NCBI RefSeq assembly: GCF_003264365.1
Contig: NZ_PYAK01000017.1
Span: 1 to 64,000 of the forward strand
DNA: 64,000 nt
Source of the DNA: Micromonospora noduli
GTDB taxonomy: Bacteria > Actinomycetota > Actinomycetes > Mycobacteriales > Micromonosporaceae
Direction of reading: 5' to 3'
Both the position numbers and the translations under genes were made by a program. Numbering within the stretch: position 1 is the stretch's first letter; every line of letters starts with the position of its first letter. Shown piece by piece: positions 1 through 64,000 of the stretch. The notes under the pieces were generated by a model. It had not been told where the DNA came from and did no database searches. It saw only the letters and a program-made list of their open reading frames with translations.

Positions 1-60
1 CGGGGCCAGGCCGGCGCGGGCGGGGCCAGGCCGGCGCGGGCGGGGCCAGGCCGGCGCGGG
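1..60. repeat. 20-bp tandem repeat, three perfect copies
   Basis: Three identical head-to-tail copies of CGGGGCCAGGCCGGCGCGGG fill the first 60 bases. The array starts at the window edge, so more copies may lie upstream. The unit is GC-only apart from one A and is not a multiple of three, so a coding role is unlikely. Confidence 0.9.
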
Positions 61-79
61 CGACGGGCCCCATCCCCTA

Positions 80-131
80 ATGAGCGGTATACCTGTGAGT
101 CATATTTATGACTCACAGGTATACCGCTCAT
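80..131. promoter_or_regulatory. Perfect 25-bp-arm palindrome, candidate operator
   Basis: Bases 80-104 are the exact reverse complement of bases 107-131, with two T between them. The arms carry GAGCGGTATACC at the outside and GTGAGTCATA next to the centre. The central AT-rich core stands out in this GC-rich DNA. It ends 22 bp before a possible GTG start (154) and 124 bp before the likely ATG (256) of the HTH gene. Size, symmetry and position fit an autoregulatory operator for that protein, but a transcript hairpin or a dispersed repeat is also possible. Confidence 0.6.
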
Positions 132-255
132 CAGGGAACGGCCCTGGTCGCCGGTGACGCGTCAGCCGCAGGTCTGTGTAGCAGGGCGACGGCCGTCCAG
201 TCGTGAATACGCCTCAGCGGTTTCGGCGACGGCCGGCGTGGTCCACCATCCCGGA

Positions 256-960
256 ATGCCACCCACTCGTCTCGCCGGCCTCCTCGGCACTGCCATCCGT
301 GAGCAACGACAGTCGCGCGAGTTGAGCCAATGCGAGCTGGCCGAGTTGGCCGGAGTCAGCCAGGCAACGGTCGCCCGGATCGAAGGCGGCGGCCGAGGGC
401 CCAGCATCCCCATGCTGGAGCGGTTGCTTGCCGCGATGGACGTGCAGTTGGTCATCGGGGTCGAGCCGCTGGACGCGCACCTCGACGCCCGGATCGACGA
501 CCTGGCCGGCCGGCCGATCGCCGAGCGAATCGACGAGCTTGGCCTGGATGAGCTGCTGGACCGGCTCACCGACTTTCCGCAGGCGATCACCGGGAGCACC
601 GCGGCGCTGTTGCAGGGCGCGCCGGTGCCGGTCGACGCGCTGGAGATCGCCCTGCGCTGGCAGGACTCCAAACCGTTCACCCGCTGGCTGGAGACGAACT
701 ACGGGCAGCGGTGGAACGCCCGCTGGGGTGAGTTCGGCGGGGTGTGGTTGGAGCCCGAGGAACCGGGCGAACACCGGTGGTCGACCCGGTACGGGGAGAT
801 CAGAGCCACGATGTGCGACGAGCTGCCCGAGACGATCGAGGTGCGCCACGGCGGGCGGACTTACCAGGTGGTGCCGCTTGTCGAGCTGGAGCTGAGCGAG
901 CCGCACGCCGCCGAACTGTTACGCCGCTACCGGAACCGGCAGTTGGCCAGCGACAGCTGA
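256..960 (+). CDS. XRE-family HTH protein with a nucleotidyltransferase-like C-terminal domain
   Basis: The protein has 234 residues from ATG 256. An in-frame GTG at 154 would add 34 residues with no domain character, so the later start is preferred. Residues about 7-65 form an XRE helix-turn-helix (LSQCELAELAGVSQATVARI). A middle segment rich in Asp, Leu and Arg follows. The C-terminal half begins with ITGSTAALLQGAPVPVD, which recalls the GGSxAL core of nucleotidyltransferase folds such as those of AbiEii/MNT-type proteins. The usual DxD pair is not clear, so catalysis may be lost. The large palindrome upstream suggests self-repression. Function is not known; an antitoxin-like or stand-alone regulator is possible. 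Confidence 0.65.
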   Translation: MPPTRLAGLLGTAIREQRQSRELSQCELAELAGVSQATVARIEGGGRGPSIPMLERLLAAMDVQLVIGVEPLDAHLDARIDDLAGRPIAERIDELGLDELLDRLTDFPQAITGSTAALLQGAPVPVDALEIALRWQDSKPFTRWLETNYGQRWNARWGEFGGVWLEPEEPGEHRWSTRYGEIRATMCDELPETIEVRHGGRTYQVVPLVELELSEPHAAELLRRYRNRQLASDS

Positions 961-985
961 GCCACCTGCCGGCCCGAGTGCCGGC

Positions 986-1687
986 TCAGCCGGCGGTGCG
1001 CTCCCAGTCGATGGTGGGCAGGCCGGCGTCGGCGAGTGCCTTGTTGGCGGCGCTGAACGGGCGGCTACCAAGGAAGCCGCGCGGGTTCATCGGGCTGGGG
1101 TGACCGGCCTCCAGCACCACATGCTGGGGGTTGGTGACCAGCGCGGCCTTCTTGCGGGCGTAGCCACCCCAGAGCAGGAAGACCACCCGCTCCGGTGCCG
1201 CGTCCAGTGCCCGGATGGTCGCGTCGGTGAACTCTTCCCAGCCGGCGTTGGCGTGCGAGCCCGGGGTGGCCTGCCGGACGGTCAGCACGGCGTTGAGCAG
1301 CAGCACCCCCTGGGCGGCCCACCCGTCGAGGTTGCCGCTGCGCGGCTTGGGGACGCCCACGTCCTCGCCCAGCTCCTTGAAGACATTCCGCAACGACGGC
1401 GGCACCGTCACACCGTCGCGGACGCTGAAGCTCAACCCGTGTGCCTGCCCGGCCCGGTGGTAGGGATCCTGCCCGAGGATGAGCACCCGGGTGCCCTGGG
1501 GCGGGCAGAGCCGGTATGCCGAGAACAGATCCTCCAGCGGCGGGAAGACCGTCTGCGTCGCGTATTCCCGGGCGACGAACTCGCCCAGCGCGGCGGTGCG
1601 TGCCGGGTCGAGGTGCGGGGTGAGCACGGTGCGCCACTGCTCCGGCAGCAGAGCCAGCAGATCCAGGGCGGGAGCGTCGTCGGGCAT
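986..1687 (-). CDS. ung: Uracil-DNA glycosylase, family 1
   Basis: Removes uracil from DNA as the first step of base excision repair in the cytoplasm. At 233 residues it matches the family length. It has the water-activating motif GQDPYH (residues 72-77, catalytic Asp74), the LLLNAVLTV segment and the DNA-intercalation motif HPSP near residue 196, followed by MNPRGF. ATG 1687 is preceded by GAGAGG; the reading frame stays open upstream but without family sequence. It lies 65 bp downstream of tsaE on the same strand and may be co-transcribed. The tsaB-rimI-tsaD genes that often follow tsaE are not in this window. Confidence 0.95.
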   Translation of the reverse strand: MPDDAPALDLLALLPEQWRTVLTPHLDPARTAALGEFVAREYATQTVFPPLEDLFSAYRLCPPQGTRVLILGQDPYHRAGQAHGLSFSVRDGVTVPPSLRNVFKELGEDVGVPKPRSGNLDGWAAQGVLLLNAVLTVRQATPGSHANAGWEEFTDATIRALDAAPERVVFLLWGGYARKKAALVTNPQHVVLEAGHPSPMNPRGFLGSRPFSAANKALADAGLPTIDWERTAG

Positions 1688-1752
1688 CGGGAACCTCTCA
1701 CAGCGCGGGTCGGTCCCCCGCACTCTAGGCACCGGGTACGACAGCCACCGAC

Positions 1753-2235
1753 CTAGCCCAGGTCGGCGAGCCGCCGGGCCCAGTCGCCGCCGATCGGGTC
1801 CAGCTCGACGATGCGGGTGTCGTCGTCGCGGCGATCGATGCGAACCCGCAGGTGCGCGTCCACCAACTGCTCCACCAGGCCCTCGCCCCACTCCACCACG
1901 GTCACCGAGTCGTCCACCGACGCGTCGAGGTCCAGGTCGTCGATCTCGGCGCGCGGGTCGGTGGCGTCACCCAACCGGTACGCGTCGGCGTGCACCAGCG
2001 CCACCCGGCCGCCCCGGGCCGGATCGGGGCGGTGCACCCGGGCGATCACGAAGGTCGGCGAGGTGATGTCCCCGAGGACACCGAGCCCGGCGCCGATGCC
2101 CTGGGTGAGTGCGGTCTTGCCGGCGCCCAACGGGCCGGTCAACAGCACCAGGTCGCCGGCGCGCAGCAGCCCGGCCAGCCGCCGGCCGAAGTCCCGAGTG
2201 TCCTCGACGGTCGGCAGCTTGACGACGTGACTCAC
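1753..2235 (-). CDS. tsaE: tRNA threonylcarbamoyladenosine biosynthesis ATPase TsaE
   Basis: The ATPase partner of the TsaB-TsaD complex that makes t6A37 in ANN-decoding tRNAs. The protein has 160 residues with a P-loop GPLGAGKT (residues 34-41), SPTF, the HADAYR motif and VEWGE, all typical of TsaE. The GTG start at 2235 overlaps the TGA of the upstream hydrolase by four bases (GTGA), which implies translational coupling in the alr-hydrolase-tsaE run. Confidence 0.95.
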   Translation of the reverse strand: MSHVVKLPTVEDTRDFGRRLAGLLRAGDLVLLTGPLGAGKTALTQGIGAGLGVLGDITSPTFVIARVHRPDPARGGRVALVHADAYRLGDATDPRAEIDDLDLDASVDDSVTVVEWGEGLVEQLVDAHLRVRIDRRDDDTRIVELDPIGGDWARRLADLG

Positions 2236-3335
2236 CGTTCCTCCACGCTCTGCAATGACTCCAGGAACCGCGCCAGGGCGGCGTTGACCTCGTCCGCGTG
2301 CTCCAACATCACCACGTGACCGCTGTCCTTGATCTTCACGAACTCGGCGTGTGGCAACCGGCGGACGATCTCCTCGGAGTGGGTCACCGGGGTGATCATG
2401 TCCTTGTCGCCGACCACCACCAGCACCGGAGTCGCCGCCAGCGCCGCCAGCGCCGGGAAGCGCGAGTGGGTGGCCAGGGTCCGCAGGTAGCGGGTCACCG
2501 TGTCAGCCGATGTCCGGGAGTTCATCGTCTCCACGTAGGACACCAGCGACGGGCTGGGCTTGCGGGTACCGAAGCCGTACTTGCGGGTCAGTAACCAGGC
2601 CACGTTCGACGTCGACTTGCGGGCCTTGTCGATCACCGGCCCGCCGTACCGGGTGGCGTTGCTGACCATGTAGAGCACCGGGCCACCGACCCGGCCGAGC
2701 AGCGCGGGCGCGACCAGCTTGGTCTCCGCGATGAGCCCGCCCGACGTGGCCATCAGAACGGTGCCCACCACCCGGTCACCGAACAGCTCCGGAAACAGCT
2801 CGGCGAACGCCATGATGGTCATACCGCCCATCGAGTGGCCGACAAGCACCAGCGGCCCGTCCGGGGCGGTCCGGTCGATCACCTGGCGCAGCGTCCGGCC
2901 GAGCACCGCGAGGTCGTACTCGCCGGTCTCCAGTCGGCCGGACCGGCCGTGACCGGGCTGGTCGTACGCCACGATCCGGTAGTCACCGCGGGCGGCGAGC
3001 ATCTGGCGCTGAAAGTGGAACGTCCCCATGTCCAGGCAGAAGCCGTGCACCAGCACCACCGTCGGTCGCCCCGGCACCGGCCGGGTCGGCTCGACCACCT
3101 CGACGTGGATGTCGGTGCCGTCCGGCAGCTCCAGGCGGAACGCCTCGTCGTACCGCTGCTGGTCGAACGTCTCGTGCGCGTAGCGGTCGGCCGGGTCGGC
3201 CTTGAGCCGGCGGACCAGGGTCCGTTCGGTCGCGACGCCGGCCGCCAGACCCGCCGCGGCCACCCCCACCGCCGCGCCGACGATCCCGGCGACCCGGCCC
3301 GCGGCCGTCCGCGGACGCGGAATGCGGTAACTCAT
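2232..3335 (-). CDS. Alpha/beta-fold hydrolase with N-terminal membrane anchor
   Basis: The protein has 367 residues. A hydrophobic stretch near residues 13-35 (VAGIVGAAVGVAAAGLAAG) looks like a membrane anchor or uncleaved signal. The hydrolase core follows: oxyanion region VLVHGFCLD, nucleophile GHSMGG, acid in GDKDMITP and histidine in DSGHVVMLEH, so the triad is complete. The substrate is not known. It is translationally coupled on both sides: its ATG overlaps the alr stop (ATGA) and its stop overlaps the tsaE start. The alr-hydrolase-tsaE order is common in high-GC actinobacteria, which suggests a housekeeping lipase or esterase role rather than secondary metabolism. Confidence 0.85.
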   Translation of the reverse strand: MSYRIPRPRTAAGRVAGIVGAAVGVAAAGLAAGVATERTLVRRLKADPADRYAHETFDQQRYDEAFRLELPDGTDIHVEVVEPTRPVPGRPTVVLVHGFCLDMGTFHFQRQMLAARGDYRIVAYDQPGHGRSGRLETGEYDLAVLGRTLRQVIDRTAPDGPLVLVGHSMGGMTIMAFAELFPELFGDRVVGTVLMATSGGLIAETKLVAPALLGRVGGPVLYMVSNATRYGGPVIDKARKSTSNVAWLLTRKYGFGTRKPSPSLVSYVETMNSRTSADTVTRYLRTLATHSRFPALAALAATPVLVVVGDKDMITPVTHSEEIVRRLPHAEFVKIKDSGHVVMLEHADEVNAALARFLESLQSVEER

Positions 3336-4450
3336 GGCTTCTCGCCGTCGTAGACCCGGGGCACCCGAGTGCCGCCGAACCGGGTGACGATCTCGTAGTT
3401 GATCGTGCCGACCGCCTCGGCCCAGTCGTCAGCTGTCGGTTCGCCGTCGACGCCGCTGCCGAAGAGCGTCGCCACGTCGCCGTCGGCCACCGGGTCGTCG
3501 CCGCAGTCGAGCACGAACTGGTCCATGCAGACCCGCCCGGAGATCGTCCGGCGTACGCCGCCGAGTTGCACCGGGCCGGTGTTGGACGCGTGCCGGGGAA
3601 CCCCGTCGGCGTACCCGAGCGGCACCACGGCCAGGTTCGCGTCGGCTTCGGTGGTGTAGGCGTGCCCGTAGGAGATACCGGTGCCGGCCGGCACCCGCTT
3701 GGTGAGCATCACCCGGGCGCGGGCGGTCATCGCCGGCCGCAACCCGTACGTCTCGCCGGCCACCGGGGACAGCCCGTAGATGGCCAGGCCGGGGCGGACC
3801 AGGTCAAAGTGGGTGTCCGGGCGGGTGAGGGTGGCGGCCGAGTTGGCGAGGTGCCGCCAGCGCGGTCGCAGCCCGGCCCGCTCGACCATGGCCAGCCCTT
3901 CGTGGAAGACGGCCAGTTGGCGGTCGGTGGTGGGGTGGCCGGGCGAGTCCGCGTACACGAAGTGGCTCCACACGCCGACCACCTCGATCAGGCCGTCGGC
4001 CTGCGCCTTCGCAGCGGCGTCCAGCAGCGCGGGCCAGTCGGCGACTGTCGCACCGCCCCGGGACAGCCCCGTATCGATCTTGAGGTGCAGGCGGGCGGGA
4101 CGCCCGGCGAGGCGACTCGCCTCGATCATCTCGTCCAGTTGCGCCAGGCTGGCCGCGCCCAGGTCCACCCCGGCGGTGACCCCCTCGTGCAGCGGCAACC
4201 CGGGGGCGAGCAGCCAGGCCAGCACCGGCACTGTCACCCCGGCCCGCCGCAGGGTGAGCGCCTCGTCGAGGGTGCAGACACCGAGCCAGTCAGCGCCGGC
4301 GTCGAGCGCCGCGCGGGCGGCTGGAAGCATGCCGTGGCCGTACCCGTCGGCCTTCACCACTGCCATCAACTCGGCGGTGGTGCCGGAGCGGAGCCTGCTC
4401 ACGTTCTCGCGGATGGCGTCAAGATCGACGCGTACCTCGGCCTGCCACAT
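3332..4450 (-). CDS. alr: Alanine racemase
   Basis: PLP-dependent interconversion of L- and D-alanine for peptidoglycan synthesis. The protein has 372 residues, the usual length. The PLP lysine sits in VKADGYGHG (about residues 33-41) in the N-terminal barrel, and the second catalytic base (Tyr) lies in VPLGYADGVPR of the C-terminal domain; VCMDQF is also conserved. Its start at 4450 lies 90 bp downstream of the NAD(P)HX repair gene on the same strand. The stop overlaps the hydrolase start (ATGA). Confidence 0.96.
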   Translation of the reverse strand: MWQAEVRVDLDAIRENVSRLRSGTTAELMAVVKADGYGHGMLPAARAALDAGADWLGVCTLDEALTLRRAGVTVPVLAWLLAPGLPLHEGVTAGVDLGAASLAQLDEMIEASRLAGRPARLHLKIDTGLSRGGATVADWPALLDAAAKAQADGLIEVVGVWSHFVYADSPGHPTTDRQLAVFHEGLAMVERAGLRPRWRHLANSAATLTRPDTHFDLVRPGLAIYGLSPVAGETYGLRPAMTARARVMLTKRVPAGTGISYGHAYTTEADANLAVVPLGYADGVPRHASNTGPVQLGGVRRTISGRVCMDQFVLDCGDDPVADGDVATLFGSGVDGEPTADDWAEAVGTINYEIVTRFGGTRVPRVYDGEKP

Positions 4451-4540
4451 GCACCCAGCCTACTTTCCGCCGTGATCACCGCGGGCGGCGACGCACGTCC
4501 CGACGCGGCGATCCGGTCACCGCACCCGGAACCGCAGCGT

Positions 4541-6010
4541 TCAGCCCAGCCGGGCCAGCACCGGGCGCAGCGCGGTCGCCACGTCGGGCGCGGTCACCGG
4601 CCCACCCCGGGCCGCCTCCCGCCCGGCGAGCCCGTGCAGGTACGCGGCCGAGGCGGCGGCCCGATCGGCGGGTACCCCGGCCGCCAGCAGCGAGCCGAGC
4701 AGCCCGGCCAACACGTCGCCGGTGCCGCCGGTGGCCAGCGCCGGGGTGCCGGTCGGGTTGACGTACGCCCGACCGTCCGGCGTGCCGATCACAGTGCGAT
4801 CGCCCTTGAGCAGCACCACCGCGTTCATCCAGGCGGCCAGCCGCAGCGCGGCGCCGACCCGGTCGGCGCCCGGCTCCTCGCCGCAGAGACGGGTGAACTC
4901 GCGGTCGTGCGGGGTGACCACGATGGGCGCGTCGCGACCCCGCAGCCGGTCGGCGAGCGAGCCGTCCACGAGCAGGGTCAGGGCGTCGGCGTCGAGCACC
5001 ACCGGCACCGGGGCGGCCAGTACGGCGCGCAGCTCGGCCGCCGCGTCGGCGCCGGTGCCCAGCCCGGAGCCGCAGACCCAGGCCTGCACCCGGCCCGCGT
5101 CGGCGACCCGCCCGCTGGCGATCACCGACGGGTGCTGGTGCAGCACCTCGGCGCGGGCGCTGCCGGCGTAACGGACCAGGCCGGTCGGCCCGGCCAGGGC
5201 GCCGCCCACGGAGAGCACCGCCGCACCGGGGTAGGTCGCCGAGCCGGTCGCCACCCCCACCACGCCCCGGGTGTACTTCTCCGACGCCGGGCCCAGCTGG
5301 GGCCACCAGTCGACCAGGTCGGACCACTCAGTGACCCGCAGCGCCGGGGTGCCGCGCAGCCACGGCCGCAGCCCGATGTCAACCAGCTCGACGTGCCCGG
5401 CCATCGCGGCGGCCGGCCCGACCACCAGGGCGGGCTTCAGCGCGCCGAAGGCCACCGTCACGTCGGCGCGAACCGCTGTGGACCGGCCGGACGCGGACAG
5501 CGGCACATTGCCGGTGTCGACCGCGACCCCGCTGGGCACGTCGACCGCCAGCACGGTGGCCCGTTCCCCGTCGCGTCCGCGCAGCTCGCCGAGGCGCTGG
5601 ACCACCTCGTCCGCGTTCGCCCGCAGCCCGCCGGTGCCACCGATGCCGACGATGCCGTCGAGGACCAGGTCGACCGGGCCGGCCGGATTCGGCACCACCC
5701 GGCCGCCAGCGGCTCGCAGCGCGGCCAGACCGGCGGCGTGCGCCCGCCCGGGGGTGAGCAGCAGGGCGGACACCTGGACACCTCGGCGGGCCAACCGCTC
5801 CCCCGCGTACAGCGCGTCGCCGCCGTTGTCACCGGAGCCGACCAGCAGCAGCACCCGGCCTCCGTAGACTCCGCCCCGCTCGGCGAGCAGGAACGCAGCG
5901 CGGCGGGCCAGGCCGGCGGCGGCCCGCTGCATCAGCGTCCCCTCCGGCAGCGTGCCCATCAACCCCGCCTCGGCCGCCCGTACGTCGGCCACCCGCCACA
6001 CCGCTCTCAT
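4541..6010 (-). CDS. nnr: Bifunctional NAD(P)H-hydrate epimerase / ADP-dependent dehydratase
   Basis: Repairs hydrated NAD(P)H: the N-terminal YjeF_N half epimerises NAD(P)HX and the C-terminal ribokinase-like half dehydrates it with ADP. The protein has 489 residues, the length of the fused enzyme. The epimerase half shows GSGDNGGDALYAGERLARRG (about residues 50-70). The dehydratase half shows VVTPHDREF and the anion-hole motif ATGGTGDVLAGLLGSLLA near the C-terminus. ATG 6010 has GGTGG just upstream; an ATG five codons earlier (6025) is an alternative. It follows acpS by 55 bp. Confidence 0.93.
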   Translation of the reverse strand: MRAVWRVADVRAAEAGLMGTLPEGTLMQRAAAGLARRAAFLLAERGGVYGGRVLLLVGSGDNGGDALYAGERLARRGVQVSALLLTPGRAHAAGLAALRAAGGRVVPNPAGPVDLVLDGIVGIGGTGGLRANADEVVQRLGELRGRDGERATVLAVDVPSGVAVDTGNVPLSASGRSTAVRADVTVAFGALKPALVVGPAAAMAGHVELVDIGLRPWLRGTPALRVTEWSDLVDWWPQLGPASEKYTRGVVGVATGSATYPGAAVLSVGGALAGPTGLVRYAGSARAEVLHQHPSVIASGRVADAGRVQAWVCGSGLGTGADAAAELRAVLAAPVPVVLDADALTLLVDGSLADRLRGRDAPIVVTPHDREFTRLCGEEPGADRVGAALRLAAWMNAVVLLKGDRTVIGTPDGRAYVNPTGTPALATGGTGDVLAGLLGSLLAAGVPADRAAASAAYLHGLAGREAARGGPVTAPDVATALRPVLARLG

Positions 6011-6065
6011 GCCACCGTGTCCCATTCCGTTCGCGGGCGGACCTGACCGGCCCTCCCGGCCGACG

Positions 6066-6437
6066 TCATCGTTCCGCGACCACCATCGCCGACGCGATCC
6101 CGCCGTCGTGCGACAACGAGAGGTGCCAGTGGTTGACCCCGCGTGCGTCGGCCACCGCCGCGACCGTGCCCGAGACGGCCAGCCAGGGGCGGCCATCCGG
6201 GTCGGGCACGATCTCGCAGTCGTGCCAGTTGAGCCCGGCCGGGGCGCCGAGCGCCTTGGCCACCGCCTCCTTGGCGGCGAACCGGGCGGCGAGCGACTCG
6301 GGCGAGCGCGGGCTGCCGGAGCGGGTGTGCCGCTCGGCCTCGGTGAAGAGCCGGTCGGCGAGCAGCGGCGTCCGTGCCAGGGCCCGGGCGAACCGGTCGA
6401 CCAGGACGACGTCGATGCCGACAGCGACGATCACCAC
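6066..6437 (-). CDS. acpS: Holo-[acyl-carrier-protein] synthase
   Basis: Transfers 4'-phosphopantetheine from CoA to apo-ACP. At 123 residues it has the normal size. It carries the metal-binding [10 protein letters not shown] at the N-terminus, the central signature [17 protein letters not shown] with the key Glu-Ala-Lys core, and LSLSHD near the C-terminus. The start is GTG 6437. It heads the minus-strand run toward nnr and alr and is divergent from the type VII-like module that starts at 6609. Confidence 0.94.
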
Positions 6438-6494
6438 ACCACCCTACCGGCGGTCGAGGCCGCAGATTAGCCGTCGGGCTCGCGCTGGGCAACG

Positions 6495-6539
6495 CCTGTG
6501 GACACCCCGCGGTACGCCTCGACGTCGGCTGTCCACAGG
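6495..6539. promoter_or_regulatory. Inverted pair of DnaA-box-like 9-mers in the acpS / type VII-like divergent region
   Basis: CCTGTGGACA at 6495-6504 and its exact reverse complement TGTCCACAGG at 6530-6539 are separated by 25 bases. Each contains TGTCCACA, an eight of nine match to the actinobacterial DnaA box TTGTCCACA. They lie in the 171-bp region between divergent acpS and the gene at 6609. They could be DnaA-titration sites, an operator, or chance. Confidence 0.3.
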
Positions 6540-6608
6540 GCACCGCGCGACCTCCGGTACGTGCCTAGCGTCAGCGCGTCGATGCCGATCGTCCACGGGG
6601 GTGTGGTC

Positions 6609-6905
6609 ATGACCGACGAGCCGTTCGCCGTCCAGCCGGAGGAGTTGCGGGCGGTCGCCGTCCTGCTCGACGACGAGGCACGCCGGTTGGCGTTGGGCCT
6701 CGCGGGGTTGCCCGGGCTGGTGGTGGCGGCGCCCGAGTGGCGAGCCGGCGCGGCGCTGGCCGGGTTGGAGGCGGCGGGGCACGCCTGGTTCTGCCGGCTG
6801 GGTGCCCGGGTCGCGGCGACCTCCGGCGGGGTCCGGGCGGCGGCCGAGGCGTACGAGACGGTGGACGACCAGGCCGCCGGCCGGTTCGCCTCCCTACCCC
6901 GGTGA
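6609..6905 (+). CDS. Small WXG100/EspC-like protein (type VII secretion target-like)
   Basis: A 98-residue all-helical protein that starts at ATG 6609. It begins FAVQPEELRAVAVLLDDEARRL and has a mid-chain Trp (PEWRAGAAL) followed by a second long helix. That is the helix-turn-helix layout of EspC/DUF2580 or WXG100 proteins secreted by type VII systems. Its stop codon is overlapped by the GTG start of the next gene. The pairing with a DUF1023 hydrolase that itself begins with a WXG-like segment supports a type VII link, but no EccC-type secretion gene is in this window. Confidence 0.6.
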   Translation: MTDEPFAVQPEELRAVAVLLDDEARRLALGLAGLPGLVVAAPEWRAGAALAGLEAAGHAWFCRLGARVAATSGGVRAAAEAYETVDDQAAGRFASLPR

Positions 6906-8494
6906 GCAGCGTCGGTTACCGACAGCTGTGGGCTGTCGATCCCGGCGGGTGGCGGGCCGCCGGGGCGGCGTGGGCGGGGTTGGCCGGGCCACTCGATCGG
7001 CACCTCGGCGAGCTTCGCACGGCCACCGGGCGGTTGCGGGGCGGTTGGTCGGGTGCGGCAGCCACGGCGGCGGGCACTCGACTCAGCGGTCTGCGTGACG
7101 AGCTGACCTCGATCGCACCCGCGCTGATCGAGGTCGACCAGGTGCTGGCCGAGTTGGCCGGTGGGCTGGCGGTGGCGAAGGCGCGGCTGTCCCAGGCGGT
7201 CGCCCAGGCCGAGGCGGCCGGCCTGCTGGTGGACCGCTCGGGTGGGGTGCGGGTCGATCCCGCCCGGTTTCGGCCCACCGAGCGGGCCGGGGTCGCCGCG
7301 GCCGGAGTGGCCGCGGCCCTGCGGGCCGCGCTCGACGGGGCAGCCGCCGCGGACCGGACCGCCGCCGACCGGTTGGATGACCTGGCCAGGGCCGCCGGCA
7401 CCGGTTGGGCGTCCCCGCCCCCGCCGGGCCGACCGGCCCTCGGTGCCGCGCCCACGCTGGTCAGCGCCTGGTGGTCCGGGTTGACCCCGGCACAGCGACG
7501 GTGGCTGATCGCGCGCGAGCCGGCAGTGGTCGGCCGGTTGGACGGGCTGCCGGTGGCCGCCCGCGACCAGGCCAACCGGTTACGGCTCGACGCCTGGCGT
7601 ACGGAACTGCTGGCCGAGCGGCAACGGCTGCTGTCCCGGGTGCCGTCCGGGCCGCTCGCGTTGATCCGGTTGCGCGGGGTGGCCGGACGGCTGGCCGGTC
7701 TGGACGCGCTGGTCGGGCGGCTGACGGCCGGCGAGGCGCCGCGGGCGTACCTGCTCGGGTTGGATTCGGCGGGTGAGGGCCGGGCGGTGGTGGCGCTCGG
7801 CGACCCGGACCACGCCGACCGGGTGCTGACCTACGTGCCGGGCATGACCGCCGGCCTGGACGACGCCTCCGGCGAGCTGGGCAGGGCGGCCCGGGTGCTG
7901 GAGCGGTGCGCCGCGCTCGCCCCGGATGAGCGCAGCGCGGCGGTGCTCTGGTTGGACTACGACGCTCCGGATCTGCTGACCGAGGCAGCCTCGGCGGGTC
8001 AGGCCCGGGACGCCGGCCCGGCGTTGCACCGCTTCCAGGAGGGGCTGCGCGTCAGCCACGACGGGCCGCCGGCCCGGCAGACGGTGCTCGGGCACAGCTA
8101 CGGGTCGCTGGTGGTGGGGGTGGCCGCCCGGGAGCACGGCCTGGCCGCCGACGCGCTGGTCTTCGTCGGCTCCCCCGGTGTCGGCGCGTCGCACGCCACC
8201 GAGCTGGGCGTGCCACCCGGGGAGGTCTGGGCGAGCAGCGCCCCCGACGACGTGATCCGGGCGGCCCGGTCGCCGGAGGAGCTGGGCCGACGGGCCCTGC
8301 TGCGTACGGCTCCGCTGGCCGCCGTGCTGGGCTGGCCGGGCCAGACCGGGCACGAACTGTGGTTCGGGCACGACCCGTCGGATCCCGGGTTCGGCGGTCG
8401 GGTCTTCGGCAGTGGGCGAGGCGGGCACACCGGTTACTGGGACCCGGGCAATCCCGCGCTGGACGGGATGGCCCGGGTCGTGCTGGGCCGCTGA
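6902..8494 (+). CDS. DUF1023-type alpha/beta hydrolase with N-terminal WXG-like helical region
   Basis: The protein has 530 residues from GTG 6902, which overlaps the preceding stop. Residues about 1-100 are helical with GGWSGAAATAA, like a WXG100 domain. The C-terminal half is the alpha/beta hydrolase DUF1023 fold: LTYVPGMTAGLDD, VLWLDYDAPD, nucleophile elbow GHSYGSLVVG, PDDVI and a late HTGYW that may supply the histidine. Such proteins in actinobacteria are typically encoded beside small type VII substrates. The substrate is unknown. The gene ends three bases before the convergent glmS stop. Confidence 0.7.
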   Translation: MSSVGYRQLWAVDPGGWRAAGAAWAGLAGPLDRHLGELRTATGRLRGGWSGAAATAAGTRLSGLRDELTSIAPALIEVDQVLAELAGGLAVAKARLSQAVAQAEAAGLLVDRSGGVRVDPARFRPTERAGVAAAGVAAALRAALDGAAAADRTAADRLDDLARAAGTGWASPPPPGRPALGAAPTLVSAWWSGLTPAQRRWLIAREPAVVGRLDGLPVAARDQANRLRLDAWRTELLAERQRLLSRVPSGPLALIRLRGVAGRLAGLDALVGRLTAGEAPRAYLLGLDSAGEGRAVVALGDPDHADRVLTYVPGMTAGLDDASGELGRAARVLERCAALAPDERSAAVLWLDYDAPDLLTEAASAGQARDAGPALHRFQEGLRVSHDGPPARQTVLGHSYGSLVVGVAAREHGLAADALVFVGSPGVGASHATELGVPPGEVWASSAPDDVIRAARSPEELGRRALLRTAPLAAVLGWPGQTGHELWFGHDPSDPGFGGRVFGSGRGGHTGYWDPGNPALDGMARVVLGR

Positions 8495-8497
8495 GGC

Positions 8498-10411
8498 TTA
8501 CTCGACGGTGACCGACTTGGCCAGGTTGCGGGGCTGGTCCACGTCGTGCCCCCGGGCGGCGGCGATCTCGGCGGCGAGCACCTGCAACGGCACCGTGGTG
8601 ACGAGCGGGGCCAGCAGGGTGGGCGTACGCGGCACGTAGATCAGGTGGTCGGCGTACCGGACGACCGCCTCGTCGCCCTCCTCCGCGATCACGATGGTCC
8701 GCGCGCCCCGCGCCCGGACCTCCTGGATGTTGGAGACGACCTTGTCGTGCAGCATGCCCCGACCCACCGGCGAGGGCACCACGCAGATCACCGGGGTGCC
8801 CTTGTCGATCAGGGCGATCGGGCCGTGCTTCAGCTCACCGGCGGCGAAGCCCTCGGCGTGCATGTACGCCAGCTCCTTGAGCTTCAGCGCGCCCTCCAGG
8901 GCCACCGGGTAGCCGACGTGTCGGCCGATGAACAGCACTGTCGGCTCGGACTTCAGGTCCCGGGCCAGCTCGCGGACGGGCTCGATCCGGTCGAGCAGTT
9001 CACGCAGCTTGCCGGGAATCTCCTGCAACTGCGCGACCACCGCGCCCACCTCGTCGGCGAACTTGATCCCGCGCACCTGGGCCAGGTGCAGGCCGATCAG
9101 GTAGCAGGCGACGACCTGGGTGAGGAACGCCTTGGTGGAGGCGACGGCGATCTCCGGCCCGCCGTGGGTGTAGAGCACGGCGTCGGACTCCCGGGGGATG
9201 GTCGAGCCGTTGGTGTTGCAGATCGCCAGCACCCGGGCCTTCTGCTCCTTGGCGTGGCGCAGCGCCATCAGGGTGTCCATCGTCTCGCCGGACTGCGAGA
9301 TGACCACGATCAGCGTGGACCGGTCGAGCACCGGGTCGCGGTAGCGGAACTCGCTGGCCAGCTCCACCTCGCACGGGATCCGGGTCCAGTGCTCGATGGC
9401 GTACTTGGCGACCATGCCGGCGTGGTACGCCGTGCCGCAGGCCACGATGAAGATCTTGTCGACGTCGCGCAGATCCTGGTCGCTGAGGCGGACCTCGTCG
9501 AGGGCGATCTCACCGCTCTCGGTGAGCCGGCCCAGCAGCGTGTCGGCGATGGCCTGCGGCTGCTCCTCGATCTCCTTGAGCATGAACCAGTCGTAGCCGC
9601 CCTTCTCCGCGGCCGAGGAGTCCCAGTCGATGTGGAAGTCCTTGCCGGCGGCGGGCTGGCCCTCGAAGTCGGTGATCTCGATGCTGTCACCGGTGATCAG
9701 CACGATCTGGTCCTGGCCCAGCTCGACCGCTTCCCGGGTGTGCTCGATGAACGCGGCCACGTCGCTGGCCAGGTAGTTCTCCCCGTCGCCCCGGCCGACC
9801 ACCAGCGGCGAGTTGCGCCGGGCGCCGACGACCGCACCGGGCACGGCGGCGTCCACCGCGAGCAGGGTGAACGCGCCCTCCAGTCGCTGGCAGACCACGC
9901 GCATGCCGGCGGCGAGCAGTTGCGGGCTGTCCGGCTGGCCGGCGGCGCGCAGGTCGGCCAGTGCGGCGGCGAGCAGGTGTGCGGCGCACTCGGTGTCGGT
10001 GTCGCTGGTGAACTGGACGCCGTCGGCCTCCAGCTCGGCGCGGAGCTTGGCGAAGTTCTCGATGATGCCGTTGTGGATCACCGCGACCCGCCCGTCGGGG
10101 GCGACGTGTGGGTGGGCGTTGCGGTCGGTCGGTCCGCCGTGGGTGGCCCACCGGGTGTGCCCGATGCCGGTGGTGCCGTCACCGATGCCGATCGGGCTGG
10201 CCGCGCAGGAGGTCGGGTCGTCGGCGGCCCGCTCGGACAGCACCTTTTCCAGGTTGGCCAGCTTGCCGGCCTTCTTCTCGGTCAGCAGCTGATCGGCGCA
10301 GACGATCGCGACGCCTGCCGAGTCGTAGCCACGGTATTCCAGCCGCCGCAGCCCGTCGAGGACGATGCCGAGTGCGGGGCGCGCGCCCGCGTATCCCACG
10401 ATTCCACACAT
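8498..10411 (-). CDS. glmS: Glutamine--fructose-6-phosphate aminotransferase (isomerizing)
   Basis: Makes glucosamine-6-phosphate from fructose-6-phosphate and glutamine, the entry step to UDP-GlcNAc. The protein has 637 residues. It begins MCGIVGYAG, with Cys2 as the glutaminase nucleophile after Met removal. The class II amidotransferase domain covers residues about 1-230, followed by two SIS domains with SQSGETMDTL and ASTKAF. The C-terminus LAKSVTVE is the family signature. No glmS ribozyme-like leader is evident in the 236-bp region before the divergent gene at 10648. Together with glmM (17157-18512) it covers two of the first steps of amino-sugar synthesis. Confidence 0.97.
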   Translation of the reverse strand: MCGIVGYAGARPALGIVLDGLRRLEYRGYDSAGVAIVCADQLLTEKKAGKLANLEKVLSERAADDPTSCAASPIGIGDGTTGIGHTRWATHGGPTDRNAHPHVAPDGRVAVIHNGIIENFAKLRAELEADGVQFTSDTDTECAAHLLAAALADLRAAGQPDSPQLLAAGMRVVCQRLEGAFTLLAVDAAVPGAVVGARRNSPLVVGRGDGENYLASDVAAFIEHTREAVELGQDQIVLITGDSIEITDFEGQPAAGKDFHIDWDSSAAEKGGYDWFMLKEIEEQPQAIADTLLGRLTESGEIALDEVRLSDQDLRDVDKIFIVACGTAYHAGMVAKYAIEHWTRIPCEVELASEFRYRDPVLDRSTLIVVISQSGETMDTLMALRHAKEQKARVLAICNTNGSTIPRESDAVLYTHGGPEIAVASTKAFLTQVVACYLIGLHLAQVRGIKFADEVGAVVAQLQEIPGKLRELLDRIEPVRELARDLKSEPTVLFIGRHVGYPVALEGALKLKELAYMHAEGFAAGELKHGPIALIDKGTPVICVVPSPVGRGMLHDKVVSNIQEVRARGARTIVIAEEGDEAVVRYADHLIYVPRTPTLLAPLVTTVPLQVLAAEIAAARGHDVDQPRNLAKSVTVE

Positions 10412-10647
10412 GGCCCGCAGCCTAACCCAGTTTCACTCATGTTGGTTGCTCGAAAGTCGGGTTATCAATCACGGAATCTGAGCGATCAGGGCCTGCGCGG
10501 CCACAACGGGACGAGCGTCACAGCTCGTTCGCGCCCGCTGTGGAGGGCGGGGTTGCGACGCGCCTTCGGGTGCGACAGTCTCTCGGCGGGTTTGGCGCTC
10601 CCGTCCACGGCCCGTTCGTCCCATACCCACTCCTGCCCGGAGCAGCC

Positions 10648-11652
10648 ATGTCCGACGCGCCGTCGCCCGACCCGAACCCCTCATCCGCTCCGGACCCGAC
10701 CTCCCCCACACCCCCGCCGGATCCGACGGCGCCGCCGTCCTCGGCTCCGTTTCCGGCCTCCGACCCGCTGGCTCCGGGCCAGCCGTGGGCGCCGCAGGCC
10801 CCCTGGTCACCGCCCCCGCCGGCCGCGCCGTGGGCGCCGTCTCCGCCCGCCACCCAGTGGACGCCACAACCGTCCCCGACGCCGTGGACGCCCGACCCGC
10901 AGACGCCCCCGCGGTCGCCCGACGCCTCCGGCCCGCCGTCGGCCGGATCGCCACCGCCAGCGGGGTGGCCGATGCCCTACCAGCAGCCGCCGGCCGCTGG
11001 CTGGCCGCCGCCCGGCTATCCGCCGCCCGGCACCGGCTGGCCGCCACCCGGCTATCCGCCGCCGTACGCCTACCCCGGGTACCCGCCAGTCCCCGGCAAG
11101 CCGGCCACGAGCAGCGGGCGGATCGTCGGGATCGTCGTCGCGGCCGTCGTGGTACTCGTCCTGCTCGTGTGTGGCTGCCTCTGCGTGGGTGGCCTGTGGC
11201 TCGACCCGACCAACTCGGACCCGATCGCTGAGGAGCCGTGGGTAGTCCCCGACGACGACGGCTGGACGGAGCCCACCACTGGGCCGATCATCCCGGAGCG
11301 ACCCACCGCACCGCAGCCGCCCACCGCGTCTCCCACCCCCAGCAAGAAGCCGATCACCCGACCGACCTCAGGACCCGCACCCGTCACTGTGGTCTACGAG
11401 CTCAGCGGGTCGGGTGTCGTCGACCTCGCGTACTTCGACGCCGAGAGTGACCTCATCCACGTCGACGGTCAGAAGCTGCCCTGGCGGACCACCATCCGCA
11501 CCAACGGCAAGACCAGGGTGATGGTGGAGGCCAGATGGGCCGACGATGAGGGCGAGAGACCACTCGACTGCACCGTCACGGTCACCGGAGCCGGCAAGCC
11601 GGTCGTCAACAAGACCCGGGGGTACTGGTCGACCAGTTGCGGGCCAGAGTGA
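10648..11652 (+). CDS. Proline-rich membrane protein with MmpS-like C-terminal domain
   Basis: The protein has 334 residues from ATG 10648, with GGAG eight bases upstream; the frame is open for 36 more codons. Residues 1-150 are cytoplasmic and almost entirely Pro, Ser, Ala and Gly with PPPGY-type repeats. One transmembrane helix follows near 158-185 (VGIVVAAVVVLVLLVCG). The outside part has a Pro/Thr linker, then about 90 residues (VTVVYELSGSGVVDLAYFD, LPWRTTI) that resemble the MmpS domain of mycobacterial transport accessory proteins. No MmpL partner is nearby. A role in envelope transport or surface assembly is inference. Confidence 0.65.
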   Translation: MSDAPSPDPNPSSAPDPTSPTPPPDPTAPPSSAPFPASDPLAPGQPWAPQAPWSPPPPAAPWAPSPPATQWTPQPSPTPWTPDPQTPPRSPDASGPPSAGSPPPAGWPMPYQQPPAAGWPPPGYPPPGTGWPPPGYPPPYAYPGYPPVPGKPATSSGRIVGIVVAAVVVLVLLVCGCLCVGGLWLDPTNSDPIAEEPWVVPDDDGWTEPTTGPIIPERPTAPQPPTASPTPSKKPITRPTSGPAPVTVVYELSGSGVVDLAYFDAESDLIHVDGQKLPWRTTIRTNGKTRVMVEARWADDEGERPLDCTVTVTGAGKPVVNKTRGYWSTSCGPE

Positions 11653-11692
11653 GGCTGGGGTCCGAGCCGGGTATGGCCGTAGGCTGGCGCAG

Positions 11693-12889
11693 GTGACGAC
11701 GAGCACCGATGTCGACCCGCTGGTGGCCCGGATGCGGCCGTTCGGCACGACGATCTTCGCCGAGATGTCCGCCCTCGCCGTACGCACCGGCGCGGTCAAC
11801 CTCGGCCAGGGCTTTCCCGACACCGACGGCCCGCCGGAGATGCTGGCCGCCGCCGCCGAGGCGCTGCGCGGCGGGCAGAACCAGTACCCGCCGGGCCCGG
11901 GGATCCCCGCCCTGCGCGCGGCCGTCGCGGCGCATCAGCGGCGGTTCTACGACCTGGCGTACGACCCGGACAGCGAGATCGTGATCACGGCGGGCGCGAC
12001 GGAGGCGGTCGCGGCGAGCATCCTCGCGCTCTGCGAGCCGGGTGACGAGGTGGTCTGCTTCGAGCCGTACTACGACTCGTACGCCGCCTCGATCGCGCTG
12101 GCTGGCGCGGTCCGCCGGCCGGTGACGCTGCGCCCCACGGCCGACGGCCGGTACGCCTTCGACCCGGCGGCGCTGCGTGCGGCGTTCGGCCCGCGCACCC
12201 GGCTGGTGCTGCTGAACTCGCCGCACAATCCGACCGGCAAGGTCTTCACCCCGGCCGAGTTGGCGCAGGTCGCCGAGTTGTGCCAGGAGTTCGGCGCGTA
12301 CGCGGTCACCGACGAGGTGTACGAGCACCTGGTCTTCACCGACGCGGCGAGCCCGCACGTGCCGCTGGCCAGCCTGCCCGGGATGCGGGAGCGGACGCTG
12401 CGCATCTCGTCGGCCGGCAAGACGTTCTCCTGCACGGGGTGGAAGGTCGGCTGGGCGAGCGGCCCGGCGGCGCTGGTCTCGGCGGTGCTCCGGGTCAAGC
12501 AGTTCCTCACCTATGTCAACGCCGCGCCGCTGCAACCGGCGGTGGCCGTGGCGCTGGCCCTGCCGGATGACTACTACATCGGTTTCCGGGACGGTCTTCA
12601 GCAGCGGCGTGACCAGCTCGTGGGTGGTCTCACCGACGCCGGGTTCGAGGTGCTCGACTCCGAGGGGACGTACTTCGTCACCGCCGACATCACGGCCCTC
12701 GGCGGTCGCGACGGGGTCGAGTTCTGCCGCTCGCTGCCGGAGCGCTGTGGTGTGGTGGCGGTGCCCACCCAGGTTTTCTACGACGACACCGACGCGGGCA
12801 GGCGGCTGGTCCGGTTCGCCTTCTGCAAGCGCCCGGAGGTGCTGACCGAGGCGGTCACCCGGCTGCACGCTCTGGGCCGGAGTCGCTGA
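11693..12889 (+). CDS. PLP-dependent class I/II aminotransferase (DapC-like)
   Basis: The protein has 398 residues from GTG 11693. It shows VNLGQGFPDTDGPPEML near the N-terminus, NSPHNPTGK, TDEVYEHLVF and the PLP lysine in SSAGKTFSCTGWKVGW. This is the subgroup that includes N-succinyldiaminopimelate aminotransferase and methionine or kynurenine aminotransferases; the substrate cannot be fixed from sequence. It starts 40 bp after the MmpS-like gene. Its last 35 bp overlap the convergent padR gene tail to tail. Confidence 0.85.
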   Translation: MTTSTDVDPLVARMRPFGTTIFAEMSALAVRTGAVNLGQGFPDTDGPPEMLAAAAEALRGGQNQYPPGPGIPALRAAVAAHQRRFYDLAYDPDSEIVITAGATEAVAASILALCEPGDEVVCFEPYYDSYAASIALAGAVRRPVTLRPTADGRYAFDPAALRAAFGPRTRLVLLNSPHNPTGKVFTPAELAQVAELCQEFGAYAVTDEVYEHLVFTDAASPHVPLASLPGMRERTLRISSAGKTFSCTGWKVGWASGPAALVSAVLRVKQFLTYVNAAPLQPAVAVALALPDDYYIGFRDGLQQRRDQLVGGLTDAGFEVLDSEGTYFVTADITALGGRDGVEFCRSLPERCGVVAVPTQVFYDDTDAGRRLVRFAFCKRPEVLTEAVTRLHALGRSR

Positions 12890-13487
12890 CCCGCCCGGAG
12901 CCGGTCACCCCCGGACCGGTCGCTGACTGATCCGCCGTCGACGCCGCGAGTCGGGTGAGCAGTTGGCCCTCGTCACCGAGCAGCACCGCCTCGGCGTCGT
13001 CCACGAACGACAGGTCCGCTGTCACGTGCCGGCTGGCCGCGGTGAGCAGCAACCCGACCACCGGGTCCTCGGCCGCCCGCCGCAGGCCGTCCAGATTGCG
13101 CAGCTCGCGCAACAGGTGCCCCCGCTGGTTGCTCAATACCGCGCGGACCGTGGCCGCAGAGCCTGACCGGGCGGCGGCGGTGACCTTGAGGAAGAAGTCG
13201 TCCCGGAATCCGCCGCTGCGCGGGCTCGGCTCGGCCAGCCACCGCGCCAACTCCGCGCGGCCGGCCGGGGTGATCTCGTAGACCACCCGATCCGGCTTGA
13301 TCGGCTGCGGCTGCCGTTCGGCGACCACCAGGTCGTCCCGGGAGAGCCGGTCGAGGATCTGGTAGAGGTGGCCGATGTTCAGCGGCCCCCACTGCGGGCC
13401 GACGGCGGCCTCAAACGCGCCCTTGAGCTGGTAGCCGTGGCTCGGGCCACCAGCGAGCAGGGCGAGGACAGCGTGCTGGATCGCCAT
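12855..13487 (-). CDS. PadR-family transcriptional regulator
   Basis: The protein has 210 residues. The N-terminal winged helix (residues about 1-85: HAVLALLAGGPSHGYQLKGAFE, LYQILDRLSRDDLV, YEITPAGRAELARWL) is classic PadR. The C-terminal half is the helical dimerisation region. It is divergent from the ABC exporter genes at 13561 and a 13-bp palindrome lies in the gap, so it probably represses both itself and the exporter. Its 3' end overlaps the aminotransferase 3' end. Confidence 0.9.
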   Translation of the reverse strand: MAIQHAVLALLAGGPSHGYQLKGAFEAAVGPQWGPLNIGHLYQILDRLSRDDLVVAERQPQPIKPDRVVYEITPAGRAELARWLAEPSPRSGGFRDDFFLKVTAAARSGSAATVRAVLSNQRGHLLRELRNLDGLRRAAEDPVVGLLLTAASRHVTADLSFVDDAEAVLLGDEGQLLTRLAASTADQSATGPGVTGSGRVSDSGPERAAG

Positions 13488-13509
13488 GTCACCTCCGGTA
13501 CGGGTCTTG

Positions 13510-13522
13510 CATTGTCACAATG
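13510..13522. promoter_or_regulatory. Candidate PadR operator
   Basis: CATTGT-C-ACAATG is a perfect 6-1-6 palindrome. It lies 22 bp upstream of padR and 38 bp upstream of the ABC permease start, the only inverted repeat seen in this 73-bp divergent region. Location and symmetry fit the operator shared by the two transcripts. Confidence 0.5.
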
Positions 13523-13560
13523 TATCGCGCAGAGTGGGAGCCAGCACACGGGGAGGCGCG

Positions 13561-16386
13561 ATGCTCGGCTTCATCTGGAGACAGCTGCGCGGCCGTGCGG
13601 GGCGGTCGGTGGCGCTGCTGGTCGGCGTGCTGGTGGCCACCACCGGCTTCGTGGTCCTGACCGGCGCCACCACCACCTCTCGTCTGGACGTCACCGGCAC
13701 TGTCGAGCGCAACACCCAGGTCGCCTACGAGATCCTGGTCCGTCCGAAGGGGACGCGCACGCCACTGGAAGCCGAGCGCGGGCTGGTCCGCCCCAACTAT
13801 CTCTCCGGGCTCTTCGGCGGCATCACCTCCCAGCAGTACGAGCAGGTGACCACAGTCCCCGGCGTCGAGGTGGCGGCCCCGATCGCGATGCTCGGCTATT
13901 CCACCACCCTGCTACCGACGCCGCTCGACCTCACCGACGCCGTCGACCGCTCGCTGGACCAGCAGGTCATTCGGGTCGATCCGACCTTCCACGCCGAACG
14001 CGGCCTCTCCAGCGCATCGGGCAAACCCCGGTACGTCTACGTGACCAAGAAGCCGTTGATCTACCCCCGGATCGACTGGGAAACCGACAGCGACGCCGTG
14101 CCGTACTCCGATGGGCGGTCCTACTCCTGGTCGGACACCTGCGGGCCGACCCCCCGCGAGGTACAGCCGGACGGGCGCAGCCTGCCCATCTGCGATCCGG
14201 GATACGCGCTGCTGGGCAACCCGGGCACCTACTCCGAGCGCGAGGACTGGTCCCTGCACGCCGTCCAACTGCTGCCCGACGGCCGGTTCCAAGCCGACTC
14301 CTACATCCTCGCGACCGACCGGGACGGGTCCGCCACACCCACCGACCGGCTGGTGATGGCGTACGACCTGACCGTGCCGTTCCTCCTGGCGGCGGTGGAC
14401 CCGGCGGCCGAGGAACAACTCGTCGGACTCGACGATGCCGTAGTCACCGGTCGGGCCGTCCGCACTGACGACAAGGTCGCCGTCAACCCCCGGGGTTCAG
14501 CGGACAACCACGAGGTCCCGGTCCTCGTCACCAACCGACCCTTCATCGACGAGTCGCTGGCGGCCAGGTTCACCCGGCTCGCGATCAGCCCCGCAGGGGT
14601 GGAGGCGATCGACCTGGAGAAGACGTTGAGCCGCCCCGGGGGGACTCCCGCCGGGTCCGGTCGGTACGACCTCACCGCCGGGCACCAGGCGATGCTCACC
14701 GAGGAGCTTTCCCTGGCCGGATGCTGCCACGGCCAACTTCAGACGGTCGTGCAGTCGGCCGAGGTGCAGTACGACCAGCTACCCGACGGCAGCCTGCGGG
14801 CCCGCCAGCAACCGCCCGGCGACCCCGAGGTGTACGGCAAGATGGAGGCGTTCAACCCGCTGCCCCGACCCTGGCTCGCCGACGACACCGGGTCCCGATC
14901 GATCCGGGCGCTGCCGCTACCCATGGGCGCGAACACCGCCAATCGTTTCTGGCGGGCCGTCGGTGTCTTCGATCCGGGCCGGCTGGCCGGGTTCAGTGAC
15001 CTCGGCCAACTGCCGCTGGAGACCTACCAGGCGCCGACGGCAGAGGGTGCCGACGACCGCAGCCGGGCAGCGCTGGGCGGTCAACCGCTGGCGCCCAGCG
15101 GCAACCCCGCCGGCTACCTCTCGGCGCCGCCGCTGCTCCTCACCAACCTCGGCAGCGTGCCGAAAATCCTGGAGGGTGGCGGCGGGCCACAGGCCAAGGC
15201 CCCGATCAGCGCGATCCGGGTACGGGTGGCCGACGTGGACGGCTACAGCGAGCGGTCGGCCGAGCGGGTCCGACTGGTCGCCGAGCAGATCGCGGCACGC
15301 ACCGGGCTGGACGTCGACATCACCCTCGGCTCGTCGGGGGCGCCGCAGACCGTGGAGCTGCCCGCCGGCTCGTTCGGCCGGCCGATGCTGCGACTGACCG
15401 AGAACTGGTCGGCACTCGGCGTGGCCTCGATCATCACCCAGGCGGTGGACCGTAAGAGCCTGGTGCTCTTCGTGCTGGTGCTGGTGGTCTGCGTCCTCTT
15501 CCTCGGCAACGCGGTCAGCGCCGCCGTCCGGGACCGGCGCTCAGAACTGGCGGTGCTCTCCTGTCTCGGCTGGCCGGTCCGCCGCATCGCGGCGCTGATC
15601 CTGGGCGAGGTCGCAGTGCTCGGGCTCATCGCCGGTCTGCTCTCGCTGACCCTCGCGGTGCCGCTCGGGATCGCGCTCGGCATCGACGTCGACTGGCGGC
15701 GGTCCGCCCTGGCCGTACCCATCGCCCTGCTGCTCGCGGTGGCCGCGGGCCTGGTGCCGGCGCTGCGGGCCGCGCGCACCCACCCGGCCGCCGCCCTCCG
15801 CCCGATCGTCGCTCCCGCCGGCTGGGTACGCCGGCCACGCACCCTCTTCGGGTTGGCGCTGGTGAATCTGGCCCGCACCCCCGGGCGCACGTTCCTCGGC
15901 GCCGGCGCGCTGGCCATCGGAGTGGCCGCGCTGACGCTGGTCACCGCCGCCGCGTGGGCGTTCCGGGGCGCGATCGTCGGCAGTCTGCTCGGCGACGTGG
16001 TCTCGCTGAGCGTGCGCGGCGCGGACACCGTGGCCGCTGCGGCCACCGTGCTGCTCGGTGCCGCCGCGGTGGCGGACGTGCTCTACCTGAACATCCGCGA
16101 CCGGGCCGCTGAGTTGGCCACCCTGCGGGCGATCGGCTGGACCGACGCCGAACTCGGCCGGCTGGTCGGCTACGAGGGGCTGACGCTGGGGCTCGCCGGT
16201 TCGACGACCGGCGCGGCGGTCGGCCTGGCCAGCGCGGGTTGGCTGATCGGCGCCCTACCCGGCGCGCTGCTCCTGGTGGCCGCGCTGGTCGCGCTGGCGG
16301 GCGCGCTGGTCAGCGCCGTCGCCGCGCTGGTGCCCGCCGCCCTGTTGCCGCGCCTACGACCCGCCCGACTTCTGGCAGAGGAGTAG
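13561..16386 (+). CDS. FtsX/MacB-type ABC transporter permease
   Basis: The protein has 941 residues from ATG 13561, preceded by GGGGAGG. One N-terminal transmembrane helix (SVALLVGVLVATTGFVVL) is followed by an extracytoplasmic region of about 600 residues. FtsX permease helices come next near residues 635-760 and then a second set to the C-terminus, which is the layout of large actinobacterial export permeases. It is probably an exporter of a peptide, lipid or drug. The ATPase follows after five bases and PadR is divergent, which suggests a ligand-induced efflux unit. Confidence 0.85.
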   Translation: MLGFIWRQLRGRAGRSVALLVGVLVATTGFVVLTGATTTSRLDVTGTVERNTQVAYEILVRPKGTRTPLEAERGLVRPNYLSGLFGGITSQQYEQVTTVPGVEVAAPIAMLGYSTTLLPTPLDLTDAVDRSLDQQVIRVDPTFHAERGLSSASGKPRYVYVTKKPLIYPRIDWETDSDAVPYSDGRSYSWSDTCGPTPREVQPDGRSLPICDPGYALLGNPGTYSEREDWSLHAVQLLPDGRFQADSYILATDRDGSATPTDRLVMAYDLTVPFLLAAVDPAAEEQLVGLDDAVVTGRAVRTDDKVAVNPRGSADNHEVPVLVTNRPFIDESLAARFTRLAISPAGVEAIDLEKTLSRPGGTPAGSGRYDLTAGHQAMLTEELSLAGCCHGQLQTVVQSAEVQYDQLPDGSLRARQQPPGDPEVYGKMEAFNPLPRPWLADDTGSRSIRALPLPMGANTANRFWRAVGVFDPGRLAGFSDLGQLPLETYQAPTAEGADDRSRAALGGQPLAPSGNPAGYLSAPPLLLTNLGSVPKILEGGGGPQAKAPISAIRVRVADVDGYSERSAERVRLVAEQIAARTGLDVDITLGSSGAPQTVELPAGSFGRPMLRLTENWSALGVASIITQAVDRKSLVLFVLVLVVCVLFLGNAVSAAVRDRRSELAVLSCLGWPVRRIAALILGEVAVLGLIAGLLSLTLAVPLGIALGIDVDWRRSALAVPIALLLAVAAGLVPALRAARTHPAAALRPIVAPAGWVRRPRTLFGLALVNLARTPGRTFLGAGALAIGVAALTLVTAAAWAFRGAIVGSLLGDVVSLSVRGADTVAAAATVLLGAAAVADVLYLNIRDRAAELATLRAIGWTDAELGRLVGYEGLTLGLAGSTTGAAVGLASAGWLIGALPGALLLVAALVALAGALVSAVAALVPAALLPRLRPARLLAEE

Positions 16387-16391
16387 CAGTC

Positions 16392-17138
<747 letters not shown>

Positions 17139-17156
17139 CGCCGCCCCGAGGTGGTC

Positions 17157-18512
17157 TCAGGCGACCGGGCTCGCGGTGCGGACCAGCTCGGCGATCCGCT
17201 CGGCGACCTCACGGGCGGTCGCCTCGGTGGCCGCCTCGACCATCACCCGAACCAGCGGTTCGGTGCCCGACGGGCGCAGCAGCACCCGACCGGTCTCGCC
17301 CAGCTCCGCCTCGGCCCGTTCGACCTCGGCGCGTACGGCGGGTGCGGCAGCGCCGATGGTCCGGTCGCCGACCGGCACGTTGATCAGCACCTGGGGCAGC
17401 TTCGTGACCACCGAGGCCAACTCGGCGAGGGATTGGCCGGTGGCCGCCATCCGAGCCATCAGGTGCAGGCCGGTGAGCACACCGTCGCCGGTGGTGGCGT
17501 GCGCGGGCATCACGATGTGGCCGCTCTGCTCACCGCCGAGCGCCAGCCCGGACGCGCGCAGCTCCTCCAGCACGTACCGGTCGCCGACCTTCGTCTCGAT
17601 CAGGCGGATGCCCTGCGCGGACATGGCCAGGCGGAGGCCGAGGTTGCTCATCACGGTGGCGACCAGGGTGTCCTGGGTGAGCGTGCCGGCGTCCCGCATG
17701 GCGAGCGCGAGGATCGCCATGACCTGGTCGCCGTCCACCTCGTCGCCGTCGGCGGTGACCGCCAGGCAGCGGTCGGCGTCGCCGTCGTGGGCGATGCCCA
17801 GGTGGGCGCCGTGCTCGACCACTGCGGCGCGCAGCGCCTCGATGTGGTTGGAACCACAGTCGTCGTTGATGTTCAGCCCGTCGGGCTCCGCGTGGATGGC
17901 GATGACCTCCGCGCCGGCCTCCCGGTAGGCGACGGGGGCGACCTCGGCGGCGGCGCCGTTGGCGCAGTCGACCACGACCTTGATCCCGTCGAGCCGATGC
18001 GGAACGGTGCCCACCAGGTGCTGGACGTAGTGGTCGGCACCGTCGAGCAGGTCGTGCACCCGACCGACGCCGGCACCGATCGGCCGGTCCCAGGCGGTGG
18101 TGGCGTTCGTCTCGACGGCCGCCTCGATCTGCATCTCGATCTCGTCGGGCAACTTGTGGCCGCCGGCGGCGAAGAGCTTGATGCCGTTGTCCGGCATCGG
18201 GTTGTGCGATGCGGAAAGCATCACACCCAGGTCGGCCTTGGCCTCTGCGGTGAGGAACGCCACCGCCGGGGTGGGCAGCACGCCGACCCGCACCACGTTG
18301 GCGCCGGCACTGGTCAGCCCGGCGACCACTGCGGCCTCCAGCATCTCGCCGCTGGCGCGGGTGTCGCGGCCGACGACGGCGAGCGGCGGATGACTGCGGT
18401 CCGTCTCGGCGAGTGTGTGTGCGGCGGCCACCGCGAGTGCCAGCGCCAATTCCGGGGTGAGATCCGCGTTCGCCCGCCCGCGTACGCCGTCCGTGCCGAA
18501 CAACCGACCCAT
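17157..18512 (-). CDS. glmM: Phosphoglucosamine mutase
   Basis: Converts glucosamine-6-phosphate to glucosamine-1-phosphate for UDP-GlcNAc synthesis. The protein has 451 residues from ATG 18512 ([12 protein letters not shown]). The phosphoserine loop is [14 protein letters not shown], the metal loop DGDADRC and the sugar loop GGEQSGH; the C-terminal phosphate-binding [12 protein letters not shown] is intact. It follows rpsI by 119 bp with a hairpin terminator in between, so some expression may come from its own promoter. Confidence 0.97.
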
Positions 18513-18553
18513 ACCCGCCAACCTCCGAGAGAGCACTGCCAGTGAGGAGAAAG

Positions 18554-18605
18554 CGGAACGGCCGACCCGCCTCCCCCGAGGAGGGGTAGGCGGACCGGCC
18601 GTCCG
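18554..18605 (-). terminator. Hairpin between rpsI and glmM
   Basis: A long GC-rich inverted repeat, left arm about 18554-18576 and right arm about 18583-18605 with a few mismatches, surrounds a short loop. It lies just after the rpsI stop on the minus strand, where a terminator or attenuator of the ribosomal protein operon is expected. No strong T-tract follows, as is common in actinobacteria. Confidence 0.6.
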
Positions 18606-18631
18606 TCAGAAGTACAACGCGCTGGAAAAGA

Positions 18632-19114
18632 TCAGCGCTTCGAGTACTGGGGAGCCTTACGGGCCTTCTTGAGGCCGTACTTCTTGCTCTCCTTGACCCG
18701 GGCGTCACGGGTGAGGAAGCCGGCCTTCTTCAGGGCCGGGCGGTCGTCCGGCTCGTTGATGATCAGCGCACGGGCGATGCCCAGCCGGAGCGCACCGGCC
18801 TGGCCGGTGGTGCCGCCGCCACGCAGGTTGGCGATGACGTCGAACTGCTCGGGCTTCTCGGCGGTGACCAGCGGGTCCTTGATGAGCTGCTGGTGCACCT
18901 TGCTCGGGAAGTACGCCTCGAGGTCCTGGCCGTTGCAGGTGATCTTGCCGGTGCCCGGGACGAGGCGAACCCGGACGATGGCCTCCTTGCGGCGGCCCAC
19001 AGTCTGGATCGGCCGGTCACCACGAGGCGCGCGGGCAACGGGCGCCGGCGCCTCGGCGGCCTCGGGGGCCTCCGGGGCTTCCGGGGCGACCTCGGTCTCG
19101 ATGATGTCGGTCAT
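18632..19114 (-). CDS. rpsI: 30S ribosomal protein S9
   Basis: The protein has 160 residues from ATG 19114, preceded by AAGGAAGC. The first 40 residues are an acidic Ala/Pro/Glu-rich extension seen in actinobacterial S9. The conserved domain starts at [16 protein letters not shown], continues with [19 protein letters not shown] and ends in the basic tail [12 protein letters not shown], whose terminal SKR contacts P-site tRNA. It follows rplM by 20 bp. Confidence 0.98.
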
Positions 19115-19134
19115 GCTGCTTCCTTCGCCCGCGC

Positions 19135-19578
19135 TCACTGCGCGATCTGCTTGATCTCGAACGGCACCGGCTGCTGCGCGAGGTGCGGGTGCTCGGCACC
19201 GGCGTAGACCTTCAGCTTCTTGATCAGCTGACGGCCGAGCTTGTTGTGCGGGAGCATCCCCTTCACGGCCAGCTCGATGGCCCGCTCGGGACGCTTGGTC
19301 AGCAGCTCGTCGTAGCCGATCTGCTTCAGACCACCCGGGTAACCGGAGTGGCGGTAAGCGACCTTGGTCTGGCGCTTGTTGCCGGTCAACGCAACCTTGC
19401 CCGCGTTCACGATGACGACAAAGTCGCCCGTGTCGACGTGCGGCGCGAAAGTCGGCTTGTGCTTACCACGCAGCAACGTGGCGGCGTGGGTGGCCAGGCG
19501 GCCCAGCACGACATCAGAGGCGTCGATGACGTGCCACTGACGCTCGATCTCACCCGGCTTCGGGCTGTACGTACGCAC
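19135..19578 (-). CDS. rplM: 50S ribosomal protein L13
   Basis: The protein has 147 residues from GTG 19578 with AAGGTAG upstream. The conserved segments are [45 protein letters not shown] and [14 protein letters not shown]. It is the first gene of the rplM-rpsI operon. In many bacteria truA lies directly upstream; here the minus-strand truA is about 44 kb away (63441). Confidence 0.98.
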
Positions 19579-19711
19579 AGGTCTACCTTGTCTCGTCGTC
19601 GGTCTGGGGTCGCGCGCCGAGGTGACCAGATCTAGCAGGCCGGACCAGCGCGCACGAACGACCAAGCGTACCTGATGGGGCACGCCTCTGGATGTCGTAC
19701 AACAGCAGGCA

Positions 19712-19741
19712 ACGATACCCGGCGCCCCGTCCGCAGGTCAA
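19712..19741 (-). promoter_or_regulatory. Candidate housekeeping promoter for rplM-rpsI
   Basis: On the minus strand TTGACC (19741-19736) and TATCGT (19717-19712) are separated by 18 bases, close to the SigA/HrdB -35/-10 pattern. It would give a leader of about 125 nt before the rplM GTG. No other good match was seen in the 209 bp between narK and rplM. Confidence 0.4.
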
Positions 19742-19787
19742 AACGGGGGTGCGGTCCCGCGCGGCGACGCGCCGAGGGTGGCTCAGC

Positions 19788-21170
19788 TCACACGTTGGCG
19801 AGTCGACCGGCCCTCGGACGGCGGTACATCACCCAGGTGACCGCGAAGCACAACGCGTACCAGCCGATGAAGGCCAGGTAGGCGGCGTCGGCGTTGCCCG
19901 AGCTGAGGAACGACTGGCGGAACGCGATGTTGACCAGCACCCCGCCGAAGGCGCCGATCGCGCCCGCGATGCCGATCAACGCGCCGGTCATCCGCCGCGC
20001 CCACCGCGCGGCGGCCTCCGGATCACGCTGACCGGTGGCCACCGCGTCCGCCGACCGGGCCCGGAAGATCGCCGGGATCATCTTGTAGGTGGATCCGTTG
20101 CCGACGCCGGAGAAGACGAAGAGGGCGAGAAACCCGGCGAGGTAGAGCCCGAACGAACGCTCCCGCGCCGCGTACAGCACGGTGCTCGCGCCGGCCGCCA
20201 TCGCCACGAAGTTCCAGAAGGTCACCCGCGCCCCGCCCAACCGGTCGGCGAGGTGCCCGCCCAGCGGTCGGATCAGCGAGCCGACCAGCGGGCCCAGGAA
20301 GGTCAGCCAGGCGGCGTCGACCGGGGTGGGGAACCGCTCGGCGAACTGGAGCTGGAGCACCTGACCGAAGGCGAAACCGAAGCCGATGAACGAGCCGAAG
20401 GTGCCGATGTAGAGCAGCGACATCACCCAGGTGTGCGGATCGCGGGCCGCCTCCCGCAACGCGCCCGGCTCGTTGCGCGCCCCGGGCACGGTGTCCAACC
20501 AGCGGGCCGCCGCCAGCGCGGCCAGCACGATCAGCGGCAGGTAGACCGCCGGCACCAACCGGGGGTACGCGGCGCCCGCGGTGGCGAGGACCGCCAGGCC
20601 GACCAGCTGCACGGCGGGTACTCCCAGGTTGCCGCCACCGGCGTTGAGCCCGAGCGCCCGTCCCTTGAGCCGCTGTGGGTAGAACAGGTTGATGTTCGCC
20701 ATCGAGGAGGCGAAGTTGCCGCCGCCGACCCCGGTGAGGCAGGCGAGCACCATCAGGGTGGTGTAGGACACCCCGGGCTCCAGCAGCACCGTCATCGGAA
20801 CCGCGGGCACCAGCAACAGCAGTGCGCTGATGATCGTCCAGCGTCGTCCGCCGAAGCGGGCCACCGCCAGCGTGTACGGCAGCCGCAGCACCGCGCCCAG
20901 GGCGGCCGGCACGGCGGTGAGCAGGAACTTCCCGGCCGGATCGATGCCGTACGCGGGGCCGAGGAAGAGCACGGTGACCGACCAGAGACTCCATACCGAG
21001 AAGCCGACGTGCTCCGCGAAGATCGAGACCCAGAGGTTGCGTCGGGCGATCGGCGCGCCGGTGGCCTCCCAGAAGTCCGGGTCCTCGGGGCGCCAGTCGT
21101 GCAGCTGTCGCCGGCGACCGGTGACGGCAGGCGGCTCGGCAGTGACTACGGTGCTGGTGAGCGTGCTCAC
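19788..21170 (-). CDS. narK: Nitrate/nitrite transporter of the major facilitator superfamily (NarK-like)
   Basis: A 460-residue integral membrane protein with about 12 helices. It carries the nitrate signature GGGNFASSMANINLFYP in the first half and VFSGVGNGSTYKMIP in the second, the two motifs of the NarK/NrtP family. GTG 21170 has AGGAG just upstream. It probably imports nitrate for the assimilatory genes at 23336-30903, although it is on the opposite strand about 2 kb away. A near-match to a GlnR site (GTGAC then GAAAC, one base too close) lies at 21191-21205. Confidence 0.9.
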   Translation of the reverse strand: MSTLTSTVVTAEPPAVTGRRRQLHDWRPEDPDFWEATGAPIARRNLWVSIFAEHVGFSVWSLWSVTVLFLGPAYGIDPAGKFLLTAVPAALGAVLRLPYTLAVARFGGRRWTIISALLLLVPAVPMTVLLEPGVSYTTLMVLACLTGVGGGNFASSMANINLFYPQRLKGRALGLNAGGGNLGVPAVQLVGLAVLATAGAAYPRLVPAVYLPLIVLAALAAARWLDTVPGARNEPGALREAARDPHTWVMSLLYIGTFGSFIGFGFAFGQVLQLQFAERFPTPVDAAWLTFLGPLVGSLIRPLGGHLADRLGGARVTFWNFVAMAAGASTVLYAARERSFGLYLAGFLALFVFSGVGNGSTYKMIPAIFRARSADAVATGQRDPEAAARWARRMTGALIGIAGAIGAFGGVLVNIAFRQSFLSSGNADAAYLAFIGWYALCFAVTWVMYRRPRAGRLANV

Positions 21171-21324
21171 GGCGGCTCCTCCTCGTCGATGTGACGAGGG
21201 GAAACGCTAGGAACACCCGGTTACCTGGCAGTGCCCGTCGCGGGTCGGGCCGGAAACGGGGACCGCACCACGGCCCGGCGGCGATGGTGAGCACGCCACC
21301 GGGGCGCTCAGAGCCGCCTTACGG

Positions 21325-21618
21325 TCAGAGCTGCTGGAGGATCCGCAGCGCGCGCCCCACCCGGAGCATGGTGTCGGTGTCGGCGACGTCCACGCACGCG
21401 GTGAACCACTTCTTCATGGGCGAGGAGATCCGGTCGGGCATCACCACGTACCGGCCCATCGACACGGCGAGCGGCGAGTCCCGCAGGAGCGACTCCTCGA
21501 CCACCTCGACCACGATCACGATGGGCACGTCGGTGGAGTTGTAGACGTCCGAGCTGATCACGAGGCCGAGGCGTTCCCGGGCGCCCTCGATGCGCCAGAT
21601 CTCACCCCTACGCAGCAC
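21325..21618 (-). CDS. PemK/MazF-family toxin (endoribonuclease)
   Basis: The protein has 97 residues from GTG 21618. RRGEIWRIE at the N-terminus, RLGLVISSDVYN and the beta-rich VPIVIVVEVV core are typical of PemK/MazF mRNA interferases. A central RYVVMPDRISSPMKKWF corresponds to the second conserved block. It overlaps the preceding small gene by 11 bp, the usual antitoxin-toxin arrangement. Confidence 0.8.
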   Translation of the reverse strand: MLRRGEIWRIEGARERLGLVISSDVYNSTDVPIVIVVEVVEESLLRDSPLAVSMGRYVVMPDRISSPMKKWFTACVDVADTDTMLRVGRALRILQQL

Positions 21619-21865
21619 GCGGCCGTCCGCCGGAGAACAGGTCGTTGACCATGCCCACCTCGCGGGCGTCGGCGAGCGCGGCGGACTCCAGATCCAGGCT
21701 GGCGCGGCCCACGGCGGCGGCGTGCGCGGTGAAAACCTCGCGCAGCGCCTTTTCCCGGGCGGCCTGGTCCATCCACGCGGAGAGCGACAGCCCCTCGCGC
21801 TTGGCGAACCGCCGCGCCTCCTCGATCGTCTCGTCCGTGAACGAGAGAGTCACCTTGGCAGTCAT
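21608..21865 (-). CDS. Antitoxin partner of the PemK/MazF-type toxin
   Basis: The protein has 85 residues from ATG 21865. It starts with a short basic strand (MTAKVTLSFTDETIEEARRFAKR) followed by helices, as in ribbon-helix-helix-like antitoxins, and has an acidic, Ala-rich C-terminal region that would wrap the toxin. Its TAG stop lies inside the toxin gene. The position makes antitoxin the best reading; the family name is uncertain. Confidence 0.7.
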   Translation of the reverse strand: MTAKVTLSFTDETIEEARRFAKREGLSLSAWMDQAAREKALREVFTAHAAAVGRASLDLESAALADAREVGMVNDLFSGGRPRAA

Positions 21866-21954
21866 GCCGAGCAGATTACCCACCGGTGTGACCAACAGTC
21901 ATCCCTGCGCTCACCGGCTCGCCCCCGGGCGGCGAAACGCACATTCCGTCGGGC

Positions 21955-22650
21955 TTACCCGGCCCGGCCACCGAACACCGCGAAGCGCCACTCCTTGAAG
22001 TAGCAGTCGACGTCGACCAGGCCCGCCTCGGCGAGCCACCGGCACTGGTCGGCCACCGTGGCCGGGCGGTCGTGGCGCATCCGCTCCCGGGAAGCCGCGA
22101 TCTCGTCGGGGGACGCACCCAGCTCGGTGATCCGCTTCAGCCACACCTCGTCGTAGCGCCGGTCCAGCTCCGGGGTCGGGCCGGCAACCTGCTCGGCGTT
22201 GACGAACACCCCGCCCGGTGCCAACGCGGCGGCGGCCCGTCGGTAGAGCGCACGCTTGCCGGCGTCGTCCAGGTGGTGGATCGCCAGCGCGCTGACCACC
22301 GCGTCGTACCGGCCCGGCGGCAGATCGTCGGCCAGGTCGGCGTGGACCGTTCGGTGTGGCACGGACCGCGCGTCCAACTGGTCGGTGGCGCGGGCGAGCA
22401 TCGCCGGCGCTCCGTCCACCAGGGTCAGCCGGACTCCGGGCACCGCAGCGGACAGCAGCAGGGAGAGCAGGCCGGTGCCGGCGCCCAGATCCAACACCTC
22501 CGGGGTACGACCGGCGGCGAGCGCGGCCCGCAACGGCGGCGCGGCCACCTGGACGGCGGTGCCGTAAAAGGCGTCGAAGCACGGGATCAACCGCCTGCGC
22601 GCCTCGTCGTACGTGCCGGCCACCGCGTCGAAGACGTCCGTCACGCTCAT
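21955..22650 (-). CDS. Class I SAM-dependent methyltransferase
   Basis: The protein has 231 residues from ATG 22650 with GGGAG upstream. Motif I is VLDLGAGTGLLSLLL, motif II is LTLVDGAPAML, and DAVVSALAIHHLDD followed by APGGVFVNAEQV gives motifs III-IV. It has the general form of small-molecule methyltransferases; the substrate is unknown. It is the first gene of a minus-strand run that ends with the toxin-antitoxin pair, 89 bp downstream. Confidence 0.85.
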   Translation of the reverse strand: MSVTDVFDAVAGTYDEARRRLIPCFDAFYGTAVQVAAPPLRAALAAGRTPEVLDLGAGTGLLSLLLSAAVPGVRLTLVDGAPAMLARATDQLDARSVPHRTVHADLADDLPPGRYDAVVSALAIHHLDDAGKRALYRRAAAALAPGGVFVNAEQVAGPTPELDRRYDEVWLKRITELGASPDEIAASRERMRHDRPATVADQCRWLAEAGLVDVDCYFKEWRFAVFGGRAG

Positions 22651-22851
22651 CGGGGGCTCCCATTCTTTGAGACAGATTTCCCACATTATAAGCCGGACAG
22701 CGGCGCTGATGTCGTCAGCGATTCAGCTCCAACGGTGTCAGACCCGCACCTGCCATCGCCCGTGAAGTCACCGCGCTCCGCCGCCGGGGAGCCGGGACCG
22801 TCGCGAACGGTCGGTGTGGTCCATCCGGCCGCGCTTGCGCCCTTCACCTGC

Positions 22852-22904
22852 CGAGATCTTGGACAGTTTCCGTTACGTCAGAACGGAAACTGTCCAAGAT
22901 CTCG
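22852..22904. repeat. Perfect 23-bp-arm hairpin
   Basis: Bases 22852-22874 and 22882-22904 are exact reverse complements around a 7-nt loop (ACGTCAG). The arm reads CGAGATCTTGGACAG then TTTCCGTT. It lies 200 bp upstream of the methyltransferase start and 430 bp upstream of nasA, between copies of another repeat. It could be a terminator, a regulatory hairpin or a small mobile palindrome. Confidence 0.8.
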
Positions 22905-22906
22905 AC

Positions 22907-23128
22907 GGACGAGCACTGAGGCGGGAGCCGCGCACGGGTGACGTCTTGCACCTCGCGATCGAGTTTTACGGCCATTCGATCGCTCTGGCGTTCTATCTGG
23001 CAGCGAACATGCAAGACGCCGTTGACGACCTGTACTCCCTGGGCGTTCGCCCTGACCCGCGGGCACTCCACGCCCGGTTCCTCGGCTGGCTGCCGACCCG
23101 CCGACCACACCGCGCCGACTTGCGCTGA
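22907..23128 (+). pseudogene. Possible remnant coding sequence before nasA
   Basis: An open frame reads AIEFYGHSIALAFYLAANM then QDAVDDLYSLGVRP and RALHARFLGWLPT before a TGA at 23126-23128. The peptide has plausible helices and GC-rich third positions, but no proper start or ribosome site: the frame runs back into the perfect hairpin. It resembles a truncated gene rather than an intact one. No family is recognised. Confidence 0.2.
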
Positions 23129-23273
23129 CCGCCCCCGCGAGTTGAAGTGCGCTGCCGCTTTGGAGCTGATGTCGCAAACGAATCAACCGCCGATGTCGTC
23201 AGCGATTCAGCTCCACAGGCTCCGACTCGCACCCTCCAACACGCTCGCTGCCCCGGTGCGGTGTGAGCCCCAC

Positions 23274-23311
23274 TTGACAGGACCGAAACAGAAGGGACCC
23301 GGACCGGAAAC
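23274..23311 (+). promoter_or_regulatory. GlnR-type nitrogen operator upstream of nasA
   Basis: The sequence reads TTGAC-N6-GAAAC-N6-GACCC-N6-GAAAC. The actinobacterial GlnR consensus is gTnAC-N6-GaAAC repeated with the same spacing. Both GAAAC boxes are exact and all four elements have the right spacing (22 bp between the GAAAC boxes); the two upstream half-boxes are partial matches. It ends 24 bp before the nasA ATG. This predicts GlnR control of nitrate assimilation. Confidence 0.7.
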
Positions 23312-23335
23312 CGCCCGGCGGCACGCTTTCCCGAC

Positions 23336-25501
23336 ATGACAGACGGTGCACGGTCGGCGACTCCGCCGGGGCTGACGCCCCGGGAAGTGGCGACGCACTG
23401 CCCGTACTGCGCACTGCAGTGCGGGATGACGCTGCGCGCGGACGACGCCGGGGTGACGGTCCACCCGCGCGAGTTCCCCACCAACCGGGGCGGGCTCTGC
23501 CAGAAGGGTTGGACCGCCGCCGAACTGCTCGACCACCCGGATCGGCTGACCACTCCGCTGGTGCGCGACGCGGCCACCGGCGAACTGCACCCGGCGAGCT
23601 GGGACACCGCGCTCGACCGGGTGGTCGCCGGCATCCGCGCCGTCCAGGACGACGCCGGCCGGGACGCGGTCGCCGTCTTCGGCGGCGGTGGCCTGACCAA
23701 CGAGAAGGCGTACGCGTTGGGGAAGTTCGCCCGGATCGGGCTGCGCACCCGGAACATCGACTACAACGGACGGTTCTGTATGTCCTCGGCGGCAGCCGCC
23801 GGGATGCGCGCCTTCGGCATCGACCGCGGGCTGCCGTTCCCCCTCGCCGACCTGGGCCGGGCCGACACCCTGCTGCTGGTCGGAGCGAACCCCGCGGAGA
23901 CCATGCCGCCGCTGGTGCGCTGGCTCACCGAGCAGCGCCGCGACGGCGGAAAACTGATCGTCATCGACCCCCGGGTCACCGCCACCGCCCGCCAGGCCGA
24001 CCTGCACCTGCAGCCGCTTCCCGGCACCGACCTGGCGGTGGCCAACGCGCTGCTGCACATCGCCCTCACCGAGGGTTGGGTCGACCGGGCCTACGTGGCC
24101 GACCGCACCACCGGTTTCGACGCGGTCCGCCGAGGCGTCGCCGCCTGGTGGCCGGCCCGCGCGGAACAGCTCTCCGGGGTGCCCGTGGCCGACCTGGAGG
24201 CGACCGCCCGAGCGCTGGGCACCGGCGGTCGCGTGATCATCCTGACCGCGCGCGGCGCCGAGCAGCACGCCAAGGGGGTGGACACCGTCACCGCGTACGT
24301 CAATCTCGCCCTCGCCCTCGGTCTGCCCGGCCGCGACGGTTCCGGGTACGGCTGCCTCACCGGCCAGGGCAACGGCCAGGGCGGGCGGGAGCACGGGCAG
24401 AAGGCCGACCAGCTGCCCGGCTACCGGCGGATCGACGACCCGGCGGCCCGCGAGCACGTGGCCGGGGTGTGGGGCGTGCCGGCCGACGAACTGCCCGGCC
24501 CGGGAGTGCCCGCCTACCAACTGCTCGACTCGCTCGGCACCCCGGGTGGCCCGCGCGCGTTGCTGGTGTTCGGGTCGAACCCGGTGGTCTCCGCACCCCG
24601 GGCGGCCCGGATCGAGGGCCGGCTGCGCAACCTCGACCTGCTGGTCGTCGCGGACCTCCTGCTCTCCGAGACGGCCGCGCTGGCGGACGTGGTGCTGCCC
24701 ACCGCGCAGTGGGCCGAGGAGGACGGCACCATGACCAACCTGGAAGGTCGGGTGCTGCGTCGGCGCGCGCTACGGCCACCCCCGCCGGGCGTCCGGACCG
24801 ACCTCGCCATCATCTCCGACCTGGCGGCACGGCTGGCCGAGGCGGACGTCGACCCGGCCGACGCCAACCCGGCCAGCGTCCGACCGGCCGCCGTCGCGGC
24901 GGCTCGGTTCCCGGCCGACCCGGCTGTCGTCTTCGCCGAGCTGCGCCGCGCCTCCGCCGGTGGGGCCGCCGACTACGCCGGCATCAGCTGGGACCGGATC
25001 GACGCCGACGACGGGGTCTACTGGCCCTGCCCGACCGAGGACGGGCCGGACACGCCCCGACTCTTCGCCGACCGGTTCGCCACCCCGGACGGCCGGGCCC
25101 GCTTCCACCCCGTCGACCATCGGCCCGCCGCCGAAGAGGTCTGCGTCACGTACCCGCTGCACTTCACCACCGGTCGGGTGCTGGCGCAGTACCAGTCGGG
25201 CACCCAGACCCGACGGGTGGCCGCGCTACGCCGCGCCGCCCCGGAGGCGTTCGTCGAACTGCACCCCGATCTGGCCACCCGGCTGGGCATCGACGACGGC
25301 GACCCGGTGCGGGTCACCTCCCGCCGAGGTGAGTTCCGCGCGCCGGCCCGGCTCAGCGCCGGGATCCGACCCGACACCGTGTTCGCCCCGTTCCACTACG
25401 CGGGGGCGGGACGCGCCAACTCGGTGACCAACGACGCGGTGGACCCGATCTCGGGGATGCCCGAATTCAAGATCTGCGCGGTCCGGGTGGAGAAGGCATG
25501 A
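23336..25501 (+). CDS. nasA: Assimilatory nitrate reductase, molybdopterin catalytic subunit
   Basis: Reduces nitrate to nitrite in the cytoplasm. The protein has 721 residues. An N-terminal [4Fe-4S] site is formed by Cys22, Cys25, Cys29 (CPYCALQCG) and Cys55 (GGLCQKGW). The molybdenum ligand is Cys148 in NGRFCMSSA. Later blocks include GANPAETMPP, GQGNGQGGREHGQKADQLPGYR and the C-terminal dinucleotide-binding domain (HFTTGRVLAQYQSGTQTRR). No export signal is present, as expected for Nas/NarB. The last four bases overlap the next start (ATGA). It is the first gene of a five-gene operon behind a GlnR-like site. Confidence 0.95.
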   Translation: MTDGARSATPPGLTPREVATHCPYCALQCGMTLRADDAGVTVHPREFPTNRGGLCQKGWTAAELLDHPDRLTTPLVRDAATGELHPASWDTALDRVVAGIRAVQDDAGRDAVAVFGGGGLTNEKAYALGKFARIGLRTRNIDYNGRFCMSSAAAAGMRAFGIDRGLPFPLADLGRADTLLLVGANPAETMPPLVRWLTEQRRDGGKLIVIDPRVTATARQADLHLQPLPGTDLAVANALLHIALTEGWVDRAYVADRTTGFDAVRRGVAAWWPARAEQLSGVPVADLEATARALGTGGRVIILTARGAEQHAKGVDTVTAYVNLALALGLPGRDGSGYGCLTGQGNGQGGREHGQKADQLPGYRRIDDPAAREHVAGVWGVPADELPGPGVPAYQLLDSLGTPGGPRALLVFGSNPVVSAPRAARIEGRLRNLDLLVVADLLLSETAALADVVLPTAQWAEEDGTMTNLEGRVLRRRALRPPPPGVRTDLAIISDLAARLAEADVDPADANPASVRPAAVAAARFPADPAVVFAELRRASAGGAADYAGISWDRIDADDGVYWPCPTEDGPDTPRLFADRFATPDGRARFHPVDHRPAAEEVCVTYPLHFTTGRVLAQYQSGTQTRRVAALRRAAPEAFVELHPDLATRLGIDDGDPVRVTSRRGEFRAPARLSAGIRPDTVFAPFHYAGAGRANSVTNDAVDPISGMPEFKICAVRVEKA

Positions 25502-26937
25502 CCGCCCGGGTGGTCATCGTCGGCAACGGGATGGCTGGCGCGCGCCTCGCCGGGGAGCTGCACGCCCGGGAGGGAGACCGGAAGGTCACAGTGCTCGGGG
25601 CCGAGCCGCACCGCGCGTACAACCGGATTTTGCTCTCCACCCTGCTGGCCGGCCGGATCGACGAGCCGGACGTGGAGCTGACCGAAGCCGCCGGGCACGG
25701 CGTCGACCTGCGCAGCGGCGTACCGGTGATCGCCGTCGACCGGTCCGCCCGGGAGGTCCGCACCGACGACGGCGAACGAATCGGATACGACCACCTGGTG
25801 CTCGCCACCGGTGCCCGGGCGGTGGTGCCGACGCTGCCCGGCCTCGACCCGGCGAACCTGCCGGAGCGGGTGGTCCCCTTCCGGACCCTGGACGACTGCC
25901 GGCGGATCCTCGCCGCCGCGGACGGCGCCCGCAGCGCTCTGGTGCTCGGCGGCGGGCTGCTCGGTCTGGAGGCCGCTCGAGGGCTGGCCGCCCGGGGGCT
26001 GGCCACCACAGTGGTGCACCCGCGAGAGCACCTGATGGAACGGCAGCTGGACCCGACGGCCGGCGCGGTGCTCGCGGGCACGCTCGCCGGTTTCGGCGTC
26101 AGCGTCCAACTGGGGGTGTCGGCGACCGGCGTGGCCGCGGACGCCAGCGGTGTCCGCCTCGACCTGGCCGACGGCAGGTCGCTCCACGCCGACCTGCTGG
26201 TGCTCTCCTGCGGCGTACGCCCGGACACCGCCCTCGCGCAGGCCGCCGGCCTGACCGTACGGCGCGGCGTGGTGGTGGACGACCGGCTGCGCACCAGCGA
26301 CCGGTCCATCTCGGCGATCGGCGACTGCGCCGAGCACGACGGCGTGCTCACCGGGCTGGTCGCGCCCGCCTGGGCCCAGGCCCAGGTGCTCGCGGACGTG
26401 CTGACCGGGACGGACCCGCTGGCCCGTTACCGGCCCCGGCCGGTGGTGACCCGGCTGAAGGCCGCCGGGATCGACCTTGCGTCGATGGGTGACGCGTCCA
26501 GTGGCGGGCCGGACGAGGAGTTGACCTTCGCCGACCCGACCCGGGGCACCTACGCCCGTTTGCGGATCCGCGACGAGCGGCTGATCGGCGCGATCCTGCT
26601 CGGCGACAACCCGGCGGTCGGCACTGTGATCCAACTCTTCGACCGTGGTCAGCCGGTGCCGAGTGACCGACGGGCGCTGCTGCTCGGCCGGGCACTCGGT
26701 GCGATCGGCGCGACCCCGGCCGCCTCACCGGCGCTGATGCCGGACGCGGCCACGGTCTGTCAGTGCAACACGGTGAGCAAGGGCGCACTGGTCAGAAGCT
26801 GGCGCTCCGGCGCCCGGACGGTCGATGCGGTGGTGGCCGCGACCCGGGCCGGCACCGGATGCGGCGGATGCCGGGACGCGGTGAGCGGCATCGTCGACTG
26901 GCTGAGCCAGGCGGAATCGGTGGAGGTGACGCGATGA
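25498..26937 (+). CDS. nasB: FAD-dependent electron-transfer subunit for nitrate reductase (NasB/NirB N-terminal-like) with BFD domain
   Basis: The protein has 479 residues. The FAD fold starts VVIVGNGMAGARLAGEL and a second nucleotide fold follows at ALVLGGGLLGLEAARGL; FAD-contacting SAIGDCAEHDG lies further on. The C-terminus is a [2Fe-2S] BFD domain with Cys421, Cys423, Cys455 and Cys458 (VCQCN, TGCGGC). It resembles the first half of NirB but lacks siroheme domains, so it probably passes electrons from NAD(P)H to NasA. Both ends overlap neighbours by four bases. Confidence 0.85.
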   Translation: MTARVVIVGNGMAGARLAGELHAREGDRKVTVLGAEPHRAYNRILLSTLLAGRIDEPDVELTEAAGHGVDLRSGVPVIAVDRSAREVRTDDGERIGYDHLVLATGARAVVPTLPGLDPANLPERVVPFRTLDDCRRILAAADGARSALVLGGGLLGLEAARGLAARGLATTVVHPREHLMERQLDPTAGAVLAGTLAGFGVSVQLGVSATGVAADASGVRLDLADGRSLHADLLVLSCGVRPDTALAQAAGLTVRRGVVVDDRLRTSDRSISAIGDCAEHDGVLTGLVAPAWAQAQVLADVLTGTDPLARYRPRPVVTRLKAAGIDLASMGDASSGGPDEELTFADPTRGTYARLRIRDERLIGAILLGDNPAVGTVIQLFDRGQPVPSDRRALLLGRALGAIGATPAASPALMPDAATVCQCNTVSKGALVRSWRSGARTVDAVVAATRAGTGCGGCRDAVSGIVDWLSQAESVEVTR

Positions 26938-29471
26938 GCGGCGGCGAACTGGTCGTCATCGGCAACGGCATGGTCGGGCAGCGTTTCGTGGACGCGCTGC
27001 ACGCCCGTGACCCAGAGGGCACCTGGCGGGTGACAGTGCTGGCCGAGGAGGGGCGCCCGGCGTACGACCGGGTGCGACTCTCGGCGTACTTCGACGGGGT
27101 CAGTGAGAGCGAACTCAACCTGCACACCCCGCTCGACGGGGTGCGGCTGCGACTCGGCGAGCCGGCAACCGCCGTCGACCGGGACCGACAGGTGGTGACC
27201 ACCGCAGTCGGCGAATACCGCTACGACGCGCTGGTGCTCGCCACCGGGTCGTACGCGTTCGTGCCGCCGGTGGCCGGCACGGAGCTGCCCGGGGTCTTCG
27301 TCTACCGGACCCTGGACGACCTGGCGGCGATCCGGGCGTACGCGCGAGGCCGGCGAGTCGGCGCGGTGATCGGTGGCGGGCTGCTCGGGCTTGAGGCCGC
27401 CAACGCCCTGCGACTGCTCGGCCTGAGCACCGACGTGGTGGAGTTCGCGCCCCGGCTGATGCCGGTGCAGGTGGACCAGGCCGGCGGCGCGATGCTCCGC
27501 CGCTACGTCGACGAGTTGGGCGTACGGACCCATCTGGGGGTGGCGACCACCGCGATCCTTCAGGGCCCGGACGGCGGCGTCGCGGCCCTGGAACTGTCCG
27601 ACGGCACCGCCCTCGACGCCGAGCTGGTCGTGGTGGCCGCCGGCATCCGGCCCCGGGACCAGTTGGCCCGGGACGCCGGTCTGCCGCTGGGCCCGCGCGG
27701 CGGGGTGCTTGTCGACGCGACCTGTCGTACGGCCGACGAGCGGATCTGGGCTGTCGGAGAGTGCGCGGCGGTCGACGGCACCTGCCACGGGCTGGTCGCG
27801 CCGGGGTACGCGACGGCCGAGGTGGTGGCCGATCGACTGGTCGGCGGCGCGGCGACCTTCCCGGGCGCGGACACCGCCACCAAACTCAAGCTGCTCGGCG
27901 TCGACGTGGCGTCGTTCGGCGACGCCCACGGCACCACCGAGGGCTGCCTGGACGTCACGTTCACCGACCCGGCCACCCGGGTCTACGCGAAGCTGGTCCT
28001 CTCCGACGACGCGCACACCCTGCTCGGCGGGGTGCTGGTGGGTGACGCCAGCGCGTACCCGACGCTGCGGGCCAGTGTGGGCGGCCCGCTGCCGGCCGCG
28101 CCGCTGGCGTTGCTCGCCCCGGACGGCGGCGGCGCGGACGCCGGGGCGCTGCCCGCCGCCGCGCAGGTCTGCTCCTGCAACGCGGTGACCCGGGGCGACG
28201 TGGACGCCGCCATCGCCGATGGTTGCGCGGACGTGCCGGCGTTGAAGGCGTGCACCCGGGCCGGCACCAGCTGCGGCTCCTGCGTGCCGATGCTGAAGCA
28301 GCTCCTGGACGCGGCCGGGGTGGCACAGTCCAGCGCGCTCTGCGAGCACTTCGACGTCAGCCGGCGGGAGCTGTTCGAGATCGTTCGCGTCCGCGGCATC
28401 CGCACCTTCTCCCGGCTGGTCGCCGAGCACGGTCGGGGCCGCGGCTGCGACATCTGCAAGCCGGTGGTGGCGTCCATCCTCGCGTCGCTGGGCGGCGGGC
28501 ACGTGCTCGACGGCGAGCAGGCGTCGTTGCAGGACACCAACGACCACTTCCTGGCCAACCTGCAACGCGACGGCAGCTACTCGGTGGTGCCCCGGATCCC
28601 GGGCGGCGAGATCACCCCGGAGAAGCTGATCGTGATCGGCGAGGTCGCCCGGGACTTCCAGCTCTACACGAAGATCACCGGTGGGCAGCGGATCGACCTG
28701 TTCGGGGCGCGGGTGGAGCAGCTGCCGCAGATCTGGCGGCGGCTGGTCGACGCCGGCTTCGAGTCCGGGCACGCGTACGGCAAGGCGCTGCGCACCGTGA
28801 AGTCGTGCGTGGGCGAGACCTGGTGCCGGTACGGGGTGCAGGACTCGGTGGGGCTGGCCGTCGCGCTGGAGCTGCGCTACCGCGGGCTGCGTGCGCCGCA
28901 CAAGCTGAAGTCGGCGGTCTCCGGTTGCGCCCGGGAGTGCGCGGAGGCGCGCAGCAAGGACTTCGGCATCATCGCCACCGAGACCGGTTGGAATCTCTAC
29001 GTCGGCGGCAACGGTGGTTTCCGGCCCCGGCACGCCGACCTGTTCGCCACTGATTTGTCGACAGAAGCACTGATTCGACTAATCGATAGATTTCTTATCT
29101 ATTACATCCGCACCGCCGACCGGCTGCAACGCACCGCCGGCTGGATCGAGGCGATGGACGGCGGCCTGGACCACCTGCGCTCGGTGATCGTGGACGACTC
29201 ACTCGGGCTCTGCGAGGACCTCGACGCGGCGATGGCCCGGCACGTGTCGTCGTACTCCGACGAGTGGCGCGACGTCCTGGACGACCCGGATCGGCTGCGC
29301 CGCTACACCTCCTTCGTCAACGCCCCCGACGTACCGGACCCGTCGATCACCTTCACCCGGGAACGCGGCCAGCCGGTGCCCGTACGCGACCAGTCCCCGA
29401 CCGGATCCGAGCCGACCAACAATCAACGTCGGCAACCGGTCACCCTCGGCCTACCGGAGGTACGGCGATGA
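26934..29471 (+). CDS. nirB: Assimilatory nitrite reductase [NAD(P)H], large subunit
   Basis: Reduces nitrite to ammonium with NAD(P)H. The protein has 845 residues from ATG 26934. Domain order: FAD/NAD(P) (VVIGNGMVGQRF; AVIGGGLLGLEAANAL), a BFD [2Fe-2S] domain (VCSCN, GTSCGSC, about 412-450), a second BFD-like segment with GCDICKP, a ferredoxin-like nitrite reductase half-domain, then the siroheme-[4Fe-4S] domain with Cys625, Cys631, Cys665 and Cys669 (KSCVGETWC, SGCAREC). Codons for residues about 707-725 are strikingly AT-rich and use rare AGA, CTA and CTT. It is coupled by ATGA to its neighbours on both sides. Confidence 0.96.
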   Translation: MSGGELVVIGNGMVGQRFVDALHARDPEGTWRVTVLAEEGRPAYDRVRLSAYFDGVSESELNLHTPLDGVRLRLGEPATAVDRDRQVVTTAVGEYRYDALVLATGSYAFVPPVAGTELPGVFVYRTLDDLAAIRAYARGRRVGAVIGGGLLGLEAANALRLLGLSTDVVEFAPRLMPVQVDQAGGAMLRRYVDELGVRTHLGVATTAILQGPDGGVAALELSDGTALDAELVVVAAGIRPRDQLARDAGLPLGPRGGVLVDATCRTADERIWAVGECAAVDGTCHGLVAPGYATAEVVADRLVGGAATFPGADTATKLKLLGVDVASFGDAHGTTEGCLDVTFTDPATRVYAKLVLSDDAHTLLGGVLVGDASAYPTLRASVGGPLPAAPLALLAPDGGGADAGALPAAAQVCSCNAVTRGDVDAAIADGCADVPALKACTRAGTSCGSCVPMLKQLLDAAGVAQSSALCEHFDVSRRELFEIVRVRGIRTFSRLVAEHGRGRGCDICKPVVASILASLGGGHVLDGEQASLQDTNDHFLANLQRDGSYSVVPRIPGGEITPEKLIVIGEVARDFQLYTKITGGQRIDLFGARVEQLPQIWRRLVDAGFESGHAYGKALRTVKSCVGETWCRYGVQDSVGLAVALELRYRGLRAPHKLKSAVSGCARECAEARSKDFGIIATETGWNLYVGGNGGFRPRHADLFATDLSTEALIRLIDRFLIYYIRTADRLQRTAGWIEAMDGGLDHLRSVIVDDSLGLCEDLDAAMARHVSSYSDEWRDVLDDPDRLRRYTSFVNAPDVPDPSITFTRERGQPVPVRDQSPTGSEPTNNQRRQPVTLGLPEVRR
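29049..29106. other. AT-rich island inside nirB with a small inverted repeat
   Basis: About 58 bp are more than half A/T, within a gene of about 70% GC. Rare codons cluster here (ATT, CTA, AGA, TTT, CTT, TAT). ATAGAT-TTCTT-ATCTAT at 29086-29102 is a 6-bp-arm inverted repeat. The encoded peptide still fits the NirB family, so this is a composition anomaly and not a frame break. Confidence 0.6.
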
Positions 29472-29815
29472 CCCAGACCCTCACGCTGACCTGGACCACC
29501 GTCTGCCTGCTCGACCGGTTGGAACCGGACCGGGGCGTCGCCGCCCTGGTCGACGGGGTGCAGATCGCCCTCTTCCGGACCGCCGACGAGCTGTTCGCGA
29601 TCGACAACCGCGATCCGGTCTCCGGGGCGTACGTGCTGTCCCGGGGCATCGTCGGCAGCCGTGGCGGAGTGCCGACGGTCGCCTCACCGCTGCACAAGCA
29701 GGTGTACGACCTGCGCAGCGGGCACTGTCTCGACCTGCCCGGGGTGGCCGTGGCCCGACACGACGCACGTTGCCGCAACGGGCTGGTCGAGGTGCGGCTG
29801 CGACAGGAGGGTTGA
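29468..29815 (+). CDS. nirD: Nitrite reductase small subunit
   Basis: A 115-residue Rieske-fold protein without the Cys/His cluster ligands, as in NirD. Recognisable parts are VCLLDRLEPDRGVAALVDG, IALFRTADELFAIDNRDP, VLSRGIVG and SPLHKQVYDLRSG. ATG 29468 overlaps the nirB stop (ATGA), and its own stop shares one base with the next start (TGATG). It pairs with NirB in the cytoplasmic NADH nitrite reductase. Confidence 0.94.
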   Translation: MTQTLTLTWTTVCLLDRLEPDRGVAALVDGVQIALFRTADELFAIDNRDPVSGAYVLSRGIVGSRGGVPTVASPLHKQVYDLRSGHCLDLPGVAVARHDARCRNGLVEVRLRQEG

Positions 29816-30903
29816 TGCGGGAAGAACTGGCGGGCTTCACCATCGGGGTGACCGCCGACCGGCGGCGCGACGAGTTGGCCGCGCTGCTCGAACGACGGGG
29901 CGCCCGGGTGGTGCTCGCTCCGGCGCTGCGGATCGTGCCGCTGTCCGACGACACCGAGCTGCGCGAGGCGACCCGCGCCTGCCTCGACCAGCCGCCGGAC
30001 ATCCTGATGGCCAACACCGGCATCGGCATGCGCGGCTGGTTGGAGGCGGCCGAGGGCTGGGGGCTGGCCGAGCCGCTGCGCTCCGTGCTGGCCAGCTCGT
30101 ACGTGGTGGCGCGCGGCCCGAAGGCACGCGGCGCGATCCGGGCTGCCGGGCTGCACGACCAGTGGTCGCCCGCCTCGGAAAGCTGCGACGAGGTGGTGGA
30201 CCACCTGCGCCGGCGCGGCGTGGCCGGGCAGGTCATCGCCATGCAGCTGCACGGCGAGCGGCAGCCGGAGTGCACGCTCGCGCTGGAGGCGGCGGGCGCC
30301 ACTGTCATCGAGGTGCCGGTCTACCGCTGGGCGCCGCCGACCGATCCGGCACCGCTGCACCGGCTGATCGACCTGATCGCCGGTCGGCTGGTGGACGCGG
30401 TGACGTTCACCTCGGCGCCGGCGGTCGAAGCGTTGCTGCGGGCCGCCGGTGACCGCACCGACGCGGTGCTGTCCGCGTTGCGCAGCGACGTCCTGGCCAG
30501 CTGCGTCGGGGCGGTGACCGCCGAGCCGCTGCTGCGGCGCGGGGTGCCGGTGAGCGCGCCCGGTCGGGCCCGGTTGGGCGCGCTGGTGCGGACCATCGTC
30601 GACGAGCTGCCTCGCCGGACCGTGACGTTCAAGGCCGGCGGGCATCTGCTCACGTTGCGCGGGCACGCCGCGGTGATCGACGGCGAGCTACGGCCACTCG
30701 CGCCCGCGCCGATGGCGGTGCTGCGGGCGCTGGCCCAGTCCCCGGGTCGGGTGTTGTCCCGCACGGCGTTGCTGCGGACGCTGCCCCGGGGCGCGGACGA
30801 GCACGCCGTGGAGATGGCCGTCGCCCGGCTACGGGCCGGCTTGCGCGCACCCCGCGTGGTGCAGACAGTGGTGAAGCGCGGCTACCGGCTCCGGGTCGAC
30901 TGA
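29815..30903 (+). CDS. nnaR: HemD-like uroporphyrinogen-III synthase domain fused to an OmpR-type winged helix (NnaR-like regulator)
   Basis: The protein has 362 residues from ATG 29815 with AGGAGG close upstream. Residues about 1-265 are a HemD/uroporphyrinogen-III synthase fold (FTIGVTADRRRDELAALLERRG, MANTGIGMRGWLEAA, DAVTFTSAPAVEALL). Residues about 270-362 are a winged-helix DNA-binding domain (LAPAPMAVLRALAQSPGRVL, VEMAVARLRAGL, VVKRGYRLRVD). This fusion matches NnaR, which acts with GlnR on nitrate and nitrite assimilation genes in Streptomyces and mycobacteria. Being the last gene of the nas-nir operon supports that role. Whether it also makes uroporphyrinogen III for siroheme is open. 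Confidence 0.82.
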   Translation: MREELAGFTIGVTADRRRDELAALLERRGARVVLAPALRIVPLSDDTELREATRACLDQPPDILMANTGIGMRGWLEAAEGWGLAEPLRSVLASSYVVARGPKARGAIRAAGLHDQWSPASESCDEVVDHLRRRGVAGQVIAMQLHGERQPECTLALEAAGATVIEVPVYRWAPPTDPAPLHRLIDLIAGRLVDAVTFTSAPAVEALLRAAGDRTDAVLSALRSDVLASCVGAVTAEPLLRRGVPVSAPGRARLGALVRTIVDELPRRTVTFKAGGHLLTLRGHAAVIDGELRPLAPAPMAVLRALAQSPGRVLSRTALLRTLPRGADEHAVEMAVARLRAGLRAPRVVQTVVKRGYRLRVD

Positions 30904-30904
30904 A

Positions 30905-30942
30905 CGCGTCACGGCCGGCCGTCGCGAGCCGGCCGTGACGCG
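30905..30942. terminator. Bidirectional terminator between nnaR and the conservon
   Basis: CGCGTCACGGCCGGC (30905-30919) pairs perfectly with 30928-30942 around an 8-nt loop. It begins just after the nnaR stop and ends six bases before the convergent GTPase stop, so it can serve both strands. Confidence 0.75.
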
Positions 30943-30947
30943 GCGGT

Positions 30948-31571
30948 TCAGCCGACCGGCGTCGGGAAGCCCCGCCCGTGCTCGGACTGGAGCCGGAGCA
31001 TGGCGTGCTCGACCACAGTCACCAGCACCTGCTTGACCGAGTCCCGCTGCCGGGCGTCGGTCATCACCAGCGGCACCTGCGGCGAGATGGCCAGCGCCTC
31101 GCGGACCTCCTCGGCCTCGTACTGCGGTGCGCCGTCGAACTTGTTCAGCGCCACCACGTACGGCAGGTTGCGGTTCTCGAAGTAGTCCAGTGGGGCGAAG
31201 GCGTCGGTGATCCGGCGGGTGTCCACCAGCACGGCGGCACCCACCGCCCCCCGGATGATCTCGTCCCACATGAACCAGAACCGGGTCTGACCCGGTGTAC
31301 CGAAGAGGTACAGGATCAGGTCCTGGGCCATGGTGATCCGGCCGAAGTCCATGGCGACCGTGGTGGTCTCCTTGCCCGGCACCTTGGACGGATCGTCGAT
31401 GCCGACACCCGCCGCGGTCATCAACGCCTCGGTGGTCAGCGGTGTGATCTCGGAGATCGCCCCGACCAGTGTCGTCTTACCGACGCCGAAGCCGCCCGCG
31501 ACGACGATCTTCGCGGATACGATTCCCCGGCCCGGCCGCCCCCCTGCGGGGTCATAGCCTGCGAAGTCCAC
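30948..31571 (-). CDS. Conservon GTP-binding protein (CvnD-like)
   Basis: The protein has 207 residues from GTG 31571. P-loop GGFGVGKTT, switch region ETTTVAMDFGRI, GTPGQTRFWFMWDEI and ALNKFDG (NKxD) give a small Ras-like GTPase of the MglA/CvnD class. The first bases overlap the DUF742 gene by 20 bp. In Streptomyces conservons the GTPase forms a membrane-associated complex with the sensor, roadblock and DUF742 proteins; the same is inferred here. Confidence 0.92.
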   Translation of the reverse strand: MDFAGYDPAGGRPGRGIVSAKIVVAGGFGVGKTTLVGAISEITPLTTEALMTAAGVGIDDPSKVPGKETTTVAMDFGRITMAQDLILYLFGTPGQTRFWFMWDEIIRGAVGAAVLVDTRRITDAFAPLDYFENRNLPYVVALNKFDGAPQYEAEEVREALAISPQVPLVMTDARQRDSVKQVLVTVVEHAMLRLQSEHGRGFPTPVG

Positions 31572-31917
31572 TTAGCACCCTTCCAAGCAGTTCCATCCGC
31601 TCCTCGAACCCCTCGGCGGGAGCAGCAGTGTGTAACGTCAGCAGGCTCTCGGCCACCATGTCGGCGACCAACACCCGGGCGACGCCCAGCGGCATCCGGG
31701 TATACGCGGCGATCTCCGCCAGCGACTGTGCTCGGCCCTCACAGACCGTGGCGATGCGGTGCTTGTCGTGCCCGGCGAACCGGGACTCGGCGACCTGGGT
31801 GGGAGAGGCGGTGAGGACTGCCTCGAGGGCGATGTCCTGCCGGGGCTCGGTACGACCACGGGTGACCGCGTACGGACGCACCAGCGCGCCACGCGGGTCA
31901 GCGCGTCGTTGGTCCAT
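31552..31917 (-). CDS. Conservon DUF742 protein (CvnC-like)
   Basis: The protein has 121 residues. VRPYAVTRGRTEP at the N-terminus and the C-terminal helical part (IAAYTRMPLGVARVLVADMV, a winged-helix-like segment, ending LSGLRRL) are characteristic of DUF742. It lies 89 bp after the roadblock gene and overlaps the GTPase by 20 bp. Confidence 0.92.
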   Translation of the reverse strand: MDQRRADPRGALVRPYAVTRGRTEPRQDIALEAVLTASPTQVAESRFAGHDKHRIATVCEGRAQSLAEIAAYTRMPLGVARVLVADMVAESLLTLHTAAPAEGFEERMELLGRVLSGLRRL

Positions 31918-32006
31918 TCCCGATCACCTCCTCGTCCCCTGCGGAGCCGGACTGTGCCGCCTCTCGTCCCTGGTCCGGCGCTCGGAATGAGCGCCGCCTT
32001 CCGGTG

Positions 32007-32414
32007 CTAAGAACGCACCGCGTCGCGCGGCAGCGGCACCAGCGCGGCGCCCACCCGCTCGACCAGCAGTGCCATCTCGTAGCCCACCTGGCCCACGTCG
32101 CAGCTCCGCGCGGCCAGCACGGCCATCGAGGAGCCGTCGCTGATCGACATCAGGAAGAGATACCCGCTGTCCATCTCGATGACTGTCTGCAACACCCCGC
32201 CCGCGCTGAACATGCGGGCCGCGCCCTCGGTCAGGCTCACCACCCCGGAGGTGATCGCGGCGAGCTGGTCCGCCCGGTCCCCCGGCAGATCCCGGGAGGA
32301 CGCGAGCAGCAGCCCGTCAGCGGACACCGCCACCACGTGGGCGATGCCCGCCACGCTGTCGGCGAAGTTGGTGAGCAGCCAACCCATGTCCTGCATGGCA
32401 GCTGGCCTGTTCAT
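32007..32414 (-). CDS. Roadblock/LC7 domain protein (CvnB-like)
   Basis: The protein has 135 residues. WLLTNFADSVAGIAHVVAVS then DGLLLASSRDLP and LFLMSISDGSSMAVLA are the roadblock/LC7 core that typically regulates MglA-type GTPases. Its ATG overlaps the sensor kinase stop (ATGA), so the two are translated together. Confidence 0.93.
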   Translation of the reverse strand: MNRPAAMQDMGWLLTNFADSVAGIAHVVAVSADGLLLASSRDLPGDRADQLAAITSGVVSLTEGAARMFSAGGVLQTVIEMDSGYLFLMSISDGSSMAVLAARSCDVGQVGYEMALLVERVGAALVPLPRDAVRS

Positions 32415-35400
32415 CGGCTCTCCTTGGTCGAGGTGCTGTTCAGGTCCGTTCCGGCCGTCCGACCGCGCTGCACACCGCGGTGGTAGGCCGACAGCAGACC
32501 ACGTACTTCATCCGGTGTCCGCCGGCTGCGGTCCCGGCCGCTCTTCGGTTCGATGCCACCCGGCACGAGCTGTTGCTGCGGCACCCGCTTGGGCAACCCG
32601 GAGCGGGTGGTCCCGGCGGGAGCCGGCTCGGCAGCCCGGCTGGCCCGGGACCAGCCCTCGTCCGCCGCCGTACGCCAGGCCCCCGGGTCGGGGGCGGGTG
32701 CGGCCGGAGCCGGCCGGGCGGCCGGAGGCGGGGCGTACGTCGGCGGCGCCGACGGCCGTGCCCCGAACCCGTCCATGGTGGCGCCGAGGCCGTCGGCGCC
32801 CGGGGTGGCCGTCCCGTCGGTGCCGGAGCTGCCCGGGGTACGGGTCGGCAGTTTCGGGCGGGCCGGCGACGCGGCCGCCGCCGACCCGGTGCTCGGCTGG
32901 CCGCCGTTGCCGGTGCGCAGGCCGGTGTCGGCCGCAGCGGTCGTGGCGGGCGCGGGCGGCTCGTCGAAGTTGGGCCGGGTGAAGATCGCGGTGGCGTCGT
33001 CGCCGTGCGACCGGAACCAGACCGCCTCCATCTCCCGGAAGATCGGAGCCTCGGCCGGGAAGTCGGGCCGGGTGCTGACCGGTGCGGCGGGCACCGACGG
33101 AGCGGCCGGCGGTGCCACCGCGCCCGGCCCGGCGACCGGCCCGACCGGGAGGCCCTGGGCTGCACGCCCATCCGCGGTGTCCGGGGCGTCCGGGGTGGAG
33201 CCACGCCGAGGCAGCGGGTCGACGGTCGGGTAGGCCACTGTCGGGCTGCCCAGCGAAGCGCCCGCGCCGTTGCTGTAGGCCGGTCGGGCCGGCGGGAGCG
33301 GGGCGGCGGGCGCGGGGGCGGCGGGTGCCGGTGGCATGGCCGAGCGCGGACCGGTGTAGCCACCCGCCTGTACGGCCGGGGTGGTGTCCCGCGAGTCCAG
33401 CGGCGAATGCCACTGGGCGGGTGCCGGCGGGCTGGTCCGCCACTGGTCAGGCAACGTCGCCGCCGTCGTCGCGGCACCGGCGAACTGCTCGGCGTGGCCG
33501 GCCGGGGTGAGTGGCGCCTGCTCCACTGCCATCGGCTGACGCGGCCGGGTGAGCACCTGCTCGCGGCCCCGGTTGCTGGGCAGCACCACGGTGGCGGCGG
33601 GCAACGTCACCTGGGCGACGGTGCCGCCCTCGACGTTGCGGCGCAACTCCACCCGGATGCCGTAGCGGGAGGCGAGCCGGCTCACAACGGCCAGACCCAT
33701 CAGTCGGAACGCGGCGACGTCCACACTCGGCGGGGCGGCCAGACGCCGGTTGAGCGAGTCGAGCTGGTCGTCGGTGAGGCCGAGCCCGCGGTCCTCGATC
33801 TGGATCAGCACGTAGTCGCGGATCCGGCGACCGTCGGCGACCACGGTGGTGTTCGGCGGCGAGAATCGGGTGGCGTTGTCGAGCAGCTCGGCGACGAGAC
33901 GTACCACGTCGTTGACAGCGTGCGCGGCCACCGAGATGTCGGTGTCGACCGTGCCGAACTCGATGCGGTTGTAGAGCTCCACCTCGGACTGGGCGGCGCG
34001 CAGCACGTCCACCACCAGCGCGTTGTCGTGACGCGGTGCGGCGGAGTCGGCGCCGGCCAGGACGAGCAGGTTCTCGTCGTTGCGGCGCATTCGGGTGGCC
34101 AGGTGGTCCAGTTCGAAGAGCTGCGCGAGCCGCTTCGGGTCCTCCTCGCCACGCTCGATCGCGTCCAGCTCGCCGATCATCCGGTCGACCAGTGTCTGAC
34201 TACGGCGCGCCAGGTTGAGGAACATGGCCGAGACGCTCGTGCGCAGTGCCGCCTGCTCGGCGGCGACCCGCACCGCCTCCCGGTGTACGACGTTGAAGGC
34301 CAGCGCCACCTGACCGACCTCGTCGCGGGTGTTGAGCTGGATGGGGTCCCGGACCTGGCGGACGATCTCGTCCACCCCGCCGTCACCAACGCTGCCCATG
34401 TTCTGCAGCCGCTGCACGGCATCGGGCAGGTCGTGGTTGGCCACGGAGAGGGCGCCCTCGCGCAGTCGGCGCAGCGAGTGGTTGAGCGAGCGGGCCAGCA
34501 CCACGGCCAGCGACACGGCGATGATCAGGGTCAGCAGCACCAGGATCGACTCGACCACGGCCTGCCGGATGACGTCCGAGCGGGCCTGGTCGGCCTGCTG
34601 GAACAGTCGGTCCTGCAGTTGGATCTCGGCCCAGCGCATCAGGTCGTTCACGGCGCCGATCGCCGCGGTGGCGTCCTGTGCGGTGACCAGCGGGCGCTGC
34701 CCGACCGAGCGGGTGATGTCGGTGGCCACCCGGTCGGCCAGGCCGACCGCGTCGCCGGAAACGGTGCTGTCGACCAGGGCGCGCTGCACCGGGTCGGCGG
34801 CCAGCGAGAAGGCGACCAGGGCCTCCTGCTGACCGGTCAACGTTGCCACGAAGGAGGAGAACTGCTCCGAGTCGAGCTGGCCGGCCGTCAGCGCGGTGAA
34901 GGCGACGGCCTCTTCCTCCGCGACGGAGGCCTTGGCGCGGGCGAAGGCGGCGACCGCGCGGCGGCTGTCCGCCAGGCTCTCGTCGCCGGGCAGCTGGGCC
35001 AGGCCGTCACCGTACGAGACCAGGTCGGTAAGGATGACCCCGTAGCGGAGCACCGCCTCGGCGACCGCCATCTGCCGGCGGTCCAGCACCTCCTGACGGG
35101 TGCCGTCCAGGGTGGCCAGGTGGTCGTCGATGGCGGCCAGCCGGTCCCGCAGGGCGGTCGGCACGTCGCCGATCCGGCCCCGCTCGGCGCGGTACTCGTC
35201 CACCCGCTGCTGCGTCTGGCGGACCCGCAGGTTGTACGCGTCGGCCGGCTGCTGTGGAGCGGCGAGGTAGGCGGCCGCGGCCATCCGTTCGGCCTGGAGG
35301 TCCTGGGTGAGAGCGCTGACGTCGACGGAGAGGGCCGTCAGTGACCGGGCCCGCGTGGCGTCGAACGCGCCTTCGCCGACGGAGATCAGGCGGACCGTGG

Positions 35401-35545
35401 CCAGCGCGATCACCGCCGCCACCGGGACGACCAGAATCAACGCCAACTTGGACCGGATCCGGGCGTCACGCAGTCTCGGCATCCGTCGGCGCGCAGGCCG
35501 ACCGCTGTCGCCGAGCGCGGGCAGGGTCGTCGGTCCGGTGCTCAC
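32411..35545 (-). CDS. Conservon sensor histidine kinase-like protein with NIT-type extracellular domain (CvnA-like)
   Basis: The protein has 1044 residues from GTG 35545 with GGAGG nine bases upstream. TM1 lies near residues 33-54 (LALILVVPVAAVIALATV). The extracellular region of about 270 residues (LTQDLQAERMAAAAYL at its start) matches the nitrate- and nitrite-sensing NIT family. TM2 is near 325-348, then HAMP and a dimerisation region. The HATPase domain is near 555-645 (LLDNATRFSPPNT, IEDRGLGLTDDQL, LGLAVVSRLASRYGI). A Pro/Ala/Thr-rich cytoplasmic tail of nearly 400 residues has conserved basic ends. It is divergent from the ligand-binding lipoprotein at 35990. Confidence 0.9.
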   Translation of the reverse strand: MSTGPTTLPALGDSGRPARRRMPRLRDARIRSKLALILVVPVAAVIALATVRLISVGEGAFDATRARSLTALSVDVSALTQDLQAERMAAAAYLAAPQQPADAYNLRVRQTQQRVDEYRAERGRIGDVPTALRDRLAAIDDHLATLDGTRQEVLDRRQMAVAEAVLRYGVILTDLVSYGDGLAQLPGDESLADSRRAVAAFARAKASVAEEEAVAFTALTAGQLDSEQFSSFVATLTGQQEALVAFSLAADPVQRALVDSTVSGDAVGLADRVATDITRSVGQRPLVTAQDATAAIGAVNDLMRWAEIQLQDRLFQQADQARSDVIRQAVVESILVLLTLIIAVSLAVVLARSLNHSLRRLREGALSVANHDLPDAVQRLQNMGSVGDGGVDEIVRQVRDPIQLNTRDEVGQVALAFNVVHREAVRVAAEQAALRTSVSAMFLNLARRSQTLVDRMIGELDAIERGEEDPKRLAQLFELDHLATRMRRNDENLLVLAGADSAAPRHDNALVVDVLRAAQSEVELYNRIEFGTVDTDISVAAHAVNDVVRLVAELLDNATRFSPPNTTVVADGRRIRDYVLIQIEDRGLGLTDDQLDSLNRRLAAPPSVDVAAFRLMGLAVVSRLASRYGIRVELRRNVEGGTVAQVTLPAATVVLPSNRGREQVLTRPRQPMAVEQAPLTPAGHAEQFAGAATTAATLPDQWRTSPPAPAQWHSPLDSRDTTPAVQAGGYTGPRSAMPPAPAAPAPAAPLPPARPAYSNGAGASLGSPTVAYPTVDPLPRRGSTPDAPDTADGRAAQGLPVGPVAGPGAVAPPAAPSVPAAPVSTRPDFPAEAPIFREMEAVWFRSHGDDATAIFTRPNFDEPPAPATTAAADTGLRTGNGGQPSTGSAAAASPARPKLPTRTPGSSGTDGTATPGADGLGATMDGFGARPSAPPTYAPPPAARPAPAAPAPDPGAWRTAADEGWSRASRAAEPAPAGTTRSGLPKRVPQQQLVPGGIEPKSGRDRSRRTPDEVRGLLSAYHRGVQRGRTAGTDLNSTSTKESR

Positions 35546-35989
35546 GACATCGCCTCCGTCGTTTCTTCCCCGCCTGAGCCGCCGAGCCATGCCGTAAGCG
35601 GAGGGGACCACGCGCGGCACGGCCGCGATTTCATCAGAGATGATCGTGTTTGGGAAGCCGCAGTGAGGTAGGAAACGGTCGGACGGAGCGCATCCCGTGA
35701 TCCGGGCAACTGATACCTTCATTTCCGCAAGCCCCTGAACAGGGCATGTAACTCCAGAGTGGTCACGCGTGTATGCAAAGTGAGCTTTTGCAAACATTGC
35801 GTTACCCCAGCATGTGGGATGGCCGTCCCGAAAATGCCGCCGGGGTCCGCGCTTGACCACAGCGCCGGCCATTGGCAAGGTTTTGCAGGCTTCGCGCACA
35901 CCGTACGGCAGAGGAGATCCCGTCCTCCACTGAGGACGGATTAGCGGCGGTGACCGGGCAGCGCCCGCGCCCGCACCTGGAGGACTGAG
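35546..35989. promoter_or_regulatory. 444-bp divergent promoter region, conservon / ligand-binding protein
   Basis: No credible gene lies here. The stretch is less GC-rich than its surroundings. It holds an inverted repeat TGCAAA-N7-TTTGCA at 35774-35792 and, on the plus strand, TTGACC (35853-35858) with 17 bases to CAAGGT, a weak -35/-10 candidate for the lipoprotein gene. The conservon promoter could not be placed. Confidence 0.35.
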
Positions 35990-37168
35990 TTGAGCCCCAT
36001 CCGCTCCGCGACCATCGCGGCGCTCGCATCGGCCGTAGTGGCCACCACGCTCACCGGCTGCCAGTTTGGCGAGGCGGAGCAGGACACGAGTCCGATCGTG
36101 ATCGCTGCCGATCTCGAACTCTCCGGCGCCGCAGCCACGGTTGGCCGGACATACCAGCGCGCCCTCGAACTCAAGGTCGATCAGTTGAACGCGTCCGGAG
36201 CACTGAACGGCCGGAAGATCGACCTGAAGGTGAAGGACAACCGTTCCGACTCGGCCGAGTCACTTCGCAACATCGTCGACTTCAGCAGCGATTCGAAGGT
36301 CAGCGCCATCATCATGGGCGGCTGCAACGAATGCGCGGTCGGAGCGGTCGGGACCATCAACGAGAAGCGGATTCCCACCATTGCGCTAGCCGCTTCCGGC
36401 GCGATCGCCGCGCCGGCCGCTGAACGGCGCTACGTGTTCAAGCTCGGCCCTAACGCCGCGGACAGCGCCGCCGCACTGACCACCGAACTGCGCCGCAACA
36501 ACATCCGTAAGGTGGGGATGCTGGTCAGCGACGACGACTACGGCCAGGAGGGCGCGACCGCGCTCAAGAGCGAACTGGACAAGGCCAAGATCACGCTCCG
36601 ACAGCAGCGGATCAAAACCACCGACACCGACGTCAGCCAGCAGGTCCAGCAGCTCGCGTCGGGCAAGCCCGACGCGATGGTCTTCTGGACCCCGCCTGAG
36701 CAGGCGACACTGGCCGCGACCAGCGTCCAGCAGACCATCTTCCGTGGGTCGATCTACTTCGACGCGGCAGCGGCCGGGGACCTCTTCCTCGGCGCGGCGG
36801 CCAAGGCGACCGAGAAGGCCACGCTGATCTTCACGCAGACCATGGTGATCGATGACGTGATCGCGACCACCCCGGCCAAGGCGGCGCGGCGGCAGTGGTT
36901 CCAGGACTACACGGCCCGCTTCGGCGGCTACAACGGGTCCTCGTCGTTCGCCGCGGACGCCGTCCAGCTGATCGCCGACGCCGAACTGCGCGCCGGTGGT
37001 GAGATCGGGAAGGTGGACCGCAACGGCATCCGGGACGTGCTGGAGACGTCCCAGATGGACGGCCTCTCCGGCCCGATCCGCATGACGCCGGACAACCACA
37101 GCGGCCTGATGCCGCAGGCGCTCACCACGCTGGTCGCCCGCAATGGTCGCTGGCGGTTGGCGGGGTAA
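35990..37168 (+). CDS. Branched-chain amino acid-type (Leu/Ile/Val family) substrate-binding lipoprotein
   Basis: The protein has 392 residues from TTG 35990; TGGAGGACT lies just upstream. A lipoprotein signal ends in LTGC (Cys about residue 24). The type I periplasmic-binding fold follows: IVIAADLELSGAAATVGRTY, LKVDQLNASGALNGRKIDL, IPTIALAASG and RKVGMLVSDDDYGQEGA. No permease or ATPase genes adjoin it, so it may act as a receptor component or with a distant transporter. Its divergence from the NIT-domain sensor suggests the two may share a signal. Confidence 0.85.
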   Translation: MSPIRSATIAALASAVVATTLTGCQFGEAEQDTSPIVIAADLELSGAAATVGRTYQRALELKVDQLNASGALNGRKIDLKVKDNRSDSAESLRNIVDFSSDSKVSAIIMGGCNECAVGAVGTINEKRIPTIALAASGAIAAPAAERRYVFKLGPNAADSAAALTTELRRNNIRKVGMLVSDDDYGQEGATALKSELDKAKITLRQQRIKTTDTDVSQQVQQLASGKPDAMVFWTPPEQATLAATSVQQTIFRGSIYFDAAAAGDLFLGAAAKATEKATLIFTQTMVIDDVIATTPAKAARRQWFQDYTARFGGYNGSSSFAADAVQLIADAELRAGGEIGKVDRNGIRDVLETSQMDGLSGPIRMTPDNHSGLMPQALTTLVARNGRWRLAG

Positions 37169-37225
37169 ACGCTCGGGCCTGCTGTGTTCTTTCGTCCCGG
37201 CGCTCTTCGCCGTGTGCCGGGCAGG

Positions 37226-37297
37226 GGGTGTGGCCGACCGTGCCCGGCTCCGGGCGGTCAGGCTTGATCCCTCCGCCGGGCACGGTCGGCCACACCC
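37226..37297. repeat. 72-bp hairpin repeat with conserved loop, copy 1
   Basis: Bases 37226-37247 pair perfectly with 37276-37297 (22-bp stem with GGCCGACCGTGCCC at the core). The 28-nt loop (37248-37275, CTCCGGGCGGTCAGG then CTTGATCCCTCCG) is 27 of 28 identical to the loop of a second copy at 47565-47636. Stem differences between the copies are compensated on both arms. It lies after the lipoprotein gene and before the intrinsic terminator. Confidence 0.85.
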
Positions 37298-37322
37298 TTC
37301 GCGCCAGCAGCGTCGACAAGAC

Positions 37323-37351
37323 GGGCCGGCCTCCCACTGGGAGGCCGGCCC
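37323..37351. terminator. Intrinsic terminator between convergent genes
   Basis: GGGCCGGCCTCCC (37323-37335) pairs perfectly with 37339-37351 around a 3-nt loop, followed by TGCGCGTTTCTT. It ends the lipoprotein transcript and may also serve the convergent permease. Confidence 0.8.
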
Positions 37352-37416
37352 TGCGCGTTTCTTGGTGTTGATCTTTATCTGTGTCTTCGGTGCTGCTCTG
37401 TGATCTCTTCGTTGGG

Positions 37417-38274
37417 TTAGCGGCTGCTGGTGGTTTCTCGTACCCAGGGGAGGGCGAACCGCTCGATCAGCAGGAGCGCCGAGTAGAGCAGGATGCTCAC
37501 CAGTGCCACCAGCATGATCGCCGCCCAGGCGGTGGCGGCGTCGCCGATGCCGGCGTACTGCGTGATGACGTAGCCGAGGCCGCTCTCGCCGGCCTGGAAC
37601 TCACCGATCACCGCGCCGATCGCGGCCAGTGGCATGGCCACCTTGAGCCCGACGAAGATCTGCGGCAGCGCGGCCGGGAAGCGCACCTTGCGGAACGCCT
37701 GCCAGCGGGAGGCGTTCCAGGACCGCACCAGTTCGGCCAGGTCGGCCGGCGTGGTGGTCAACCCGGTCGCGGTGGAGAGCACGATCGGGAAGAAGCAGAG
37801 CAGGAACACCATGGTCAGGATCGGCTTCTGGCCCCAGCCGAGCGCCACCACCAGCAGCGGGCCCAGCGTGATCTTCGGTACCGCGTTCACCGCGACCAGC
37901 AGCGGCGTGAACATCCGCTCCACAGTGCGGGAGCTGGCCAGGGAGAGCCCGATCAGCACACCGGCGACCACCGAGAGGGCGAACCCGATCAGGATCTCCA
38001 GCGTGGTGTCCCAGGTGTGCTCCAGCATCCGAGCGGGCTTGTCGACGAACGCGCTGAGCACGTCGCCGGGCGGCGGCAGGGCGAAAGGGTGGACCAGTTC
38101 CAGCCGGGCGATCAGCCACCACGCCGCCAGCGCGACCAGGATGCCGACCGCGGGCAGCGCCGCGCCAGCCCCGGCCCGGAGACCGGCACCTCGACCCGTG
38201 CGTCCCGCTTCGGGGCCGGCACCCGGGGGCGGGGGCTCCGCCACCGCCGGGTCCGCTGACCGGACGTCGGTCAT
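37417..38274 (-). CDS. ABC transporter permease (SsuC/NrtB/ThiX type)
   Basis: The protein has 285 residues from ATG 38274. A Pro/Gly-rich N-terminal tail is followed by about six helices and the EAA-like loop RSWNASRWQAFRKVRFPAALP, characteristic of permeases for nitrate, sulfonates, taurine or pyrimidine precursors. It follows the binding-protein gene by 103 bp with a stem-loop between, and the ATPase is encoded divergently. Confidence 0.88.
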   Translation of the reverse strand: MTDVRSADPAVAEPPPPGAGPEAGRTGRGAGLRAGAGAALPAVGILVALAAWWLIARLELVHPFALPPPGDVLSAFVDKPARMLEHTWDTTLEILIGFALSVVAGVLIGLSLASSRTVERMFTPLLVAVNAVPKITLGPLLVVALGWGQKPILTMVFLLCFFPIVLSTATGLTTTPADLAELVRSWNASRWQAFRKVRFPAALPQIFVGLKVAMPLAAIGAVIGEFQAGESGLGYVITQYAGIGDAATAWAAIMLVALVSILLYSALLLIERFALPWVRETTSSR

Positions 38275-38322
38275 CTCTGTCCTCCTCGAAATCCCACGGC
38301 CCGCCGGGGGCCGACGAGCGAC

Positions 38323-38360
38323 GGGGGTACGCCCCACCGGGATCGGCGGGACGTACCCCC
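38323..38360 (-). terminator. Intercistronic stem-loop between binding protein and permease genes
   Basis: GGGGGTACG (38323-38331) pairs with CGTACCCCC (38352-38360); the 20-nt loop has further pairing potential. A hairpin here commonly protects the binding-protein mRNA or causes partial termination, giving more binding protein than permease. Confidence 0.5.
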
Positions 38361-38377
38361 TGATGACGACCGGACGA

Positions 38378-39409
38378 TCAGGCCTTCGGCGCGAGGCTGA
38401 AGTCGATGATCTGCTCGGGGGTGATGTTCTGCTTCAGCGCGCCGGCGCCCTGCAGGATGGCGATGCTCTTGGCGACCCGACCGCTGTCCAGGGTGCCGAT
38501 CGCGGTGCCGGTGTTGCCGGAACGGACGTACGCGGCCATCAGCTCCAGCTCGGCGGCGGCGGAGACCGGGTTGGTGGCGTCGACGTTCTTCTTCAGGATG
38601 TCGGCGGCCTCCTTGGAGTTCGCCAGGCTGTACTCCAGGCCCTTGAGCAGCGCCGCGGTGAACTTCTTCACCATCTCGGGCTTCTCCTTGGCGATCTTCG
38701 AGGAGGTGATCAGCACGTTGCCGTAGAGGTCCTGCATCACGTTGCTGTACGGCAGCATGACGGCCTTCTTCTTGGCCACCGCCTCGATGGTCGGCTGACC
38801 GACGACGAACTGACCGATGCCGTCCACCGAGCCGGAGGCCAGCGTGCCGATCAGGTTCTGCGCCTCACCGTTGACCCAGGTCACCTTGGTCGCGTCCACA
38901 CCGGCGAGCCGGGCGTACGTCGGGAAGAGGTTGCGGACCACCGACCCGGGGGTGTCGGCGAGCTTCTTGCCCTCCAGGTCCTTCGGCGAGCTGATGTTCT
39001 TGCCCTCGACGGTGGCGATGCCCGCCATGGTGCGCTGCTGGATCGCGGCCACCGCGGTGAAGTCCTTCGCCTGGCCGTTGCCGAGCTGGAGCAGACCGCC
39101 GGTGAGGTCGATCGGGCCGAAGTCGGCCTGGCCGCCGACGATGGTCTGGATCACGCCACCGGTGCCCTGACCCGCCTTGATCTCGACGTCGAAGCCGGCT
39201 TCCTTGAAGAAGCCCTTGTCCTTCGCCACCCAGGCGTAGGAGTCACGGCCGAAGTTACCGAACGAGGTGAGGTAGGTCACCTTTTCCAGCGTCTTGCCGT
39301 CGCCGCCCTTGGCATCGTCGGCCGAATCCGACCCGCTGCTGCAGGCGGAGACAAGGGCGAGGGCGGTGGCCAGCGCGGCCGTAGCGACCGTACGGGTCAG
39401 CCTTCTCAT
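38378..39409 (-). CDS. NMT1/THI5-like ABC substrate-binding lipoprotein
   Basis: The protein has 343 residues from ATG 39409. A lipoprotein signal ends LVSAC (Cys about 23). The mature part is the SsuA/NMT1 fold: VTYLTSFGNFGRDSYAWVA, KDKGFFKEAGFDVEIKAGQG, GGQADFGPIDLTGGL and SSPKDLEGKKLADTPGS. Family members bind thiamine pyrimidine precursors, sulfonates, nitrate or riboflavin; residues do not decide among them. It is the first gene of the minus-strand half of a divergent transporter locus. Confidence 0.88.
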   Translation of the reverse strand: MRRLTRTVATAALATALALVSACSSGSDSADDAKGGDGKTLEKVTYLTSFGNFGRDSYAWVAKDKGFFKEAGFDVEIKAGQGTGGVIQTIVGGQADFGPIDLTGGLLQLGNGQAKDFTAVAAIQQRTMAGIATVEGKNISSPKDLEGKKLADTPGSVVRNLFPTYARLAGVDATKVTWVNGEAQNLIGTLASGSVDGIGQFVVGQPTIEAVAKKKAVMLPYSNVMQDLYGNVLITSSKIAKEKPEMVKKFTAALLKGLEYSLANSKEAADILKKNVDATNPVSAAAELELMAAYVRSGNTGTAIGTLDSGRVAKSIAILQGAGALKQNITPEQIIDFSLAPKA

Positions 39410-39679
39410 CAGTGCACCATGTCCTTTCCGACCGGGGCCGGCAGGCCACCGGAGGGGGTTGTCGTGACGGGCCGGCGGGAGGGGTGGAAGCCGGGCGCCG
39501 CCGTCGTGGGGGGACTCTTCGCGGGCACAGCGTACGAGAAACCCACAGTTGCGACGCCAGGCGTATCGGGTTGCGGAACGGATACAACCTGACGACCACC
39601 CCAGCCGGTGCCATACCTCGACAGGGCGGCTAGCCTTTGTCGGATTCCTGACCGTCCACTCAGCGGAGGTGCGCCGGAG

Positions 39680-40465
39680 ATGATCCGACTGTCCGGGGTG
39701 TCCCGTACCTTCGAGGGCCGATCCGGCCGGGTGGAGGCGCTGCGCGGCATCGACCTCGACGTCGCCGAGGGGGAGTTCGTCGCCGTGCTCGGCCGCTCCG
39801 GCTGCGGCAAGTCCACACTGCTGCGGCTGATCGCCGGGCTGCTCCCACTGAGCGCCGGTGAAATCACCGTCGCCGGTACGCCGATCACCCGCCCCCGCCA
39901 GGACATCGCCATGCTGTTCCAGAAGCCGGCGCTGCTGCCCTGGCGCACCGTGCTGGACAACGTCCTGCTGCCCGTGGAGATCTTCGGCTGGAGCCGCGCC
40001 AAGCACCGGGAGCGGGCCCGGCAACTGCTCGACGTGGCCGGGTTGGCCGGCTTCGAGAAGCGGCTGCCCCACGAGCTCTCCGGCGGCATGCAGCAGCGGG
40101 TGTCGCTGTGCCGGTCGTTGATCGGTGAGCCCCGGGTGATGCTGATGGACGAGCCGTTCTCCGCGCTGGACGCGCTCACCCGCGAGGAACTCTCCGGTGA
40201 ACTTCAGCGGGTGCACATGGAGAACAAGCCGACCATCGTCTTCGTCACCCACTCGATCGACGAGGCGGTGCTGCTCGCCGACCGGGTGGTCGTGCTGAGC
40301 CCCCGCCCCGGCCGGATCCGCAAGGTCGTCGACGTGACCATCCCCCGGCCCCGGACCCTGGGCCGCAACGCTCACCTGGCCGACGTCGCCCAGGTCAGCG
40401 CCGACCTGCACGAACTGCTCATGGAACGCGAACAGCCGGCCACCGCCGGCGCGGAAGGACACTGA
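39680..40465 (+). CDS. ABC transporter ATP-binding protein (SsuB/NrtD/ThiZ type)
   Basis: The protein has 261 residues from ATG 39680. Walker A GRSGCGKST, Q-loop MLFQKPALLPW, signature LSGGMQQR, Walker B VMLMDEPFSALD and switch VTHSIDEA; the last motif and IRKVVDVTIPRPR mark the SsuB/NrtD/TauB group. It is divergent (270 bp) from the binding-protein/permease pair and sits two bases before the oxidoreductase gene, so import and oxidation of the substrate appear linked. Confidence 0.92.
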   Translation: MIRLSGVSRTFEGRSGRVEALRGIDLDVAEGEFVAVLGRSGCGKSTLLRLIAGLLPLSAGEITVAGTPITRPRQDIAMLFQKPALLPWRTVLDNVLLPVEIFGWSRAKHRERARQLLDVAGLAGFEKRLPHELSGGMQQRVSLCRSLIGEPRVMLMDEPFSALDALTREELSGELQRVHMENKPTIVFVTHSIDEAVLLADRVVVLSPRPGRIRKVVDVTIPRPRTLGRNAHLADVAQVSADLHELLMEREQPATAGAEGH

Positions 40466-40467
40466 CC

Positions 40468-41418
40468 ATGCGGGTGTCGGTCTTCACCGAGCCGAACCGT
40501 GGCGCCAGCTACGACACCCAGCTCCGGTTCGCCCGGCTCGTCGAGGCCTGCGGCTACGAGGGTTTCCTCCGCGCCGACCACTACCAGTCGATGGGTGCCG
40601 ACCCGGGCCTGCCCGGCCCCACTGACGCCTGGCTGACCCTCGCCGCGCTGGCCCGGGAAACCGAGCGGATCCGACTCGGCACCCTGGTGACGTCGGCCAC
40701 GTTCCGCCTGCCCGGCCCCCTCGCGGTGATGGTCGCCCAGGTCGACCAGATGAGCGGTGGCCGGGTCGACCTCGGCATCGGCGCCGGCTGGTACGAGCGC
40801 GAGCACACCTCGTACGGAATCCCGTTCCCGTCGGTCGGCGAGCGCTTCGACCGGCTGGCCGAACAGCTTGAGGTGATCACCGGGTTGTGGGCAACCCCGC
40901 CCGGCGAGACGTACAGCTTCACCGGCGACCACTACCGGCTGGTGGACGCCCCCGCCCTGCCCAAGCCGGTGCAGGTGCCCGGGCCGCCGATCATCGTGGG
41001 CGGGCGTGGCCCCAAGCGCACACCCGAACTGGCCGCCCGGTACGCCGACGAGTTCAACATGCCGTTCAAGTCCGTGGCCGCCACCGCCGAGGCGTACGAC
41101 CGGGTGCGCGAGACGTGTGAGCGCACCGGACGGACGGAGTCCGGGCGCGCCCCGTTGGTGCTGTCCGCCGGGATCGTCGTCGCCATCGGCCGGACCGACG
41201 CGGAGGCCCAGCGTCGGGCCGCGCCCCTGCACGAGAAGAGCGCTCTGCCACCGGAGGACCCGGTGGTCGGCTCCCCCGCGCAGCTCGCGCAGCGGCTCGG
41301 TGAGTTCGCCGCGATCGGCACCACCCGGGTCCACCTGCGCCTGATCGACTTCGATGATCTCGACCACCTCGAGCTGATCGCCGCCGAGGTGCTGCCCCAA
41401 CTGGACGGAGCACGATGA
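40468..41418 (+). CDS. LLM-class F420-dependent-type oxidoreductase
   Basis: The protein has 316 residues. It is a luciferase-like TIM barrel: VSVFTEPNRGASYDTQLRFA, GFLRADHYQS, TERIRLGTLVTSATFRLP, GGRVDLGIGAGWYEREH and PPIIVGGRGPKRTPELAARYADEFN. The last two are typical of F420-dependent members in actinobacteria, although FMN-dependent monooxygenases share them. GGAAGGA lies before ATG 40468. It overlaps the cupin gene by four bases. Probable role: oxidation of the compound brought in by the adjacent ABC importer. Confidence 0.85.
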   Translation: MRVSVFTEPNRGASYDTQLRFARLVEACGYEGFLRADHYQSMGADPGLPGPTDAWLTLAALARETERIRLGTLVTSATFRLPGPLAVMVAQVDQMSGGRVDLGIGAGWYEREHTSYGIPFPSVGERFDRLAEQLEVITGLWATPPGETYSFTGDHYRLVDAPALPKPVQVPGPPIIVGGRGPKRTPELAARYADEFNMPFKSVAATAEAYDRVRETCERTGRTESGRAPLVLSAGIVVAIGRTDAEAQRRAAPLHEKSALPPEDPVVGSPAQLAQRLGEFAAIGTTRVHLRLIDFDDLDHLELIAAEVLPQLDGAR

Positions 41419-41723
41419 CCGACGTGATCGACGGAACCGAACTCGGACCGGTGGGTCAGGAGATCGTGTACGAGAACGACCGGGTCCGGGTCTGGCACAT
41501 CCGCCTCGAGCCGGGCGAGCGGCAACCGCTGCACCGGCACGACCACCCCTACCTGGTGGTGGCGATCGAGGGCGCCAAGAACGTCGTACAGACCATCGAC
41601 GGCACCCGGATCGACGCCGACGAGCCCACCGGCGGAGTGGTCTACCGGGACCCGGGCGCGGTGCACATGCTGACCAATGTCGGGGATACGACTTACCTGG
41701 CCCGGCTGGTCGAACTCAAGTAG
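41415..41723 (+). CDS. Small single-domain cupin
   Basis: The protein has 102 residues. Cupin motif 1 is seen in LEPGERQPLHRHDHPYLVVAIEG (His ligands spaced H-x-H) and motif 2 in DPGAVHMLTNVG. The final ATGA overlap with the oxidoreductase gene implies coupled expression. Catalytic or sensing role in the same small pathway is inference. Confidence 0.8.
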   Translation: MTDVIDGTELGPVGQEIVYENDRVRVWHIRLEPGERQPLHRHDHPYLVVAIEGAKNVVQTIDGTRIDADEPTGGVVYRDPGAVHMLTNVGDTTYLARLVELK

Positions 41724-41799
41724 GCACGCCGATGGCCACCGGCGTGCCTCGCGGCGCGCCGGTGGCGATCGGGTGTACCAGGTGCGTAACGTGCCGGAC

Positions 41800-44700
41800 A
41801 TGGCCTTTCGGACCTGGGGCAGACTGCTGCTCACGGCGCTCGGGGTGAGCGTGCTGGCCGGAGCCGGCCAGCTCGGCGTCGCGTACGGTTTCGGCATCGT
41901 CCGGCTGACCGGCGCATTCACCGGTACGACCGTCAACCAGTGGCCGGCCCAGCTCGTCTGGGTGGGCTGGTTCGCCGCGAACGCAGCCGTCGCCGGCGCT
42001 GTCCTGACCGGACGCCTCGCTCGCCGCGACGCCCCGGCGGTCAGCACCGGCCGGCAGTTGGCGGTCGCCGGCGCGGCGGCGCTCGGCGCCACCGTCATCG
42101 CCCCGCTCTGCATGCAGCCCGCCCGCGCCGCGGAGCTGATCTCCGTCGACCCGGTCTGGGCGGTGGGCATCTGCGCCATGGTCGGTGCGGTGATCGGGGC
42201 GGGCGCGGCGATCGCCGTCCTGTTCCGGCCCGAGCTGGGATGGAACGTGTCGGCCGTGGCCGGCGCGGTCTGGCTGCTGGCGCTGATCTCCGTCCTACCG
42301 TCGCTCGGCACTGCCGGCCCACTGCCGACCGTCCGGCTCGGCGTACTGGAGCCGAGCTGGCTCGACAACGCCGCCGCACAGCGGCTGGCGCTGCTCCTGC
42401 TGCCCATCGTTGCGCTGCTGGCCGGCGCGGCGACCGCCGGGCTGGCTCGCTGGCGGGGTCAGGCTCCACTGGTCAGCGCCGCCACCGGGGTGGCCGGTCC
42501 GGTGCTGGTGGCGTTCGCCTACCTGACCGCCGGTCCGGGCGACGCGGTGGACCGCTACCAGGCCGCCCCCTACTACGGCTCGTTGATCGCGATCCTCGCC
42601 GGAGCGCTCGGCGCGGCCGCCGCCGCGCTGCTGCGCTGGCCGACGGGCACCCGTACCGCCGATCCGCAGGTGATCGAGCCCACCGCCATCCTGCGCCCGC
42701 TGCCCGCCGGCCCGGCGCTGCCCGGCGCTGCGAAGGACCGGGACAGCGCGGCGAACGACCAGGACAGCGCCGAGCGCACCGACACGGAGACGACCAACGC
42801 CGAGCTGGCCACCGGCACGAAGCCCGTCGGTGTCGTTGCGGGTCCGTGGGCGACGGGCGACCCCGATGCCGTACGCACCGTCCCGGCCCACTGGGACTGG
42901 CCGGAGACCACAGCGAGCGGACAGCACGGTCCGGCTCCCGCCACTGCGGCTCCCGCCCCGACTCCCGCCGCTCCGACTCAGCCCGCGGCCTGGGTGACCG
43001 CGCCGACCGGTGAGTTCACCGCCGCAGGGCAGACGCCCCCGCGCCACGATGACGTCCTGGCCACGACCGAGCCCTCGGCCAGCACCGACGTCAGCAACGT
43101 CACCGACGCCACCGCGACCGCCACCACGGCCGGACGCGCCGACGCCGCGACCCCGACGGGCGGCCGAGCGGTCGACGACGAGCCCACCGGCAGCACCGCG
43201 ACGGACACGAGCAGCAGCACGGCGACCAGCGGCAGGCCGACCGGTGGACGCACCGCCCGCAAGTCCGCCGCCATCCCGGGCGGCACGGGTGCACCCGGTT
43301 CCGACACGACCAGCGCGGCCGCGACCAGCGCTCCGACCACCTCGGACGCGCCCATCCCCGCGACCGGCACGGCCCGGACCAGCGCAGCCGCGACCAGTAC
43401 GACCCCGACCAGTACGGGCAGCGCCACCGAGGCGACCAGCACAGCACCGACTGGCACGGACGCTCCCAGTCCCGCCGCCACGGCCTCGACGGGCACGGGG
43501 TCAGGCACGAGCACGGGGGCGAGCAGCGCGGGCACGGCCGACCACGACACGCCCGAGGCGCCGCTGACGATCAAGCCGCGACGCGGCCGCAAGTCGAAAG
43601 CCAACTCGGACGCCACCGCCTCCGACGCGGCTGACGACACGTCCCGTGCCGGTTCGGCAACCACCAGCGAGACGACCACCAACGAGCCGACCAATCGCGA
43701 GACGACCACTCGCGAGACGACCACCGGCCGCGCCACGAAGGGCACCCGGCCGGGCAGGTCCGCCGACAGCATCGCCCCCGACGCGGCCACCGACACTCCG
43801 GCGCCCAGCCGGGGCAGCCTGGGTGAGCGGTCGAGTTCGACCGCCGAGGTCGCCTCGGCTGCCGCCTCCGACACGGCAGCAGCCCGGACCACGGCTACCG
43901 GCGCGAAGCGAGCACCTGCCACCCCCGCCACCGGCTCGAAGCGAGCACCCGCCGCCTCGACGACCGCCGGAACCGGCGCGACGCAGGTGCCCGTCAACCC
44001 GGACTCCTCGACCACGGCAACCGACGACGCCCAGAGCCCGACCACCGGGACCGGGGCGACACCAGCACCGACCACCGGGACGGGGGAAACACCAGCCCCG
44101 ACCGCCGCAACCGGCGCGACGCGAGCAGCGGCGGCGGCGCCGACCACCGCGGCCGGCCAGGTTGGCGCGGAAGCCACCCCGCGCGTCCCGACGGCCGGCA
44201 CGGGCAGCAAGGCAGCACCTGCCGACACGACCAGCGATTCCGTAATCGCCGGGGCTCGTGGCACCGACAGCGCGCAGCCCGCCGCCGAGGACGTTCCCAC
44301 CGCCGGGTTGTTTGGGGTCACCGCCGCCAGTGACCCGGACACGGACCGGTGGACGCCCGCGCCGTCGGCCTGGCCGGTCACCTCGACCTGGACGGTGCCA
44401 CCGCAGGCCTCCGAGCCGGAGGCAACGGCATCGGAGGGGTCGAGCAGGCCCGACGAGCCGACCGGGCCGACGCCCAGGCCGCGGCATCGGGCACCGTTGC
44501 CGGACCTGAGCCGGGCCGGCACCTGGAACGCGTTCGACACCTCTCGGCGTCGCGGGTCGGCGGGATCGCAGGACAGTTCGACGGCACGCACAGCGCCACC
44601 CGAAGCCGGCGAGACGACCGCTCCGGCGGAGCACCCGGGCCGGCCGGAATTCCCGGGCACGCTGGGCACGCCCTCCGGTGCCGCCGCAACCAGCGCCACC

Positions 44701-45015
44701 ACCGACAGCACCACCACCGGCACCACCACCGGCGATGTGGCGCCTACCGACACCACGTCGGCAAAACCGACGCAGCCGAAGGTGGCAGAGCAGCCCTCCC
44801 GGCGAGGCCGGCTCGGCGGGCTGTTCCGCCGTAACCGGTCCCGCGCCGACGAGGAGAGCCCGACGACGTCGGATGAAGCGGAGCCGCTGGCGTCCCAGGA
44901 TGAGGAATTCGTCGACTGGGTCGCCGGTCTGAGCAAGCCGGTGTCGGACAACGAGCCCGAACAGGAGAACGGCCGCCGGTCGTTGCGCTCCACCGGTCGA
45001 CACCACCGCGACTGA
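41800..45015 (+). CDS. Large membrane protein with long Thr/Ala/Pro/Ser-rich cytoplasmic or surface tail
   Basis: The protein has 1071 residues from ATG 41800; in-frame GTG codons at 41773, 41782 and 41791 are possible earlier starts. Residues 1-290 hold about eight hydrophobic helices (LLLTALGVSVLAGAGQLGVA onward). The next 700 or so residues are low complexity, mainly Thr, Ala, Ser, Pro and Gly with short repeats such as TGATPAPTTGTG. The C-terminal 60 residues regain complexity (GRLGGLFRRNRSRADEE, DEEFVDWVAGLSKPV). No family is recognised. The low-complexity part makes the opposite strand look open as well. Confidence 0.65.
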   Translation: MAFRTWGRLLLTALGVSVLAGAGQLGVAYGFGIVRLTGAFTGTTVNQWPAQLVWVGWFAANAAVAGAVLTGRLARRDAPAVSTGRQLAVAGAAALGATVIAPLCMQPARAAELISVDPVWAVGICAMVGAVIGAGAAIAVLFRPELGWNVSAVAGAVWLLALISVLPSLGTAGPLPTVRLGVLEPSWLDNAAAQRLALLLLPIVALLAGAATAGLARWRGQAPLVSAATGVAGPVLVAFAYLTAGPGDAVDRYQAAPYYGSLIAILAGALGAAAAALLRWPTGTRTADPQVIEPTAILRPLPAGPALPGAAKDRDSAANDQDSAERTDTETTNAELATGTKPVGVVAGPWATGDPDAVRTVPAHWDWPETTASGQHGPAPATAAPAPTPAAPTQPAAWVTAPTGEFTAAGQTPPRHDDVLATTEPSASTDVSNVTDATATATTAGRADAATPTGGRAVDDEPTGSTATDTSSSTATSGRPTGGRTARKSAAIPGGTGAPGSDTTSAAATSAPTTSDAPIPATGTARTSAAATSTTPTSTGSATEATSTAPTGTDAPSPAATASTGTGSGTSTGASSAGTADHDTPEAPLTIKPRRGRKSKANSDATASDAADDTSRAGSATTSETTTNEPTNRETTTRETTTGRATKGTRPGRSADSIAPDAATDTPAPSRGSLGERSSSTAEVASAAASDTAAARTTATGAKRAPATPATGSKRAPAASTTAGTGATQVPVNPDSSTTATDDAQSPTTGTGATPAPTTGTGETPAPTAATGATRAAAAAPTTAAGQVGAEATPRVPTAGTGSKAAPADTTSDSVIAGARGTDSAQPAAEDVPTAGLFGVTAASDPDTDRWTPAPSAWPVTSTWTVPPQASEPEATASEGSSRPDEPTGPTPRPRHRAPLPDLSRAGTWNAFDTSRRRGSAGSQDSSTARTAPPEAGETTAPAEHPGRPEFPGTLGTPSGAAATSATTDSTTTGTTTGDVAPTDTTSAKPTQPKVAEQPSRRGRLGGLFRRNRSRADEESPTTSDEAEPLASQDEEFVDWVAGLSKPVSDNEPEQENGRRSLRSTGRHHRD

Positions 45016-45055
45016 CCCACACCACACAGCGCACCGAACGTACCGACCGGTCGCT

Positions 45056-45132
45056 TGATCGACTCGGGTTCACTGATACCGGGCTATCCCACGCGGCCGG
45101 ACACCCCGACATCAATGAACCCGAGTCGATCA
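45056..45132. repeat. Palindromic repeat family 2, copy 1, between convergent genes
   Basis: TGATCGACTCGGGTTCA (45056-45072) is exactly complementary to 45116-45132. Imperfect pairing continues inward to about 45089/45099, giving near-34-bp arms with a 9-nt centre. It lies between the 3' ends of the low-complexity protein gene and thiC. A related element occupies 58010-58086. Confidence 0.75.
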
Positions 45133-45145
45133 CCCCGCAGGTGGG

Positions 45146-49283
<4,138 letters not shown>

Positions 49284-49293
<10 letters not shown>

Positions 49294-50453
49294 AGGTCCC
49301 CCTCCGTCGTCGGTTCAGGTCCGCCCGACGCGGCCGCCGCGGCGGCACCGCCGAAGCGGTCGGCCCGGAAGGGCGCGAGCAGCGGGTCGGGTACGCCGCC
49401 GAGCACCAGGTCGGCGATCAGGTCGGCGGTGATCGGGGTGAGCACGATGCCGTGCCGGTGGTGCCCGGTGGCGGCCAGGACGTCCGGTCGGTCGGGCAGC
49501 GGCCCGAGGATCGGCGCGTTGTCCGGGGTGCCCGGGCGCAGCCCGGCGACCGCCTCGACCAGGTCGTACTCGGCCAGCTCGGGCAGTAGGTCGACCCCGG
49601 CGCGCAGCAGCCGTTGCACAGCACCGGCGGTGACAGTGGTGTCCGAGCGCTCCTCGACCGTCGCGCCGAGCACGACCTCACCGTCGGCGCGGGGCACCAG
49701 GTAGACGTGCTCGCCGTCGGCGTACCCCCGGATCACGTGCCGGAAGCCCGGCGCGACGCCGTCGGGCGCGCGGAGCCGGAGGATCTGGCCCTTCACCGGC
49801 CGCACGGGCAGGCCGGTGAGCGCGGCGGCCCCGCAGCCGGCGGCGACCACAATGACCGGTGCATCCACATCGGACAGGAACCGGACCGGCTGCGGCACGA
49901 GCACCGCGCCGGCCCGCTGCGCGGCCGCGCGCAGCGCCGGCACCAGCAGCCGGGGGTCGACCTGGTGATCGGTGGGCGCGAGCGCGCCACCGCGCACCCG
50001 TGGGGCGAGCGCCGGTTCGCTGTCGCGCAGCTCGCTGGGGCGCAGCGGCGTCACGGGCAGGCCCAACCCCTGCTGGTACGCCCACAGCCGGCGCGCCTCG
50101 GCCAGGTCGTCGCCGGTGAGCCCGACCATCAGGGTGCCCTCGGTCCGGTAGCCGATCTCGACTCCGGTCGTCTCGGTCAACTCGGCGGCGAACGCCGGCC
50201 AGCGGGCGGCGGACGCCAGCAGCAACCCGGTCAGCTGCCGCTCACCGAAGTACGCCTCGGCGACCGGGGAGAGCATGCCGGCGGCCACCGCCGACGCCCC
50301 CGAGCCGGGCGCCGGATCGTGCACAACCACCCGCAGCCCACGCGCGGCGCAGCGCCAGGCGATCGCCAGCCCGATCGGCCCCGCCCCCACCACTGCCACG
50401 TCCGGCCGGACCCGGTCGCTCGACGGCGGTGACGGGGACCGGCCGGTCAGCAC
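49284..50453 (-). CDS. thiO: Glycine oxidase
   Basis: An FAD enzyme that oxidises glycine to the imine used by ThiG. The protein has 389 residues from GTG 50453, which overlaps the thiE stop by seven bases. The FAD fold reads VAVVGAGPIGLAIAWRCA, followed by GASAVAAGMLSPVAE, PVKGQILRLR and TGHHRHGIVLTPITADLI. The presence of thiO (rather than thiH) indicates the aerobic thiazole route. Confidence 0.93.
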
Positions 50454-51073
50454 GTCAGGGCCTCGATCAGCTCGGCGGTAGCCCGTGCCGGGTCGGCTGC
50501 GGCGGAGACGGCACCGACCACCGCCACCCCGTACGCCCCGGCGGCCCGCAGCGCCGGCACCCGGGCGGCGGTCACTCCGCCGATCGCGATGACCGGAACG
50601 TCGACGGCGTCGACGACGGCGCGGACCCCGGCGGGCCCGATGGGGTCCGGCAGGCCGGTCTTTGTGCTGGTGGTGTGACACGGCCCGACGCCCAGGTAGC
50701 TGGCGCCCGCCGCGACGGCCTCGCGCGCCGGGCCCGGGGCGCGAGCGGTGGCGCCCAGCACACCGGTGGGGCCGAGCACCCGACGGGCGGCGGCGACCGG
50801 CAGGTCGTCGGCACCGACGTGCCCACCGGCGGCGCCCACCGCGAGCGCCACGTGCAACCGGTCGTTGACCAGGCAGGTCGCCCGGTACGACGCGCAGAGC
50901 GCGAGCACCCGCCGGGTCAGGTCGTACGCCTCGCGGTCGGTGGCGGAATCCTCGACCCGGACCTGCACCACCAGGTCGGCGTGGGCCACTGTGAGGGCGG
51001 CGCGAACCACGGCGAGTGGGTCGCGACCTTCTCGGGTGTCGGTGATGAGATGCAATCGCCCCAGGGACGGCAC
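50447..51073 (-). CDS. thiE: Thiamine-phosphate synthase
   Basis: Joins HMP-PP and thiazole phosphate. The protein has 208 residues from GTG 51073. Phosphate loop GPCHTTSTKTG, VIAIGGVTAARVPAL and CLVNDRLHVAL are present. The usual QLREK motif reads VQVRVED here, so the conserved lysine of most ThiE proteins is absent; LREKD is kept in the second paralogue (47538-48320). First gene of the operon, directly under the TPP riboswitch. Confidence 0.88.
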   Translation of the reverse strand: MPSLGRLHLITDTREGRDPLAVVRAALTVAHADLVVQVRVEDSATDREAYDLTRRVLALCASYRATCLVNDRLHVALAVGAAGGHVGADDLPVAAARRVLGPTGVLGATARAPGPAREAVAAGASYLGVGPCHTTSTKTGLPDPIGPAGVRAVVDAVDVPVIAIGGVTAARVPALRAAGAYGVAVVGAVSAAADPARATAELIEALTC

Positions 51074-51083
51074 GGCAACGCTC

Positions 51084-51170
51084 CTCCCTGCGCCGGCATT
51101 ACCCGGATCAGGTTCGACGGTCGGGGGCTGTCAGCCCCCCTCTCAGCCCGGTACACCGGGCTCCCGTGGG
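51084..51170 (-). ncRNA. TPP (THI-box) riboswitch
   Basis: On the minus strand the leader holds the pyrimidine-sensor part (CGGGCTGAGAGGG, complementary to about 51138-51150) and the pyrophosphate-sensor part (ACCTGATCCGGGTAATGCCG, about 51094-51113) ending CGCAGGGAG. An apical GGGGGCTGACAGCCCCC hairpin is the variable P3a arm. A GGAG ribosome site lies at the 3' edge, 10 bases before the thiE GTG, so thiamine pyrophosphate probably blocks translation of the whole seven-gene operon. Confidence 0.95.
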
Positions 51171-51360
51171 TTACTTGCGTGTCACCGTACGACAGATCCG
51201 CCGGCCTGCCAAGGCACGGGGTCGGCGGTGGCCGGCCGGGCGGGCCGCGCCAAAACGAGCGAGATCCAATGGGGCACTTCATACGGTCCTGTTCGGAATG
51301 TCGCCCCCCGTTGCAGAACCGTTACCCGTCCGCATCTTGCCCGACATCGAGCGAGCCGAA

Positions 51361-51387
51361 TTAATTTGTTCAGCGATTCGACAAAAT
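51361..51387. promoter_or_regulatory. AT-rich inverted repeat upstream of the ThuA/dehydrogenase gene
   Basis: In the 320-bp gap between the riboswitch and the gene at 51491, the only marked signal is an AT-rich block with TTAATTTGTTCAG and ATTTGT-N11-ACAAAAT. It resembles operators of ROK-family sugar regulators in actinobacteria, which fits a carbohydrate-related target. The assignment is tentative. The rest of the gap shows no gene. Confidence 0.35.
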
Positions 51388-51490
51388 GTCGGTGGGGGCA
51401 CCCTGGCACGGTGTGACCACCGGCTCCATCAGGGACGGCCTTCGGCGAGCCGACTCCCGCGAGCTCTGTCACTACGACACAGGAGGCGGC

Positions 51491-54400
51491 GTGTCCCGTT
51501 CTCGTCGTGCCCGCTTACCCATCACCGCAACCCTGATCTCCCTGGCCATGGCCTCGACCACCCTGTTCGGCGCGCCCGCGCAGGCGGCCGCCCAGGTTCC
51601 CCCACGGGATGCGAAAGCCGCAGCCCCGGTCAGCCAGGTGGCGCCGAAGGCGCCAAAGGCCGCGGCCGATCCCTTCTCCGTCCTCGTCTTCTCCAAGACC
51701 GCCGGCTTCCGGCACGACTCCATCCCCACCGGCATCGCCGCCATCCAGCAACTCGGCGTCGACAACGGATTCACTGTGGACAACTCCGAGGACGGCGCCG
51801 CATTCAACGACGCCAACCTGGCGAAGTACAAGGCCGTGATCTGGCTCTCCACCACCGGTGACGTGCTCAACGCCGACCAGCAGGCCGCGTTCGAGCGGTA
51901 CGTGAAGGCCGGTGGCGGCTACGTCGGCATCCACGCCGCGTCGGACACCGAGTACAGCTGGGCCTGGTACGGCGACCTGGTCGGCGCGTACTTCGCCAAC
52001 CACCCGCAGAACCAGCAGGCCACAGTCAAGGTGGAGGACCACGCCCACCCGTCCACGGCCGGGTTGCCGGACCGGTGGTCCCGGTTCGACGAGTGGTACA
52101 ACTACCAGACCAACCCCCGGCCGGACGTGCACGTGCTGGCCAGCCTGGACGAGAAGAGCTACACCGCCGGTGCCGGCGCGATGGGTGCGGACCACCCGAT
52201 CGCGTGGTGTCAGGACTACGACGGTGGCCGCTCCTGGTACACCGGTGGCGGGCACACCCGGGAGTCGTACGCCGAGCCCGAGTTCCTCTCCCACCTGCTC
52301 GGCGGCATCCGCACCGCAGCCGGCGTCGAGAACGCCGACTGCGGCGCCTCGAAGACCTCGAACTTCGAGAAGGTCACGCTGGACAGCAACACCAGCAACC
52401 CGATGGAGCTGGACGTCGCCCCCGACGGGCGGGTCTTCTACATCGAGCGCGACGGTCGCGTGCAGATCGTGAAGCCGGACACCGGCAACACCGTCACCGC
52501 CGTTGACCTGGACGTCTTCACCGGTAACGAGGACGGCCTCATCGGCATCCGGCTCGACCCGGACTTCGCCACCAACAAGTGGGTGTACCTGTACTACGCC
52601 CCGAACGACGGGGTCACCCGCAACCTGCTGTCCCGGTTCACGGTGACCGGCGACACCATCGACCTGGCCAGCGAGAAGCAGGTGCTACGGGTCGACACCC
52701 AGCGCAACACCTGCTGCCACGCCGGCGGCAGCATGGCCTTCGACGGCGACGGCAACCTCTACCTGGCCACCGGTGACAACACCAACCCGTTCGAGTCGAA
52801 CTCGTACTCGCCGCTCGACGAGCGGTCGGGTCGCCAGGACTACGACGCGCAGCGCACCTCCGCCAACACCAACGACCTGCGCGGCAAGGTGATCCGGATC
52901 CACCCGGAGGACGACGGGACGTACACCGTTCCGGCGGGCAACCTCTTCGCGGCGGGCACCGAGAAGACCCGTCCCGAGATCTACGCGATGGGCTTCCGCA
53001 ACCCGTTCCGGATCGGCACCGACCCGAAGACCAACACGCTGTACGTCGCGGACTACGGACCGGACGCCAACGCGGACAACCCGAACCGGGGCCCCCGCGG
53101 TCTGGTCGAGTGGAACGTCGTCACCCCGGGCAACTACGGCTGGCCGTACTGCACGGGCACGAATGAGGCGTACAACGACTACACGTTCCCGTCCGGCCCG
53201 AGCGGTCCGAAGTTCGACTGCGCGGCGCCGGTGAACAACTCGCCCAACAACACGGGCCTGACCAACCTCCCGCCGGTGGTCCCGGCGACCGTCGACTACG
53301 GGTACGCCGGTGACGCGCGTTACCCGGAGATCGGCGGCGGCGGCGCCCCGATGGGCGGCCCGGTCTACCGCTACGACGCCGACCTGAACTCGAACCGCAA
53401 GTGGCCGGCGTACTACGACGGCAAGGCTCTGCTCGGCGAGTGGAACCAGAACAAGATGTACACCATGCAGCTGACCCCCGACGGCAAGTCGTTGGTGGAC
53501 ATCAACCAGCTGCTCACCGGCATGAGCATGGTCCGGCCGATGGACTTCGAGTTCGGCCCGGACGGGGCGCTGTACCTGATCGAGTGGGGCAGCGGCTTCG
53601 GCGGCAACAACGACAACTCGGGCGTCTACCGGATCGACTACACCGCCGGTGACCGCGCCCCGATCGCCGCGGCGTCCGCCAACCCGACCTCGGGTCCGGC
53701 GCCGTTGACGGTGACCTTCTCCAGCGCCGGCTCCCGGGACCCGGACGGTGGCACGCTCACCTACGCCTGGACGTTCGGCGACGGGCAGACCTCGACCGAG
53801 GCCAACCCGACTCACACGTACGCCACGGCGGGCAACTACACCGCCCAGCTCACCGTCACCAACCCCAAGGGCCGGACCGCGGTGGCCAACGTGCCGGTCA
53901 CCGTGGGCAACACCGCGCCGACGGTCTCCATCGAGTTCCCACCGGACGGCGGCTTCTTCAACTGGGGTGACCAGGTCCGCTACTCGATCAAGGTGACCGA
54001 CCCCGAGGACGGGCAGATCGACTGTGACCGGGTGCAGCTTCAGGTGCTGCTCGGTCACGACGAGCACGCCCACCCGCTGGAGCAGCACACCGGCTGCACC
54101 GGCACCGTCCAGACGTCGCTCGCCTCCGGGCACGGCGCCGAGGCGAACGTCTTCGCGGTCTTCGAGGCGACCTACACCGACGAGGGTGGTGCCGGCGGTG
54201 CCGGTGCCCTGACCGGTCGGCAGATCGAGGTTCTCCAGCCGAAGCAGAAGCAGGCCGAGTACTTCACCGCCACCGGGCGTGCCCCGGTGAGCACCGGCGG
54301 TGGCGACCCCGGCGTGCAGCGGGAGGCCGGCGCCGACACCGCCGGTGGCGGCCAGAGCATCGCGTTCATCGAGGACGGTGACTGGTGGTCGGTCGCTCCG

Positions 54401-57322
54401 GCGGACCTGACCAACATCACCGAGATCCGCTTCCGGGCAGCCTCCGCCGCCGCCGGCGGTCGGATCGAGGTTCGCGCGGGTGCGGTTGACGGACCGGTGG
54501 TCGCCACGGCCGTCGTACCGTCGACCGGCGCGTGGCAGACGTACACGGACGTGAGCGCACCGGTCACCGGCGCCGCGAGCGGCTCGCTGTACTTCGTGGC
54601 CCGCGATCCGAACGGCGGAACGGGTTCGCTGTTCAACGTCAACTGGATGGACTTCGTCGGCCGCGGTGTCACCGAGAACGGGCCGCCGGTGGTCAGCGCC
54701 ACTGCCACCCCGGCCACCGGCACCGCACCGGTCACCGTCGCCTTCGACGGCACGGCCACCGACGCCGAGGGCGACACCCCGTTGACGTACGCCTGGGACT
54801 TCGGTGACGGGGGCTCGGCGACCACACTGGACGCCAGCCACACCTACACCAGCCCGGGCACCTTCACGGCCACCCTCACGGTGACCGACAGCAAGGGCGC
54901 CAAGTCGTACGCCACGGTGCCGGTGCGGGTCGACGCGCCGGACACGTCCTGCTTCGGGGCGCGTTCGGACGACTTCAACGGCAACAGCCTCGACAAGGAG
55001 CGCTGGACCAGCATCGTCCGGGAGAACCAGCTCTACTCGCTCAGTGGCGGCGCGCTGCGGCTGCCCACTGGCGTGGGTGACCTCTACGGCGCTCGCAACG
55101 ACGCCACCAACCTGGTGCTCCAGGCGGCCCCGACCGGCGCGTGGGAGATGACCACCAAGGTCACCCTGCCGGTGACGGCCAACTACCAGCAGGCCGGCGT
55201 CCTGGTGTACGGCGACGACGACAACTACGCCAAGCTGGACCTGCTGTACAACGGCAGCCGGCGGGTGGAGTTCATCCGGGAGACGGCGGCCACTCCTCGC
55301 AACGAGGCCGCCGACAGCGCCGCCGCACCGGCGGGTGACACCGTGTACCTGCGGATCACCAGCGACGGGACGAACCTGACCGCGTCCGCCTCGGGCGACG
55401 GGCAGACCTTCACCCCGGTCGGCCGTTCGGCCGCGCTCGCCGGCATCACCAACCCGCGGATCGGGGTCTTCGCGCTCAACGGAGGCACCGAGGCGCCGGT
55501 TGTCGACGCCGCGTTCGACTCGTTCCAGGTCACGCCGGACGCTCCGGCCGGCCCGGTCGACCCGTCGGACGAGTTCACCGGCAGCACGTTGGACAAGTGC
55601 CGGTGGGACGCCGTGACGCGGGAGGACCCGAGCGGTTACCGGGTCACCGATGGCGCGCTGCGGATCGACGTGCCCAACGGTGACATTTACGGCACCGACA
55701 ACACCGGGCCGAAGAACTTCATCCTCCAGACCGCGCCGTCCGGCGACTGGACCCTGGAGACGAAGGTCGACGGCAGCCTGCTGAACGAGCAGTACCAGCA
55801 GGCCGGTCTGCTCGTGCAGGCGGACGACGACAACTACCTGAAGCTCGACTTCATCGCGGACAACCAGGCCGGCCAGGCGGTGACGCGGCGGATCGAGTTC
55901 CGCAGCGAGATCGCCGGGGTGGTCCAGAACCCGCAGCCCGAGGCGGGCAACCTGACCTCGGCGGTGTGGCACCTGCGGCTGGCCCGCACGGGCGACACGT
56001 TCACCGCGTCGTACTCGGCCGACGGGACGACCTGGACCGCGTTGACGGCGCTGACCAACAGCGCGGTCGGGGCAACCCCGAAGGTCGGGCTGTTCACCCT
56101 CGGCGCCAACCAGACGGCGTCGAAGACCGCCTCGTTCGACTACTTCCGGCTCAGCACGAAGGTGGCCGACGAGACGGCGCCGGTGACCACCGCGGCGGTT
56201 TCCGGCACCCCGACCGACGGGTGGCACACCGGGCCGGTGACGATCACGCTCACCGGTGCCGACGAGGCCGGCGGTAGCGGGCTCGCCGGTACGGAGTACC
56301 AGCTGGACGGTGCCACCACCTGGACGGCGTACACCGCTCCGGTGGCGGTCAGCGGGGACGGCGAGCACGAGCTCCGGTTCCGCTCGACGGACAAGGCCGG
56401 CAACGTGGAGGCGACCAAGACCGTCTCGGTCAAGATCGACACCACCGCGCCGGTGACCTCGGCGACGTTCGCTCCGGCGAACGACGCCGGTTGGCACAAC
56501 GGGACCATCCCGGTCGTGCTGGCCGCTACCGATGCCGGTTCCGGCGTCAAGACGGTGGAGTGGTCGCTGGACGGTGGTGCGTGGGCGCCGTACTCGACGC
56601 CGATCGAGGTGACCGGTGACGGGCAGCACGAGCTGCTGTTCCGCTCGGCGGACAAGGCGGGCAACGTCGAGACGCTGAAGTCGGCGGTGCTGCGCATCGA
56701 CGGCACCAAGCCGACGCTGCTGGTGTCCGGGCTGGCCGACGGCCAGCTCTACGGCGACAGCCAGGACGTCCGGGTGGCCTGGCAGGCCGTTGACCCGACC
56801 TCGGGCATCGCGAGCGTGGTCGGTCAGCTCGACGGCCAGGCGTACACCAGTGGCACTCTGCAGGCCATGTACGACCTGTCGCTCGGCCTGCACGAGCTGA
56901 CCGTTACCGCGACCGACAAGGCGGGCAACAAGACCACCTCGACGGTCCGGTTCTTCGTCACCACCTCGTTCCGGGACATGCAGAGTCTGCTGGACCGGTT
57001 CAAGGCGACGGGGCGGCTCTCGACCAAGGCGCACAAGCAGCTGTCGAACAAGCTCGACGCTGTTCGCGCGTCCGAGGCGGCCGGCGACGACAAGGCTGCC
57101 GTCCGGCAGCTGACCGCGTTCCGGACGCTCGCCAGCGACGCCACGCTGGTGCCCGAGGCGGAGGTCCGGGACGTCCTGATCCGGGACGCCGACGCCATGA
57201 TCGTTCGGCTCGGCGGCGCGGCCAGCAAGGCCGGGGTCAAGGCGAACGGCGGCGACTCGGTCAAGGGCACCGGGCGGCTCGGTGGCGATGCCACCCGGCT
57301 GGCACCCGGTCGCCAGCTCTGA
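51491..57322 (+). CDS. Giant secreted multidomain protein: ThuA, PQQ-type sugar dehydrogenase, PKD, CBM6-like, laminin-G-like and Ig-like domains
   Basis: The protein has 1943 residues from GTG 51491 with a perfect AGGAGG. A cleavable signal ends APAQAAA. Domain order by position: ThuA-like (about 60-285, VLVFSKTAGFRHDSI, GIHAASDTEY); soluble glucose/sorbosone dehydrogenase propeller (about 297-720, DEDG-type GNEDGLIGIRLDPDF, NTCCHAGGSMAFDGDGNLY); PKD (724-810); CBM6-like (about 920-1055); second PKD (1063-1150); two DUF1349/concanavalin-like repeats (about 1160-1550, DDFNGNSLDKERW and DEFTGSTLDKCRW); three OmpL47-like bacterial Ig repeats (about 1560-1827); helical C-terminus. Probable extracellular oxidation and binding of a sugar or glycan; the substrate is unknown. 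Confidence 0.88.
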   Translation: MSRSRRARLPITATLISLAMASTTLFGAPAQAAAQVPPRDAKAAAPVSQVAPKAPKAAADPFSVLVFSKTAGFRHDSIPTGIAAIQQLGVDNGFTVDNSEDGAAFNDANLAKYKAVIWLSTTGDVLNADQQAAFERYVKAGGGYVGIHAASDTEYSWAWYGDLVGAYFANHPQNQQATVKVEDHAHPSTAGLPDRWSRFDEWYNYQTNPRPDVHVLASLDEKSYTAGAGAMGADHPIAWCQDYDGGRSWYTGGGHTRESYAEPEFLSHLLGGIRTAAGVENADCGASKTSNFEKVTLDSNTSNPMELDVAPDGRVFYIERDGRVQIVKPDTGNTVTAVDLDVFTGNEDGLIGIRLDPDFATNKWVYLYYAPNDGVTRNLLSRFTVTGDTIDLASEKQVLRVDTQRNTCCHAGGSMAFDGDGNLYLATGDNTNPFESNSYSPLDERSGRQDYDAQRTSANTNDLRGKVIRIHPEDDGTYTVPAGNLFAAGTEKTRPEIYAMGFRNPFRIGTDPKTNTLYVADYGPDANADNPNRGPRGLVEWNVVTPGNYGWPYCTGTNEAYNDYTFPSGPSGPKFDCAAPVNNSPNNTGLTNLPPVVPATVDYGYAGDARYPEIGGGGAPMGGPVYRYDADLNSNRKWPAYYDGKALLGEWNQNKMYTMQLTPDGKSLVDINQLLTGMSMVRPMDFEFGPDGALYLIEWGSGFGGNNDNSGVYRIDYTAGDRAPIAAASANPTSGPAPLTVTFSSAGSRDPDGGTLTYAWTFGDGQTSTEANPTHTYATAGNYTAQLTVTNPKGRTAVANVPVTVGNTAPTVSIEFPPDGGFFNWGDQVRYSIKVTDPEDGQIDCDRVQLQVLLGHDEHAHPLEQHTGCTGTVQTSLASGHGAEANVFAVFEATYTDEGGAGGAGALTGRQIEVLQPKQKQAEYFTATGRAPVSTGGGDPGVQREAGADTAGGGQSIAFIEDGDWWSVAPADLTNITEIRFRAASAAAGGRIEVRAGAVDGPVVATAVVPSTGAWQTYTDVSAPVTGAASGSLYFVARDPNGGTGSLFNVNWMDFVGRGVTENGPPVVSATATPATGTAPVTVAFDGTATDAEGDTPLTYAWDFGDGGSATTLDASHTYTSPGTFTATLTVTDSKGAKSYATVPVRVDAPDTSCFGARSDDFNGNSLDKERWTSIVRENQLYSLSGGALRLPTGVGDLYGARNDATNLVLQAAPTGAWEMTTKVTLPVTANYQQAGVLVYGDDDNYAKLDLLYNGSRRVEFIRETAATPRNEAADSAAAPAGDTVYLRITSDGTNLTASASGDGQTFTPVGRSAALAGITNPRIGVFALNGGTEAPVVDAAFDSFQVTPDAPAGPVDPSDEFTGSTLDKCRWDAVTREDPSGYRVTDGALRIDVPNGDIYGTDNTGPKNFILQTAPSGDWTLETKVDGSLLNEQYQQAGLLVQADDDNYLKLDFIADNQAGQAVTRRIEFRSEIAGVVQNPQPEAGNLTSAVWHLRLARTGDTFTASYSADGTTWTALTALTNSAVGATPKVGLFTLGANQTASKTASFDYFRLSTKVADETAPVTTAAVSGTPTDGWHTGPVTITLTGADEAGGSGLAGTEYQLDGATTWTAYTAPVAVSGDGEHELRFRSTDKAGNVEATKTVSVKIDTTAPVTSATFAPANDAGWHNGTIPVVLAATDAGSGVKTVEWSLDGGAWAPYSTPIEVTGDGQHELLFRSADKAGNVETLKSAVLRIDGTKPTLLVSGLADGQLYGDSQDVRVAWQAVDPTSGIASVVGQLDGQAYTSGTLQAMYDLSLGLHELTVTATDKAGNKTTSTVRFFVTTSFRDMQSLLDRFKATGRLSTKAHKQLSNKLDAVRASEAAGDDKAAVRQLTAFRTLASDATLVPEAEVRDVLIRDADAMIVRLGGAASKAGVKANGGDSVKGTGRLGGDATRLAPGRQL

Positions 57323-57328
57323 TCCGAC

Positions 57329-57368
57329 GAGGCCCCTCTCCGGCGCTGCGGCGTCGGGGAGGGGCCTC
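57329..57368 (+). terminator. Terminator hairpin after the giant secreted protein
   Basis: GAGGCCCCTCTCCG (57329-57342) pairs with 57355-57368 with one mismatch. It begins seven bases after the stop. The next gene's ribosome site follows 12 bases later, so this may be an attenuator between the two genes. Confidence 0.65.
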
Positions 57369-57387
57369 CCTCATCGGTAGGGAGGAG

Positions 57388-57939
57388 ATGTCCGTGACGG
57401 GTATCCGCAAGGTGCTGGCCGCCGTGTTCGTCGGACTGGCCCTGACCCTGTCCGCCGCCGCCCCGGCGGCGCAGGCCGCTCAGGCCGCCCCAGCGGCGCA
57501 GGCCGACAAGCTCAAGCTCACTGTGGCCGGCGACGGGGCTCAGGGCGTCACCATCCAGGCCACCTACGCCGATGGCCGCCGGCTGGAGCAGGTGGTGCGG
57601 TTGGTCCTCACCGCCACCGGCCCGGACGGGCAGCGGGTCGGGCCGGTGCAGCTCGAACCGCAGCCCGAGGGGCAGGGTTTCTACAGCAGCGGCCCGGTGC
57701 TCTCCACCGGGACGTGGAAGGTGTCGGTGAACTCCCCCGCTCCGCTTCAGAGCAAGGCCACCGCCACGGTGCAGGCGAAGGCGGCACAGTCACCGCCGGC
57801 GCCCGCGCCGGTCGCGGTGATCAAGCCAGCGGACGGCGGGGCGGGCACCGGTTGGTGGCCGTTCGCCGCGGCCGGTCTCGTGCTCGTCGCTGCGGCGATG
57901 GGGGTGGCCATGCTCTTCGGCCGCCGCCGCACCGACTGA
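57388..57939 (+). CDS. Small secreted protein with C-terminal transmembrane anchor
   Basis: The protein has 183 residues from ATG 57388 with GGGAGGAG. A signal peptide (residues about 1-32) is followed by about 100 residues of beta-rich sequence (LKLTVAGDGAQGVTIQATYADG, TGTWKVSVNSP), a Pro/Ala spacer and a transmembrane helix near 152-175 (FAAAGLVLVAAAMGVAMLF) with a short RRRTD tail. It follows the giant exported protein and may hold or present it at the membrane. No enzymatic motif is seen. Confidence 0.75.
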   Translation: MSVTGIRKVLAAVFVGLALTLSAAAPAAQAAQAAPAAQADKLKLTVAGDGAQGVTIQATYADGRRLEQVVRLVLTATGPDGQRVGPVQLEPQPEGQGFYSSGPVLSTGTWKVSVNSPAPLQSKATATVQAKAAQSPPAPAPVAVIKPADGGAGTGWWPFAAAGLVLVAAAMGVAMLFGRRRTD

Positions 57940-57959
57940 CCACACAGCATTCAACGAGA

Positions 57960-57992
57960 CCGGGCCGGGCCGCGACGAGCGGCCCGGCCCGG
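57960..57992. terminator. GC-rich terminator hairpin
   Basis: Bases 57960-57973 (CCGGGCCGGGCCGC) pair perfectly with 57979-57992 around the loop GACGA, 20 bases after the stop of the anchored protein gene. Confidence 0.75.
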
Positions 57993-58009
57993 CGTCGTCT
58001 GATCGACTG

Positions 58010-58086
58010 TGATCGACTCGGCATCCTGGAAGTCGGGGCTTCCCGGACCGCAGGTCACCCCGACTTCAAGGAACGCGAGTGGATCA
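58010..58086. repeat. Palindromic repeat family 2, copy 2, between convergent genes
   Basis: Arms 58010-58038 and 58058-58086 pair with about six mismatches over 29 bp. The outer TGATCGACTCG and inner GTCGGGG match the element at 45056-45132 (whose right arm also carries GTCGGGG in reverse complement). It lies between a terminator and the convergent aldo/keto reductase stop. Confidence 0.7.
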
Positions 58087-58092
58087 GGCCCC

Positions 58093-59046
58093 TCAGAGGA
58101 CGGCGCGCAGCGCCACCAGATCGTCGTCGCTGGGCTCCCAGGTGCCGGCGGCGGCGTTGGCACGTACCTGCTCGGGCGTGGTGGCACCGGCGATCACCGA
58201 GGTCACCGCCGGCTGGGCGGCCAGACCGCCGATGGCCACCTGGAGCATCGTCAGACCCCGCTCGGCCGCGTACGCCTCGATCGCCTCGATGGTGTCCCAG
58301 TCGGCAGCGGCGAGCCGCTCCGCGTACCGGCCACCGCCGGAGAGCCGGCTGCCGGCGGGCGGCTGAGCCTCGCGCTTGTACTTGCCGGTGAGCAGACCGT
58401 TGGCTAGCGGGAAGAACGGCAGCATGCCGAGGCCGAACCGCTCGCACGCCGGGATCACCTCGGCCTCCACCGAGCGCTCCAGCAGGCTGTAGTGGTTCTG
58501 GGCGCTGATGAAGCGGGACCGACCGTTGGACGAGGCGACCCAGTCAGCGTCGGCGATCTGCCAGCCGGCGAAGTTCGAGTTGCCCAGGTAGCGGACCTTT
58601 CCGTCCCGGACCAGGTCGTCCAGGGCGGCGAGGGTCTCGTCGATCGGGGTGCCCGGGTCGGGCTCGTGCATCTGGTACAGGTCGATGTGGTCGGTGCCGA
58701 GCCGGCGCAGCGACGCCTCCACAGCGCGGGCGATGTAGCGCCGCGCACCACGCGCGCCGTAGTCCGGCCCGTTGAGGCCGTTCATGTCCATGCCGAACTT
58801 GGTGGCCACCACCACGTCGTCCCGACGTCCCTTGAGCGCCTGCCCGAGCAGCTCCTCGGAACCGCCCTGCGGCTCGCCGTAGATGTCGGCGGTGTCGAAG
58901 AGGGTGATCCCGGCGTCCAGCGCGGCGTCCACCACCGCCCGGGTGCCGTCGAGGTCGAGTTTGCGGCCGAAGTTGTTGCAGCCGATGCCGACCACGGACA
59001 CCACGAGCCCGGAGTCGCCCAGCCGGCGATAGGTCATCTCAGTCAC
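58093..59046 (-). CDS. Aldo/keto reductase
   Basis: The protein has 317 residues from GTG 59046 (VTEMTYRRLG; an ATG at 59037 is the alternative). The AKR barrel shows FDTADIYG with the catalytic Asp and Tyr, VVVATKFGM with the Lys and DLYQMHEPDP with the His-containing strand, so the tetrad is present. SVIAGATTPEQV near the C-terminus binds NADPH. It belongs to the voltage-gated potassium channel beta-subunit/YajO-like group of general carbonyl reductases; the substrate is not known. It follows the nucleotidyltransferase gene by 46 bp. Confidence 0.92.
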   Translation of the reverse strand: MTEMTYRRLGDSGLVVSVVGIGCNNFGRKLDLDGTRAVVDAALDAGITLFDTADIYGEPQGGSEELLGQALKGRRDDVVVATKFGMDMNGLNGPDYGARGARRYIARAVEASLRRLGTDHIDLYQMHEPDPGTPIDETLAALDDLVRDGKVRYLGNSNFAGWQIADADWVASSNGRSRFISAQNHYSLLERSVEAEVIPACERFGLGMLPFFPLANGLLTGKYKREAQPPAGSRLSGGGRYAERLAAADWDTIEAIEAYAAERGLTMLQVAIGGLAAQPAVTSVIAGATTPEQVRANAAAGTWEPSDDDLVALRAVL

Positions 59047-59092
59047 GAGATCCACCCTATGCCCGCCCGGCGCGGACCACCTCGGCGGCGGC

Positions 59093-59893
59093 TCAGCCGA
59101 CCACCTCGGTGACCAGCTCGCGGGCGGCGTCGATGGTCGCGACCAGCTCGGCGGGACTACGGCCGACGGCTCCGAGCAACGCCTGCGCCCGCTGGGTGAA
59201 GTTCGGCGGAGCACCGGGCAGTCGCCCAGCGGCGGCGATCATCCCCTTCTCGTTGACCAGCCACCGGCCCGTCCGGGCGTGCAGCACCTGGGCGAGCACC
59301 CCGACCGTCCGGAACAGGCAGCCGGCGACGTACCCGCTGTCTCCGCCGACGGCGGCCTTGGCCGCGCCGGTGAGCAGAAAACCGGCCTCCCAGCCGCCAG
59401 CGACCAGCGCGTCGGCCAGCGCGGGCGGATAGTCCCGGGTCTGCTCCTTCAGCCGGGTCAGCTGGCCGGTCGGGTCCGCCAACACCTGACACAACGCCAC
59501 CTCGCCGACGTAGGCGGACGAGTAGAACCCGAGTGGGTGCCCGGCCTGCACCCCGACCTCGTACCGGCCGGCCCGACAGTCCGCCCAGACGCGGTGCACG
59601 CGGTCGAGGTCCCGGTAGATCCAGTCCACGGCGGCCCCGCCGATCCGCAGCCAACCACCCCCGTCGACCCAGGGACCCCAACCACCGGGGGCGGTGAGCG
59701 CGACGTCGGTGTCGTCGGCGACCGTCGCGGCGACCGCACGCAGCGCCGGCACGTCCAGCTCACCCCGGTAGTAGAGACCCAGGTCCCAGTCGGAGTCCGG
59801 GCGCTGCTCGCCGCGTGCCCGACTACCGCCGAGCGCCACGGCGACCACCCCGTCGACGCCGCACAGCCGGTCGGGCAGGTCGGCGGGGATCAC
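59093..59893 (-). CDS. Nucleotidyltransferase (MNT/ANT superfamily)
   Basis: The protein has 266 residues from GTG 59893. The catalytic core is intact: ALGGSRARGEQRPDSDWDLG, i.e. GGS with the DxD pair, followed by AAVDWIYRDLDRV for the third carboxylate. The C-terminal half is helical (LLTGAAKAAVGGDSGYV) and may bind the acceptor, as in aminoglycoside or similar nucleotidyltransferases. It overlaps the ABC-F stop by four bases (GTGA), so the two are co-translated. The acceptor is unknown. Confidence 0.82.
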   Translation of the reverse strand: MIPADLPDRLCGVDGVVAVALGGSRARGEQRPDSDWDLGLYYRGELDVPALRAVAATVADDTDVALTAPGGWGPWVDGGGWLRIGGAAVDWIYRDLDRVHRVWADCRAGRYEVGVQAGHPLGFYSSAYVGEVALCQVLADPTGQLTRLKEQTRDYPPALADALVAGGWEAGFLLTGAAKAAVGGDSGYVAGCLFRTVGVLAQVLHARTGRWLVNEKGMIAAAGRLPGAPPNFTQRAQALLGAVGRSPAELVATIDAARELVTEVVG

Positions 59894-61569
59894 CCCACGT
59901 CCCAGACCGGTTCCGGGGTCTCCACCACCTCGCTGTCGCCTCGGAACAGCACGAACCGGTCGAACGAGCGGGTGAACCAACGATCGTGGGTAACCGCGAT
60001 CACCGTCCCCTCGAAGGCGGTCAGGCCCGCTTCGAGCGCTTCCGCGCTGGCCAGGTCAAGGTTGTCGGTGGGCTCGTCGAGCAGCAGCAGGGTCGCCCCG
60101 GACAGCTCCAGCAGCAGCACCAGGAACCGGGCCTGCTGCCCGCCGGAGAGCGTGCCGAAGCGCTGGTCGCCCTGCGCGGCCAGCTCGTAGCGACTGAGCA
60201 CACCGATCGCCGCGTGCCGGTCCATCCCGGTGCGGTGCTCGTCACCCCGCCAGAGGATCTCGACGAGCGTCTTCGACATCAGCTCCGGCCGGTCGTGGGT
60301 CTGGGAGAAGTGCCCGGGGCGGACCCGGGCACCGAGGCGAGCCGTCCCCTCGTGCGCCACCGGAGCGAGCGCGCCCGCGCCGTCGACCGGCCCGTTCGCC
60401 GGGTCCGGGTCGGTGCCGCCACGGGCCAACAGTCGCAGGAAGTGCGACTTGCCGGTGCCGTTGGCACCGAGCACCGCCACCCGGTCGCCGTACCAGATCT
60501 CCAGGTCGAAGGGGAATGTCAGGCCGTCGAGCTCCAGCTGCTCGCAGACGACCGCGCGCTTGCCGGTCCGCCCGCCGCTGAGCCGCATCCGGATGTCCTG
60601 GTCCTTCGGCGGTACGGGCGGCGGCCCGGCCTCCTCGAACTTGCGCAACCGGGTCTGCGCGGCCTGGTACCGCGAGGCCAACCCGTCGTTGTACGCGGCC
60701 TTCTGCTTGTACATCAGCATCAGCTCGCGCAGCTTCTGGTGCTCCTCGTCCCAGCGCCGGCGCAGCTCGTCGAGGCGGGCGTGCCGAGCCACCCGGGCCT
60801 CGTGCCAGCTGGCGAAGCCGCCCGGGTGCACCCAGGCGCTGCCACCCTCGACGGCGACCACCCGGTCGGCGCTCTGGGCCAGCAGCTCGCGGTCGTGCGA
60901 GACGTAGAGCACCGACTTCGTCGACTCGCGCAGTCGCGCCTCCAGCCAGCGTTTACCGGGCACGTCGAGGAAGTTGTCCGGTTCGTCGAGCAGCAGCACC
61001 TCGTCCGGGCCGCGCAGCAGCAACTCAAGGGCGAAGCGCTTCTGCTGGCCACCGGAGAGGGTACGCACCGGACGGTCCCGTACGGCGTCCCACGGCTGGC
61101 CGAGCACGATGGTCGCGACGGTGTCGAAGAGCACCTCGGCGTCGTACCCGCCGGCCTCGCCCCAGGCGCCGAGCGCATCGGCGTACGCCAGCTGGGCCTT
61201 GCCCGCGGCGTTGCTGAACTTGCCGAGGGCCTCGGCAGCCCGCATGGCCGCCTCGGTCTCGCCGAGCCGCCGGCCGGCATCGCGAAGCGCCGGCGGGGCC
61301 AGCGACAACGCCAGGTCGGCGAGGGTCGACTCGTCACCGATCATGCCGATGAACTGACGCATCACACCCAGCCCGCCGGCGCGCGCGACGACGCCGCTGC
61401 GCACCGGCAGGTCGCCGGCGACCATCCTCAGCAGCGTCGTCTTTCCCGCGCCGTTCGGCCCGACCAGGGCAACCTTGCTGCCCTCCCCGACCCGGAACGA
61501 CACGTCGGCGAAGAGTTCCCGACCGTCGGGCAGGATGTGCCCGACCGCTGCCACGTCCACGTATCCCAC
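59890..61569 (-). CDS. ABC-F family ATP-binding protein
   Basis: The protein has 559 residues from GTG 61569, with two ATPase domains and no membrane helices. Domain 1 has GPNGAGKTT, LSGGQQKR and LLLDEPDNFLD; domain 2 has GANGTGKSH, LSGGQQAR and LLLDEPTDNLD. The interdomain linker is helical and basic (ELMLMYKQKAAYNDGLASRY), as expected for ABC-F proteins that act at the ribosome (EttA-like or antibiotic-resistance types). It lies between a methyltransferase and a nucleotidyltransferase on the same strand. Confidence 0.9.
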   Translation of the reverse strand: MGYVDVAAVGHILPDGRELFADVSFRVGEGSKVALVGPNGAGKTTLLRMVAGDLPVRSGVVARAGGLGVMRQFIGMIGDESTLADLALSLAPPALRDAGRRLGETEAAMRAAEALGKFSNAAGKAQLAYADALGAWGEAGGYDAEVLFDTVATIVLGQPWDAVRDRPVRTLSGGQQKRFALELLLRGPDEVLLLDEPDNFLDVPGKRWLEARLRESTKSVLYVSHDRELLAQSADRVVAVEGGSAWVHPGGFASWHEARVARHARLDELRRRWDEEHQKLRELMLMYKQKAAYNDGLASRYQAAQTRLRKFEEAGPPPVPPKDQDIRMRLSGGRTGKRAVVCEQLELDGLTFPFDLEIWYGDRVAVLGANGTGKSHFLRLLARGGTDPDPANGPVDGAGALAPVAHEGTARLGARVRPGHFSQTHDRPELMSKTLVEILWRGDEHRTGMDRHAAIGVLSRYELAAQGDQRFGTLSGGQQARFLVLLLELSGATLLLLDEPTDNLDLASAEALEAGLTAFEGTVIAVTHDRWFTRSFDRFVLFRGDSEVVETPEPVWDVG

Positions 61570-61610
61570 GCCGGGATCCTGCCCCAGTGAGGGTCGGGGG
61601 GTACATCCAA

Positions 61611-62216
61611 TTACCGGGTGACGCGCAGCACCCGGAAGCCCTTTTGGCTGGCGTACCGCTCGACCTGCCAGCTCTGCTCGGTGAGCCAGCGTTGCAGCGA
61701 GTCGCCGCCGAGGTGCCGGGCGACGACCAACCAGCCGACGCCGTCCGGGGCGAGTCGGGGCAGCCAGCGCAGCAACAGGTCGTGCAGCCCGTCCTTGCCG
61801 ATCCGGATGGGCGGGTTCGACCAGATCTGGGCGAAGCGGACGTCGTCCGGAACGTCGTCCGGCGCGCTGACCCGGACCCGGTCGGCGGCGCCGACCCGGG
61901 CCGCATTGGCGGCGGTCAGCTCGCGGGCCCGGGCGTTGACGTCGACGGCCCAGATGGTGGTGGTGGGCGCGAGGTCGGCCAGCACGCAGCTGATCGGCCC
62001 GAACCCGCAGCCGAGGTCGAGCAGGTCGCCGGCGGTGTCGGCGGCGGGCAGCTCGGCCTTGCGCAGCAGCACCGCGGTGCCCGGGTCGAGCCGGCTGGCG
62101 GAGAACACCCCGCCCGCCGAGGAGAGCCGGTAGTCGCGGTCGGCGACGGAGAACTCGACCTCGCGCGCCGGGGCGTCGCTGGTGGGCTGAGCGGTGAAGT
62201 AGTGGTCGCCGGTCAC
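61611..62216 (-). CDS. RsmC/RlmG-like class I methyltransferase
   Basis: The protein has 201 residues from GTG 62216. It begins VTGDHYFTAQPTSDA and has motif I LLDLGCGFGPISCVLA, AVDVNARAREL and the catalytic NPPIRIGK (NPPF/Y-type motif of N2-guanine methyltransferases). It is shorter than E. coli RsmC because the N-terminal duplicate domain is absent, a common actinobacterial form. The target is probably a ribosomal RNA guanine. The ABC-F start is 41 bp downstream of its stop. Confidence 0.85.
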   Translation of the reverse strand: MTGDHYFTAQPTSDAPAREVEFSVADRDYRLSSAGGVFSASRLDPGTAVLLRKAELPAADTAGDLLDLGCGFGPISCVLADLAPTTTIWAVDVNARARELTAANAARVGAADRVRVSAPDDVPDDVRFAQIWSNPPIRIGKDGLHDLLLRWLPRLAPDGVGWLVVARHLGGDSLQRWLTEQSWQVERYASQKGFRVLRVTR

Positions 62217-62297
62217 CCGGCAATTCTCGCACCGGTCCGGGGCGGACCTGACACGGCCCACACGCACATTTCCCCGATATTACCCCCTAAAGGGACA

Positions 62298-63428
62298 ATG
62301 GCTCCTACTCTGGGCGACATGGTGTATCGGTACCAGTCCGATGAGGACGCTTTCGAGGAGTACCCGGAGCCCGGGTCCGACCTGTCGGTGCTCGCCGCCG
62401 GTCCGCCCCCGGCGGCCGGACCCTCTCCGTCGCGCTTCCCCACGCCGTCGCTGCCCCGGCCGAACCAGCTCTCGCTGCCCTCGTCGCAGCCGGCGCCGGC
62501 TCGTGCCAATGTGCCGCAGCCCGGTCCGGCCGCCCGCGCCGATGCGTCGCAGCCGCTGCCGACACGTGGCGACATCCCGCCCGCCCCGCCGCGCAGCCAG
62601 GTCTACACCTCGGCGACGTCGGCGGAGCCGCCCACCCGGCGCGGCGGCGGCCGACTCTGGCAGGTACTGATCGGCGGTGCAGCCGTCCTGGTGCTGCTCG
62701 CCCTCTGCGGCCTCGGCGCCGCCGCGCTGCTCATCGACCGCGGCGAGCAGCCGCAGAGCAACCCGACGTACCAGCCGAACGCCGCCCCGACGTCGGCACC
62801 GGCGGAACGGCTGGCCCTCGACTCCCGGGACACCGACCAGGCCCCGCTCACCGCCAAGGAGCTCTTCCCCGGCAAGGAGCTGAAGCTCACCGACGGTCAG
62901 CCGAGCTACCAGGTGCTCAAGACCCAGTCCAGCGGCAGTTGTGCCGTCGCCTCCACCGACGAGGTGGCCGACCTGCTGGTCCGGCTCGGCTGCAACCAGG
63001 TCGTCCGGGCCACGCTGAGTACGCCCGACGACAGCCACCTGGTCACCGCCGGCCTGTTCAACCTCACCGACAAGGTCAGCGCGGAACGAGCCCGAGACCG
63101 GCTCCGGCAACTGCTCGACGATCGGCAGGGCCGTTTCCGTGGCCTCACCGCCGACGACGCCGACGGCACAGATGTCCTGGCCAGCGCTCCGGCACGCGTC
63201 GGCTGGCAGGTCCGTGGCCACTACCTGGCGTACGCGCTGGTGGTCCGCAAGGACGGGGCGGCGGTCAAGGCGGGTGACGCCAAGGTCCGCGAGATCCTGT
63301 TCGACATGATCGAGCTGCACCTCAGCCGGGGCGTGCTGCAGAGCCGGGCCGACGGTGGCACCGCCGCGCAACCGACGACGGCACCTACCGGCAGCAACGC
63401 CAACCAGGGCGATCTGCCGGGCAACTGA
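62298..63428 (+). CDS. Single-pass membrane protein with Pro-rich cytoplasmic region
   Basis: The protein has 376 residues from ATG 62298 (AAGGGA six bases upstream); ATG 62319 is an alternative. Residues about 10-115 are Pro/Ala/Ser-rich. One transmembrane helix lies near 121-146 (VLIGGAAVLVLLALCGLGAA). The outside part holds a domain with two cysteines (SSGSCAVASTDEVADLLVRLGC), VTAGLFNLTDKVSAERAR and a C-terminal Thr/Ala tail. No family is recognised. It is convergent with truA, 12 bp apart. Confidence 0.75.
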   Translation: MAPTLGDMVYRYQSDEDAFEEYPEPGSDLSVLAAGPPPAAGPSPSRFPTPSLPRPNQLSLPSSQPAPARANVPQPGPAARADASQPLPTRGDIPPAPPRSQVYTSATSAEPPTRRGGGRLWQVLIGGAAVLVLLALCGLGAAALLIDRGEQPQSNPTYQPNAAPTSAPAERLALDSRDTDQAPLTAKELFPGKELKLTDGQPSYQVLKTQSSGSCAVASTDEVADLLVRLGCNQVVRATLSTPDDSHLVTAGLFNLTDKVSAERARDRLRQLLDDRQGRFRGLTADDADGTDVLASAPARVGWQVRGHYLAYALVVRKDGAAVKAGDAKVREILFDMIELHLSRGVLQSRADGGTAAQPTTAPTGSNANQGDLPGN

Positions 63429-63440
63429 CAGTGCGGACGG

Positions 63441-64000
63441 TCAACCCTCGATCGGGACCCGCAGCCGGCGGGTGAGGGTGGCGCGGTGGGCGTACTCGGC
63501 TGGATCCGCCGGGTAGCCGACGGCGACCAGGGTCAGCCCGCGGGCGGGGGCCACTGTCACCTCGCTGGACCGCTCCCGCTGGGTGAGCAGTGTGCCCGGC
63601 CACTCGACCGGGCGGCGGCCGTCCCCGGCCACCAGCATGGCTCCCACCAGGCTGCGCACCATCGCCTGGCAGAACGCGTCGGCCTGCACGGTGGCGACCA
63701 GGATGCCGTCCGGGTCGCGACGCCAGTCCAGCCGTGTCACCTCGCGCAGCGTGGTCGCGTGCTCCTTGCGCCGGCAGTACGCGGCGAAGTCGTGCTCCCC
63801 CACCAGCCCGGTCGCGGCGGCGTTCAGCGCGGCCAGGTCCAACGGCTTCGGCCAGGCCAGGACCTCGTGGCGGCGCAACGGCTCGGCACCGAAGGGCGCA
63901 TCGGTGACCCGGTACTCGTAGCGCCGGAAGGTGGCCGAGAACCGGGCGTCGAAGTCTGCCGGTACCTCGGTCATCGCCCGTACCCGCACGTCGGTGGGGA
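63441..64000 (-). CDS. truA: tRNA pseudouridine(38-40) synthase, C-terminal part (runs off the window)
   Basis: The gene continues beyond base 64000; about 186 codons are visible. RVRAMTEVPADFDARFSA, RRYEYRV, FAAYCRR, QADAFCQAMVRSLVGAML and the final PARGLTLVAVGY are typical of the TruA C-terminal half. The catalytic Asp lies in the part outside the window. In many bacteria truA is directly upstream of rplM; here they are separated by about 44 kb. Confidence 0.94.
   Translation of the reverse strand, partial: PTDVRVRAMTEVPADFDARFSATFRRYEYRVTDAPFGAEPLRRHEVLAWPKPLDLAALNAAATGLVGEHDFAAYCRRKEHATTLREVTRLDWRRDPDGILVATVQADAFCQAMVRSLVGAMLVAGDGRRPVEWPGTLLTQRERSSEVTVAPARGLTLVAVGYPADPAEYAHRATLTRRLRVPIEG

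Follow-up and report, generated by a model that had tools for sequence, protein, structure and literature searches.

Two hairpins in the window (the whole 64,000-nucleotide stretch of Micromonospora noduli DNA analysed here) raise the question of how a loop can stay almost constant while the paired stem beneath it changes on both sides. The preliminary description named a mobile hairpin, a protein-bound RNA and an undescribed repeat as candidates. Our analysis points to a seemingly undescribed family of small dispersed DNA palindromes, shared by Micromonospora and soil-dwelling relatives.

Two hairpins in the window

Both hairpins lie where they had been reported, at 37226-37297 and 47565-47636. 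The 22-bp stem and 28-nt loop first given for them describe a real object, but the count is a 23-bp perfect stem and 26 nt, the closing C-G pair having been counted as loop. Reading both copies confirmed that their 26-nt loops differ at one base and that their flanks are different. The features around them are as follows.

35990..37168, plus strand: periplasmic binding protein gene (PF13458), upstream of copy 1 on the same strand
37226..37248, plus strand: left arm of copy 1, 23-bp stem
37249..37274, plus strand: loop of copy 1, TCCGGGCGGTCAGGCTTGATCCCTCC, near-invariant, 26 nt
37275..37297, plus strand: right arm of copy 1, 23-bp stem
46756..47541, minus strand: thiD-like gene (PF08543), its start adjoining copy 2
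47538..48320, minus strand: thiE-like open reading frame, TMP-TENI domain (PF02581) at residues 17-175
47553..47564, plus strand: left box of copy 2, GGTTGCGGTTGG, resembling the box that precedes copies at unrelated loci
47565..47587, plus strand: left arm of copy 2
47588..47613, plus strand: loop of copy 2, 26 nt, one base unlike copy 1
47614..47636, plus strand: right arm of copy 2
47637..47644, plus strand: right box of copy 2, TGACGTGG

Copy 1 begins 57 nt past the stop of the binding protein gene. On the minus strand, copy 2 codes for the C-terminal tail of the thiE-like protein, past the TMP-TENI domain; beside copy 2, this tail region also contains two copies of a 42-bp tandem repeat with 97% matches (window 47643-47726). 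The loop 25-mer occurs twice in the window against a mean of 0.00 in 100 shuffles, and the plus strands of the two copies gave RNA-fold z-scores of -8.70 and -9.69.

Copies in the host genome and the extent of the repeated unit

The pair is not explained by a local duplication, for 11 copies are present in the host genome (7.2 Mb), the 25-mer being exact in 10 of them and having a single mismatch in the other, while a reversed-pattern control at that threshold found none. A covariance-model search of the same genome, as the preliminary description had proposed, recovered the same 11 copies, with a model and alignment built from nine of them; copy 2 of the window and one other copy (L011) were omitted because their stem lengths differ. 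Two weak covariance-model matches (28 bits) were dropped as they have no loop, and four near-loops at two mismatches, considered as possible partners, were not convincing; the reversed control gave one such match.

Compensated stem changes, first noticed between the two window copies, recur in the nine-copy alignment, where both partners changed in 17 of the 23 pairs, 97.6% of alignment cells pair (shuffled mean 71.1%) and the covariation score reaches 0.647, compared with 0.173 after shuffling and no more than 0.168 after sliding. The preliminary description read such compensation as the product of structural selection. Compensation is clear, but selection is not its only possible source, as template switching during replication can yield the same pattern, according to PMC8794818.

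A wider set comprised 320 distinct copies from 70 stem lineages, preselected for a stem by excluding arm scores under 13. Stem length in this set has a median of 25 pairs, and Watson-Crick pairs make up 94.8%. Beyond the 18-mer used for searching, the loop bases (TCCGGG ahead of it, C following the variable position S) are 96-100% conserved in the 139 copies with the same closing pair, and S itself is G in 63% and C in 35%. The loop can form a small inner helix, TCA-GGCT-TGA. In G509, which was folded, and in Trueperella bonasi, where it was read in the sequence, this becomes TGA-GGCT-TCA, a double change that keeps the pairing; the variant loop GGTGAGGCTTCATCC, found within hairpins, has the C-G of the inner helix swapped to G-C. 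Pairing extends further inwards in some Actinoplanes loops.

Conservation does not end at the stem. One copy per neighbour cluster at 50 Micromonospora loci, with other genera removed by hand, yielded the consensus GGT.GcGGTgGGGG for the left box and CgTGGtC for the right, where shuffled flanks gave other, weaker, G-rich consensuses. Single copies match only loosely: 18% come within one mismatch of GTTGCGGTTGG (0.7% shuffled) and 13% of CGTCGTGGTC (0.4% shuffled). Since boxes are shared between loci, the copied unit must exceed the hairpin, and we estimate the full element at about 105-115 bp in Micromonospora.

Distribution across genomes

With at most one mismatch, CGGTCAGGCTTGATCCCT was found in 143 of 160 Micromonospora genomes, at 0 to 29 copies each; the other 17 had no match at that threshold. 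A scan of the family at up to two mismatches matched 135 of the 250 genomes, representing 26 of its 44 genera, in which small counts may be chance because scattered single reversed-pattern matches also occur at two mismatches. Carriers among the matches listed include Micromonospora, Actinoplanes, Plantactinospora, Catenuloplanes and Hamadaea and, outside the family, T. bonasi.

Outside the family, the loop is rare but real. Six of 394 genomes in the class scan had matches: three of the genus, G450, G509 (one copy) and G596, the last of which we attribute to chance (two mismatches, no evident hairpin). T. bonasi has five exact and two variant copies. G450 has 16 copies in tandem groups, and its five congeners (G472, G632, G648, G695, G710) have none. 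Several G450 copies lie at contig ends, which suggests longer arrays that broke the assembly. A match in Cohnella (L193) was set aside as chance, having no stem. The exact loop was not found in IMG/VR, and plasmid and phage searches with a 48-base query, which included part of copy 1's own stem, gave partial matches to four plasmid and three phage records (E up to 1), with less than 80% of the query covered in every case.

Some hairpins occur in convergent pairs or tandem arrays. Three tandem copies stand 115-121 bp apart in G450 (L218 / L337, G450:C4:19347-19603), and two elements stand 65 bp apart at one locus (L052) of G030, a genome with 29 copies.

Position relative to genes

Locations were assigned by a simple gene caller based on codon bias. 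It had been trained on these loci, is crude outside Micromonosporaceae, and placed 277 of the 320 copies; the other 43 were too close to a contig end or lacked a callable neighbour. The nearest feature was the 3' end of a same-strand upstream gene for 182 copies (median distance 20 nt) and the 3' end of an opposing gene for 22; 33 and 6 were nearest to 5' ends, and 34 lay within genes. Counted once per neighbour-gene cluster (122 clusters), 85 closely follow the 3' end of a gene in sense orientation, 14 lie at an opposing 3' end, 16 and 4 at 5' ends and 3 within genes. Because 122 neighbour clusters share the loop, an independent origin at each is very unlikely. The upstream genes are diverse: a stop codon lies within 120 nt of 107 copies, which fall into 47 clusters, and no common function was found, with no Pfam family in more than three of the 47 cluster representatives.

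Copies inside open reading frames occur in both orientations. In a SAM-dependent methyltransferase gene (PF02636) the element is read in frame, contributing 26 residues in the example, and in some species the gene holds a second copy in the opposite orientation (25 residues in the example), at which 4 of 29 readable loci have the exact loop. Relatives lack the element or keep pieces such as SPETP, which are taken to be in-frame remnants.

Unrelated loci sharing both loop and boxes, copies inside genes and a patchy distribution make dispersal of the element well supported. We also considered insertion of a bare loop into pre-existing terminators, because stems in T. bonasi and G450 look unrelated to those of Micromonospora; for Micromonospora this is disfavoured by the recurrence of boxes beyond the stem and by the copies within genes.

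Persistence and loss at orthologous sites

Three sites, at the binding protein (site 1), thiD (site 2) and methyltransferase genes, were sampled by protein homology without regard to the loop, each picked since the host genome holds an element there. Matches were found in 79 of 81, 80 of 81 and 100 of 101 genomes, of which the best 30 loci per site (the host's own included) were read; near relatives are over-represented, these being the nearest 30 loci each. One locus of 30 was unreadable at every site, and position S was unscored at the methyltransferase site. Among these best loci, site 1 had 12 exact loops, one with one mismatch, one with seven and 15 loci without the element; site 2 had 20 exact loops, two with two mismatches and 7 loci without; and the methyltransferase site had 12 exact loops, four with one mismatch and 13 loci without. 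Loop conservation thus does not vanish in further copies: pooled, 44 of 52 elements have the exact 26-nt loop, five have one mismatch, two have two and one has seven, and exact loops persist down to protein identities of 84%, 85% and 71% at site 1, site 2 and the methyltransferase site.

Absences often keep halves of the arms or the left box, and deletion therefore looks like the usual form of loss. At site 2, one locus has TGGGG on both sides of the element and two element-free loci keep one GGGG, a pattern that would fit insertion or deletion. The absences inspected, mostly deletion-like, included no clean pre-insertion site next to a recent insertion. At four loci of the thiD site (L300-L303), the left box and part of the left arm are duplicated before an intact element, perhaps by replication slippage.

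A second dispersed palindrome of 76-78 bp is present in the window at 45056-45132 and 58010-58086, with conserved ends TGATC[GC]ACTC...GAGT[GC]GATCA around a variable middle; 11 distinct copies were found among the fetched loci and the window, and a related palindrome sits at the loop-element site in L273.

The constancy of the 26-nt loop, even within coding sequence, together with 0 to 29 copies per genome of the genus, could be expected of a chromosomal DNA site, for example one at which an architectural or repair protein binds a cruciform loop, held in several copies per genome with rare duplication. We know of no protein of this loop-binding kind. We consider a chromosomal site improbable, as 17 of the 160 genomes of the genus yield nothing at up to one mismatch, many relatives lack the element at the same site, and such a site does not predict the orientation towards 3' ends.

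Stem mismatches and the folded strand

If selection acted on a sense-strand RNA, G.U should outnumber A.C among stem mismatches. The reverse was found in the element. Symmetric scoring, counted per lineage and position, gave 46 A.C and 18 G.T; a gapped arm aligner, counted by lineage, gave 71 and 28; and 78 held-out copies gave 25 and 3 (p = 2.7e-5), these being new sequences of which some come from loci sampled earlier, so that their independence is incomplete. Ordinary post-stop hairpins in the same loci served as a control and leaned the other way, with 96 G.T and 54 A.C in 212 hairpins and, with a second caller, 179 and 105 in 252. Across all mismatch classes, the elements had A.C 67/G.T 27, C.T 64/A.G 12 and C.C 15/G.G 29, and the control A.C 105/G.T 179, C.T 88/A.G 53 and C.C 85/G.G 75. 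The element stem evolves differently from the post-stop hairpins that neighbour it.

Seen on the opposite strand, sense-strand A.C and C.T become G.T and G.A, so that two of the three informative classes agree with folding of the bottom strand; the ratio of C.C to G.G in the elements disagrees with it. Strand-biased mutation could also produce the asymmetry. The sense-strand flanks are T-rich and A-poor (T 24%, A 8%), a composition that makes an A.C excess from mutation alone less likely without excluding it. Actinobacterial NucS repairs G.T but not A.C mismatches, according to part of PMC11551767, and its action on a sense hairpin could contribute to the A.C excess, although it would also predict fewer G.G.

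These counts bear on two further explanations. Ordinary intrinsic terminators whose loops are alike by descent or chance would account for the 3' position and the strong hairpin. They are already contradicted, and we regard them as very improbable: one loop recurs at 122 neighbour clusters, the boxes are common to loci, copies lie within open reading frames, the reversed pattern was absent from the host genome, neither window copy has a T-run after its stem, and the mismatch classes are unlike those of ordinary post-stop hairpins.

A stronger alternative, though still an unlikely one, is a host-functional 3'-UTR RNA, in which the transcribed hairpin would end or stabilise mRNAs while a conserved RNA-binding protein holds the loop, copies arising by duplication and being kept by selection. 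The excess of sense-oriented 3' positions over opposing 3' ends (85 clusters against 14) speaks for it, as do the extreme loop conservation at orthologous sites, the folded sense strands of the window copies, in which the inner helix contains a G.U pair, and one locus (L291) where a paired stem is kept around a degenerate loop, like a plain terminator. With A.C exceeding G.T, unlike in ordinary 3' hairpins, a sense-RNA stem is disfavoured; the copies in both orientations within open reading frames, the lack of a common function upstream and the patchy distribution beyond the family also weigh against an RNA role. The protein-bound RNA element first suggested keeps some standing, even as its stem evolves unlike a sense-strand RNA.

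Searches for a transposase or a known RNA family

At gathering score, Rfam had no match at the element, and its only match in the window was a TPP riboswitch (minus strand, 51068-51177), near thiamine genes. Below threshold, microRNA models matched at the element, and there was one cspA match elsewhere in L010. With no description found in the open-access literature either, the suggestion that the repeat family is undescribed holds within the range of these searches.

A REP/RAYT system, in which a Y1 transposase moves hairpins, had also been put forward. The Y1_Tnp domain (PF01797, E<=0.001) was present in 7 of the 30 genomes searched, six of them carriers (G030, G111, G099, G271, G335, G308), and the first three combine it with 18-29 copies each; the repeated hairpins, which in places form convergent pairs or tandem arrays, also fit such a system. 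Seven other carriers (G000, G450, G119, G139, G019, G072, G167), several with 15-20 copies, had no Y1_Tnp match, where the control was found in 5 of 14 genomes, and G113 has Y1_Tnp and no loop match. Carriers with and without Y1_Tnp indicate that RAYT is not needed for carriage, rather than that it was never present, and it may have been present earlier in carriers and then lost. As the stem and loop sizes are also unlike those of published REP families, we do not assign the element to the REP/RAYT group, and movement by a Y1 transposase is the least probable of the explanations considered here.

The loop contains CTTG, presumably a likeness to an IS91-type nick site. The IS91-type Y2 transposase (PF04986) was found in none of 16 genomes, in a search whose control likewise matched nowhere.

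A proposed explanation

The reading we favour, to which we give about an even chance, is a non-autonomous dispersing palindromic DNA element made of boxes, a freely varying paired stem and a fixed loop, the loop being recognised in folded DNA by a putative trans-acting factor. Its unit would comprise a left box close to GGTTGCGGTkGGGG, a 22-25-bp stem, the 26-nt loop TCCGGGCGGTCAGGCTTGATCCCTSC with its small inner helix, and a right box close to CGTGGTC. The loop would be the recognition site, presented in single-stranded or cruciform DNA, and the stem would be free in sequence as long as it pairs because the factor would see the loop in folded DNA. New copies would be placed or retained mainly just past stop codons, in the sense direction of the gene. 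Selection on the fold may keep the arms paired, as may template-switch correction between them, or the two together, and absences with arm halves would be deletion remnants.

Several points count against a dispersing DNA element. Constancy of the loop at old orthologous sites is unlike a merely selfish copy and calls for host selection, conversion or renewed targeting, and the orientation rule of 85 in 122 clusters suits an RNA role too. The strand signal is mixed, the absences revealed no clean pre-insertion site, and IMG/VR, plasmids and phages gave no exact or covering match. The searches also turned up no driver: seven carriers lack Y1_Tnp, whereas six others have it. A more specific and clearly more tentative proposal is a new class of DNA hairpin that has no need of Y1, in which the fixed apical loop is read in one folded strand, the one complementary to the coding strand of the upstream gene, by a putative enzyme. 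That enzyme would copy or maintain the hairpin, and the stem would be a sequence-free handle kept paired through strand-specific selection or correction.

The finding brings to the Actinomycetota a large family of palindromes, some of which lie inside protein genes. Its hosts are culturable soil bacteria in which the driver of such elements could be sought genetically, and the near-invariant loop, set apart from a drifting paired stem, is a clean handle that could serve as bait for the factor. Comparing G.T with A.C against ordinary terminators offers a cheap test of whether a covarying hairpin is RNA or DNA, and the stems themselves are a record of how DNA palindromes stay paired, by selection or by template switching.

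Comparison with known systems

Integron attC sites are recognised as folded single strands and their arm sequence is largely free; in the element described here, by contrast, the loop is the fixed part. A classical MITE would have terminal inverted repeats that match an autonomous transposon, and a target-site duplication; no transposon was found for this element, and the TGGGG and GGGG at site 2 suit insertion and deletion alike. REP and BIME repeats are likewise short palindromes that at times form inverted pairs. In the REP families characterised in PMC3733652, stems measure 6-13 bp (GTAG) or 8-9 bp (CGTC), most loops are short and one end has a tag, whereas the present stem is about 22-25 bp (median 25 pairs) with a 26-nt loop, and carriers without Y1_Tnp exist. 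Some element stems are followed by CGTC and many by TGACG or other bases, which differs from a REP-type end tag. YPAL/RU-2 of Yersinia, about 168 bp, by description also contains internal inverted repeats; PMC2229807 states that it may affect upstream transcript stability and that it makes target-site duplications, which could not be shown for our element.

By description rather than by sequence, the element appears to work most like the Rickettsia palindromic elements (RPE), the 105-146 bp dispersed palindromes found between genes and in frame within conserved protein genes, as portrayed in PMC2229807 and PMC10969869; the title of a cited work names a Wolbachia counterpart. Ours would likewise be a dispersed palindrome of about 105-150 bp (a 72-bp hairpin with consensus boxes, total length estimated), inserted in frame in conserved protein genes such as the PF02636 methyltransferase and the thiE tail. 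Copies within genes are rarer here (3 of 122 neighbour clusters) than is reported for Rickettsia. We do not class the element as an RPE: its fixed loop, free stem, mostly 3' sense position and Actinomycetota hosts set it apart.
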